Source: Gammaproteobacteria bacterium
GTDB taxonomy: Bacteria; Pseudomonadota; Gammaproteobacteria; GCA-001735895
DNA: 44,686 nucleotides
Assembly (NCBI GenBank): GCA_014382695.1
Contig: JACNJF010000120.1
Location: forward strand, 1 to 44,686
Direction of reading: 5' to 3'
The notes under the pieces are model-generated. The model made no database searches. It was not told the origin of the DNA and saw only the letters and a program-made list of their open reading frames with translations. The position numbers were made by a program, and so were the translations under genes. Position 1 is the first letter of the stretch. Each line of letters opens with the position of its first letter. Positions 1 to 44,686 of this stretch are shown here, piece after piece.

Positions 1-683
1 TGGTGGCAGATAACATTCCCAACTTTATATTCATACTCTTTCCTCTTCGACTTTGGTTAAAATACGAACCTGATGGCCTTTTAATGGCCTTATATATTTC
101 AGGTCAATTTGATTATTTTCTGCTCCACCCTTTGCTCTGATTATTGAGCAAACATATACGGTAATACAGAAATCCGGTTCGCTCTACTAGCACAGAATGA
201 CACCGAAAAACATGCTCTTAAAGTCTTCTCTTTGAAAGCCTGGTTGAACATCTATGCAACTTAATAACTGCAACAAATGCACGGCAATAAGATTGAGTAA
301 TTCGCACTCGGTGTAATTCTGCGGGTGACTCAAGTAAAAAACATAAACGCTTTTTAATCAAATTTTTCTGTGAGTCACATCTAAGCTAAGACTGTCCGCT
401 ACAGAATAAGATGTAAATGAAACCCTGCGAATTTTTAGTTTCATAAAAATGCAACGATTGCCAGAGGATAAGTATGCCACCATCAAGCTAACTATATGCG
501 CTTGCAGTTTAGCCATAGCAACTCTTATATCTACAGGATTCAGTTGCGATTTTTATTCATAATATTGAACCAGCACTTTCGATAACACCCATCAATAGCG
601 CTATCGTGTTAGAATAATTGCCCTGAATGTCTGTCAGGGTTTCGCTTCCAGACTAACCCCTACACAACACTTGGAGAAGTAAC
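1..683. other. Gene-free leader region upstream of the amidase gene
   Basis: I see no credible coding region, tRNA or rRNA in this A/T-rich stretch. Two short inverted repeats stand out. One has 8-base arms gtgactca (325-332) and tgagtcac (371-378). The other has arms taacac (583-588) and gtgtta (606-611), separated by 17 bases and about 75 bases upstream of the amidase start. The second is placed where an operator for the divergently unrelated or downstream LuxR-type regulator could be, but that is only positional inference. Confidence 0.4.
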
Positions 684-1658
684 ATGGTTCCTTTCGGTAT
701 CGCCGGCGTGCAGATGAATGTCTCTTTCACGCATGATAATCTTGCCGCTATGGAGCAGCGTATTGCTTCTATTGCACACCGTTTCCCCTGGGTCCAACTG
801 GTGATGTTTAGTGAACTTTCGGCACTCGGGCCCGATCCGGCAAAAGCCGAACCGATTCCCGGTCCTACCGAAAATCGTTTTTGTGAAATGGCCCATCGCT
901 ACGGGCTGTGGCTGCTTCCAGGATCCATCTTCGAAATCGACAACGGCCTTATGTATAACACAGCATCGGTGATTAACCCGTTGGGACAGGTGGTTGGCCG
1001 TTATCGTAAGATGTTTCCATTTCGACCTTATGAAGTCGGCGTAACCTCCGGCAGTGAATTTCTGGTGTTCGACATCCCCGATATCGGCCGCTTTGGTGTC
1101 TCCATCTGTTATGACATGTGGTTCCCCGAAACGACTCGGACCCTGGTCTCTATGGGTGCTGAGGTTATTCTGCATCCGACCATGACAGATACCATCGATC
1201 GTGATGTTGAGCTACCCATTGCCAGAGCATCCGCAGCGATCAATCAATGTTATATGTTTGATATCAACGGTTCCGGTGAATGCGGTAACGGTCATTCCAT
1301 TATTGTCGGACCATCCGGTTACGTCATCCATCAGGCCGGTAGCAGTGAAGAAATCATGCCGGTCGAAATTAACCTGGAGCGCGTCCGACGCGAGCGTGAA
1401 ACCGGTATCCGCGCACTGGGCCAGCCATTAAAAAGCTTTCGAGATCATCAGCATGATTTTGCCGTCTACACCGACAAGTTTGATCACAGCTACCTGAACA
1501 GCCTCGGTCCGTTGACCAAAGCGGTTCGCCCTGGACTGGTTCCGGCCGTGAGTCATGTTGAAATTCCTGTTCCGGCTGCTGCGCCAATTGCCGCAGCTGT
1601 ACCTGCAGCACCCGCGATACCTGCCGTACCATATGACGAAAGTCTAAAGAGCGGCTGA
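684..1658 (+). CDS. Nitrilase-superfamily carbon-nitrogen hydrolase (aliphatic amidase-like)
   Basis: This is a 324-residue enzyme of the nitrilase/amidase superfamily, which hydrolyses non-peptide C-N bonds of amides, carbamoyl compounds or nitriles in the cytoplasm. The catalytic triad is visible: Glu44 in MFSELSALG, Lys109 in YRKMFPF and Cys142 in VSICYDMWFPE. The catalytic fold occupies about residues 5-270. The last 35 residues are rich in Ala and Pro and lie outside the usual fold. The start is an ATG preceded by a GGAG-like site (acttggagaagtaac). The next gene is a LuxR-type regulator on the same strand, and gabT-gabD converge from the other side. An amide that yields GABA or a related omega-amino acid is therefore a plausible substrate, but this is inference from context. 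The exact substrate cannot be read from the sequence. Confidence 0.85.
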   Translation: MVPFGIAGVQMNVSFTHDNLAAMEQRIASIAHRFPWVQLVMFSELSALGPDPAKAEPIPGPTENRFCEMAHRYGLWLLPGSIFEIDNGLMYNTASVINPLGQVVGRYRKMFPFRPYEVGVTSGSEFLVFDIPDIGRFGVSICYDMWFPETTRTLVSMGAEVILHPTMTDTIDRDVELPIARASAAINQCYMFDINGSGECGNGHSIIVGPSGYVIHQAGSSEEIMPVEINLERVRRERETGIRALGQPLKSFRDHQHDFAVYTDKFDHSYLNSLGPLTKAVRPGLVPAVSHVEIPVPAAAPIAAAVPAAPAIPAVPYDESLKSG

Positions 1659-1714
1659 AAACAAATGTCACCCTGTTCCGTTACAAAGCGAACATCTCAG
1701 TAGAAGCTTGTGCA

Positions 1715-2536
1715 ATGAAAACTGAGCTGTCGGATCCAGTCGCTGGGGTAGAACAACGTTTTGCCCTGGCCGCTGCCACACTGATTGAGGCAACCGGTCA
1801 AAACAATTTCTTTCCAAAACTCATCTGTTTTCTGCAAAACAGGGTCGGCTGTGACAGTATTGTTGTACTCGCCTATCACCCTCACTATGTTCCGCTTGTC
1901 CTGCATGAAGATCTCGACCGTCTGGATAAGGAGGCGCTGTACGCGCACTACTTCGAAGGCGCCTATCTACTCAGCCCATTCTATCTACGCTGGCTGGCGG
2001 CCACTCAAGTGAGTGCACTTTACCGTCTGCAGAATATTGCACCCGAAGGATTTTTTGACAGCCTCTACTATACCGACTACTACGGTCGCACCGGTTTATG
2101 CGATGAAATGGGCTATATAGTGCCTCTGCAAAATGAATCAGCGGTCCTCATTTCGCTCGGACGTACTGCTCAATTTCAGGTCTACAGTAAGCATGAGCAA
2201 CAGAGCCTGCACGCTGTCGAACCCTTTATCAGCCGACTGGTGCAATTACATCTTTCGATGCTATCAAAACTGCCGGACTCAGCACAAAGTAGCACCACCC
2301 CATTGAAGAAACAGATGGCCGATACGCTGGAGGTTTTTGGTTCAACGCTGCTGACAGAAAAGGAGAAGAAGGTTGTTCAGCTGATGTTGCGCGGGCACTC
2401 ATCGAAATCCTGCGCACGCGAGCTGGGTATCTCACCCACCACGGAACGGGTGCATAGACGGAATATTTACGCCAAATTGCAGATATCGTCACAGGCCGAG
2501 TTATTCACCCTGTTTTTTGACGCGCTTGCTGCATAG
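1715..2536 (+). CDS. LuxR-family transcriptional regulator
   Basis: This 273-residue protein ends in a LuxR/FixJ-type helix-turn-helix (about residues 212-270) with the typical LTEKEKKVVQLMLRGHSSK opening and the LGISPTTERVHRRNIYAKL recognition region. The N-terminal 190 residues have no receiver-domain aspartate signature. They look like a GAF-like or other small-molecule sensing domain, which I cannot assign further. The gene lies 56 bases downstream of the amidase and probably forms a unit with it. Convergent gabT-gabD end just beyond it. The likely job is substrate-responsive control of the amidase/GABA cluster (inference). The ribosome binding site is weak. It does not look like a clear acyl-homoserine-lactone receptor. 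Confidence 0.85.
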   Translation: MKTELSDPVAGVEQRFALAAATLIEATGQNNFFPKLICFLQNRVGCDSIVVLAYHPHYVPLVLHEDLDRLDKEALYAHYFEGAYLLSPFYLRWLAATQVSALYRLQNIAPEGFFDSLYYTDYYGRTGLCDEMGYIVPLQNESAVLISLGRTAQFQVYSKHEQQSLHAVEPFISRLVQLHLSMLSKLPDSAQSSTTPLKKQMADTLEVFGSTLLTEKEKKVVQLMLRGHSSKSCARELGISPTTERVHRRNIYAKLQISSQAELFTLFFDALAA

Positions 2537-2539
2537 GAG

Positions 2540-2571
2540 ACTCACACGCAGTGCTAGCAATTCGTGTGAGT
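2540..2571. terminator. Hairpin between convergent luxR-type gene and gabT
   Basis: A perfect 9-base stem (actcacacg / cgtgtgagt) with a 14-base loop fills the 44-base gap between the two convergent stop codons. There is no strong T-tract on either side. It may be a bidirectional transcription-ending or mRNA-stabilising hairpin rather than a textbook intrinsic terminator. Confidence 0.5.
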
Positions 2572-2580
2572 TGGGACATT

Positions 2581-3882
2581 TCAGGCCGCAGCAACCAGTG
2601 CTACCGAATCACTGACAATATTAGCCAGCAAACCCAGGCCTTCGCTGAGTAGCGCATCACTGATGGTTAAAGGCACCAGTATCCGAATCACGTTGCCACG
2701 AATACCACAGGAGAGCAGTATCAAACCACGTAGCGCTGCTTCAGCCACAATCGACTTTGTAAGCTCAGGATCGGGCTGACTGGCATTCCCATTTTTAACC
2801 AGTTCCATCGCGACCATCGCACCACGATAGCGAATATTTCCGATTCTTAGCGGATGCGCTGTTTTTAACTGCTGCAGACTTTTACCGATCATCGTGCCAA
2901 TTTGCAGCGCCCGATCACACAGTTTTTCCTCTGCAATCACATCCAGCACGGCAAGCGCTGCGGCACAGCCAATCGGGGAGCCACCATAGGTACCACCCAG
3001 CCCACCGGGCTGAGGCGCATCCATGATTTCAGCCTTACCGACCACAGCGGCAAGCGGAAAGCCACCTGCCATACCTTTCGCCATCGTCATCAGATCGGGC
3101 TCGATCCCATCGTATTCGGTCGCGAACATCTTGCCGGTACGTGCAAAACCGGTCTGAATTTCATCGCAGATCAAAACGATGCCGTGCTTATCACACAGCT
3201 GACGTAACGCAGCCAGAAAACCAGTCGGAACCGCATAGAAACCACCCTCACCCTGTACCGGCTCGATAATCATCGCGGCGATAGCCTCTGCTTCTATTTC
3301 AACCTTGAACAGGGTGTCGATAGCAGCCAGTGAGTCAGCAACACTGACCCCGTGATATTCAATCGGGAAAGGCACATGATAAATTTCGCCAGGGAATGGT
3401 CCGAACTGTGCCTTGTAGGGGGCAACCTTGCCAGTCAGTGCCATACACATGCTGGTGCGCCCATGAAACCCACCGTTGAATGCAATCACTCCTCGACGAC
3501 CGGTATGCGCACGCGCAATTTTAATCGCATTTTCAACCGCTTCAGCTCCGGTGGATACAAACATGGTCTTGGCAAACTGAATCGGTACCAGATCATTCAG
3601 CTTTTCGGCCAGTTCAACCGCACTGTCGTATGGACTGACCATCAGGCAGGTATGACTGAATTTATCCAACTGCTTTTTGACTGCTGCGATGATCTTCGGA
3701 TGGCTATGACCGGTATTCACCACCGCGATACCTGCACCAAAATCGATATAGCGACGGCCTTCCACATCCCAGAATTCGGAATTTTCAGCCCTGTCCACAT
3801 ACACCGGTGCGGCATTACCCTGGCCACGAGCGATCGCTTTCTGTTTACGTTGTTGCAGTTCAGCATTTGTTGTCACGTTCAT
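2581..3882 (-). CDS. gabT: 4-aminobutyrate aminotransferase
   Basis: This class III PLP aminotransferase (433 residues from the chosen start) transfers the amino group of GABA to 2-oxoglutarate, giving succinic semialdehyde and glutamate. The PLP lysine is Lys269 in MAKGMAGGFP, and the cofactor aspartate is Asp240 in LICDEIQTGFARTG. Length and motifs fit GabT closely. The start is taken at the ATG encoding MNVTTNAEL, with ttggagtt just before it. A longer reading to 3915 adds eleven unlikely residues. The gene follows gabD by 63 bases on the same strand, so the two should be co-transcribed and together convert GABA to succinate. Related enzymes acting on 5-aminovalerate cannot be excluded. 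Confidence 0.92.
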   Translation of the reverse strand: MNVTTNAELQQRKQKAIARGQGNAAPVYVDRAENSEFWDVEGRRYIDFGAGIAVVNTGHSHPKIIAAVKKQLDKFSHTCLMVSPYDSAVELAEKLNDLVPIQFAKTMFVSTGAEAVENAIKIARAHTGRRGVIAFNGGFHGRTSMCMALTGKVAPYKAQFGPFPGEIYHVPFPIEYHGVSVADSLAAIDTLFKVEIEAEAIAAMIIEPVQGEGGFYAVPTGFLAALRQLCDKHGIVLICDEIQTGFARTGKMFATEYDGIEPDLMTMAKGMAGGFPLAAVVGKAEIMDAPQPGGLGGTYGGSPIGCAAALAVLDVIAEEKLCDRALQIGTMIGKSLQQLKTAHPLRIGNIRYRGAMVAMELVKNGNASQPDPELTKSIVAEAALRGLILLSCGIRGNVIRILVPLTISDALLSEGLGLLANIVSDSVALVAAA

Positions 3883-3945
3883 AACTCCAATCAGTATTGA
3901 CACTACTGTCATCAATTAATGGCTAGTAAAAGCACAAGCTTTACT

Positions 3946-5403
3946 TCAGGTATTGAGGCCACCCATACACAGGTACTTCACTTCGGTAAATTCATCCAGA
4001 CCGTATTTCGAACCTTCACGACCCAGACCGGATTCCTTAACACCTCCAAAAGGTGCCAGTTCGGTCGAGATGATACCTTCGTTGATTCCGACCATGCCGT
4101 ATTCCAACGCTTCCGCTACACGCCAGCAACGACCGATATCGCGGCTGTAAAAGTAGGACGCCAGGCCAAACTCGGTATCATTCGCCATCGCGATCGCCTC
4201 GGCTTCATCCTCAAAGCGAAACAGAGGTGCAACCGGGCCAAAGGTTTCTTCTCTGCTTACTTTCATCGCTGGGGTGACATCGGCCAGGATCGTTGGCTCG
4301 AAGAAGGTTCCACCCAGCGCATGCCGCTTGCCGCCACACATGATGCGAGCACCATAACTCAACGCATCACTGATATGATCTTCGATCTTGTTTATCGCTG
4401 ACTCGTTGATCAACGGCCCCTGCGTGACCCCTTCTTCGGTTCCTGGACCAACCTTCAGCGCCGCTACCGCAACCGCCAGCTTTTCGGCGAAGGCATCATA
4501 GACACCATCCTGCACCAGCAGGCGGTTGGCGCAGACACAGGTCTGGCCGGCATTGCGATATTTGGAGGCCATTGCACCGGCTACTGCCGCATCCAGATCC
4601 GCATCGTCAAACACGATAAAGGGCGCGTTGCCACCCAGCTCCAGCGACAACTTCTTAACCGTATCGGCACATTGCTTCATCAGCAACTTGCCGACTGCGG
4701 TCGAGCCGGTAAAAGACAGCTTGCGAATGATCGGACTCGACGTCAGTTCACCACCCACTTCGGCAGAACGCGTCGTCGTCAGAACGTTAAAAATTCCGGG
4801 GGGCACACCCGCCTGTTCCGCTAGTGCAGCGAGTGCGAGTGCAGAGAGAGGCGTCAGCTCGGAAGGCTTAACCACAACCGGGCAACCGGCAGCCAGCGCC
4901 GGTGCACATTTACGCGTAATCATCGCGAGTGGAAAATTCCACGGTGTAATCGCGGCGACAACCCCGATCGGCTGTTTAATGACCAGCAGGCGGCGATCAT
5001 TAGTCGGACCAGGAATGACATCGCCATAGATACGTTTCGCTTCTTCTGCAAACCATTCCACAAACGAGGCGGCATACATGACTTCGCCACGAGCTTCCGC
5101 CAGCGGCTTGCCCTGCTCCGCCGTCATCAACTGCGCCAGGTCTTCCTGGTGCTCAAGCTGCAGGTTAAACCAGCGCCGTAAGATGGCAGCGCGTTCTTTC
5201 GATGTTTTATTGCGCCAGGCCGGCCAGGCGGCATTGGCCTGTTGAATCGCTACACGTGTTTCTTCAGCACCCAGATTGGGAACTTCAGCCAGTAATTCGC
5301 CGGTTGCCGGATTGTTTACCGCAAAACGTTCACCACTATTGGCAACAATCCATTGTCCATTAACGTAGGCTTCTTGTTTCAATAATTTAAGATTAGTACT
5401 CAT
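3946..5403 (-). CDS. gabD: Succinate-semialdehyde dehydrogenase (NAD(P)+)
   Basis: This 485-residue aldehyde dehydrogenase oxidises succinic semialdehyde to succinate, the second step of GABA breakdown. The general base Glu255 is in KLSLELGGNAPF, the nucleophile Cys289 is in RNAGQTCVCANR, and the FTGST motif (residues 231-235) marks the cofactor-binding region. Length and motif spacing are those of GabD. It is the first gene of the gabD-gabT pair. The upstream 180 bases hold a nested inverted repeat, described separately, and a possible -10 element (tataca on the minus strand near 5454-5459). A glutarate-semialdehyde role is an alternative, since the family overlaps in specificity. Confidence 0.92.
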   Translation of the reverse strand: MSTNLKLLKQEAYVNGQWIVANSGERFAVNNPATGELLAEVPNLGAEETRVAIQQANAAWPAWRNKTSKERAAILRRWFNLQLEHQEDLAQLMTAEQGKPLAEARGEVMYAASFVEWFAEEAKRIYGDVIPGPTNDRRLLVIKQPIGVVAAITPWNFPLAMITRKCAPALAAGCPVVVKPSELTPLSALALAALAEQAGVPPGIFNVLTTTRSAEVGGELTSSPIIRKLSFTGSTAVGKLLMKQCADTVKKLSLELGGNAPFIVFDDADLDAAVAGAMASKYRNAGQTCVCANRLLVQDGVYDAFAEKLAVAVAALKVGPGTEEGVTQGPLINESAINKIEDHISDALSYGARIMCGGKRHALGGTFFEPTILADVTPAMKVSREETFGPVAPLFRFEDEAEAIAMANDTEFGLASYFYSRDIGRCWRVAEALEYGMVGINEGIISTELAPFGGVKESGLGREGSKYGLDEFTEVKYLCMGGLNT

Positions 5404-5484
5404 TCCGTCTCCAAAACGTTATTTGCTCAACAGGCAGCAACACGTACACAAAATTTGTATAGTGAGTGAAGGTTAGTAAGTGGA

Positions 5485-5541
5485 GACTCGATAGTAAATA
5501 CTGCAATTGCAGTAGATAATAAAATCGTTCGTTATCGAGTC
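5485..5541. promoter_or_regulatory. Nested inverted repeats upstream of gabD, probable operator
   Basis: A perfect 16-base palindrome TACTGCAATTGCAGTA lies at 5499-5514. It is enclosed by a second inverted repeat, gactcgata (5485-5493) and tatcgagtc (5533-5541). The complex sits about 80-140 bases upstream of the gabD start in a 182-base gap. A dimeric regulator site is the simplest reading. The neighbouring LuxR-type protein is one candidate, but no binding evidence exists. Confidence 0.55.
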
Positions 5542-5585
5542 GGCTTTGAGTGCAGCAAAAGCCAGGCTGAGCGTTTAAGGTGAGT

Positions 5586-5915
5586 TTAAAACGACTTCAT
5601 CAAATGGATATATTTCATGCCCTGCTGGTAAACTTTTTTATAGTCATCCAGGTTTTCATTCAACATTTCATCGTATTTTGAGAGAAAGAAAGCTCTCGCA
5701 CGATCCAGCTCTTTTTCGTATTCAGCCAGCGTTTCGGCGTGAGACGAGACAACGTAAGCATTATAACGAGAGGCCGCATGCAACAATGCCATACTGATAT
5801 TTTCAATGCTACTGGACTGAGCCTGCTGATTAGCCTGATCGATAAAACTGTCGATCAGGCTACGATATTGCGCATCCAGCTCGTCATCACTTAACAACTG
5901 TTCATCTTCTGCCAT
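5586..5915 (-). CDS. DUF3144-like hypothetical protein
   Basis: This is an acidic 109-residue protein without signal peptide or membrane segment. The middle and C-terminal part match the DUF3144 pattern as I know it: FIDQANQQ, then a helix with AASRYNAYVVSS (the family has AAARFNAFVAAS-like), then a YDEMLNENLDDYKKVY block. Function is unknown. It is the last gene of the minus-strand formate dehydrogenase run, 37 bases after the HdrD-like gene, so it may be co-transcribed. No cysteines or obvious catalytic residues are visible, and nothing ties it mechanistically to formate oxidation. Confidence 0.75.
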   Translation of the reverse strand: MAEDEQLLSDDELDAQYRSLIDSFIDQANQQAQSSSIENISMALLHAASRYNAYVVSSHAETLAEYEKELDRARAFFLSKYDEMLNENLDDYKKVYQQGMKYIHLMKSF

Positions 5916-5952
5916 AGGTTTCCTGTATTGCGTATCGACGCCTGTTTTAAAA

Positions 5953-7212
5953 TTAGTTTTCGACCAGATGCTCGGCGATAATTTCAGTCATACCAATGAT
6001 TGGTATATCCATATCATAATGCTCCAGTCCTTCTTCCATCACCAGTCGACAGTTCGCACAGGCCGTCACGATGGTTTCAACGTTCAACTCATCGAGCTGG
6101 GACTTTTTGCGTTTAAAAACCTGTATTCTGAGGTCTTCAGCGCGTTCGATCGTACTCACACCGCCACCGCCACCGCAACACCAGTTCATATGTCCATGTT
6201 CGGTCATCTCTACATAGTTTTCAGAGATAGACTTTAACAGGCGTACCGGCTGTGCTTCCACACCTCCGCGTCGCACGATCTGACACGGATCGTGAAAAGT
6301 GATTCGACCCTTTTCCAGTCCGCTTGTTTTGAGGCGACCGGTTTGCTGAAGTTCATCGAGTAATTCAAGAATGTGCACAACCTTGAAAGGATAAGCCTTA
6401 CCAATAAAATTAGGGCCGCCCCAACGGATCGCGGAATAGGCATGACCACACTCCGGGCTGATGACATTCTTCACCTTGAGTTTGACCGCTCCATCGACAA
6501 CTCTCTGTACCAGCTGACCGGCAATTTTACTGTTGCCAATCTGCAGGCCGGAATTGGTTGCTTCAAACGCTTCCGAACACAGTGTCCAGCTCACCCCTGC
6601 CTGTTTGAAAATACGAACAAGAGCGGCAATATATTCCGGAAAATTCATGATTTCCATCGAAGATAGCAGTGCCAGATAATCAGCACCTACCACATCGATC
6701 GGAACCTTCATTCCGGTTTCTTCCTCTACATGACGAATTTGCGCCTGCAGTGCCGGTAGCTTAACCCCCATCGGGCTGCCAATCTCTACCGCACGTTTGG
6801 TAGCCTGCACCAGATCATCCGGTGAATACTCTGCCGCCGCCAGGCCTTCCTTGACCTTTTGTATGATATACGCAATATCAACGCCCACCGGGCATACCAT
6901 ACTGCAACGTCCGCACATACTGCAGCCGTCATACACCAGTGGCTCCCAGTCGGCAAAGTCCTGCTCAGTCAACGATTTGGAAAAACCAAGGCTCTTCGAC
7001 AGCTTGCCCCAGAAGGTATATTCCTGTTGCCACAGCGTGTGTAAGGGTTTGGTTTTGTAGATGGGGGTATAACGTGGATCCTGAGTTTCTGTATAAAACA
7101 GGCAGGATTCTGCACAGATACCACAATGTACACAGCTTGAGAAATACGACTGCACCTTGCTGTCGATCTGTGCGCGCAACTTGTTGAGTCCCCGTTCCAG
7201 TCTTTCACTCAT
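5953..7212 (-). CDS. HdrD/DsrK-like Fe-S oxidoreductase with CCG domain
   Basis: This is a 419-residue soluble Fe-S protein. Two N-terminal [4Fe-4S] motifs are visible: CVHCGICAESC near residue 27 and CSMCGRCSMVCP near residue 97. A C-terminal cysteine-rich (CCG) region follows, with SPECGHAY, FHDPC, WCCGGGGG and TACANC, the type that holds the catalytic cluster in heterodisulfide reductase HdrD and in DsrK. The first of the two expected CCG domains is degenerate (it has VVGADYLALL where a cysteine motif would be). It follows the NarI-like cytochrome gene by 34 bases, an arrangement like dsrM-dsrK or hdrE-hdrD. It probably exchanges electrons between membrane quinone/cytochrome and a cytoplasmic partner. 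GlpC or lactate-utilisation-type proteins are relatives, but the paired cytochrome favours the DsrK/HdrD reading. Confidence 0.85.
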   Translation of the reverse strand: MSERLERGLNKLRAQIDSKVQSYFSSCVHCGICAESCLFYTETQDPRYTPIYKTKPLHTLWQQEYTFWGKLSKSLGFSKSLTEQDFADWEPLVYDGCSMCGRCSMVCPVGVDIAYIIQKVKEGLAAAEYSPDDLVQATKRAVEIGSPMGVKLPALQAQIRHVEEETGMKVPIDVVGADYLALLSSMEIMNFPEYIAALVRIFKQAGVSWTLCSEAFEATNSGLQIGNSKIAGQLVQRVVDGAVKLKVKNVISPECGHAYSAIRWGGPNFIGKAYPFKVVHILELLDELQQTGRLKTSGLEKGRITFHDPCQIVRRGGVEAQPVRLLKSISENYVEMTEHGHMNWCCGGGGGVSTIERAEDLRIQVFKRKKSQLDELNVETIVTACANCRLVMEEGLEHYDMDIPIIGMTEIIAEHLVEN

Positions 7213-7246
7213 GCTATAGACCTCTTAGAGTTTATAAACCGCCTGC

Positions 7247-7888
7247 TCATGAGCTGATACCCCGACGACCAAACCAGGCACCGGTAAATGCTCGGCTGGG
7301 GATGAAGGTAAAGGTATGCATTAATGAGCTGAAGGGAAAATAAATTAGAAATAATTCGACTGAAAAACGATGCAACAGACGCAGCTCGCTAAACGATTCA
7401 AGTAAGGCCAGACAGCCGGTGAGCATCACCACAAACGTCAGAATGCTGGCAACATGATCACCTGTTGTGGAAATCAGTTTACTGACCGGGTCGAGCACCC
7501 GATATAACCACAACATCAACAGTCCTAGAAAAGCAAACTGTGCGGAAATGATGAACGCGCTATGCGGCATCGCCGTCCAGCTAAAGCCGAGAAACTCATT
7601 ATCCAGAAAACGTACATGCGGTGCCGCAAAAAACATCAGTGCGAACAGACCCAGATGAAACATATAGCCAGCAACGATCTTCATCTGGATACGGGAAGCC
7701 ATTCCCGCAGCAGGTTTAAAACGGGTAAATACCGTCTTAATCGCTCCAGGAATGGAAGAAGCACGTGCGACAGACAGATCCACAGGCCTTTTTGCAAAAA
7801 TAATAGAGAGCATTTTCCAGCTCACTCCAACGGCAAAAACGACCAGTGATATATTCCATAACAGACCATCAATCAGGTTGGCAATCAT
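7247..7888 (-). CDS. NarI/DsrM-like membrane cytochrome b subunit
   Basis: This 213-residue integral membrane protein has about five transmembrane segments and resembles the respiratory nitrate reductase gamma (NarI) fold, also seen in DsrM and HdrE. Candidate haem ligands sit in membrane-facing histidines such as those in YMFHLG, GDHVASI, LLHRFSVE and LMHTFTF. The start codon overlaps the fdhC stop by four bases, and the HdrD-like gene follows. It therefore belongs to the formate operon. With the HdrD-like protein it would form a two-subunit quinone-interacting module. No nitrate reductase alpha or beta subunit is present nearby, so it is not a Nar subunit. Confidence 0.85.
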   Translation of the reverse strand: MIANLIDGLLWNISLVVFAVGVSWKMLSIIFAKRPVDLSVARASSIPGAIKTVFTRFKPAAGMASRIQMKIVAGYMFHLGLFALMFFAAPHVRFLDNEFLGFSWTAMPHSAFIISAQFAFLGLLMLWLYRVLDPVSKLISTTGDHVASILTFVVMLTGCLALLESFSELRLLHRFSVELFLIYFPFSSLMHTFTFIPSRAFTGAWFGRRGISS

Positions 7889-8991
7889 TGGTTTTTCTCC
7901 AGCGAAAGTGAGTCTTCGGAATTGATCGGATTGCGTCCCTGTAATTTTGCATATTGTTCGGCCGAAACAATCAGCTGCTTTTCATGACACTCTTTCGCCC
8001 AGCGATCATGGTGGGCTTCGGCCCAGCTAATATCAACGTAGCCGGTTCTCATCGATTCATTTGTGCCCTCTGTGCCCACTGTACCCAGGTACATATGGCC
8101 AAAGGAAACCGCAATAAGGATCAACGCTCCAGCAGCATGCACCACATGTGACAGCTCCATAATGACTCGGCCCTGTCCGAAATTAGGTGACACCAGTATC
8201 AGTCCGCTGATAGAAATCAGCAGCCCGATCAGTATCACCAGCCAGTACCAGGACTTTTCACCCATATTGAAGAAGCCGCCAGTGACATGCGACTTTCCAA
8301 TCATGCCACCGCCTTTTAACAGCCAGGTTAAATCACCTTTGGCATAGATATTCTTTTTCACGAAGCGAATCAGCATCAGCACGACGGAAACCAGAAAGAT
8401 GGGGCCAAACAGGTTGTGCCCTTCTTTACTCGATGACGCGATGACCGAAAATAACTCATGCCCCATCACGGGTATCAACAAGGTTCGACCGAATAACAGG
8501 GTTAATCCGGTGATCGCAAGAAACAGAAACACCAGTGCCAGAACCCAGTGCAAAACTCTTTCATAGGAATTAAAACGGTGCACCATATTACCCGACAGAC
8601 CGCCGTCAATATTGACCCGGCCACGCAATAGATAAAACACCAGAATCAGAATTAGAATGCCACCTAACGACATCATTCCATATTTGATCAACTGTTCCAT
8701 ACGGAATCTTGCCCATAAATCTCCCTGCTGGTTGATGAGCATTTTACTGTCGACACTTTTAACCTGGCTACTTCCCTGACTATTACTTTTTAAGCTTCCA
8801 AGTAGTTCCTGATCTCTCTGTCGAACATTTCTCCACAGGTCGGCCCCTGGATTTTTATTCGAGATACCTTCAACTTTTTGATGCTCATCTGCAATGCCTG
8901 GCTGGGGCAACGAGATGAAGAGTAAAACCAGAAATACACTGAGCAAGCCTGGTAACAACCTCAACTGTCTGGAAACAACGAATTTGATCAC
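7885..8991 (-). CDS. fdhC: Formate dehydrogenase cytochrome b (gamma) subunit
   Basis: This 368-residue membrane protein anchors the periplasmic FdhAB and passes electrons to quinone. It has an N-terminal signal-like segment (about residues 8-34), then a periplasmic stretch of some 75 residues, a transmembrane helix near residue 110, and the FdoI/FdnI-type di-haem cytochrome b core with about four helices. Candidate haem histidines lie in ERVLHWVLA, GHELF, EGHNLFGP, ELSHVVHAAG and SFGHMYLG. The extra N-terminal part makes it longer than E. coli FdnI (about 217 residues), as in other FdhC-type subunits. It lies downstream of fdhB, separated by a 114-base gap with a strong palindrome. Confidence 0.9.
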   Translation of the reverse strand: MIKFVVSRQLRLLPGLLSVFLVLLFISLPQPGIADEHQKVEGISNKNPGADLWRNVRQRDQELLGSLKSNSQGSSQVKSVDSKMLINQQGDLWARFRMEQLIKYGMMSLGGILILILVFYLLRGRVNIDGGLSGNMVHRFNSYERVLHWVLALVFLFLAITGLTLLFGRTLLIPVMGHELFSVIASSSKEGHNLFGPIFLVSVVLMLIRFVKKNIYAKGDLTWLLKGGGMIGKSHVTGGFFNMGEKSWYWLVILIGLLISISGLILVSPNFGQGRVIMELSHVVHAAGALILIAVSFGHMYLGTVGTEGTNESMRTGYVDISWAEAHHDRWAKECHEKQLIVSAEQYAKLQGRNPINSEDSLSLEKNQ

Positions 8992-9041
8992 GAATTCAAC
9001 CTCAAGGTTTATTATTATAGGGACGGACTACAAGCTGATAA

Positions 9042-9075
9042 ATAAGTGTCGATACAGCACTGTATCGACACTTAT
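9042..9075. repeat. 34-base perfect palindrome between fdhB and fdhC
   Basis: Two 16-base arms (9042-9057 and 9060-9075) are exact reverse complements around a two-base centre. As RNA this is an exceptionally stable hairpin with a four-base loop. It lies inside the operon, 31 bases after the fdhB stop and 51 before the fdhC start. No T-run follows, so an mRNA-processing or stability element, or a protein operator, is more likely than a complete terminator. I found no second copy in the window. Confidence 0.8.
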
Positions 9076-9105
9076 ACAGTCGCGCCGGTAAATTAACGCT
9101 TAACC

Positions 9106-9702
9106 CTATCGAGTCCTTAGTTTGGCATTATCGTAGGAGACACCCCAGTTCATCACACTGGCACCCCGATTAACAATACGCTTACGGTATATATCCGACA
9201 CCATATTCGCATCACCCGCTAACAGCGCCTTGGTGGAGCACATCTCTGCACACAGCGGTAACTTGCCTTCAGCCAGACGATTTCGGCCATACTTTTTATA
9301 CTCAGCCGAGCTATGATCGTCTTCCGGACCACCGGCACAGAAGGTGCATTTATCCATCTTGCCACGCGAAGCAAAGGCTGCATCCGACGGGAACTGTGGC
9401 GCTCCGAAAGGACAGGCATAAAAACAGTAACCACAGCCGATACAGATGTCTTTATCGTGCAGCACCACGCCATCATCGGTGGTATAGAAACAATCAACCG
9501 GACAGACTGCGGCGCAGGGTGCATCAGAGCAATGCATACAGGCAACGGACAGTGAGCGTTCGCCCGGCTCTCCATCCTTGATGGTGACGACGCGTCGGCG
9601 ATTGACGCCCCATGGAACTTCATGCTCGTTCTTACAGGCTGTTACACAGGCGTTACATTCGATACAACGTTCCGCATCACAATAGAATTTCATTCTAGCC
9701 AT
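9106..9702 (-). CDS. fdhB: Formate dehydrogenase Fe-S (beta) subunit
   Basis: This 198-residue electron-transfer subunit carries four cubane [4Fe-4S] cluster motifs. The first is Cys13/16/19/23 in CIECNACVTAC. It is followed by CMHCSDAPCAAVCP, CIGCGYCFYACP and a CTFC motif completed by late cysteines in LCAEMCSTKA. This is the standard layout of the beta subunit of periplasmic molybdenum oxidoreductases. It would relay electrons from FdhA to FdhC. There is no Tat signal of its own, so it should be exported as a complex with FdhA. It lacks the long C-terminal membrane anchor of FdnH, in keeping with FdhABC-type enzymes. Confidence 0.93.
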   Translation of the reverse strand: MARMKFYCDAERCIECNACVTACKNEHEVPWGVNRRRVVTIKDGEPGERSLSVACMHCSDAPCAAVCPVDCFYTTDDGVVLHDKDICIGCGYCFYACPFGAPQFPSDAAFASRGKMDKCTFCAGGPEDDHSSAEYKKYGRNRLAEGKLPLCAEMCSTKALLAGDANMVSDIYRKRIVNRGASVMNWGVSYDNAKLRTR

Positions 9703-9720
9703 TTTTATAATCCTCTCTGC

Positions 9721-12636
9721 TTAAGCTTTTGTAATACGGCACAGGCTGCATTTAGATTCCTGCATTTGTGTTACAGAATCATAGCCATATGTCATTGCGG
9801 TATTTGCGGCCTCACCCAGTACATAAGGTGCGGTTCCCTCAGGGTATTTGGAGCCAAGATCCTTGCCCTGAAAATGCCCTCCAAAATGGTACGGCATAAA
9901 GGCAACACCTGAAGCGACTCGACGGGTGACCATCGCCTTGACCTTCACTTTCGCGCTTTCAGCACCTTCGACCCAGACATCATCGCCATCCTTAACACCA
10001 GCGTTATTGGCATCACGTGGATGGATCTCAACAAACATATCCTGCTGCAGTTCTGCCAGCCAGGCATTAGAACGGGTTTCATCACCACCACCCTCGTACT
10101 CAACCAGGCGACCAGAAGTCAGGATAATGGGGTACTCCTGAGAGTAATCTTTGACCTGAATCGACATATAGCGAGTCGGCAGACGCCAGAATGCCTTGCG
10201 ATCTTCGTAGGTTGGATATTTTTCGACCAGATCACGGCGTGAGGTATACAACGGTTCACGATGGATCGGTACCGGATCAGGGAAAGTCCATACCACGGCT
10301 CTGGCTTTCGCATTACCGAATGGAGAACAACCATGCTTGATCGCCACCCGCTGAATACCGCCGGACAGATCGGTTTTCCAGTTCTTACCTTCTGCGGCAG
10401 TTTTTTCAGCATCGGTCAAATCATCCCACCAGCCTAGTTTCTTCAGCACATCAGCCGAAAACTCAGGATAACCATCCTTGATATCAGAGTCCTTACCAAA
10501 AGAACCCTCTGCCAGTAGATTGACACCGTTTCTTTCAACACCAAAACGGGCGCGGAAAGTCAGGCCACCCTCTGCAACCGGTATAGAAGTGTCATACAGA
10601 TTCGGGGTGCCTGGATGTTTCATGTCACCGGTTCCCCAGCACGGCCATGGCATACCGTAGAAGTCACCATCTGCCGGACCACCTTCGGCCTTCAGCGAGG
10701 TATAGTCAAAGGTTCCCCAGTTTTCCTGATGCAATTTGAGTCGCTCAGGGGTTTGACCGGTGTAGCCGATGGTCCACATACCGGCATTGATTTCGCGTGT
10801 AATATCCTCGATCAGAGGCTCATCGTTCGCGACCTTGATGTTTTTGAACATCTGTTGATCAAACTCGAGCTTCTTCGCCAGCTTGTACATAATGGTATGG
10901 TCAGGCAGCGACTCAAACAGCGGTTCAATGACTTTAGAGCGCCACTGAATAGAGCGATTGGATGCGGTCACCGAACCGTAGGTTTCCATCTGCGTTGAGG
11001 CTGGTAACAGATAGACGCCATCTGTGCGGTCATGCATGATCGCTGAAAGCGTAGGATAGGGGTCAACCACGACCAGCATATCCAGTTTTTCCATCGCCTT
11101 TTTCACTTCAACGCCGCGGGTCTGGCTGTTCGGTGCATGGCCCCAGAAGATCATTGCTCGGACGTTATCACGCTGTGCAATATTGGTTTTTTCCTCCAGT
11201 ACGCCATCGATCCAGCGCGAGACCGGGATACCTTTTTCATTCATCGGTACCGTTTTCTTGGCATCTTCTCCATGCTCGTTAAAAAACTCACCTGGCTTTT
11301 CTTCCTTATCAAAACGCGACTTGATCCATTCATAATCCAGATCCCATACCCGGGCCCAGTGTTTCCACGAACCTTCGGCGAGACCGTAGTATCCGGGCAG
11401 TGTATCCGCCAGAACACCCAGATCGGTTGCACCCTGCACATTGTCATGTCCACGGAAGATATTGGTACCACCGCCGGAAACACCCATATTGCCAAGTGCC
11501 AGCTGGAATATACAGTAGGCACGGGTATTATTGTTACCAATCGTGTGCTGGGTACCACCCATACACCAGATAAAGGTTCCAGGGCGGTTATCGGCCATGG
11601 CCTTGGCAGCGGCTAGTATTTTATGTTCTGGCACACCGGAAACCTTTTCGACTTCTTCAGGGGTCCATTTCGCCACTTCGGCCTTGATTTCTTCCATGCC
11701 ATACACCCGTTGACGGATAAATTCCTTATCTTCCCAGCCATTCTTGAACACATGCCAGAGCATGCCCCAGACAACCGCCACATCGGAACCCGGACGAATT
11801 TTCAGATAATGGTCAGCATGCGCAGCAGTCCTTGTATAACGTGGATCGATCACAATGATAGGTGCATTGTTTTCTTCTTTCGCCTTGAAGATATGTTGCA
11901 GCGCTACAGGATGAGCTTCGGCAGGGTTGGAGCCGATCAGCAGTACCGCTTTCGAGTTATGAATGTCATTATAGGAGTTGGTCATCGCACCATAACCCCA
12001 GGTGTTAGCAACACCTGCAACCGTGGTTGAGTGGCAGATACGGGCCTGATGATCGACGTTGTTGGTGCCCCACATCGCAGCCATCTTACGGAACAGATAA
12101 GCCTGTTCGTTGCTGTGTTTGGCAGAGCCTAGCCAGTACACGGAATCAGGACCGGAAGACCCCCTGATTTCCTGCAGCTTGTCGCCGATTTCGTTCAGGG
12201 CTTCATCCCATGAAACTTTTTTCCATTTACCATTCACCAGTTTTGTGGGGTATTTCAGACGCTTTTCACCATGTCCATGCTCTCGAATTGCCGCACCCTT
12301 GGCGCAATGCGCTCCCAGATTAAACGGATGGTCAAACGCGGGTTCCTGACCTGTCCATACACCATTCTGAACTTCAGCAATGATGCCGCAACCGACAGAA
12401 CAATGGGTACAGACCGTTTTAATCTGTTTTGCAGTGGCGCTGCTGGCAGCCGGAGCCGCCTGTGCCTTCTTCATCATGACCGGAGAAATAGTACTCGCCA
12501 GCGCTACCCCACCAGCCATCAGGCTGGAACCTTTCAGAAAGGCGCGACGATTAATCGCATCGGCAACCGGCTTGCTGGCACTGGAAGTAGCCTCAGTGCT
12601 CTGAATCGAATTCGACTTTTTTATTAATTTATTCAT
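9721..12636 (-). CDS. fdhA: Formate dehydrogenase catalytic (alpha) subunit, cysteine form, Tat-exported
   Basis: This 971-residue molybdopterin enzyme oxidises formate to CO2 in the periplasm. A twin-arginine signal (NRRAFLKGSSLMAGG, Arg30-Arg31) is followed by a [4Fe-4S] site at Cys76, Cys79, Cys83 and Cys111. The metal ligand is Cys201 in HQARICHSTTVAG, the position that is selenocysteine in E. coli FdnG, so no in-frame TGA is needed. The neighbouring His202 is also conserved. Bis-MGD binding blocks and the C-terminal dinucleotide-binding domain follow. The ATG start has agaggtg before it. The gene follows the small Tat protein by 13 bases and precedes fdhB by 18. Mo versus W use cannot be told from the sequence, though moaA is divergent next door. 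Confidence 0.95.
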   Translation of the reverse strand: MNKLIKKSNSIQSTEATSSASKPVADAINRRAFLKGSSLMAGGVALASTISPVMMKKAQAAPAASSATAKQIKTVCTHCSVGCGIIAEVQNGVWTGQEPAFDHPFNLGAHCAKGAAIREHGHGEKRLKYPTKLVNGKWKKVSWDEALNEIGDKLQEIRGSSGPDSVYWLGSAKHSNEQAYLFRKMAAMWGTNNVDHQARICHSTTVAGVANTWGYGAMTNSYNDIHNSKAVLLIGSNPAEAHPVALQHIFKAKEENNAPIIVIDPRYTRTAAHADHYLKIRPGSDVAVVWGMLWHVFKNGWEDKEFIRQRVYGMEEIKAEVAKWTPEEVEKVSGVPEHKILAAAKAMADNRPGTFIWCMGGTQHTIGNNNTRAYCIFQLALGNMGVSGGGTNIFRGHDNVQGATDLGVLADTLPGYYGLAEGSWKHWARVWDLDYEWIKSRFDKEEKPGEFFNEHGEDAKKTVPMNEKGIPVSRWIDGVLEEKTNIAQRDNVRAMIFWGHAPNSQTRGVEVKKAMEKLDMLVVVDPYPTLSAIMHDRTDGVYLLPASTQMETYGSVTASNRSIQWRSKVIEPLFESLPDHTIMYKLAKKLEFDQQMFKNIKVANDEPLIEDITREINAGMWTIGYTGQTPERLKLHQENWGTFDYTSLKAEGGPADGDFYGMPWPCWGTGDMKHPGTPNLYDTSIPVAEGGLTFRARFGVERNGVNLLAEGSFGKDSDIKDGYPEFSADVLKKLGWWDDLTDAEKTAAEGKNWKTDLSGGIQRVAIKHGCSPFGNAKARAVVWTFPDPVPIHREPLYTSRRDLVEKYPTYEDRKAFWRLPTRYMSIQVKDYSQEYPIILTSGRLVEYEGGGDETRSNAWLAELQQDMFVEIHPRDANNAGVKDGDDVWVEGAESAKVKVKAMVTRRVASGVAFMPYHFGGHFQGKDLGSKYPEGTAPYVLGEAANTAMTYGYDSVTQMQESKCSLCRITKA

Positions 12637-12649
12637 TTTTCACCTCTGA

Positions 12650-12871
12650 TCAGCTGGCTGCGGTTTTATAGTATTCGAGGACATGCGGGGTCAATTGATA
12701 ACCTTTCTGCATTTTAACTTCAGCTTTTTCTTCAGCCACCGAAGCTATCGCAGCTCCCGGAATGACAGCGCTGGCAGCGATACCGACACCGGCAAACGTG
12801 GACAGCTTTACAAACGCTCTGCGCTCACTATCCAGTTTTATCTGATCTGACACATTGATTATGTTTTTCAC
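12650..12871 (-). CDS. Small Tat-signal protein of formate dehydrogenase loci
   Basis: This is a short protein (73 residues from the GTG start) with a twin-arginine motif, SERRAFVKLSTFAGVGIAAS, and a short C-terminal tail ending YYKTAAS. It matches the small formate dehydrogenase region Tat-target family found immediately upstream of fdhA in many proteobacteria. Its role is not established. A companion of FdhA during export or assembly is often assumed. The start is the GTG at 12871, six bases after a strong ggaggag site. A TTG one codon upstream is the alternative, and no in-frame ATG exists nearby. It is too small to hold a cofactor of its own. Confidence 0.85.
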   Translation of the reverse strand: MKNIINVSDQIKLDSERRAFVKLSTFAGVGIAASAVIPGAAIASVAEEKAEVKMQKGYQLTPHVLEYYKTAAS

Positions 12872-12955
12872 CAAAAGCTCCTCCCCTTTGCAGGGTGATA
12901 TTGTTATCTGTTTATAAATACGTTAATCGCAATATGCCTGCTGAAACAAACGGCT

Positions 12956-13618
12956 TCATACCGGCATGGTTAAATAGTTGAGTTCAAATGCTACAAATGC
13001 CGATCCAAAACGACCCAGCGCTTTATAAAATATTGCGCTACGGGCGTCGCTAAGATCCCTGAAAAAACGACCCATCCAGCTCTCCATATGAGTCTGGAAA
13101 AAATCTCTCTGTACTGAAAGCTCGGCATTTTCAGTAATCATTAATGAAATAACTTCACATAAAGCAGCCGCATGATCCTCCGGCTCACTCACCGATTCAT
13201 TGCGTTGATAGCCCAGTCTAACCAGATCATCACGTAGGTCACTGAGTGGCTTTTCCATCAGGAACCCGGTCAGATACCAGGAACCATAAGGCACCACTTC
13301 ACCTTTACCCAGGCCGATAAACAGATCCTGGTATTCATCTTCGATGCTATTTGCTGTCAGCATTTTTGCCGACAGACCCAGCATCGACATGGCAACCATG
13401 AGATCGTCTCCATCGGTCTGAGTCTGCTGCGACAGACCGCTCAGTCTTTCCAGCATGGCCTGATCGGGTGCAGCCCTGAGTAATGCGGCCAACAGACTGT
13501 AGGCCGAAGCCCGGTGCTGCTGCTCCGGCTCAATAACGTTGTTTTCCGGAATTTCAGCAATTGAAGCATCTGCAGAATAATCTTCGCTGTAAACAGGCGT
13601 CTGGGCTTGTAATGTCAT
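12956..13618 (-). CDS. TorD-family chaperone for formate dehydrogenase assembly
   Basis: This all-helical cytoplasmic protein of about 220 residues belongs to the TorD/DmsD family, which binds twin-arginine signals and the apo-enzyme until the molybdenum cofactor is inserted. The core begins near HRASAYSLLAALLRAAPD and includes the characteristic EDEYQDLFIGLGKGEVVPYGSWYLTG-type block (residues split here for length: YQDLFIGLGKG, then PYGSWYLTG) and a C-terminal FF-rich helix. Start choice is uncertain: the ATG at 13618 has a gagg site 11 bases upstream, while an ATG at 13663 and a GTG at 13684 would extend a non-conserved N-terminus. It lies directly upstream of the Tat protein and fdhA, which are its expected clients. 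Confidence 0.85.
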   Translation of the reverse strand: MTLQAQTPVYSEDYSADASIAEIPENNVIEPEQQHRASAYSLLAALLRAAPDQAMLERLSGLSQQTQTDGDDLMVAMSMLGLSAKMLTANSIEDEYQDLFIGLGKGEVVPYGSWYLTGFLMEKPLSDLRDDLVRLGYQRNESVSEPEDHAAALCEVISLMITENAELSVQRDFFQTHMESWMGRFFRDLSDARSAIFYKALGRFGSAFVAFELNYLTMPV

Positions 13619-13697
13619 TTCAATATTTTCCTCACCATTGATGGATAGCAACTTACGTTCCATTATTTCCGGATAAATAGTCACCTTTTATAACGTA

Positions 13698-15323
13698 TTA
13701 ACTCAATCTTTTAGCCGAAGCATTGCTTAGTGGGTCAAAACTACCCTGTATTGCTTCAGGATCCTGGACAATATCAGCCACACGGCAGTCATCACACATC
13801 TTCAGACGGTCCAGCGCACGCGTGGTTTTAAACATGTAATGATCCTTTAACTTATGACTCATCTTGTGGATGATGGAGGTCGGCGCAAAGGCCTTACCGC
13901 AGCTGATACAGGCAAACGGTATATCCTGGTGCAACACTCTGGACTGATTCCTTTTCTCCCGGTTATAGATAATTCTGGGCGAAATACTGATCGCCTGCTC
14001 AGGACAGGTCTGGGTACAGGTACCGCACTGGATACAGTGACTTTCGATAAAAAATATTTCCGGGATTTCACGATTGGATCCATCCTGCAGGGCCTTTCCC
14101 GGACAGGCACCGATGCAGGCCATACATAAGGTACAACGCGTTTCATCGATACTGGCAGTTCCAAACGGCGCCGCCAGCGGTAGACTGACCAGCTCTCTGG
14201 TTCTTTCGATCTGCTGATACAGATGATCGAGCGCCTGAAAAATCGCATGCCGTTTGTTTTGCGGCATGCTGTAGGCAGCAGGGGTATAGCCCCACTTCTG
14301 TTCGATCAATTCGATCTGGTCAGCCTGATACTGCAGACTGATGCGCTGCGGATTGATCGTCAGCCCGCTCAGCATTGACTGCAACCACTCCAGCTGTTGA
14401 GACAGTTGATTCTGTGAAAGCTGCGGCGCCTCACTATTAACCAGCAGTACCACCTGTGACGCGCCATAAGCCAGCGTAGACAGGCACAGATCCATACCGA
14501 CACTGGCGATTTCTTCAACGCGAAGCGGCAATACCGCACATTTCTTTGCGAGTGCATCGAGCGCCGGGTCTGGCGCTGCATGAAACACCACGACGGCCTG
14601 TTCGCCACCCTGCTGATGAAAGGTCTGTAGCATTTTACGAATACGGTTGCCACTATCCGTTAGCCGCGGATAGGCATATTGAATCGCCCCGGAAGGACAG
14701 ACCGTGGCACAGCTTCCTCCCCCCTGACACAGATGAGCATCCACCTCGATGGTTTCGATCAGACTGCTGATAGCGCCAGCCGGACAGGCGTCGATACAAT
14801 TGGTGCAAACGGTTTTCCCATTCACTCCGTGGGCGCAGATGGAAGCGTCATAATTAAAATAGCGTGGTTTTTCAAACTCCCCCGTCATCTCCTGCAAGCG
14901 CGCTTCCAGTTCGTGTTTATTCTGCTCCGTGACCGCTTCATGCAGATAGCCCGCCGGCAGCAGTTGCTGCGTCAGTAAGGGCTTCGCATTCAGATCGAGA
15001 ACCATGTCTGCACGCAGGGTTTCAGTATTGCCCTGTTGATCGCTCAGGCGCATCACGAAGTTTCCCAGATATCCCTGCAACTCGATTTTTCTGCCATTCA
15101 ACGCAATCACATCGGTCTGGCCGGGTGCGGCTTTGGCCTGCATCGAAATCAGCGTCAGTTTGAGCGGGGCCGCAAACTCCCGGCACAGACTCAGAGCCGC
15201 GTCATCGCCCACAATAATCACCCGCCCATTCGACTGATAACTGATCAGGCTGGTAGGGACGGCTGGGAACTGCTGGTAGGTCTGTAAAGCCTGCTCAAGC
15301 GCATGCGTGGTTAAATCATTCAT
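13698..15323 (-). CDS. Multi-cluster 4Fe-4S ferredoxin-like protein of FDH loci
   Basis: This 541-residue cytoplasmic protein has an unassigned N-terminal region (about 1-155). A ferredoxin pair follows (CAHGVNGKTVCTNCIDACP, then CQGGGSCATVCP, about 162-220). Next comes a middle domain of alpha/beta type lacking cysteine clusters, and a second ferredoxin pair (CTLCMACIGACP and CIQCGTCTQTCP, about 395-450). The end carries a zinc-ribbon-like CISCGKAF ... CDDCRV motif. The same architecture is known next to periplasmic formate dehydrogenases with DUF3305/DUF3306. It may feed electrons into cofactor or cluster maturation. The start overlaps DUF3306 by eight bases. The biochemical role is unproven. 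Confidence 0.82.
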   Translation of the reverse strand: MNDLTTHALEQALQTYQQFPAVPTSLISYQSNGRVIIVGDDAALSLCREFAAPLKLTLISMQAKAAPGQTDVIALNGRKIELQGYLGNFVMRLSDQQGNTETLRADMVLDLNAKPLLTQQLLPAGYLHEAVTEQNKHELEARLQEMTGEFEKPRYFNYDASICAHGVNGKTVCTNCIDACPAGAISSLIETIEVDAHLCQGGGSCATVCPSGAIQYAYPRLTDSGNRIRKMLQTFHQQGGEQAVVVFHAAPDPALDALAKKCAVLPLRVEEIASVGMDLCLSTLAYGASQVVLLVNSEAPQLSQNQLSQQLEWLQSMLSGLTINPQRISLQYQADQIELIEQKWGYTPAAYSMPQNKRHAIFQALDHLYQQIERTRELVSLPLAAPFGTASIDETRCTLCMACIGACPGKALQDGSNREIPEIFFIESHCIQCGTCTQTCPEQAISISPRIIYNREKRNQSRVLHQDIPFACISCGKAFAPTSIIHKMSHKLKDHYMFKTTRALDRLKMCDDCRVADIVQDPEAIQGSFDPLSNASAKRLS

Positions 15324-15903
15324 GGATTGTTTCCGTTTCTGGGGTAATGTCAGTCTGGATTAATGCGGAATCCTGTACCGGGGTAGCATCTGCGGGCAGT
15401 ACTTCCTGCACCGCATCTGCGGGTGAATTTTCTGCAGCTTCCTGTTGCATCAACTTTTCCGCTTCCTGCTCCAGCTTCTTTTTCGCCTCCATTTCGATCT
15501 GGTGTTTCATATCGCAGGTAACGATATCGCCCAGCTTTTCGAACGAGGTATAGTCATCGTTATAATCGTCCAGACCATCCTGTATGTTAAATGAAGGAGC
15601 CTGAAACAGTTTTCGTAACGCCAGATTTCTCAGTTCATCACTCACGCCTGCCGACATGAAAACACTAAAATCTGAATCTTCGCTGAGGGATTCGATCGGC
15701 GGCATATCCGCATCGGTCAAAACCTCGACCTCCGACTCGATCTGGTTGCTACTTTCTGGTACGACACCAGAAAGCGCTGCGGCATCGGGAAATTCGCGAC
15801 TTTGTGCAGAGATTACCTGATCTTCCTCGCGGCTTTGCTCCTGTGTTTGCTGCTTACGACGCGACCAGCGCGACAGCAGATTCTCTTCGTTGCTGACGCT
15901 CAT
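15316..15903 (-). CDS. DUF3306 protein
   Basis: This is a 195-residue acidic, low-complexity cytoplasmic protein. The N-terminus ENLLSRWSRRKQQT is the DUF3306 hallmark, and a central segment (DADMPPIESLSEDSDFSVFM, LRKLFQAPSFN) is the other conserved part. The C-terminal half is rich in Glu, Ala and Gln and looks disordered. It overlaps the DUF3305 stop by four bases and the ferredoxin-like gene by eight, so translation is probably coupled. The family occurs almost only beside formate dehydrogenase genes, which suggests an assembly role, but none has been shown from sequence. Confidence 0.82.
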   Translation of the reverse strand: MSVSNEENLLSRWSRRKQQTQEQSREEDQVISAQSREFPDAAALSGVVPESSNQIESEVEVLTDADMPPIESLSEDSDFSVFMSAGVSDELRNLALRKLFQAPSFNIQDGLDDYNDDYTSFEKLGDIVTCDMKHQIEMEAKKKLEQEAEKLMQQEAAENSPADAVQEVLPADATPVQDSALIQTDITPETETIHE

Positions 15904-16436
15904 GTGCGGGGGTTTTGAGTGGATGAATCATCCTTTGATACTTGCTTCCAGTTATCCAGCTTACGTTTAAACTTTTTGGTCGCAATATAATGCGTCAGAA
16001 TAAAAGCTTCCGACCACTTATACAGCGCCGGCGGGATCTCCACCGCATACACCTGCTGATCGCCCTCCAGATAAGAGTGCACATGATCGAAGCTGAGGCT
16101 CACCAGATAGGGAACCGGCATGTCATTCGGATCATCTTCATTCGAAGCGACCACATAACAGCCGGGATTAGGAGACATCAGGTTGTGATAGTAACTTTCA
16201 CATTCATCGACATATAACTGCAGCTTAAACCCGCTGTAGAGATAATGTTGCACCCCACTTTCTTCATAAATTTTGCGTACCGAGCTTCCCTGCTGGCTAT
16301 CGCCAGGAATGACCCCGATCGCCTTATAGGTAAAATCGACCCACTGATGACTGGAAGGCCTTTTTTCCATAATGACGGACACAGGCATCTGTTCAGGAAG
16401 ATTCTGATCGAAGTCAGTCAGTTTGATTGTTTCCAT
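15900..16436 (-). CDS. DUF3305 protein, first gene of the formate dehydrogenase run
   Basis: This 178-residue cytoplasmic protein matches DUF3305. The family opens with VSVIMEKRPSSHQWVDFTYKA and contains a conserved middle VYAVEIPPALYKWSEAFILTHY. No cysteine cluster or membrane helix is seen. Function is unknown, and its fixed pairing with DUF3306 and FDH genes implies an accessory or maturation role. It is the promoter-proximal gene. A sigma-54 type promoter ends about 40 bases upstream of its ATG, and an aagg site lies nine bases before the start. The C-terminal 15 residues are polar and probably flexible. Confidence 0.82.
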   Translation of the reverse strand: METIKLTDFDQNLPEQMPVSVIMEKRPSSHQWVDFTYKAIGVIPGDSQQGSSVRKIYEESGVQHYLYSGFKLQLYVDECESYYHNLMSPNPGCYVVASNEDDPNDMPVPYLVSLSFDHVHSYLEGDQQVYAVEIPPALYKWSEAFILTHYIATKKFKRKLDNWKQVSKDDSSTQNPRT

Positions 16437-16782
16437 CAGTTATAACCTTATTGGGCTGAAGTATGGCGTTAACTGTCTGCAAATGTTGTACCAGATTGTC
16501 ATAGCCAATTATCGGCGTCTTCTACTGAACGTATTGGTCAATCAGCGCGCCTGTACTGGCACAATATGTACCGCCACCCCTGCAACGACTGCGACATAAG
16601 TTCCCACCCGTTAGCAGGTATGCAAGCCTTTTATGGAGTTAATCCTCCATTTAATACCCCTGAAGACGGTAATATGAAGACGCACATAGAAACGGGTATA
16701 TTTATTGCTTAACAAAGGTTTGAGTTGTATTGAGCACACCCGCTTGATGTTGTTTAAAACTATCTAAATTGATGAATATTTA
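16437..16782. other. Divergent control region between the FDH operon and moaA
   Basis: This 346-base gap carries the sigma-54 type promoter listed separately. A small hairpin lies at 16633-16650 (atggag / ctccat, 6-base loop). A pair of 6-base inverted arms ataccc (16654-16659) and gggtat (16694-16699) is about 85-130 bases before moaA. Two partly similar blocks, tgttgtacc and atatgtacc, near 16485 and 16568 could be activator half-sites. I do not see a convincing Moco riboswitch or ModE palindrome. Confidence 0.45.
16477..16494 (-). promoter_or_regulatory. Sigma-54 (RpoN) type promoter for the formate dehydrogenase operon
   Basis: On the minus strand the sequence CTGGTACAACATTTGCAG fits the sigma-54 pattern TGGYRYR-N4-TTGCW, with GG and GC separated by exactly 10 bases. 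The predicted start of transcription is near 16467, leaving a leader of about 30 bases before the DUF3305 ATG at 16436. Sigma-54 control would need an enhancer-binding activator, none of which is encoded in the window. Confidence 0.75.
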
Positions 16783-17796
16783 ATGAAGACATCGACCAAT
16801 GAAGCCAGCCAGTTGATTGACCGCTACGGACGCAAGATCGATTACATTCGACTGTCGGTAACCGATCGCTGTGATTTGCGCTGTGTCTATTGCATGTCAG
16901 AAGACATGCAATTTGTACCCCGCTCACAGTTACTGACACTGGAAGAAATCGAAGAAATTGCTTCCGCCTATGTAGAACTGGGGGTCACTAAAATCCGTAT
17001 CACCGGTGGTGAGCCTCTGGTTAGAAAAAATATCATCTCGCTATTTAACCGTCTTGGACAACTGGAGGGATTAAAGGATTTAACCATCACTACTAACGGC
17101 ACTCAATTACAGAAATATGCAGCAGACCTGAAAGCTGCCGGTGTGACGCGTATCAATATCAGTCTGGACACATTAAATCCCGAGCTGTTTCACACTATCA
17201 CCCGCAATGGTCAGATTGAAAAAACATTGCAGGGACTGGATGCAGCGATCCAGCAGGGCTTTAACAAGATTAAAATTAACAGCGTGATTCTGAAGGATCG
17301 AAACCATCATGAAGTCATCGATCTGGTCAACTTTGCCATTGAGCGTGGAATCGATGTCAGTTTCATCGAAAATATGCCGCTTGGCATCACCGGCGAGCAC
17401 AACCATCAGGGCAGCTATTATTCCAGCGATCAGATCGTGCAAGACCTGCGCCATCAATTCGAACTGATTCCCACCACCGAGCACACCGCAGGCCCGGCAA
17501 AATATTTTAGAATTCCACAGCACCCGCAAACCCGGGTCGGCCTCATATCTCCGCATAGTCATAATTTCTGCGACACCTGTAACCGGGTTCGCCTGACGGC
17601 TGAAGGACGCCTGTTACTGTGTCTCGGACAGGAGCATTCAGTCGATCTGAAAAAAGTGATTCGGGCAAATCCCGGTAATACGGAAATCCTTAAACAGGCC
17701 ATTATCAACTCACTCGATATCAAACCCAAAGGGCATGATTTCAATATCCACTCGAATGAAATCCTGTTACGCCATATGAACATGACCGGTGGATGA
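16783..17796 (+). CDS. moaA: GTP 3',8-cyclase, molybdenum cofactor biosynthesis
   Basis: This 337-residue radical-SAM enzyme makes 3',8-cH2GTP from GTP, the first step of molybdopterin synthesis. The N-terminal radical-SAM cluster is Cys30, Cys34, Cys37 (DRCDLRCVYCMSE). The second cluster is formed by CDTCNRVRLTAEGRLLLC near residue 265-280. The protein ends in the essential Gly-Gly of MoaA (MNMTGG). It is divergent from the FDH operon and six bases upstream of fdhD, so it appears dedicated to formate dehydrogenase maturation. Other moa/moe genes are not in the window. No clear Shine-Dalgarno site is seen. Confidence 0.95.
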   Translation: MKTSTNEASQLIDRYGRKIDYIRLSVTDRCDLRCVYCMSEDMQFVPRSQLLTLEEIEEIASAYVELGVTKIRITGGEPLVRKNIISLFNRLGQLEGLKDLTITTNGTQLQKYAADLKAAGVTRINISLDTLNPELFHTITRNGQIEKTLQGLDAAIQQGFNKIKINSVILKDRNHHEVIDLVNFAIERGIDVSFIENMPLGITGEHNHQGSYYSSDQIVQDLRHQFELIPTTEHTAGPAKYFRIPQHPQTRVGLISPHSHNFCDTCNRVRLTAEGRLLLCLGQEHSVDLKKVIRANPGNTEILKQAIINSLDIKPKGHDFNIHSNEILLRHMNMTGG

Positions 17797-17802
17797 TCAA
17801 AC

Positions 17803-18714
17803 GTGGATCAGCCAACCAGAGTTGAGCAACCCTATCGACCGGTAATGACCAATGCGGGTCTGGATAGCACCAGTGAAGTCATCGGACTGAATGAATTCAA
17901 CGAAGAGGTTAACGGCAATATTGCGGTAGAACGGGCTTTAACCATTTATCTGGACAAGCGCGAAATCGTTACTCTGATGACCCTCGGCAATCACCCTGAA
18001 CTGCTAATCCTGGGTTGGCTGCATAACCAGCGCATCGTACGCGACATCCACCAGCTGAAATCGATCCAGGTAGACTGGGAGACCGAATCGGTAGCGATCA
18101 CCACCCACAGCAAAGTCGATGATCTGGACAACAAGCTTAACCATAAAACCGTCACTACCGGCTGTGGTCAGGGTACTGTTTACGGTAATTTGATGGAGGA
18201 ACTGGATAAAATCAGACTGGCCCGTCCCAGACTCAAACAGTCGATGATCTACCAGCTGCTGGACACCCTTAACGCTCACAATGAAATCTACCAACGGGCC
18301 GGCGCGGTGCATGGTTGTGCGCTGTGCCAAAATACCCATATCGAACTATTCATTGAGGATGTCGGCAGACATAATGCGGTGGATGCCATTGCCGGTCACA
18401 TGTGGCTTAACCGCCTGAGCGGAGCCGATAAAGTTTTTTACACCACCGGTCGGCTGACTTCGGAAATGGTGATCAAGGTTGCTCTGATGGGCATACCGGT
18501 GCTGCTGTCCAGATCTGGAGCGACCCAGATGGGGCTCGATATCGCCAGAAAAATGGGCGTGGTACTGATTGCGCGAGCCAAGGGAAAGCACTTCATGGTG
18601 TATAACGGCCACCAGGATATTGACTTTGATGCGATCCCAGTCCGCCTGCCAGCATCGCAAAAACTGAATACACGTCAATCGGCAAAGATGGATCATGAGC
18701 AGCCTGCTGGATAA
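17803..18714 (+). CDS. fdhD: Formate dehydrogenase accessory sulfurtransferase FdhD
   Basis: This 303-residue cytoplasmic protein moves sulfur from IscS to the molybdenum cofactor of FDH, which is needed for activity. The conserved cysteine pair is in GAVHGCALC, and the downstream block FIEDVGRHNAVDAIAGHMW and LTSEMVIKVALMGIPVLLSRS are FdhD signatures. The start is GTG (17803), six bases after the moaA stop. The first 35 residues are extra and non-conserved. The gene overlaps the following regulator gene by 20 bases, so all three genes form one operon. A further cysteine in TTGCGQG (near residue 123) is common in the family. Confidence 0.95.
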   Translation: MDQPTRVEQPYRPVMTNAGLDSTSEVIGLNEFNEEVNGNIAVERALTIYLDKREIVTLMTLGNHPELLILGWLHNQRIVRDIHQLKSIQVDWETESVAITTHSKVDDLDNKLNHKTVTTGCGQGTVYGNLMEELDKIRLARPRLKQSMIYQLLDTLNAHNEIYQRAGAVHGCALCQNTHIELFIEDVGRHNAVDAIAGHMWLNRLSGADKVFYTTGRLTSEMVIKVALMGIPVLLSRSGATQMGLDIARKMGVVLIARAKGKHFMVYNGHQDIDFDAIPVRLPASQKLNTRQSAKMDHEQPAG

Positions 18715-19609
18715 TCAGATCGATGTCTTTATGAGCGTCAGACAGGTTTCAAACTACCTGCATCTGAATGAAAAAAAGATCTATACGATGGTCAATGAAG
18801 GGCAGATACCAGCGACCAAAATCACCGGCAAATGGATGTTTCCGAAAGAACTGATCGATAAATGGATGCTCGATTCCACCCATAATGGACTGTTGCATGA
18901 CCGCCTGATCATCGCCGGCAGTGACGACCCACTACTGTATCGGGTTATTCTCGGGTATACCGAAACGCTCGGCAGCAAGGCACTCATCAGCTATTCGTCG
19001 ACCGGTACCCGGCCCGGCCTTAAACTATTGAATGCCGGCAAGATCGATGCCTGCTGCATTCACTGGGGTCCGGAAAAGGAAAGCTTCCGGCGTCACCCTT
19101 CCCTGTTACAGCAATATACCCGGCATCATGACTGGGTCATGATTCGTGCCTTCAAGCGTGAACAGGGACTGCTATACAAAGCGGCTTTACTCGAGGCTTC
19201 TCCTGAAATACCGGAAATATTTGAATCGAAATACCGTTGGTCAGTGCGCCAGGAAGGCTCCGGCTCACGTCGCTTTTTGATGGAAACCTTAAGCCGGTAT
19301 GGACTCAATTCCGATCAGTTAAATGTCACCACAACCTCACTATCAGAACGTGAAGCCGCCGCCTCTATTGTGATGCAAAAAACCGATATTGCCTCTGGAA
19401 CCCGAGCCATCGCACGCGAATTCGGTCTGGATTTTATCAGTCTGGGCTGGGAAGCCTTCGATTTCGTTATTCCTCGCAATATCTGGTTTCGCCATTTATT
19501 TCAGAATCTGATTGTCAATATTAAATCTGACAGTGGACAGCAAACAGCACTAAGACTGGGTGGCTATGACTTTGCTCAGTGCGGCGACCTGATGTGGGGG
19601 GATGATTGA
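18695..19609 (+). CDS. HTH (excisionase-type) regulator with periplasmic-binding-like sensor domain
   Basis: This 304-residue protein begins with a short winged helix-turn-helix of the excisionase/MerR-like type (about residues 10-60: MSVRQVSNYLHLNEKKIYTMV ... ITGKWMFPKELIDKWM, split here). A PBP-superfamily domain (about 70-290) follows that resembles molybdate/tungstate-binding proteins but has no signal peptide, so it acts in the cytoplasm. Conserved features include SYSSTGTRPGLKLLNAGKIDACCIHWG and EGSGSRRFLMETL blocks. The family is typically found beside molybdoenzyme and Moco genes. It overlaps fdhD by 20 bases. It probably senses oxyanion or cofactor status and controls moaA-fdhD or the FDH operon (inference). 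Confidence 0.85.
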   Translation: MSSLLDNQIDVFMSVRQVSNYLHLNEKKIYTMVNEGQIPATKITGKWMFPKELIDKWMLDSTHNGLLHDRLIIAGSDDPLLYRVILGYTETLGSKALISYSSTGTRPGLKLLNAGKIDACCIHWGPEKESFRRHPSLLQQYTRHHDWVMIRAFKREQGLLYKAALLEASPEIPEIFESKYRWSVRQEGSGSRRFLMETLSRYGLNSDQLNVTTTSLSEREAAASIVMQKTDIASGTRAIAREFGLDFISLGWEAFDFVIPRNIWFRHLFQNLIVNIKSDSGQQTALRLGGYDFAQCGDLMWGDD

Positions 19610-19645
19610 AGCTGAACTCAAACACATTGGTAAATCTGCTCTAAG

Positions 19646-21515
19646 TCAGCCGCACGCTACCTGATTGCACCCATTATCCTGGGCCTGATACAGCGCATCA
19701 TCCACCTGACGATACATCTCATCCTCTATTGCTGAGTGAGTACCACTCGATTGATGTGTTTTCATATCGATCGACACAGTCAGATAAGCAGAAGCCTTGT
19801 TAAATCCATGCTCTATCTGCAGGTCCTCAACCGCCTTGCGTAGCTTTTCGGCAATCTTTAACGCGTCTTCACTGCTATCGACTGACACAATCACTGCAAA
19901 TTCCTCCCCTGCCTATGCGGAAGGCAAAATCATCCGCACGTCGCACGGTCTGTTTGAAAGCACTGGAGACTGCCTGCAACGCAACATCACCCTGCTGTTG
20001 TCCGTAGTTATCGTTATAGGGTTTGAAGTAATCAACATTGATAATCATCAGCGCAATCGTTTTATTAGCCCGTTCGGCACGAGCCAGTTCACTCGGAAAC
20101 ACCGAGTTAAAATGCCGACGATTATATAAAGACGTCAGGCCATCGGTGATGGATAGTTCTTCAGCGCGTTTTTTATCACTGATATCCTGGCGGATAGCGG
20201 TGTAGCCGGTAATACTCCCCTGCTCATCAAACACTGGCGAGATGTAAGCCTGTACCCAGTAATAATCGCCATTTTTTTTACGGTTCTTGATTTCTCCGTG
20301 CCAGGTTTTGCCCTGAGAGATACTGCTCCACAACTCGGTATAAATGGAATCTGGCATGTCGCTATGGCGCAGAATGCGGTGACTGCTAGCAATCAGTTCA
20401 GCGCGACTGTATCCTGATACTTCACAGAAAGCATCGCTGGTATAGGGAATAAGGCCAGCACGGTCAGTCGAAGAAGTGATGACGTATTTATCGACGATGC
20501 CAACATAGTTAACCAGCTGTTGATTGGTCTGCTCGAGTCGTTGATGCGTGTCACTGAGTAATTTTTCTGCCTCAATACGTTTATCGATTTCACGCGATAA
20601 GCGCCGGTTCCAGATTAGAATAAACAGAACAATCAGAAATACTACGGCAAGGATTTTCCACATCAGTACATAATCAAAACCAAGTTCATAGCGAAGTTTT
20701 ATCCAGTTATGGTAGATCTGGTCATGCTCTTCCTCGGTGATCGAGTCGAGTGCCTTTTGCAATATCGGTATAAACTCTGGCCAGTCCTTTCTGACCGCCA
20801 TCGACAGTTCATATCGATACGGGGTTTCACCGGAAATCTTGATATTGGTTAGGCCTTCACGTTTTATAACTTCGTTGACCGTAGCAATATTGCCGATATA
20901 GGCATAAACCTTACCGTGCGAGAGCGCATCCAGAGCATCGGCTACATTTTCGGCTAGCAACAGCTTGAGTTCTGGATGGTTTTTCTACAGCAAGTCCTGG
21001 GTTGCATAGCCTCGCACCACCGCAACGGTTTCATTTTTGAGGTCCTTGATTCCATTCACATTAGAGATCTGATCACTGGTGACTATAACCATCGGAAAGG
21101 AAAGATAGGGCTCGGTAAAATTGACATACTCACGGCGCTGTTCGGTGGACACCACGCAGGAATACATATCGAGCTCCCGACTCTGGACTGACTCAACAAC
21201 CGCTCACCACGGTTTGCTTTTCTCAACCTCGAACTGGATACCGAGTTTATGACTCATCAGCGCGATATATTCGGCCGCCATGCCGACATAGTTTTTATCC
21301 TTATCGATGTACTCGAAGGGTGACCAGTCGATATCAACCGCAAGACGAATCGTAGGATGTTCACTTAACCATTGGCGTTCATCATCATCTAAATCTAACG
21401 CTAGCGATGATGTAAACGCCACAACAGTATTCGAAAAAATAAGCAGTAAAAGTGGAAGCAGAACTGGAAACTGGCGTCTCCAGGTAAATATTTTTGCAGT
21501 CAAACAGTAATCCAT
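19646..21515 (-). pseudogene. Broken sensor diguanylate cyclase (SBP_bac_3 - PAS - GGDEF)
   Basis: Read through, this is one protein of about 620 residues. It has a signal peptide, a periplasmic solute-binding family 3 domain, a transmembrane helix (FDYVLMWKILAVVFLIVLF), a short coiled coil, a PAS domain and a C-terminal GGDEF domain. Three lesions interrupt it. There is an in-frame TGA after KSKPW (21204-21206) and an in-frame TAG after TQDLL (20985-20987). A single extra base at about 19910 breaks the active-site motif: removing it restores GGEEF followed by AVIVSVDSSED in frame. Both stops fall inside otherwise well-conserved family sequence, so the frames belong together. It is probably a recently inactivated c-di-GMP synthase gene. 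Sequencing error is a weaker explanation for three separate defects. Confidence 0.85.
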
Positions 21516-21725
21516 GAATTTTCCAGACTGTTATTAGAACTATCTTCAGCTCCCTGAATAGCACATTAGAAAAGGGAAATGTTTGATGCTTAACAACGAG
21601 TTACGTATAGATCACAATAAACACAATAAGTGGATACCAGAAAAGTGCCTCACCGCCTGCTGGGCAGGAATAAACCCTGATGAGAGATCTGAGTTTGTCC
21701 GAGCATATTTGATCAGACGGTTAAA

Positions 21726-21758
21726 AGCTTCTCGGAAACCTCCTGTTCCCGAGAAGCT
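21726..21758 (-). terminator. Intrinsic terminator of the sulfur-globule-like gene
   Basis: A 10-base perfect stem (agcttctcgg / ccgagaagct) with a 13-base loop lies 10 bases past the stop codon of the minus-strand Gly/Tyr-rich gene. The stem runs into a short T-stretch on the minus strand (agctttta). Partial pairing inside the loop (gaa / ttc) can lengthen the stem. Confidence 0.75.
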
Positions 21759-21767
21759 GAAAAGGAT

Positions 21768-22247
21768 CTATTTGGCCGGAGCAGCAGTTGCCGGAGCGGC
21801 AGGATAACCGTAACCTCCCCAGAAGGGATTGCTGCCGTATCCATTCCCACCATAAGGGTAGCCACGGTAGCCCCAGCCGTTATTATCGTAGCTGTTGTAG
21901 TAAGTGTTACCATAACCGTCTCCATAATAACGACCACCACCGTAACCGTTACCATAACCATTTCCGTACCAGTCGGTATCAGCGTCCATATTGGCGTCCA
22001 TATCGCCTTTGGCACGCCCTTTAAAGCTCATATTAAAGTCCATTTCTCCATCACCGCTACCTCGACCTTTACCACGCCCTGAACCACGACTATCTCCGTA
22101 GTAATTACCGTAGGCATTGCCATATCCAGAACCGTCCCCGTAATATCTGCCAGTTCCATATCCACTACTATTATTGTCGTCGCCCCAGAAAGCTAGAGCC
22201 GAGGTTGTTAGTAATAATGATGCGGCTGCTGTTAATAGCATTTTCAT
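21768..22247 (-). CDS. Secreted Gly/Tyr-rich protein resembling sulfur globule proteins
   Basis: This 159-residue protein has a clean Sec signal peptide (MKMLLTAAASLLLTTSALA, cleavage before Phe20). The mature part is very rich in Gly, Tyr, Asn and Asp, with repeated RYYGDG, GYGNGYG and GNxYYN units, and a central block GEMDFNMSFKGRAKGDMDAN. This combination, including the DFxMSF block, resembles sulfur globule envelope proteins and their relatives in sulfur-oxidising Gammaproteobacteria. These coat periplasmic sulfur inclusions. The start at 22247 has ggagg nine bases upstream, and an in-frame extension to 22289 is rejected. Low-complexity composition limits certainty. A general structural or cell-surface glycine-rich protein is the alternative. 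Confidence 0.7.
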   Translation of the reverse strand: MKMLLTAAASLLLTTSALAFWGDDNNSSGYGTGRYYGDGSGYGNAYGNYYGDSRGSGRGKGRGSGDGEMDFNMSFKGRAKGDMDANMDADTDWYGNGYGNGYGGGRYYGDGYGNTYYNSYDNNGWGYRGYPYGGNGYGSNPFWGGYGYPAAPATAAPAK

Positions 22248-22451
22248 GAGATTAATCCTCCAGATTAAAGATAAATTAACGCTTACCACAAAAAATATAT
22301 AAATTCGGGCTCAGCTTTTCAACCGTTTTGTAGCTGGATCGCAAAAAATATTTTTCCTATAAAAAAGAAGGCTGTTGAACGGAGTGACGAGGTGACGCTG
22401 AAGTCCTTAGCGGCGCAGTTTAAACGCTATCCAGAGATTACTGTAATCAAT

Positions 22452-23135
22452 TTACGCCTTATAGGCCGGCTGCTGCACAATACGTTGCAGGGCAGCATTA
22501 AATTCTGTCGAGCCCAGCACGGATTCATTCTTCAGACGTCTTAACTCATCCAGCTCTTTTAACAGATAGCCTTTCATATCGTTGTCGTGCGGTTTATTGG
22601 CTAGACTGATTTTATCCGTCAGGACTTCGATAAAGGTTCTAAAGGCTTTTTTATCCGGCGAGGCATGGATAAATTCGAGAATTGGAGCCTTTCCATAATG
22701 GCTATAGAATATCAGCCGATGAGTGGATTTTTTCCAGCCAATCAGCAGCGCCGTGAGGCTGCCTGAAAGGTTAACCAGCGCAAGGCTGACAGAGAAAATC
22801 TGCAAGTTCTGGTTGTCCCGTATATCACTGATGATCAGTACAACAGCAATCACCAGCATCAACGCAGCACCGATAAACCAGTTGTAGGCATAGTTAACCT
22901 GGCATTCCGGGCTGGTATTCAAATAACTCAGATTGATCCGGAATTTCTTTTTCCCGGCATTTTTGAACTGTACCTTCTGGTAGCACTGGCGATTATTAAA
23001 AATCATGAATTCGCGTTGTTCCTGCTTTAGCCAGCTGCTTTGCTTTAACTCCAGGTTAACCAGTTGAACTTTGATCCGCTCTTCATCGGTAAACTCGGTA
23101 ATATCTTCATCGGTACTAAGTATTATTTTTTCCAT
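22452..23135 (-). CDS. Two-helix membrane protein with SHOCT-like C-terminus
   Basis: This is a 227-residue protein I cannot assign by function. Residues 1-80 are polar and presumably cytoplasmic. Two hydrophobic helices follow (about 84-103 and 112-133), then a cytoplasmic tail. The end (about 190-220, LLKELDELRRLKNESVLGSTEFNAALQRIV divided as LKELDELRRLKNESVLGS and TEFNAALQRIV) looks like a SHOCT motif, a short oligomerisation-like module found at the C-terminus of many unrelated proteins. The ATG at 23135 has agga upstream. The longer reading to 23246 is unlikely. The neighbours are a sulfur-globule-like gene and a divergent DUF599 gene, which give no clear clue. Confidence 0.65.
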   Translation of the reverse strand: MEKIILSTDEDITEFTDEERIKVQLVNLELKQSSWLKQEQREFMIFNNRQCYQKVQFKNAGKKKFRINLSYLNTSPECQVNYAYNWFIGAALMLVIAVVLIISDIRDNQNLQIFSVSLALVNLSGSLTALLIGWKKSTHRLIFYSHYGKAPILEFIHASPDKKAFRTFIEVLTDKISLANKPHDNDMKGYLLKELDELRRLKNESVLGSTEFNAALQRIVQQPAYKA

Positions 23136-23353
23136 TGACTGTCGTCCTGTGGATTTATGAGTATATGATGCCATCATATCTTTATGGGAATTAATTCCCA
23201 ATTGAATAATCCTATGACAACCCTCTACACGAATAGCTTTTACCAATCACCTCAGCCGTACCAGGCGCTGGCGTTTAATTCCGATAATTCCCGCCGCTTG
23301 CTTTGCCACACCACTCTGTTAAATTAAGTTCGATCATCCAGACACCCAACGAT

Positions 23354-24067
23354 ATGACTGAGCTTTCTGCTGCCCTCAACACCCACTGGGAAAATATTTT
23401 AGCCGTGAGCTGGTTTCTGCTCTGCTTCAAGGGCTATAGCCTGTACGCCAACCGTGCTGCACAGCATGTCAATTGCCTCGCCAGTGAAATGCATCAATAC
23501 CGGGTTGAATGGATGAAACGCATGTTGACACGCGAAAACCGCATCGCTGATACCAGTACCATCGCTAACCTGGAACGCAGCGTCGCTTTTTTTGCCTCCA
23601 CCACGTTGCTGATACTGGCCGGCCTGATCACCGTGGTGGGTTCCACCCAAAAAGCAATCGATGTCATCTCCGATATTCCTTTCGCCAGCCAGGCAACCAC
23701 CGCGGAATGGGAATTGAAGCTGCTGTTGATGGTGATACTATTTATATTTGCCTTTTTCAAGTTCACCTGGAGTCTGCGTCAGTACGGCTTTGCATCGGTG
23801 ATGATCGGCGGCGCGCCCTTGCCCACCGATGCGATGGTTAACCAGGCGCGCACTGCCTACGCACTTCGCATTTCGAATACCATGTCACTCGCTGCAGGCA
23901 ATTTTAATACCGGACTGCGTACCTATTATTTCAGCATGGCGGTACTGGGCTGGTTTATCAATCCGTGGATATTCATGGGGCTAAGTACACTGATCATGTT
24001 GATCCTGTATCGACGCGAATTTAAATCACGCACGCTCGCTGAAATGCTGATGAGTCGCTCGGAATAA
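23354..24067 (+). CDS. DUF599 family membrane protein
   Basis: This is a 237-residue inner-membrane protein with about four to five hydrophobic segments (near residues 10-30, 75-95, 120-150 and 185-220). It matches DUF599, recognised from the N-terminal WFLLCFKGYSLYANRAA region, VEWMKRMLTRENRIADTSTI, and a late block LAAGNFNTGLRTYYFSMAVLGWF. Function is unknown. The ATG encoding MTELSAALN is preferred over a TTG at 23303. No good ribosome binding site is seen. It is divergent from the SHOCT-type gene and not part of an evident operon. Confidence 0.75.
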   Translation: MTELSAALNTHWENILAVSWFLLCFKGYSLYANRAAQHVNCLASEMHQYRVEWMKRMLTRENRIADTSTIANLERSVAFFASTTLLILAGLITVVGSTQKAIDVISDIPFASQATTAEWELKLLLMVILFIFAFFKFTWSLRQYGFASVMIGGAPLPTDAMVNQARTAYALRISNTMSLAAGNFNTGLRTYYFSMAVLGWFINPWIFMGLSTLIMLILYRREFKSRTLAEMLMSRSE

Positions 24068-24326
24068 TTGGCCATTACCAAAACCTTCATCACAAGCTCA
24101 GCAACATTTTATTCGCTATAATTTTTTGTAATAACGACCCCATCAGGTGATACTAACTACAACCGTTAAAAATAAATACTCAGCTGACGGTTTTGCATAA
24201 AGCTGCATCAGGCTTATGGTTAGATTGATTGGGTATTTTTCAGTGCACTAATGCTTTGCAATATTTCATAGCAAGCAGTCGCCACAGCGACCTTTTATTT
24301 AAACCTTTTATAAAGATAAATAAATC

Positions 24327-25616
24327 ATGAATAGTTCAGCAACTAAAGATCACTCTATCCCTCTCTCTGCCGCCCTGATGAACGTGCCCAAATCGGCCAC
24401 CCTCGCGATCAATGAAAAGAGTAGCCAGCTTCAACGAGAAGGCAGAGATATCATCCGCCTGGGACTCGGCCAGTCACCCTTTCCGGTTCCCGAGATTATG
24501 GTAAACTCACTCAAAGCCTATGCCAGTGCCAAGGATTATATGGCGGTGCAGGGGTATCTACCGTTACGTGAAGCGATTAGCTCTTTCGTCAATCGCACCG
24601 AGAAGCTACAGCGCAAGGCAGAAGATATCATCATTGGACCTGGCACCAAGGAATTACTGTTCGGGGTGCAGATGGTACTCGACTGTGATCTGGTGCTACC
24701 GTCACCGAGCTGGGTTTCCTACGAACCGCAGGCCCGGCTACTGGGTAAAAAGGTGCACTGGCTGCCCTGCCAGGCCGAACATGGCTGGAAATTAACCGCT
24801 GAAACCCTGGAGCAGCATTGCCGGCAACACACTACCCGTAAACAGTTATTAATCTTAAACAGCCCCAACAACCCGAGTGGCGCCTGCTTTACCCAACAGG
24901 AGCTACAGGCACTGGCTGCAGTCGCGGCTAAATATCAGATCTATATCGTATCGGATGAAATCTATTCGGAACTGCACTTTGAGGGCGAGCATATTTCGAT
25001 CGCCCGCTACTACCCGGAAGGTACGATCATCAGTAACGGCATCAGTAAATGGGCTGGAGCCGGTGGCTGGCGACTGGGCTTTTTCAGTTTCCCTGCCAGT
25101 TTAAAACCCGTATTAAACCTGATGGTGGTGCTGGCGAGTGAAACCTTCACTTCGGTCAGTGCACCGATACAGATGGCCTCGATATGCGCGTTTGAAGATT
25201 CCACAGCACTGCTCGATTATATTCATGCCAGCCGCAAAATCATGCACAGCATTGGCACAATCTTCAGCCGTTTTCTGCAACAGCAAAACATACCGGTAGT
25301 CGCACCGGATGGCGGGTTTTACTGTCTGGCAGACTTTGCCCCGTTTCAGCAAAAGCTGGCCGCCAAAGGCATCGACAACGCTAAACAGCTAGCCGAGCAA
25401 TTACTGCAACACACCGGTGTAGCAGGCCTGCCAGGGAAAGACTTTGGGCTCCAGCAGGGGTTACTGATGCGTCTGGCACTGGTTGATTTTGAGAGTAGCG
25501 CATTACTGAAACGCGTGATAGATAACCCGGATCTGGTGCTCGATGAAAACACGCCAGAACTGCACAGACTGTTTACCGCACCGCAACGCATGGGTGACTG
25601 GCTGAACAGCCTGTAG
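24327..25616 (+). CDS. Class I/II PLP-dependent aminotransferase
   Basis: This 429-residue fold-type I aminotransferase has its PLP lysine at Lys241 (SNGISKWAGAGGWRLGF), the cofactor aspartate and tyrosine in VSDEIYSELHF (Asp210, Tyr213), and the substrate-carboxylate arginine in WRLGF. The NSPNNPSG motif (residues 178-185) is the aspartate-aminotransferase family signature. Specificity cannot be read. The family includes aspartate, aromatic and branched-chain transaminases. It ends 33 bases before an NAD-glutamate dehydrogenase on the same strand. The pair could couple amino-acid deamination to 2-oxoglutarate/glutamate recycling (inference). The C-terminal 30 residues (from about 400) extend past the usual domain. 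Confidence 0.88.
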   Translation: MNSSATKDHSIPLSAALMNVPKSATLAINEKSSQLQREGRDIIRLGLGQSPFPVPEIMVNSLKAYASAKDYMAVQGYLPLREAISSFVNRTEKLQRKAEDIIIGPGTKELLFGVQMVLDCDLVLPSPSWVSYEPQARLLGKKVHWLPCQAEHGWKLTAETLEQHCRQHTTRKQLLILNSPNNPSGACFTQQELQALAAVAAKYQIYIVSDEIYSELHFEGEHISIARYYPEGTIISNGISKWAGAGGWRLGFFSFPASLKPVLNLMVVLASETFTSVSAPIQMASICAFEDSTALLDYIHASRKIMHSIGTIFSRFLQQQNIPVVAPDGGFYCLADFAPFQQKLAAKGIDNAKQLAEQLLQHTGVAGLPGKDFGLQQGLLMRLALVDFESSALLKRVIDNPDLVLDENTPELHRLFTAPQRMGDWLNSL

Positions 25617-25649
25617 CAGAACACTTTTAACAATAGTTGGCGTACAAAC

Positions 25650-28600
25650 ATGACCAAACAATGGATCGAGCAACTGGAGAAACAGCTTGCGAACTCTGCA
25701 TTAGCCGGCTTTGTAAAAGCGCAAAGTTTTCAGAAGCTGTTTCCGAGAAATTATAGAGATGACTTCAGTATTCAGGATGCGCTGGATGACCTCACCAGCA
25801 TCGAGCAGTTATTCAGCCAGAACAGTCTGCAGGTAAGCCTGCAGGATGATGCTCAGCACCATCAGTTTTCGATAAAAATCTATTCGCTGGATCAGGCCGT
25901 CACCTTGTCGCAATCGATGTCGATACTCGACTCTATGGGTCTGCAGGTATTACTCGAAAAACCGTATGAACTGAAAATTGTTAAGCGCTCTGTATGGCTG
26001 CACTATTTCACGCTTCAACGACAGCATCAACCCTGCACCGATGATCACGACAAATTACCGCGCTACTTCCAGCAACTATTCACCTCGGTGTGGCGTAAGG
26101 AAACCGAAAATGACGCCTTCAACCAGCTTCTGTTTTCGACCTGTCTGAAGTCACGCAATATCAATATTCTACGCGCTTATACTGCCTATCTGCATCAGAT
26201 AACATTCCCCTACAGCCGGTCCCTGATCATCAGCACCTTAACCGCCCATCCGGCGATTACGCTAAAACTGATCAAGCTGTTTTTATACAAATTCGACCCA
26301 CAGCAGGAGCTGCAGTCAAAATTTGAAGAAACCCGGCAGCAGTACCTGACCCTGCTGAATGACATCGAATCACTCGATCAGGATCTGATCTTCAAACAGC
26401 TGCTAAACCTGATCAATGCGACGGTCAGAACCAATTATTTCCAGACCAGCGAAGAGCAAAACCAGCCCATCAGTTTCAAGTTCAAATCGACTGAAATCAA
26501 TAAGCTCCCGTTCCCGCATCCGGCGTATGAGATTTTTATCTACAGCTCTCGCTTTGAAGGTATTCACCTGCGCGGCGGCCAGGTTGCTCGTGGCGGATTA
26601 CGCTGGTCCGATCGAAAAGAAGATTATCGCACCGAAGTGCTGGGTCTGATGAAGGCACAGATGGTGAAAAATGCGGTCATCGTTCCTGCCGGCTCGAAGG
26701 GAGGCTTTATCACCAAACAGATTGCCGGCCTGAAGCGAGATGAACTGTTTGAGGAAGTCAAAAGCTGTTACCAGCTTTACATCACTGCGCTGCTGGAACT
26801 GACAGACAATCTGCTCGACAGTAAAATTCAGCATCCAGCCGCTACCCGAATCCACGATCAGGACGACCCCTATCTGGTGGTCGCGGCAGACAAGGGCACC
26901 GCCACCTTTTCGGATACCGCAAATAGCATTTCTGCGCAGAAAAATTTCTGGCTGCACGATGCCTTCGCCTCCGGTGGATCGGCTGGCTACGACCATAAGA
27001 AAATGGGCATCACCGCGCGCGGTGCCTGGGAATCGGTCAAGCGTCATTTTCGCAGTATAAGTAAAGATATCCAGCAACAGAATTTTACCGTGCTCGGGAT
27101 CGGTGATATGTCGGGTGATGTGTTCGGCAATGGAATGTTGCTTTCTCCCTGCATCCAGCTGATCGCCGCGTTCAATCATCAGAGTATTTTCATCGACCCG
27201 ACCCCAGATGTTGCGAGCAGCTTGCGGGAACGACAAAGGCTGTTCCAGTTACCCCGCTCCAGCTGGAGTGATTACAACCCGTCACTGATCAGTAAGGGCG
27301 GTGGCGTTTTCAGCCGATCCCTGAAAAAAGTTGCTCTCTCGGCGCCGATGAAAACTCTGGTGGGCTGCAATCAGGATTATGTTACACCGGATGAACTCAT
27401 CACCCTGCTGCTGAAAATGTCAGTCGAACTGTTGTGGAATGGTGGCATTGGCACCTATGTTAAGGCCAGCACTGAAACCAGCGAACAGGTGAAAGATAAG
27501 TTCAATGATGCACTGCGCATCGATGGCAAGGATTTAAGGGCCAAAGTAGTCGCTGAAGGTGGCAATCTAGGATTTACCCAGCTGGGCCGCATTGAGTACG
27601 CCAAAAAAGGCGGTCGTATCTATACCGATTCTATCGATAACTCGGCTGGCGTGGATTGCTCCGATCATGAGGTAAACCTGAAGATCATGCTGTTCCAGGC
27701 CGTACAGCAGGGAAAACTCACGCTGCAGGACAGAAATCAGCTCCTCGCCAGCATGACCGACGATGTAGCAAAACTGTGTATCCAGAATAACTACGACCAG
27801 ACTCAGATTATCGATATGATCCAGCTGCAGGCAGCGGAATTAATGCATCAACATAATCGTTTTTTGCGTCATCTGGAGAGTCAGAAGATTCTCAATCGAA
27901 AGCTGGAGTTTCTGCCGGCGGAAGATGTGGTGGTGGATCGAATTGCGCACAATCAGGGGCTGTATGCACCTGAGCTCTGTATCCTGCTGTCTTACAGCAA
28001 ACTCACCTATAAAGATGCACTGCTGCACTCCACTCTCACCAGTGCACCTTTTATGGACGAGATACTGTTTGATTACTTTCCGGCTGCGGTGCAGAAAGAT
28101 TTCAAAGCCGAAATCCTGGCCCATCCACTGAAGCGGGAAATCGTGGCAACCCAGCTCAGCAATCAGGTGATCAATCAGATCGGCCCCGGCTTTGGTTTCA
28201 GAATGCGCGAAGAAACTGGCGCCAACATCGTTAGCATCGCCAAAGCCTATGTAATCTGCAAAAAAGTATTTTCGACCGATGTGCTGTGGAAGGACATACA
28301 GCTACTCGACAGTCAGGTGAATGAGCTTAACCGTTATGCCGGATTTAAAATGATTAGCGGGTTTCTGGAACGATCGATCAGCTGGCTATTACGCAATCAG
28401 AGTACTCAGCTAAATGTCGACAAACTGATCAAGCGCTATCAGGCGGACAGCAACCTGCTACGCAAGGTCATTCCGCACGCACTCAGCGGTCAGGCCAGAA
28501 AGACCTATACCACGGCTAAACGGCAGCTATTGAAGCAGGGCTTTCCACAGGCGATTGCGATCAGACTGGCCGAAATCACCATACTCGCCTCTTCCTTCGA

Positions 28601-28988
28601 CATTATTGAGATCAAGCTTGCGCAGAAATCCCATATTGAGAACACTGCACACCTGTTTTTCTCGCTGTCGGAAAGACTCAAGCTGAACTGGATACGCGAT
28701 CAGATTTCCGAAACCAATGTGCGCAACCACTGGCATCAACTGGCCATCGCCAATATGCGTAACGAGTTGCATGCGGTACAACGTCAACTCACCGAACTGA
28801 TCCTGCAATCGGTCAGCAATAAACGACACACCACCAAGGCGCTGAAGCAGTGGATGGAAAAATACAGTTATGCGATACGCCGCTACGATCAATTGATCAG
28901 TGAACTACAGGCGAGCAGAAAACTCGATTTTACGATGGCGAGTGTCGGGGTTTTCGAGGTTCGCCGACTGCTTAACCTGAGCGCATGA
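25650..28988 (+). CDS. Large NAD-specific glutamate dehydrogenase, short (about 115-kDa) class
   Basis: This is a 1112-residue member of the large NAD-GDH family, which converts glutamate to 2-oxoglutarate and ammonia. The catalytic part shows GLRWSDRKEDYRTEVLGLM and KNAVIVPAGSKGGF (about residues 314-352), VAADKGTATFSDTAN, GIGDMSGDVFGNGMLLS and VVAEGGNLGFTQLGRIEY. Most proteobacterial homologues are near 1600 residues with long N-terminal ACT-bearing regions. This one starts well into that alignment and has the length of the L-GDH115 class. The start ATG is 33 bases after the aminotransferase and nothing suggests an upstream frameshift, so it appears intact rather than truncated. Confidence 0.9.
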   Translation: MTKQWIEQLEKQLANSALAGFVKAQSFQKLFPRNYRDDFSIQDALDDLTSIEQLFSQNSLQVSLQDDAQHHQFSIKIYSLDQAVTLSQSMSILDSMGLQVLLEKPYELKIVKRSVWLHYFTLQRQHQPCTDDHDKLPRYFQQLFTSVWRKETENDAFNQLLFSTCLKSRNINILRAYTAYLHQITFPYSRSLIISTLTAHPAITLKLIKLFLYKFDPQQELQSKFEETRQQYLTLLNDIESLDQDLIFKQLLNLINATVRTNYFQTSEEQNQPISFKFKSTEINKLPFPHPAYEIFIYSSRFEGIHLRGGQVARGGLRWSDRKEDYRTEVLGLMKAQMVKNAVIVPAGSKGGFITKQIAGLKRDELFEEVKSCYQLYITALLELTDNLLDSKIQHPAATRIHDQDDPYLVVAADKGTATFSDTANSISAQKNFWLHDAFASGGSAGYDHKKMGITARGAWESVKRHFRSISKDIQQQNFTVLGIGDMSGDVFGNGMLLSPCIQLIAAFNHQSIFIDPTPDVASSLRERQRLFQLPRSSWSDYNPSLISKGGGVFSRSLKKVALSAPMKTLVGCNQDYVTPDELITLLLKMSVELLWNGGIGTYVKASTETSEQVKDKFNDALRIDGKDLRAKVVAEGGNLGFTQLGRIEYAKKGGRIYTDSIDNSAGVDCSDHEVNLKIMLFQAVQQGKLTLQDRNQLLASMTDDVAKLCIQNNYDQTQIIDMIQLQAAELMHQHNRFLRHLESQKILNRKLEFLPAEDVVVDRIAHNQGLYAPELCILLSYSKLTYKDALLHSTLTSAPFMDEILFDYFPAAVQKDFKAEILAHPLKREIVATQLSNQVINQIGPGFGFRMREETGANIVSIAKAYVICKKVFSTDVLWKDIQLLDSQVNELNRYAGFKMISGFLERSISWLLRNQSTQLNVDKLIKRYQADSNLLRKVIPHALSGQARKTYTTAKRQLLKQGFPQAIAIRLAEITILASSFDIIEIKLAQKSHIENTAHLFFSLSERLKLNWIRDQISETNVRNHWHQLAIANMRNELHAVQRQLTELILQSVSNKRHTTKALKQWMEKYSYAIRRYDQLISELQASRKLDFTMASVGVFEVRRLLNLSA

Positions 28989-29027
28989 CGGCGTTACCAG
29001 CAGCCCTGTAGTAAGACTGGAAAGGCG

Positions 29028-29471
29028 TTATTTTTTACTCAGTTCCGCTTCCAGTATCGACTGCAATATGGCACCGCCGTCTGCGGTGAGCTGACGGCAA
29101 CGTGAACCATTCCAGTTTTTCAGGCCCATCTGCTTTTTTAACTGCTGACACTGATGCCCGCCAGCGTGCTGTTCCAGTTGCTCAAAATAGTGCGCAGACA
29201 GCGCCTTGATGCGTGCATCCTTTTTAACCCCTTTCGCCATCACCAGACCGATCGCAAGCGCACCCCCTGTGAAAACCCCACAACTGGCCTGCTGACCGCC
29301 CATACCACCACACAGACCGCTGGCCGAAGCCTGAGCCAGTTGTGCCGAATGCGGCAGTTGATAGTGATCGACCGTGGCCAGCACAATCGCTTCAGAACAG
29401 CAGAAGCCCTCGTTAAAGTAATGCTCGGCTGTGGACTTAATCGATGGCTTCTGTGTTTGTTTCATACTCAT
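29028..29471 (-). CDS. C_GCAxxG_C_C family redox-type protein
   Basis: This 147-residue cytoplasmic protein belongs to the C_GCAxxG_C_C family (putative redox-active proteins). Visible family features are the N-terminal FNEGFCCSEAIVLA and the glycine/cysteine block GLCGGMGGQQASCGVFTGGALAIGL, followed by HQCQQLK and GSRCRQL cysteines. The cysteine set suggests a metal- or disulfide-based function, but none is established. It ends next to the convergent glutamate dehydrogenase stop and is followed on the same strand, upstream, by the alkyltransferase-like gene. Start could be either of two nearby ATGs (29471 or 29465). Confidence 0.82.
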   Translation of the reverse strand: MSMKQTQKPSIKSTAEHYFNEGFCCSEAIVLATVDHYQLPHSAQLAQASASGLCGGMGGQQASCGVFTGGALAIGLVMAKGVKKDARIKALSAHYFEQLEQHAGGHQCQQLKKQMGLKNWNGSRCRQLTADGGAILQSILEAELSKK

Positions 29472-29518
29472 TCAGATCCGGTAGTTTAAGACGCGCTGGA
29501 ACTCGGCGTAGCGTATTT

Positions 29519-29890
29519 TTAAAATTCCATCGCCAGCAGTTCAGCCAGATCGGGTTTCCACAAATACAGCTTCAAATTCACCCGGTTATTCAACACCACA
29601 ACACCGTCGTCGCGCAATAACCCAGATTGGGTTAGTGCCTGAAGAGATCCAGCAGAAAATGCAATCTGGCCGTTACTTTTTATGATCCGGTACCAGGGTA
29701 CGCCCATCTCAGTCGGTGCCTGCTGCAACACCCTGCCGACCAGTCGTGCGCGGCCAGGCAACCCGGCCAGATCTGCGATCACACCATAACTGGACACCTT
29801 CCCACGCGGAATGCGGCAGGCCGTTTTCCAGATTCTAGTTGCTTTTTCGATGTCGAAGCCCTGCACCCTGCCCATCCTCGGAGTATTCAC
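29519..29890 (-). CDS. Alkyltransferase-like (ATL) DNA repair protein
   Basis: This 123-residue protein matches the DNA-binding domain of O6-alkylguanine-DNA alkyltransferase (IPRGKVSSYGVIADLAGLPG, with the helix-turn-helix, and ARLVGRVLQQAP). The acceptor cysteine of the PCHR motif is replaced by tryptophan (Trp66 in VPWYRII), which defines ATL proteins. They bind alkylated guanine without removing it and hand the lesion to nucleotide excision repair. The start at 29890 is GTG, and an ATG at 29875 is an alternative. It lies 47 bases upstream of the C_GCAxxG_C_C gene on the same strand, so they may be co-transcribed. Confidence 0.88.
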   Translation of the reverse strand: MNTPRMGRVQGFDIEKATRIWKTACRIPRGKVSSYGVIADLAGLPGRARLVGRVLQQAPTEMGVPWYRIIKSNGQIAFSAGSLQALTQSGLLRDDGVVVLNNRVNLKLYLWKPDLAELLAMEF

Positions 29891-30193
29891 TCAGAGTAAA
29901 TATATAGAACCTCTCCACGCAGAGGATGAAGTTCATGAAGACCGATTTATCAGCCATGTTTAATCCCGGCCGAAAAATGATGCCCATCAAAAAGGGCCGA
30001 TTCAATATTAACACTTCGTGTACATCGTGTGCTTCGTGGTGAATTTTTTTTTAGCAACCAATAACATAAAAAATGCTGGGAAAGACAGGGTAGATAATAA
30101 TCCATCTATTAAATAATCACGTATTTTGGTTTTCTGTTCAAACCCATTGTCTGTTATCGTATGCGCTGAACTCACAACGTAAGCGATAAATTC
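29891..30193. other. Intergenic region between divergent ATL and M48 genes
   Basis: This 303-base gap must hold the promoters of both flanking genes, but I see no clear -35/-10 pair. A run of near-direct repeats at 30013-30043 (cttcgtgtac, atcgtgtg, cttcgtggtg) is the only regularity. It resembles short dispersed intergenic repeats seen in some Gammaproteobacteria. No gene is evident. Confidence 0.4.
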
Positions 30194-30985
30194 ATGATGA
30201 AAAATCTGCCTAAAATTTTTATTTCTCTTTTTTTAATCACTCTAATTTCCGCCTGTGCGACCAATCTTGCAGGGCGTCGACAGGTCATACTGGTCTCAGA
30301 AGACAGTGCTATCGATGCGTCAAAACAGGCGTATATCACCACGCTGGATGCCTATGATAAAAAAGGCCAGCTGGATAAAGATCCCGCCATGGTTAAACGC
30401 GTCAATCAGATTACCGCCAAACTCATTAAACAGGCCATGATCCTGCGTCCCGCCTCACAGAACTGGGAATGGAGCGTTAAAGTCATCGATGAGCCGGAAA
30501 CCATCAATGCCTGGTGTATGGCCGGTGGCAAAATGGCGATCTATACCGGACTGATCAATAAACTGTCAGCCACCGATGATGAAATCGCCCAGGTCATGGG
30601 ACATGAAATATCGCATGCTCTGGCCAATCACACCGCTGAACGGATGTCTGTGGCTATGGCCAGTGATATGGCGGTCAAGCTTTATAACTCCACCATTGGC
30701 GATGCAACCGGGACCACTTCACTGGCATCCGCCGCCGCACAGGTCGCGATCACCCTGCCGAATAGCCGAGCCTCCGAATCAGAAGCCGATGAGATCGGTA
30801 TCGAAATCGCCGCCAAGGCCGGTTACAACCCGAATGCAGCGGTGACTCTGTGGCAGAAAATGGCCCAGGCCAGCGGCAGCGGCGGTCTCGAATTTCTGAG
30901 CACCCATCCTGCACCCGGCAATCGTGAAAAAGCACTGAATAACCTGATCCCAAAGATGATGAAGTTTTATCAGGCTGCCAGATAA
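30194..30985 (+). CDS. M48-family zinc metallopeptidase lipoprotein (LoiP/YcaL-like)
   Basis: This 263-residue protease has a lipoprotein signal ending in the lipobox ISAC with Cys21 as lipidation site, and Asn24 at +4 does not favour inner-membrane retention. The zinc motif is HEISH (residues 137-141), with the third ligand in ESEADEIG (near Glu195). The family acts in outer-membrane protein quality control, as LoiP, YcaL or BepA in E. coli. It has no tetratricopeptide repeats, so it resembles LoiP/YcaL rather than BepA. It is a single gene with its own terminator. The C-terminal STHPAPGNRE block is typical of the family. Confidence 0.9.
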   Translation: MMKNLPKIFISLFLITLISACATNLAGRRQVILVSEDSAIDASKQAYITTLDAYDKKGQLDKDPAMVKRVNQITAKLIKQAMILRPASQNWEWSVKVIDEPETINAWCMAGGKMAIYTGLINKLSATDDEIAQVMGHEISHALANHTAERMSVAMASDMAVKLYNSTIGDATGTTSLASAAAQVAITLPNSRASESEADEIGIEIAAKAGYNPNAAVTLWQKMAQASGSGGLEFLSTHPAPGNREKALNNLIPKMMKFYQAAR

Positions 30986-30994
30986 CACATAAAT

Positions 30995-31026
30995 AGCTCC
31001 GGTTTAAGCCGGAGCTGTTTTATTTT
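30995..31026 (+). terminator. Rho-independent terminator after the M48 gene
   Basis: An 8-base perfect stem (agctccgg / ccggagct, six-base loop) is followed by gttttatttt. It begins nine bases past the M48 stop codon. This is a textbook intrinsic terminator on the plus strand. Confidence 0.9.
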
Positions 31027-31788
31027 GCACAGAAATCAATGGCTGCTGTTTGCCGCTAAAGCTACACCTGTAGATAAAAGCATATCCCTGAAAATAGTTT
31101 CAGCGCTGATCAATGATCCGACTCAGCAGACTCGAACTCTGCGTCCTGCCCGGTGACCTATTCTGAAGCAGACTTGATTGAATTGATGCTCGCTAAAAGG
31201 CAACCTGGTGCCAGTTACTGGACTTCATTCAGTCCTCATTCCTGAGTAATTTTAGTGGATAGTTTTTCACACACTAAAGCTGTCTTTGCTTCGTAGTTAA
31301 TTGCTCTAGGTGTGTGAGTTACTTTTTTTGTGCGGCCCGAAGGGTTTAGGTTAAGGACGCCCGGAATACAAGAAGTAACTCACACACGTTGTAATAATCG
31401 GCTACGAAGTGAGGAGCCTTTTTGTGTGTAAAACAAATGCTCAGTAATTGAATGCAGGCGAAAGACTTGACGTTAAAAGCTAGAACCGCATTTCCGCAAA
31501 GGCAGAGAAGTGCCCGTTGATGGTCGCCTCAGTGAGCTACATGTATTGGGGTTTATATTATTATCAATAGACTTGACCCTGATACTTCATTTTGGCTTTC
31601 GTAGGTTATTGCTTGAAAATGATGTGCAATTAACAGGAATAGTAGGTGGAGTTACCAGGCTATAGGGTTGATGTCAGAAAAAATGATTGAATGTTGGGCG
31701 AGGCTCCTCGAATTGATATTTATGGGTAGGGTTTTTATACTTTATTCACTCGGTATAGCTGTCATGTATATTTCGCGATGATGAAAAT
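31027..31788. other. Gene-free region carrying a large palindromic element
   Basis: Over 760 bases without a credible gene separate the M48 gene from the Kelch-repeat gene. The main content is the inverted repeat at 31261-31435, listed separately. The remainder (31436-31788) is A/T-rich with no long frame, and may be debris of older insertions. No tRNA is seen. A promoter for the Kelch gene should lie in the last 100 bases, but I cannot single one out. Confidence 0.5.
31261..31435. repeat. Large imperfect inverted-repeat element (about 60-base arms)
   Basis: Three blocks in the left arm pair, in order and with equal spacing, with the right arm: cacacac (31268-31274) with gtgtgt (31424-31429), cttcgtag (31289-31296) with ctacgaag (31402-31409), and gtgtgtgagttactt (31310-31324) with aagtaactcacacac (31373-31387). 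Between the arms lies about 48 bases of GC-richer sequence. The whole would fold into a long interrupted hairpin. It looks like a small palindromic mobile-type element (MITE- or REP-like) or a structured RNA. No transposase gene is present. Confidence 0.7.
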
Positions 31789-33750
31789 ATGGAACTAAAA
31801 ATGATTATTTCACGGACTCTAGTAACGGTTACATTATTTATTTTCGTTTTGAGCTGTGGGAACGGAAACAATAACCAAAACAAAAACCAGGACGCTAACC
31901 TCAATAGTTGCGGCATTTCGCATAATGCTTACGATAATCAATCCGGTGCTTCTCGATTGTCCCTACCAAGAATTGAACATGCGTCAGCATTATTATTCGA
32001 TTGTACAGTACTTGTAACTGGGGGATATGACGGTACTGATTACTTAAAGAGTAGTGAAATATTCGACCCTCAATCCGGCCAGTTTTTCCTTCTGGATAAT
32101 TCAATGGCTATAACACGTCATGGTCACACGCTGACACCATTGAAAGACGGAACTGTACTAATACTCGGAGGTATGATTGATTCTTCAACTCCCCTTAACA
32201 GCGCTGAACTTTATGATCCGATAAGCGGTACGTTTCAAACATTACCTGGCACGATGAACATCGCTAGAACAGGTCATGTAGCGACTCTGCTGGAAGACGG
32301 TAAAGTGCTAATAATTGGTGGAAGAAACGCAAATGGCGCCCAGTATAGCGCCGAAATATTTGATCCCGACATCGGCAGTTTTACGAGTACAATATTTAAC
32401 ATGGATAGCGGGCGCTATGGTGACTACTCCGCTACTAGCCTGGATGATGGTGGGATATTGATTGCTGGCGGGATAAAAGACTATCCTGGCTTGCCTGGCT
32501 TTAGAGAGCGAAGTGCGGAACTGTATGATCCCATGAACAATAATTTTATCGCTCTTTCGAATAATATGGCGGATCAACGAATGGGTCACACTTCGACTAA
32601 ACTGGCCGATGGTTTCGTCCTCATCACAGGAGGAAACAGTCCAGTAGGATACCTCGATAGTGCAGAAATATTTGATCCGGAACAAAAAGCCTGGAAATCA
32701 CTATCAGCCACATTAACCAAAACACGTACAGGCCATACAGCCACCTTATTAAATGATGGCACCGTGCTCATCATTGGCGGTTATGCAGTATTTTCATATT
32801 CAGATAGTGCTGAGATATATGACCCTAAAACCGAACGATTTTTCCCATTGATAAGCTTGAGGGAATCTCACTCTTCAACACGACTAAATGATGGAACCGT
32901 CTTAACTACAGGTGGTTTTAGCGGTAATAAATATCTAAATGATGCAGAAATTTTTGATTATTCTACCAATAGCTTATCGTTTTTACCTGGGTACATGACA
33001 AGCATACGCTATGGCCACACTTCCACGACTTTACCTAATGGGACTGTCATAATTGCAGGTGGCGAAGATATAAATTTAACATTCAATACTGTCGAGCTAT
33101 TTAGCCCTGAAAATGGCAACTTCACTCCGTCAGTTGAATCTTTAGGGTTACCACGCTCGGAACATACAGCGACATTGCTTGGCGATGGAAGCGTATTATT
33201 TATAGGCGGTTATGAACGCAGTCTTAACGTTAACATACCCGATGTGATATTCGACACGGCAGAGTTATACGATTGGACAACGGGTAATATAATTCCTCTT
33301 CTCAATATCATGGAGACTGTTCGCAAAGGACATACTGCTACTTTGTTGATGGATGGATCTATCCTTGTCACAGGAGGTTATGACGGTAACTTAACGCTCG
33401 ATAGTGTGGAAATTTATGATCCCGCCACTGAACGTTTTACACCGCTTGTTAATACTATGGCTAGCGCCCGGTATGGCCATACGGCAACACTACTTAATGA
33501 CGGGACTGTCCTAATCGCCGGAGGTTACGACGGTGGATCTTTTGTTGGTAGCGTGGAAATTTATGATCCGTTGCTTAACACCTTTACCCTTTCGAGTAAA
33601 AGTATGGCCTCCACTCGATTCCAACATACTGCGATCAGGATCGAAAACGGGGTTGTTTTATTCATAGGCGGGTTCGATAGTAATCTGAATGTCGTTAATT
33701 ATAACGAGGTTTACGACCCAGCCTCTGGTGATTTTTTGCCTCTTAAGTAA
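31789..33750 (+). CDS. Kelch-repeat beta-propeller lipoprotein
   Basis: This 653-residue exported protein starts with a lipoprotein-type signal (ending VLSC). It then consists of about twelve repeats of roughly 50 residues. The repeat hallmark is R-GHTATLL-DGTVLI-GG followed by an SAEIYDP-like strand. Clear examples include RTGHTATLLNDGTVLIIGG, RKGHTATLLMDGSILVTGG and RYGHTATLLNDGTVLIAGG. Twelve blades suggest two six-bladed propellers or one large one. Such proteins serve in binding or as galactose-oxidase-like folds, but no catalytic residues can be named. Codon use is A/T-richer than in flanking genes. It is flanked by palindromic elements, which suggests acquisition. ATG at 31801 (ggaactaaaa upstream) is an equally good start. 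Confidence 0.8.
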   Translation: MELKMIISRTLVTVTLFIFVLSCGNGNNNQNKNQDANLNSCGISHNAYDNQSGASRLSLPRIEHASALLFDCTVLVTGGYDGTDYLKSSEIFDPQSGQFFLLDNSMAITRHGHTLTPLKDGTVLILGGMIDSSTPLNSAELYDPISGTFQTLPGTMNIARTGHVATLLEDGKVLIIGGRNANGAQYSAEIFDPDIGSFTSTIFNMDSGRYGDYSATSLDDGGILIAGGIKDYPGLPGFRERSAELYDPMNNNFIALSNNMADQRMGHTSTKLADGFVLITGGNSPVGYLDSAEIFDPEQKAWKSLSATLTKTRTGHTATLLNDGTVLIIGGYAVFSYSDSAEIYDPKTERFFPLISLRESHSSTRLNDGTVLTTGGFSGNKYLNDAEIFDYSTNSLSFLPGYMTSIRYGHTSTTLPNGTVIIAGGEDINLTFNTVELFSPENGNFTPSVESLGLPRSEHTATLLGDGSVLFIGGYERSLNVNIPDVIFDTAELYDWTTGNIIPLLNIMETVRKGHTATLLMDGSILVTGGYDGNLTLDSVEIYDPATERFTPLVNTMASARYGHTATLLNDGTVLIAGGYDGGSFVGSVEIYDPLLNTFTLSSKSMASTRFQHTAIRIENGVVLFIGGFDSNLNVVNYNEVYDPASGDFLPLK

Positions 33751-34227
33751 TTTTTGGCTGGGTTTATTGTGGCCAGGTCTTTGATTTATGATTACACATT
33801 ATCTCGCATTTCATTCAGTGCCCGGTTTCGCCAAAATCCGAAGCAACCTACAGCCTGTAAGGAATGCCTCCAAAGGGTCCAGGCTGTGTGAAAACTCAGG
33901 TAGTTTCAATTTATTGAAAACTATTCCCATCACCGAAATAAAGTTTGAGCTATTTTGATAGTAATTATCCACTAAATGCTAAAAATCGAGATTAAAGAAG
34001 ATGGTATTTACCACTTTAAATTATCGAGAATAGTTTTCACACAGCCTGGGTCGACTGCGGAAGTACACAACGATCCTTTGAACAGGAGTTTCCCTGAAGG
34101 TTTTGGCAACGCTAATTTACAGACCTGACTATTCAGGATAGCTGCAGCGAACTGTGCAAACCATACTTGAAAACACTTTACCGTGTACGGGCACTAGAGA
34201 CTTAACCATAAAACCTAAGAAATCGTT
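33751..34227. other. Gene-free region between the Kelch gene and dapB
   Basis: This 477-base gap between convergent genes contains no credible frame. Its centre is a 171-base element with 18-base terminal inverted repeats, listed separately. I see no strong intrinsic terminator for either flanking gene, although the element itself could fold and stop transcription. Confidence 0.5.
33879..34049. repeat. MITE-like element with 18-base terminal inverted repeats
   Basis: The ends ccaggctgtgtgaaaact (33879-33896) and agttttcacacagcctgg (34032-34049) are perfect reverse complements. The 171-base unit is A/T-rich inside and has no coding capacity. Further imperfect pairing continues inward. It shares tttagtggata (minus strand, 33966-33976) and atagttttcacaca with the inverted-repeat element near 31251-31274, where an extra t occurs, so the two may be related. 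No target duplication of useful length is visible at the borders. Confidence 0.75.
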
Positions 34228-36181
<1,954 letters not shown>

Positions 36182-36211
36182 AGCTCTTTTCTATGACTGC
36201 TTAAATAAATA

Positions 36212-36243
36212 CAGCGGGCGAGTATTTACATACTCGTCCGCTG
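36212..36243 (-). terminator. Attenuator-like hairpin between dnaK and dnaJ
   Basis: A 13-base stem (36212-36224 with 36231-36243, one G-T pair) and a six-base loop occupy the 88-base dnaK-dnaJ gap. On the minus strand it is followed by the T-rich tgtatttattt. It probably causes partial termination or protects the dnaK 3' end, setting the DnaK to DnaJ ratio. Confidence 0.7.
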
Positions 36244-36269
36244 CGATTGCATTAAAAGTTTTTTGACGC

Positions 36270-38201
36270 TTATTTCTTGTCGTCTTTAACTTCTTCAAAC
36301 TCGGCATCAACCACATCATCATCCTTAGCTTTGGACTCTGACTGACCAGCACCAGCGTCGGAAGCACCGGCTGCATCGCCCGCACTCGCGGCATAGGCCT
36401 TTTCGGCCAGTTTACCGGAAGCCTCAGCCAGAGCCTTGGTCTTCGCTTCGATGGCGTCCTTATCGGAGCCTGTCATTACCTTTTTAAGTTCAGTAATCGC
36501 CGCTTCAATCGCTTCCTTATCACCTGCTTCCACCTGCTCGCCGAGATCTTTCAGCGATTTTTCCGTCGCATGGATCATCGCATCGCCCTGATTACGGGTA
36601 TCGACCAGTTCACGCACCTTACGATCTTCGTCGGCATGCGCTTCCGCATCCTTGATCATCTTATCCACTTCAGAATCGGATAAACCGCTGGAAGCCTTGA
36701 TCACGATCTTCTGTTCCTTGCCGGTTGCCTTGTCTTTGGCCGACACATTCAGGATGCCGTTGGCATCGATATCGAAGGTAACTTCAACCTGTGGTACACC
36801 GCGTGCAGCCGGCGGAATATCTGACAGGTCAAAACGACCCAGCGACTTGTTCGCTGAAGCAACTTCGCGCTCACCCTGCAGAACATGCACGGTTACCGCG
36901 GTCTGGTTGTCTTCTGCGGTTGAAAAGGTCTGCGATGCCTTGGTAGGAATCGTAGTGTTCTTATCAATCAGCTTGGTCATCACGCCACCCAGGGTTTCGA
37001 TACCCAGAGACAGCGGTGTCACGTCCAGTAACAGTACGTTTTTCACGTCGCCACCGAGAACACCACCCTGAATCGCAGCACCCGCGGCAACCGCTTCATC
37101 CGGGTTTACATCTTTACGTGGCTCTTTACCAAAGAAGTCTTTTACAACCTGCTGCACCTTAGGCATACGGGTCTGTCCGCCGACCAGGATCACATCATCG
37201 ATACCGGATACCGATAGACCAGCATCTTTCAATGCCATCTTCAGTGGATCGATGGTACGCGCAATCAGGTCATCCACCAGAGATTCCAGCTTGGCACGGG
37301 TAATCTTCATGTTCAGGTGCTTCGGACCACTCGCATCAGCCGTTACATAAGGCAAATTAACATCGGTCTGGGAGCTGGATGACAGTTCAATCTTGGCTTT
37401 TTCAGCGGCTTCTTTCAGACGTTGCATCGCCAACGGATCGCCACGCAGATCCATGCCCTGCTCTTTCTTGAATTCGTCAGCAAGATAATCGATCAGACGG
37501 AAGTCAAAATCTTCACCACCGAGGAAGGTATCACCATTGGTAGAAAGCACTTCAAACTGATGTTCGCCATCGATCTCAGCCACTTCGATAATGGAAATAT
37601 CGAAGGTACCGCCACCGAGGTCATACACCGCGATGGTTTTATCGCCGGATGCCTTGTCCATACCATACGCCAGTGCGGCGGCGGTTGGCTCATTGATGAT
37701 ACGCTTGACTTCGAGACCGGCAATTTTACCCGCATCTTTGGTCGCCTGACGCTGAGAATCATTGAAATAGGCAGGTACCGTGATGACCGCTTCGGTGACT
37801 TCTTCACCGAGATAATCTTCCGCCGTTTTTTTCATTTTCTGCAGTACGCGGGCAGAAATTTCAGGCGGTGCCATTTTCTTGCCTCTGGCTTCAACCCAGG
37901 CATCGCCGTTGTCGGCTTTCAGAATGGTATAAGGCACCAGATCGATATCTTTCTGAACGGCCTTTTCTTCAAAACGGCGACCGATCAGTCGTTTAACCGC
38001 ATATAATGTGTTTCTAGGATTGGTTACCGCCTGACGCTTGGCAGGCTGGCCGACCAGTACCTGATCATCGTTGGTAAATGCTACGATCGATGGCGTGGTG
38101 CGATCACCTTCACTGTTTTCGATAATCTTGGGCTTACCACCTTCCATCACGGCTACGCACGAGTTGGTTGTACCCAGATCAATACCAATAATTCTACCCA
38201 T
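36270..38201 (-). CDS. dnaK: Chaperone DnaK (Hsp70)
   Basis: This 643-residue Hsp70 begins [20 protein letters not shown], with the phosphate-1 motif, and contains the other ATPase motifs ([24 protein letters not shown]). A substrate-binding domain and lid follow, and it ends in [12 protein letters not shown], the conserved EEVKD tail needed for co-chaperone contact. It is the main folding chaperone, working with DnaJ and GrpE encoded on both sides. A ggag site lies seven bases before the ATG. Confidence 0.98.
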
Positions 38202-38246
38202 AATAAATCTCCAAATTCCTAAATTATTTAACTTGTACCAGAAGTA

Positions 38247-38273
38247 GGGGCTTTTTTTCGGCTTTCAAGCCCC
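38247..38273. repeat. Hairpin in the grpE-dnaK gap
   Basis: Arms ggggctt (38247-38253) and aagcccc (38267-38273) form a 7-base stem in the 106-base gap between grpE and dnaK. No T-run follows it on the minus strand, so it is more likely an mRNA processing or stability structure than a terminator. Confidence 0.5.
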
Positions 38274-38307
38274 GAATCGATATATTTTCAGCCTTTTAGC
38301 CGGTTTT

Positions 38308-38904
38308 TCACGACGTCTTGGCGCTGGATACAACGACCATGGCAGGGCGTACCAGTCGATCATTCAGCAGATAGCCTTTCTGCATTACCGTGAGTACCGT
38401 ATTTGGCTCGACGTCATTGCTTGGCTGCATACTGATGGCCTGATGCTGTTCGGGGTCGAAGGGCTGGTCCTGCGCATCCACCGGCTTGACACCATTTTTT
38501 TCCAGCGTCTGCTGAAACAGGTTGAGGGTCATCCCGATGCCTTCTTTTATTGAGTCCAGATTAGCATTCTCGGCACTTGCCGCACTCAGCCCCATGTCCA
38601 TACTATCCGCCACCGGCAACAGTGATTCGACAAAACTTTTAACCGCATATTTGTGCGCATTCTCTACATCGCGTTGCGCGCGTTTACGGTAATTTTCCAT
38701 TTCTGCGTTCAGGCGTACGATCTGATCCCAGTAATCCTTAATCGTAATCTGTGCTTTGGCCAGTTCTGCAGCCAGCTCAGCATCCTGATCGGCTGCGGCA
38801 AATTCTTCGGCAAATTCGTCGTTTTCGACGTCTGCATTGGCGTTAGCCTGAAGATCAATATCGTCTTGCGGCTGCTGGGCCGAATTATTAGGGTCAGATG
38901 TCAT
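38308..38904 (-). CDS. grpE: Nucleotide exchange factor GrpE
   Basis: This 198-residue exchange factor releases ADP from DnaK. It has an acidic, disordered N-terminus (about 1-45), a long coiled-coil helix (AELAAELAKAQITIKDYWDQ, then MENYRKRAQRDVE) and a C-terminal beta domain containing GVKPVDAQDQPFDPEQHQAI and KGYLLNDRLVRPAMVVVS. All are GrpE hallmarks. A strong ggag site lies seven bases before the ATG. It stands between hrcA and dnaK in the heat-shock operon. Confidence 0.96.
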   Translation of the reverse strand: MTSDPNNSAQQPQDDIDLQANANADVENDEFAEEFAAADQDAELAAELAKAQITIKDYWDQIVRLNAEMENYRKRAQRDVENAHKYAVKSFVESLLPVADSMDMGLSAASAENANLDSIKEGIGMTLNLFQQTLEKNGVKPVDAQDQPFDPEQHQAISMQPSNDVEPNTVLTVMQKGYLLNDRLVRPAMVVVSSAKTS

Positions 38905-38956
38905 GTGCTTACTCCGTGAAAAGGGCTTTAAAAAAATACAGGGGAATATGTGTGGA

Positions 38957-39994
38957 TTATTTCTGACTATTCAAGGCCGAGCTGAGTAATCTTGCGGTTA
39001 GGCTGACCGCTGGTATGATTTTTTCATAGGCGATACGGGTCGGACCTATCACACCGAGTACACCCACTACCTGATTGCCAATGCTATAAGGGGCACCGAT
39101 AACGCTACAGTCATTCAGTACACTGTAGCCGGATTCGCTACCGATAAAAATCTGTACCCCGCTGGCACCGGAACAACCTTCCAGGATATGTAGTAAATCC
39201 CGCTTCTGATTGAAGATGGCAAAAATATCCCTTAACTTGTTGATATCGGAGAGTTCGGCAAATTGCAGCAGATTCGACTCACCGGAGGTCATCAGGGCAT
39301 CCTGATCGCTACCGCACACCGCCCCCATCACATCCAGTACCGATTCCATGATCGTATTCACATCATCCTTATGTTTTTTGATTTCCTGCAGCAGCTTGGC
39401 TTTGGCCGAACTGAAATCGGAACCGATCAGGTAACGGCTGAGCAATTTAGCGGCTTCGGTCAACTCCAGCGCAGTGTATTCCCGATCGACCTGTATCACC
39501 TTGTTGTGTACCTTGTCTGAATTGACCACCATGATCACCAGAATGCGACGCTCAGACAGTTTCATAAACTCGATGTAACGCACATCGATTTTGGCCGGGC
39601 GACTGACGCTGATCAGGCCGGTTAACTGAGTCATCTGCGAGAGTATGCTGGAAGCGCTCTGAATCAGATCGTTGGAGGTTTTATCGACGCTGAAGGTGTC
39701 GGTTAATGTTTGCTCGACTGACTTTCCTAAATCACTGACTTCCAATAGACTATCGATGAAAAAACGGTATCCGGCCTGGGTTGGTACGCGCCCGGCCGAT
39801 TTATGCGGCGAATTAACCAACCCCAGATGCTCCAGATTTGCCATGATGTTACGGATCGTGGCGGAACTGACATCGATGCCGGAAATCTTCGCCAGATTCT
39901 TGGAACCCACCGGCTGTCCATCTTTGATATAGGAATGAATCAGATGGCGGAATAAAGTCTGCGTGCGTTCATCCAGGTCGTAATTTTCGGGCAT
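38957..39994 (-). CDS. hrcA: Heat-inducible transcription repressor HrcA
   Basis: This repressor of about 345 residues has an N-terminal winged helix (LDERTQTLFRHLIHSYIKDG ... SSATIRNIMANLEHLGLV), the linker HKSAGRVPTQAGYRFFID and a C-terminal GAF-like domain with GVLGVIGPTRIAYEKIIP. The ATG at 39994 is preferred. The longer reading from 40033 would put the start codon inside or almost at the predicted promoter. HrcA normally binds CIRCE operators, yet no CIRCE sequence is seen upstream of hrcA, grpE or dnaK here. Its targets, such as groESL, are presumably elsewhere. Confidence 0.93.
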   Translation of the reverse strand: MPENYDLDERTQTLFRHLIHSYIKDGQPVGSKNLAKISGIDVSSATIRNIMANLEHLGLVNSPHKSAGRVPTQAGYRFFIDSLLEVSDLGKSVEQTLTDTFSVDKTSNDLIQSASSILSQMTQLTGLISVSRPAKIDVRYIEFMKLSERRILVIMVVNSDKVHNKVIQVDREYTALELTEAAKLLSRYLIGSDFSSAKAKLLQEIKKHKDDVNTIMESVLDVMGAVCGSDQDALMTSGESNLLQFAELSDINKLRDIFAIFNQKRDLLHILEGCSGASGVQIFIGSESGYSVLNDCSVIGAPYSIGNQVVGVLGVIGPTRIAYEKIIPAVSLTARLLSSALNSQK

Positions 39995-40028
39995 CGGTGA
40001 TTTAATCGAGTAATTAAAGGATAATGAA

Positions 40029-40076
40029 TTCATATTTTTTAAGCGTAAAGTGTAAACCCTATATCCCTTCTGTCAA
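40029..40076 (-). promoter_or_regulatory. Candidate sigma-70 promoters for hrcA operon
   Basis: On the minus strand two overlapping pairs are visible: TTGACA (40071-40076) with TACACT (40049-40054), and TTTACA (40051-40056) with TATGAA (40029-40034), each with a 16-base spacer. Either gives a leader that starts near or past the ATG at 40033, which supports the downstream hrcA start at 39994. Confidence 0.5.
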
Positions 40077-40082
40077 AGAGCC

Positions 40083-40955
40083 ATGCTAAAGACTTCATTT
40101 AAAACCATCGGTTTGATCATCCGTCAGGACAGTTTCGAGCACCAGGCAGAGATCAGCACGATCTGCCAGTCGCTGTCGGCCTATGGCAAACTGCTGATCC
40201 ACTTCATGGGCGAACAAGTGGACTGCGCGAATCATCCGGTGGTCACGATCAATCAGATTGGCGAACAGGCCGATCTCGCGGTATCGGTGGGCGGCGATGG
40301 TACCCTGCTCACCGCTGCACGCCGGCTGGTTGATTATGCCACCCCGCTGGTTGGCATCAATCTGGGACGCCTGGGCTTTCTGGCCGATGTTACCATGGCC
40401 GGTCTGGATCGGCAGCTGGGTGAAATCTTTGAAGGCATCTACAATGTTGAAAAACGCTTCCTGCTGGAGGGCCAGATTCACATGCAGGATGCCGAACCGG
40501 TCAGCTATATTGCCCTGAATGACATCATTCTGCACAGTCATCAGTCCATCAGTATGATCGAGTTTGAAGTGTTCACCGACGATCAACTGATCAACAAACA
40601 GCGTGCAGACGGGCTGATTGTGTCGACCCCCACCGGCTCCACCGCGTATGCGCTATCCGGCGGCGGCCCAATCATGCACCCGACGCTGGATACCGTTGCA
40701 CTGGTTCCGATCTGTCCGCATACGCTGAGTAATCGCCCGATCGTTCTGCATGCCAGTCAGCAGATTGAGATTCGCCTGAGCCAGCCGGATATGGTTGCCC
40801 AGATCAGTTTCGATGGCATCACCCGGGCCATTATTAAATATGGCGACCGGGTTAAAATCAGTCGCTATGCGAAAGAAATCACCCTGTTACATCCGGCCGA
40901 TTATGATTACTTTAATATCTTAAGAGCCAAGCTCAAATGGAGTAACCAGCCCTGA
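40083..40955 (+). CDS. nadK: NAD kinase
   Basis: This 290-residue enzyme phosphorylates NAD to NADP. The conserved GGDGT motif is at residues 70-74 (with the catalytic Asp72), followed by NLGRLGFLAD and the NAD-binding signature DGLIVSTPTGSTAYALSGGG. Length and motifs are typical. It is divergent from hrcA and its stop codon overlaps the recN start by one base (TGATG), so translation of the two is probably coupled. This hrcA/nadK/recN layout is common in Gammaproteobacteria. Confidence 0.97.
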   Translation: MLKTSFKTIGLIIRQDSFEHQAEISTICQSLSAYGKLLIHFMGEQVDCANHPVVTINQIGEQADLAVSVGGDGTLLTAARRLVDYATPLVGINLGRLGFLADVTMAGLDRQLGEIFEGIYNVEKRFLLEGQIHMQDAEPVSYIALNDIILHSHQSISMIEFEVFTDDQLINKQRADGLIVSTPTGSTAYALSGGGPIMHPTLDTVALVPICPHTLSNRPIVLHASQQIEIRLSQPDMVAQISFDGITRAIIKYGDRVKISRYAKEITLLHPADYDYFNILRAKLKWSNQP

Positions 40956-42625
40956 TGCTAGAATCAATCGTGATCAATAACTTCACCATTATTGATCGTA
41001 TACAACTCGAATTTAATCCGGGCATGACTGCCCTGACCGGTGAAACCGGCGCCGGAAAATCGATCCTGCTGGATGCCATCCAGCTGGTACTGGGCGATCG
41101 TGCCGACAGTGACTGTGTCAGCAGTGGCAGTGAAAAGGCTGATATCGCGGTCAGTTTCAATATCACACAACTTGAAGACGCACGTCACTGGCTGCAGCAA
41201 AATGCGCTGGATGATGGCGGCGAATGCCTGCTGCGGCGGATGGTTTTTGCGAATGGTCGCAGCAAGGCTTTTATCAATGGCTCGCCAGCCACCCTGACCC
41301 AGCTAAAAACACTGGGCGAAATGCTGGTCGACCTGCATGGCCAGCATGAACACCAGTCTCTGCAGAAAGCAACCATACAGCGCGAGCTACTGGATGCCTC
41401 GATGGACGACCAGTCGTTACTCAAAGAAGTCCGTAACGCCTATCGCGAGTGGAAAGCCCTGGCCGACCAACTGCGCCAGTCGAAACAGCAATCCCTGCAA
41501 AAACAGCAGCGCATCGATCTGTTAAAAATGTATTGTAGCGAATTCGAACATCTGGCCCTCGGTGACCATGAAATCACCAGCTTGCAGGAAGAAAGCAGCC
41601 GACTTTCACATGCCGGACAGATTATCGAAACCTCGGCGGCGGTTATCTCGCGCCTGTATGACAACGAGGAAGCCAATGTCCAGCAACTGTTATCGGCCTG
41701 TCAGCATGATCTTGAGCAACTGCTTAAAATCGACCCCTCGTTGAGTAACACCGTAGAGTTGGTCAAAAATGCATTGATCCAGGTAGAAGAAGCCGCCTCT
41801 GAATTACGCAGCTATCAGGATGATATGGATGTTGACCCGGCCCGACTGGACTGGCTCAACAGTCGCCTGAGTCAGGTTCAGAGCCTGGCCAGAAAGCATC
41901 ATATTACGCTGGAAGATTTAACCGATTACAGTCAGAACCTGCAGCAGGAACTGGATCTGTTACTGCTCGACGAAGCCGACTCAGGGAAACTGGAAAAGAA
42001 GCTGCACCAGGCCAGCGAAGTCTATCTACTCAAGGCTACCGAACTCACCCGACTACGGCAGTCCAGAGCAACAACACTATCCGCACAGATTACCCAGCAG
42101 ATGCACACGCTGGGAATGCAGGGTGGTCAGTTTGAAATTGAAGTGCTCAGCCTGCCAGCCTCTACACCGTTTACGGTTAACGGCATCGATCAGATCCAGT
42201 TTCTGGTCAGCGCTAACCCGGGACAGGCGCTGAAGCCCCTGAGCAAGGTCGCTTCCGGTGGCGAGTTATCCCGTATCAGCCTGGCCATACAGGTCATACT
42301 CAGCAGCTCCAGCCAGATACCGACCTTGATATTCGATGAAGTGGATAGTGGTATTGGTGGCGGTATCGCCGAGATTGTCGGGCGTAAGCTACGCGGGATT
42401 GCCGCCGATCGTCAGGTCTTCTGTGTGACTCACCTGCCGCAGGTCGCTTCGCAGGCGCATCAGCATTTGCAGGTGAATAAAACTAAAACCGAAAATCAGA
42501 CCAAAACCGATGTGGTGCTACTGGATGAAACCCAGCGACTGGAAGAAATTGCACGTATGCTGGGAGGTATGACCATCACCGAACAGACCCGCGCACATGC
42601 ACGGGAAATGATCGCTAACGTTTAG
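40955..42625 (+). CDS. recN: DNA repair protein RecN
   Basis: This 556-residue SMC-like ATPase acts in double-strand break repair and chromosome cohesion. The Walker A motif is GETGAGKSI (residues 29-37), the ABC signature is ASGGELSRISLAIQ near residue 430, and Walker B is PTLIFDEVDSGIGG. The long middle is coiled-coil (about 150-370). It overlaps nadK by one base. In many relatives recN is LexA-controlled. I cannot see a LexA box in the coding-dense region upstream. It ends 25 bases from the convergent fur stop. Confidence 0.97.
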   Translation: MLESIVINNFTIIDRIQLEFNPGMTALTGETGAGKSILLDAIQLVLGDRADSDCVSSGSEKADIAVSFNITQLEDARHWLQQNALDDGGECLLRRMVFANGRSKAFINGSPATLTQLKTLGEMLVDLHGQHEHQSLQKATIQRELLDASMDDQSLLKEVRNAYREWKALADQLRQSKQQSLQKQQRIDLLKMYCSEFEHLALGDHEITSLQEESSRLSHAGQIIETSAAVISRLYDNEEANVQQLLSACQHDLEQLLKIDPSLSNTVELVKNALIQVEEAASELRSYQDDMDVDPARLDWLNSRLSQVQSLARKHHITLEDLTDYSQNLQQELDLLLLDEADSGKLEKKLHQASEVYLLKATELTRLRQSRATTLSAQITQQMHTLGMQGGQFEIEVLSLPASTPFTVNGIDQIQFLVSANPGQALKPLSKVASGGELSRISLAIQVILSSSSQIPTLIFDEVDSGIGGGIAEIVGRKLRGIAADRQVFCVTHLPQVASQAHQHLQVNKTKTENQTKTDVVLLDETQRLEEIARMLGGMTITEQTRAHAREMIANV

Positions 42626-42650
42626 ACCGCTGAATTAGTGAGTAATTGGC

Positions 42651-43052
42651 TTAATCGTCAAACTCGCCGTAAAGCACCATGGTATGTTCGGTAATCGTAA
42701 AGCCGTGTTTCTTAGCGACTTCCTTTTGCCGCTTTTCAATGATTTCATCATAAAACTCAACCACCCGGCCTGTTTTGATGTCCACCAGATGATCATGATG
42801 ATCACCATCGTTTAATTCAAAGATCGCATGGCCGCCTTCAAAATGATGACGCGTCACCAGTCCAGCCGTTTCAAACTGCGTTAGCACGCGGTATACCGTG
42901 GCCAGCGCAATGTCTTCACCGGCGTCGAGTAATAGCTTGTAGATATCTTCCGCCTTTAAATGCCGTTCACTGTTATTTTCCAGTAAATTAAGAATCATCA
43001 TTCTAGGTAGGGTGACCTTAAGGCCTGCTTTTTTAATATCCGAAGATTCCAT
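42651..43052 (-). CDS. fur: Ferric uptake regulator Fur, cysteine-free variant
   Basis: This is a 133-residue iron-dependent repressor. The N-terminal winged helix is LKVTLPRMMILNLLENNSER ... ATVYRVLTQFETAGLV, and the metal-site histidine cluster is NDGDHHDHLV near residues 81-90 with the later HGFTITEHTMVLYG. Unusually the protein contains no cysteine: the CxxC zinc motif found in E. coli Fur after HHDHL is DIKTG here. The start is the ATG for MESSDIKKAG. A longer reading to 43100 is unlikely. It is divergent from bamE, as in many Gammaproteobacteria. Confidence 0.94.
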   Translation of the reverse strand: MESSDIKKAGLKVTLPRMMILNLLENNSERHLKAEDIYKLLLDAGEDIALATVYRVLTQFETAGLVTRHHFEGGHAIFELNDGDHHDHLVDIKTGRVVEFYDEIIEKRQKEVAKKHGFTITEHTMVLYGEFDD

Positions 43053-43136
43053 ATTTATCTCTATTGTTAGGACTATCGTTGCTGTTTCTGGCAATGCCAA
43101 GTATGATCTGCGACCAGTTATTTAACCCTTTTTTGA

Positions 43137-43451
43137 ATGAGTACCATGCAGATAAGCCGTTTACTATGCACCATTTTCGCCATTGTAGCATTACAGGGCT
43201 GCGTTTACCGAATGGACATACCTCAGGGCAATCAGATCAACCCGGAGAAATTAGCACAGCTTAAAACGGGCATGACCCGCAGCCAGGTCGAATTTTTACT
43301 CGGCAGCGCTGCTATCAATGACCGCCATCATGCGAATCAGGCGCATTACGTTTATTATAAGTATGAAGGGAAGGTGCAAACTTCCACGGTTAAAAGCATG
43401 ATTCTGACCTATGAAAACGATATTCTGATCGATATCAAGGGCGAGCTTTAA
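43137..43451 (+). CDS. bamE: Outer membrane assembly lipoprotein BamE (SmpA)
   Basis: This 104-residue small lipoprotein of the BAM complex, which inserts beta-barrel proteins into the outer membrane, has a signal peptide ending in the lipobox LQGC (Cys22). The conserved BamE core follows: IPQGNQINPEKLAQLKTGMT, RSQVEFLLGSAAIND and HYVYYKYEG. The start may be the ATG at 43137 or at 43146. It is divergent from fur with an 84-base gap in which I see no clear Fur box. Confidence 0.95.
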   Translation: MSTMQISRLLCTIFAIVALQGCVYRMDIPQGNQINPEKLAQLKTGMTRSQVEFLLGSAAINDRHHANQAHYVYYKYEGKVQTSTVKSMILTYENDILIDIKGEL

Positions 43452-43486
43452 TCGACCCTAAAGCTGCATGAGCCTGAATTAAGCGC

Positions 43487-43837
43487 TTAACCAGCTGCAT
43501 CAGTCTCAGCCTCTTCTGCAGCGTCTACCTTGCCACCCCCTTTTTTCATGCGCAGACCTTCGGCTGCCCGGCGCTTACGCACTTCTTTCGGATCCGCCAG
43601 TAACGGCCGGTAGATTTCGATACGATCACCATTTTCCAGCTGCTGATCCGGGCGAATGGCTTTGCCGAAGATGCCAATATCACAGCTCTGCTTATCTATC
43701 TCGGGGAAATACTGTTCGATATCCGATGCCAGTACCACATCCCGCGGACTGGTTCCCTCCGCCACCTGCTGCTCGAGTATGATCTGCTGCTCCGGTGTCG
43801 CATAAGCAATTTCAATGTGTAGCGTATTGGTGTCCAT
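43487..43837 (-). CDS. rnfH: RnfH family protein (RatB-like)
   Basis: This 116-residue ubiquitin-fold-like protein contains the RnfH/UPF0125 features: an N-terminal IEIAYATPEQQIIL strand, the GIFGKAIRPDQQLENGDRIEIYRPLLADPKEVRKRRAAE block (here split as KAIRPDQQLENGDRIEIYRP and LLADPKEVRKRRA) and a basic, acidic-ended tail. The role is unclear, and it is usually encoded next to ratA. The ATG for MDTNTLHIEI is preferred over a start 36 codons upstream. It lies 28 bases after ratA on the minus strand. Confidence 0.92.
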   Translation of the reverse strand: MDTNTLHIEIAYATPEQQIILEQQVAEGTSPRDVVLASDIEQYFPEIDKQSCDIGIFGKAIRPDQQLENGDRIEIYRPLLADPKEVRKRRAAEGLRMKKGGGKVDAAEEAETDAAG

Positions 43838-43865
43838 ATTCACTATCCAGTTAGTCACTATCCCG

Positions 43866-44300
43866 TTATTTTCTATACAGCTGATGCGCGCGCTGGCAGA
43901 AGGCATCGACCAGAGAGCTGGCAATCTGGGTAAACACCGGACCAATCAGCAGACTGACCAGACGGTTGGAAAACTCAAACTCCAGATTCAGCTCGATCTT
44001 ACTGCCCTGATCCGAAACCTGGGTAAACTGCCAGTGCCCGGTCAGCTTCTTAAACGGGCCATCGACCAGATCGATATGAATGATCTGATCCTCAATGAAA
44101 CTGTTACGCGTGGTAAAGCTATGATTCAACTTACCCTTTTTCATCAGTATCGAAGCCTGCATCGTGTCCTCTGACTTTTGCAGGATCTGACTGCTGGCGC
44201 ACCAGGGCAGAAACTTTGGATAGCTTTCCACATCGTTGACAATACAAAACATCTGACTCGCACTATAGGGCATTAATGCTGTTCTATTGATCGTGGGCAT
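43866..44300 (-). CDS. ratA: RatA, START-domain coenzyme Q-binding protein
   Basis: This 144-residue protein has the polyketide cyclase/START-like fold: LMPYSASQMFCIVNDVESYP, then KFLPWC, and the later FKKLTGHWQFTQVSDQGSK and LEFEFSNRLV strands. Its homologues are COQ10-like quinone-binding proteins, and E. coli RatA is also reported to act on ribosome association. The start is the ATG at 44300 (MPTINRTALM), whose codon overlaps the stop of the upstream symporter gene (ATGA). A longer reading to 44381 would run deep into that gene and is rejected. Confidence 0.94.
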   Translation of the reverse strand: MPTINRTALMPYSASQMFCIVNDVESYPKFLPWCASSQILQKSEDTMQASILMKKGKLNHSFTTRNSFIEDQIIHIDLVDGPFKKLTGHWQFTQVSDQGSKIELNLEFEFSNRLVSLLIGPVFTQIASSLVDAFCQRAHQLYRK

Positions 44301-44686
44301 CAGTGACCGACCACGCCCAGCATCGAAAGCATCACCACAAACACCAGCACGGGAGTGATATAACGAATCCCAAAATTCCACACTTCATACAGTTTACGAT
44401 TTTTCAGGCCAAGAGCCTCATAGCTGACACTGCGCGGAATCACCCAGCCCACAAATAGCGACACAAAAAGAGCCACCAGCGGTTGCAGGATATGGCTGGA
44501 TAAAAAAATCACCGCATCATGGAATCCGGCCTGGTTGATAATGCGGTAGGCTTCGTCACCGAAATACAGGGTCATAGTAAAACCCGAGTCGCTCCACAGG
44601 CTATAGGAAAAGATGGTACCCAGTCCCAGCAACCATACTGCAAAGCCGATCTGACTGGCAGCCCTTAAACGGGTTTGCTGATACTT
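44300..44686 (-). CDS. Sodium:neurotransmitter symporter (NSS) family transporter, C-terminal part
   Basis: This is the C-terminal 128 residues of a membrane transporter whose 5' part lies beyond the window edge. The reading frame is open to base 44686 (KYQQTRLRAASQIGFAVWLL ...). Three transmembrane segments are visible, including ITPVLVFVVMLSMLGVVGH at the end, and the segments GTIFSYSLWSD and SLFVGWVIP resemble the late helices of the sodium-dependent symporter family. It overlaps ratA by an ATGA. Substrate cannot be told from this fragment. Confidence 0.8.
   Translation of the reverse strand, partial: KYQQTRLRAASQIGFAVWLLGLGTIFSYSLWSDSGFTMTLYFGDEAYRIINQAGFHDAVIFLSSHILQPLVALFVSLFVGWVIPRSVSYEALGLKNRKLYEVWNFGIRYITPVLVFVVMLSMLGVVGH

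Follow-up and report, generated by a model that had tools for sequence, protein, structure and literature searches.

The window analyzed here is a 44,686-nt stretch of a gammaproteobacterial contig (JACNJF010000120.1), in which a short non-coding element sits between the 3' ends of two convergent genes. One gene, ending at 33750, encodes a Kelch-repeat protein with Pfam Kelch matches, and the other, with its stop at 34228, is presumably dapB-like, a name that we take from its sequence. The first-pass annotation had described the element as a 171-base MITE-like unit with perfect 18-base terminal inverted repeats and no coding capacity. The 18-base repeats are indeed exact (33879-33896 and 34032-34049), but their outermost base pair belongs to a target-site duplication. 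GGTC stands at 33876-33879 and again at 34049-34052 as this duplication (GGTC/CAGGCTGTGTG...CACACAGCCTG/GGTC), so the mobile unit is 33880-34048. With 169 bp (<500 bp) and no ORF of at least 100 aa inside it, the unit has the size and the lack of coding capacity of a MITE, as the annotation had it. The features of the element are listed in Table 1.

Table 1. Features of the MITE and of its insertion site (positions in the window).
Feature	Position	Strand	Basis
IS1182-family MITE, 169 bp	33880..34048	no strand	TIRs and TSD; 169/170-bp family in the same taxonomic order
Left target-site duplication GGTC	33876..33879	+	window letters; 4-bp TSD general for these elements
Right target-site duplication GGTC	34049..34052	+	window letters; 4-bp TSD general for these elements
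Left terminal inverted repeat CAGGCTGTGTGAAAACT	33880..33896	+	inverted-repeat match
Right terminal inverted repeat	34032..34048	-	inverted-repeat match
Box 1, degenerate here (CCAT)	33927..33930	+	CCAC at the equivalent place in 14/22 family members
Box 2 (CCAC)	33969..33972	+	42 bp after box 1; inside 33966-33976, reverse complement of TTTAGTGGATA
Box 3 (CCAC)	34011..34014	+	42 bp after box 2

Relatives of the flanking dapB-like gene were found for an empty-site comparison, and the intergenic stretch beside the MITE was not alignable there. The stretch from the Kelch stop to the MITE (33768-33866) also matched two sister genomes (G381:C44; G386:C397 and C550) and may be part of another repeat. 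The sole match of an Rfam scan near the region was RF02621 at 30982-31038, which was sub-threshold (25.9 bits, gathering score 114).

Sequence blocks had also been reported as shared between the MITE and 31251-31274, and the two elements were proposed to be one repeat family or the edges of an inserted segment around the Kelch gene. The sharing came down to one exact 11-mer, TTTAGTGGATA, at about chance level, with two matches in the window at up to one mismatch, a number that 16 of 100 shuffles reached or surpassed. This 11-mer is box 2 of the window's MITE family read backwards, and it did not occur at any of the nine loci retrieved for matches to the 31-kb repeat. The 31-kb element (31248-31438) belongs to a different, palindromic family: its long, imperfectly palindromic sequence (fold z -5.9) has AGTAACTCACACAC arms and a GC-rich loop, and the arms recur on four contigs of the window's own genome (C95, C171, C61 and C18 of G000) and in sister genomes. 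Since the 11-mer was at chance level and missing from the other copies of the repeat that were retrieved, we rejected the kinship, and with the two elements unrelated, an inserted segment bracketed by them is not supported. The loop length of the palindrome varied between copies, being about 350 bp at C95, for example.

A search of the genome for the terminal repeats and for a transposase with the same ends, which the first-pass annotation had recommended, identified an IS1182 element with matching ends. The 17-mer end had four sites in G000 at zero mismatches (both MITE ends, C144 and C161), and a 16-mer search added C129 and a second end at C144. The 1691-bp IS at C144:1743-3433 has both ends identical in type to those of the window MITE and carries a 477-aa ORF scoring 438.9 bits against the NCBIfam IS1182 model (NF033551, cut-off 270). 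Because the ends are common to IS1182 IS, and a same-ended IS with an IS1182 transposase is present in the same genome, the window element is an IS1182-family MITE with a TSD, which is an already known kind of element and makes the earlier MITE-like reading specific. Full-length IS with MITE-type ends numbered 12 including the C144 copy (1664-1763 bp), and the translated ones encode similar proteins. IS1182-family IS and their MITEs resemble the window element in having the same ends, a transposase in the same genome, and a 4-bp TSD. They differ in that the window MITE has no transposase gene and that its interior, beyond a terminal match of mostly 28-38 bp, is not derived from the IS ends compared. 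An origin of the MITE by internal deletion of an IS was ruled out for the IS copies compared, in which the end match was mostly 28-38 bp; L090 and L099 were excluded from this comparison as false pairs, where the MITE itself acted as the "IS end".

At least 116 stretches of genome_contigs contained an exact copy of the terminal 18-mer, far above chance. An exact 4-bp TSD was present in 71 of the 99 short-element insertions with both flanks (105 insertions in all), while shuffled flank pairings gave 13 on average and 24 at most. The commonest targets of the short elements were GACC/GGTC (25), GGCC (19), and GGCA (10), describing a GRYC-like 4-bp target. The position between two convergent 3' ends would also suit an immobile hairpin, such as a two-way terminator serving the Kelch and dapB-like genes, and the element has a fold z of -5.9, mostly owed to its terminal repeats. 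Such a hairpin is very improbable given the TSD and the same-ended IS, and given that unrelated interiors elsewhere carry the same ends and 4-bp TSDs.

Relatives of the window MITE span several bacterial phyla, and their lengths are almost only one helix turn apart. In a first set, the 18-mer-end matches listed (at least 116 stretches of genome_contigs) and the window locus were paired by their ends, and four of 62 pairs were dropped as chance or nested (L046, 131 bp; L076, 149 bp; L002, 267 bp; L066, 295 bp). The lengths of the remaining 58 short elements clumped ~10 bp apart among the matches listed. By source, again among the matches listed, element lengths were 202 bp in Anaerobacterium, 139/183 bp in Nitrospirales, 172/182 bp in Methylobacterium, 140 bp in Janthinobacterium, 140/159 bp in Pseudomonas, 159 bp in Serratia, 160 bp in Rhodanobacter, and 169 bp in Mariprofundus. 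Genome G299 had at least 11 copies of 201-203 bp, as read from match coordinates for 50 of the 116 loci.

Viral contigs were scanned with length-neutral gapped patterns that together covered 41-283 bp. The 34 distinct stretches recovered were 139 (3), 149 (4), 150 (1), 158-161 (25), and 172 bp (1), with no other length, and the shortest-range scan and two of the longer-range scans of these contigs gave no match. On one viral contig (L153, ~6280-6630), a 159-bp MITE was closely trailed by a second MITE-like copy, giving a 351-bp pairing. In genome samples searched with patterns of 121-181 bp, all 20 elements were 139-140, 149, 169-170, or 172 bp. Nine of these came from 6 of 41 genomes of the window's order and were all 169 or 170 bp, and two came from 2 of 289 genomes of a second class (149 and 172 bp). 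Another six were in 3 of 118 genomes from the phylum of the Nitrospirales genome G311 (three of 139 bp and three of 149 bp), and three were in 3 of 150 genomes from the order of the Janthinobacterium genome G313 (139, 140, and 140 bp).

The final set contained 113 of 116 distinct pairs, after pairs of 84, 311, and 351 bp had been dropped as chance or nested. The length distribution of these short elements had a helix-like period. Within 2.5 bp of the grid 10.5n + 1.8 lay 106 of the 113 elements, compared to 48% expected if lengths were spread, with the phase of the grid fitted on mostly the same data as tested. The rungs are near 139, 149, 159, 170, 182, and 202 bp, and the seven off-grid lengths (141, 141, 143, 145, 162, 167, and 183 bp) count against the phase model, as does the imperfect independence of the elements. 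Since element copies are related, their interiors were clustered without the ends before testing, and E values of 0.001, 0.01, and 0.05 gave 35, 24, and 20 clusters, respectively, for which R(10.5 bp) was 0.77, 0.75, and 0.76. In a jitter null with lengths moved by +/- one turn, 0 of 10,000 sets reached the observed maximum at 35, 24, or 20 clusters. The 12 full-length IS with MITE-type ends showed no length phasing (R 0.26, p 0.45).

Four families contained homologues differing in length by about one turn. One pair, of 149 and 158 bp, was 75% identical (E 5e-18) with one 9-bp gap. The three 149-bp elements from the phylum of G311 grouped with the 139-bp family, from which a single 10-bp insertion close to one end sets them apart. 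A 182-bp element was homologous to 172-bp ones in an alignment with several small gaps. In two 158-bp elements, the outer two CCAC boxes of the 169/170 family were retained at their distances from the nearest end (49 and 37); the middle box was absent from these elements, and they were 11-12 bp shorter. The shift of 11-12 bp in this last case and the small gaps between 172 and 182 bp count against clean one-turn steps.

A ladder of this kind could be an accident of descent, if a few ancient MITE families, each frozen at one length, happened to lie ~10 bp apart. Lengths are nearly constant within a family, and many elements of a given length class are linked by deep similarity. When links were extended to E 0.5, six clusters formed and the test was not significant (911/5000), most links at this level being expected by chance and the clustering still including the 84- and 351-bp pairs. 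However, the 157-162 class holds several interiors without clear mutual similarity, in four families the length shifted, by about one turn in each case, and the 20 permissive clusters departed from the jitter null no less than the 35. A viral scan run with an altered end pattern, once the ladder was already defined, added seven new stretches, all of them on it. We therefore regard common descent as quite an unlikely source of the spacing.

The interiors were also patterned. In the window's family (22 elements of 167-171 bp), the interior was almost saturated with change except for three CCAC boxes, which were found at 48/49 in 14 members, at 90/91 in 19, and at 130-134, typically 132/133, in 20. 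The spacing was 42 bp in most members, equal to four turns of 10.5 bp, and all boxes were on one strand. The 22 interiors held 54 CCAC, compared to a shuffled mean of 7.2 and a maximum of 15, and only 4 GTGG. Because the elements were oriented by these motifs before alignment, the strand count is no independent evidence, whereas the positions are independent. In the 148-bp family (e.g. L031 7821-7968, L057, and L079), a GCAACAATGATTC-like box occurred twice, at 37 and at 68, and matched weakly in inverted form at 99; its spacing of 31 bp is about three turns. Over all families, the periodicity of internal repeats was a weak signal (0.20 at 10.5 bp and 0.24 at 10 bp). The phasing of the boxes suggests that selection acts on MITE interiors and that these are not junk.

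The DnaA-box consensus is TTATNCACA. A likeness of the CCAC boxes to it (TTATCCACT in box 2) was set aside, as the last base is mostly T. The 139-149-bp elements (e.g. L021, L033, L040, L291, and L299) had a common interior plan, roughly GGGG...ACCCC...GATCGTGG...GAGG, which seems to be shared across phyla in spite of their lack of coding capacity.

The boxes raise the question of whether length is set from within. If they are sites for a host or transposase protein, their fixed spacing alone might determine how long an element is, as the 42-bp spacing in the 169/170 family and the repeated box of the 148-bp family would allow, and in the window's family the 42-bp boxes could themselves set the length. 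As a general account this is unlikely: the ladder is common to families whose box sequences differ, and the 158-bp relatives are still at a rung length without the middle box.

We consider it likely that the window element is an IS1182 MITE mobilised in trans, whose ends are paired by looping so that helically phased lengths survive. An IS1182 transposase, such as the one at C144, would mobilise the non-autonomous MITE in trans, binding both 16-17-bp ends, which it would have to bring together. The DNA between the ends of 140-200-bp elements is about one persistence length. DNA of ~150 bp resists twisting, which means that pairing of two sites along it requires both to face in one direction. 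The loop would thus close well only with both ends presenting the same helix face, and elements off by a fraction of a turn would be neither moved nor copied. Under this proposal, the surviving families lie on a 10.5-bp ladder because off-phase elements do not move. In the window's family, the three CCAC boxes four turns apart would be protein sites on one helix face; the boxes probably hold the interior in a defined fold, and a protein on them may shape the loop. The window MITE is the single full copy in its genome, which counts against this explanation as far as recent activity is concerned. A more far-reaching version, which we judge about as likely true as false, is that IS1182 MITEs occur at no lengths but whole turns, with rungs from 13 to 19, and grow or shrink one turn at a time. 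Their interiors would then be phased protein-site arrays (42 bp, four turns; 31 bp, about three), by which the element is wrapped up with the transposase in a defined complex.

The constraint might instead come from the closure of a small excised circle, in a copy-out route or as a circular intermediate, rather than from end pairing in the donor. A circle of 140-200 bp would likewise need whole turns and obey the same length rule as donor looping, and the best periods with free phase were 10.4-10.6 bp (bootstrap ~10.0-11.1). We find the circle rather unlikely; IS1272 of the IS1182 family is reported to use an inverted-repeat-replacing route (PMC5678879).

The usual view of bacterial MITEs is that they are decayed remnants of IS, with no particular length. 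In work on IS50 by Goryshin in 1994, transposition of short constructs reportedly depends on length and twist, which resembles the ladder in that length or helical phase matters for short elements. Those experiments used engineered lengths and a transposase of another family, whereas the IS1182 MITEs are natural elements. A natural parallel that we drew is with the IES of Paramecium, which have lengths periodic at ~10 bp (fitted period 10.2 bp), are mostly <150 bp, and are excised by a domesticated piggyBac transposase, the periodicity being read by the authors, who cite the IS50 experiments, as DNA looping in a transpososome-like complex (PMC3464196). IES share with the IS1182 MITEs a length periodicity near the helix turn, but they are eukaryotic and undergo piggyBac excision, while the elements here are mobile bacterial MITEs of 138-202 bp. 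Because an IS1182 transposase and a GRYC-like 4-bp target are found here in place of a piggyBac-type excisase, the likeness is one of behaviour and not of membership. Other bacterial MITEs are, like the window MITE, short, TIR-bounded, and non-coding, and vary widely in size according to a 2024 review of prokaryotic MITEs (QMITE1, 39-400 bp; Chunjie, 178-235 bp; PMC10969869). The main text of this review does not contain "helical", "periodic", or "IS1182", and a literature search that took in few subscription papers returned no report of a helical length ladder or phased interior boxes in bacterial MITEs.

On the more far-reaching reading, the length of a short bacterial transposon may come in steps of the helical turn, and natural IS1182 MITEs appear to have run the length-phase experiment themselves. 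A helical length ladder would be a natural record of transpososome geometry that needs nothing but sequence to be read. From it follows a direct prediction for length-series assays with IS1182, and it could help to find out which families of transposase bring the two ends together within the donor.
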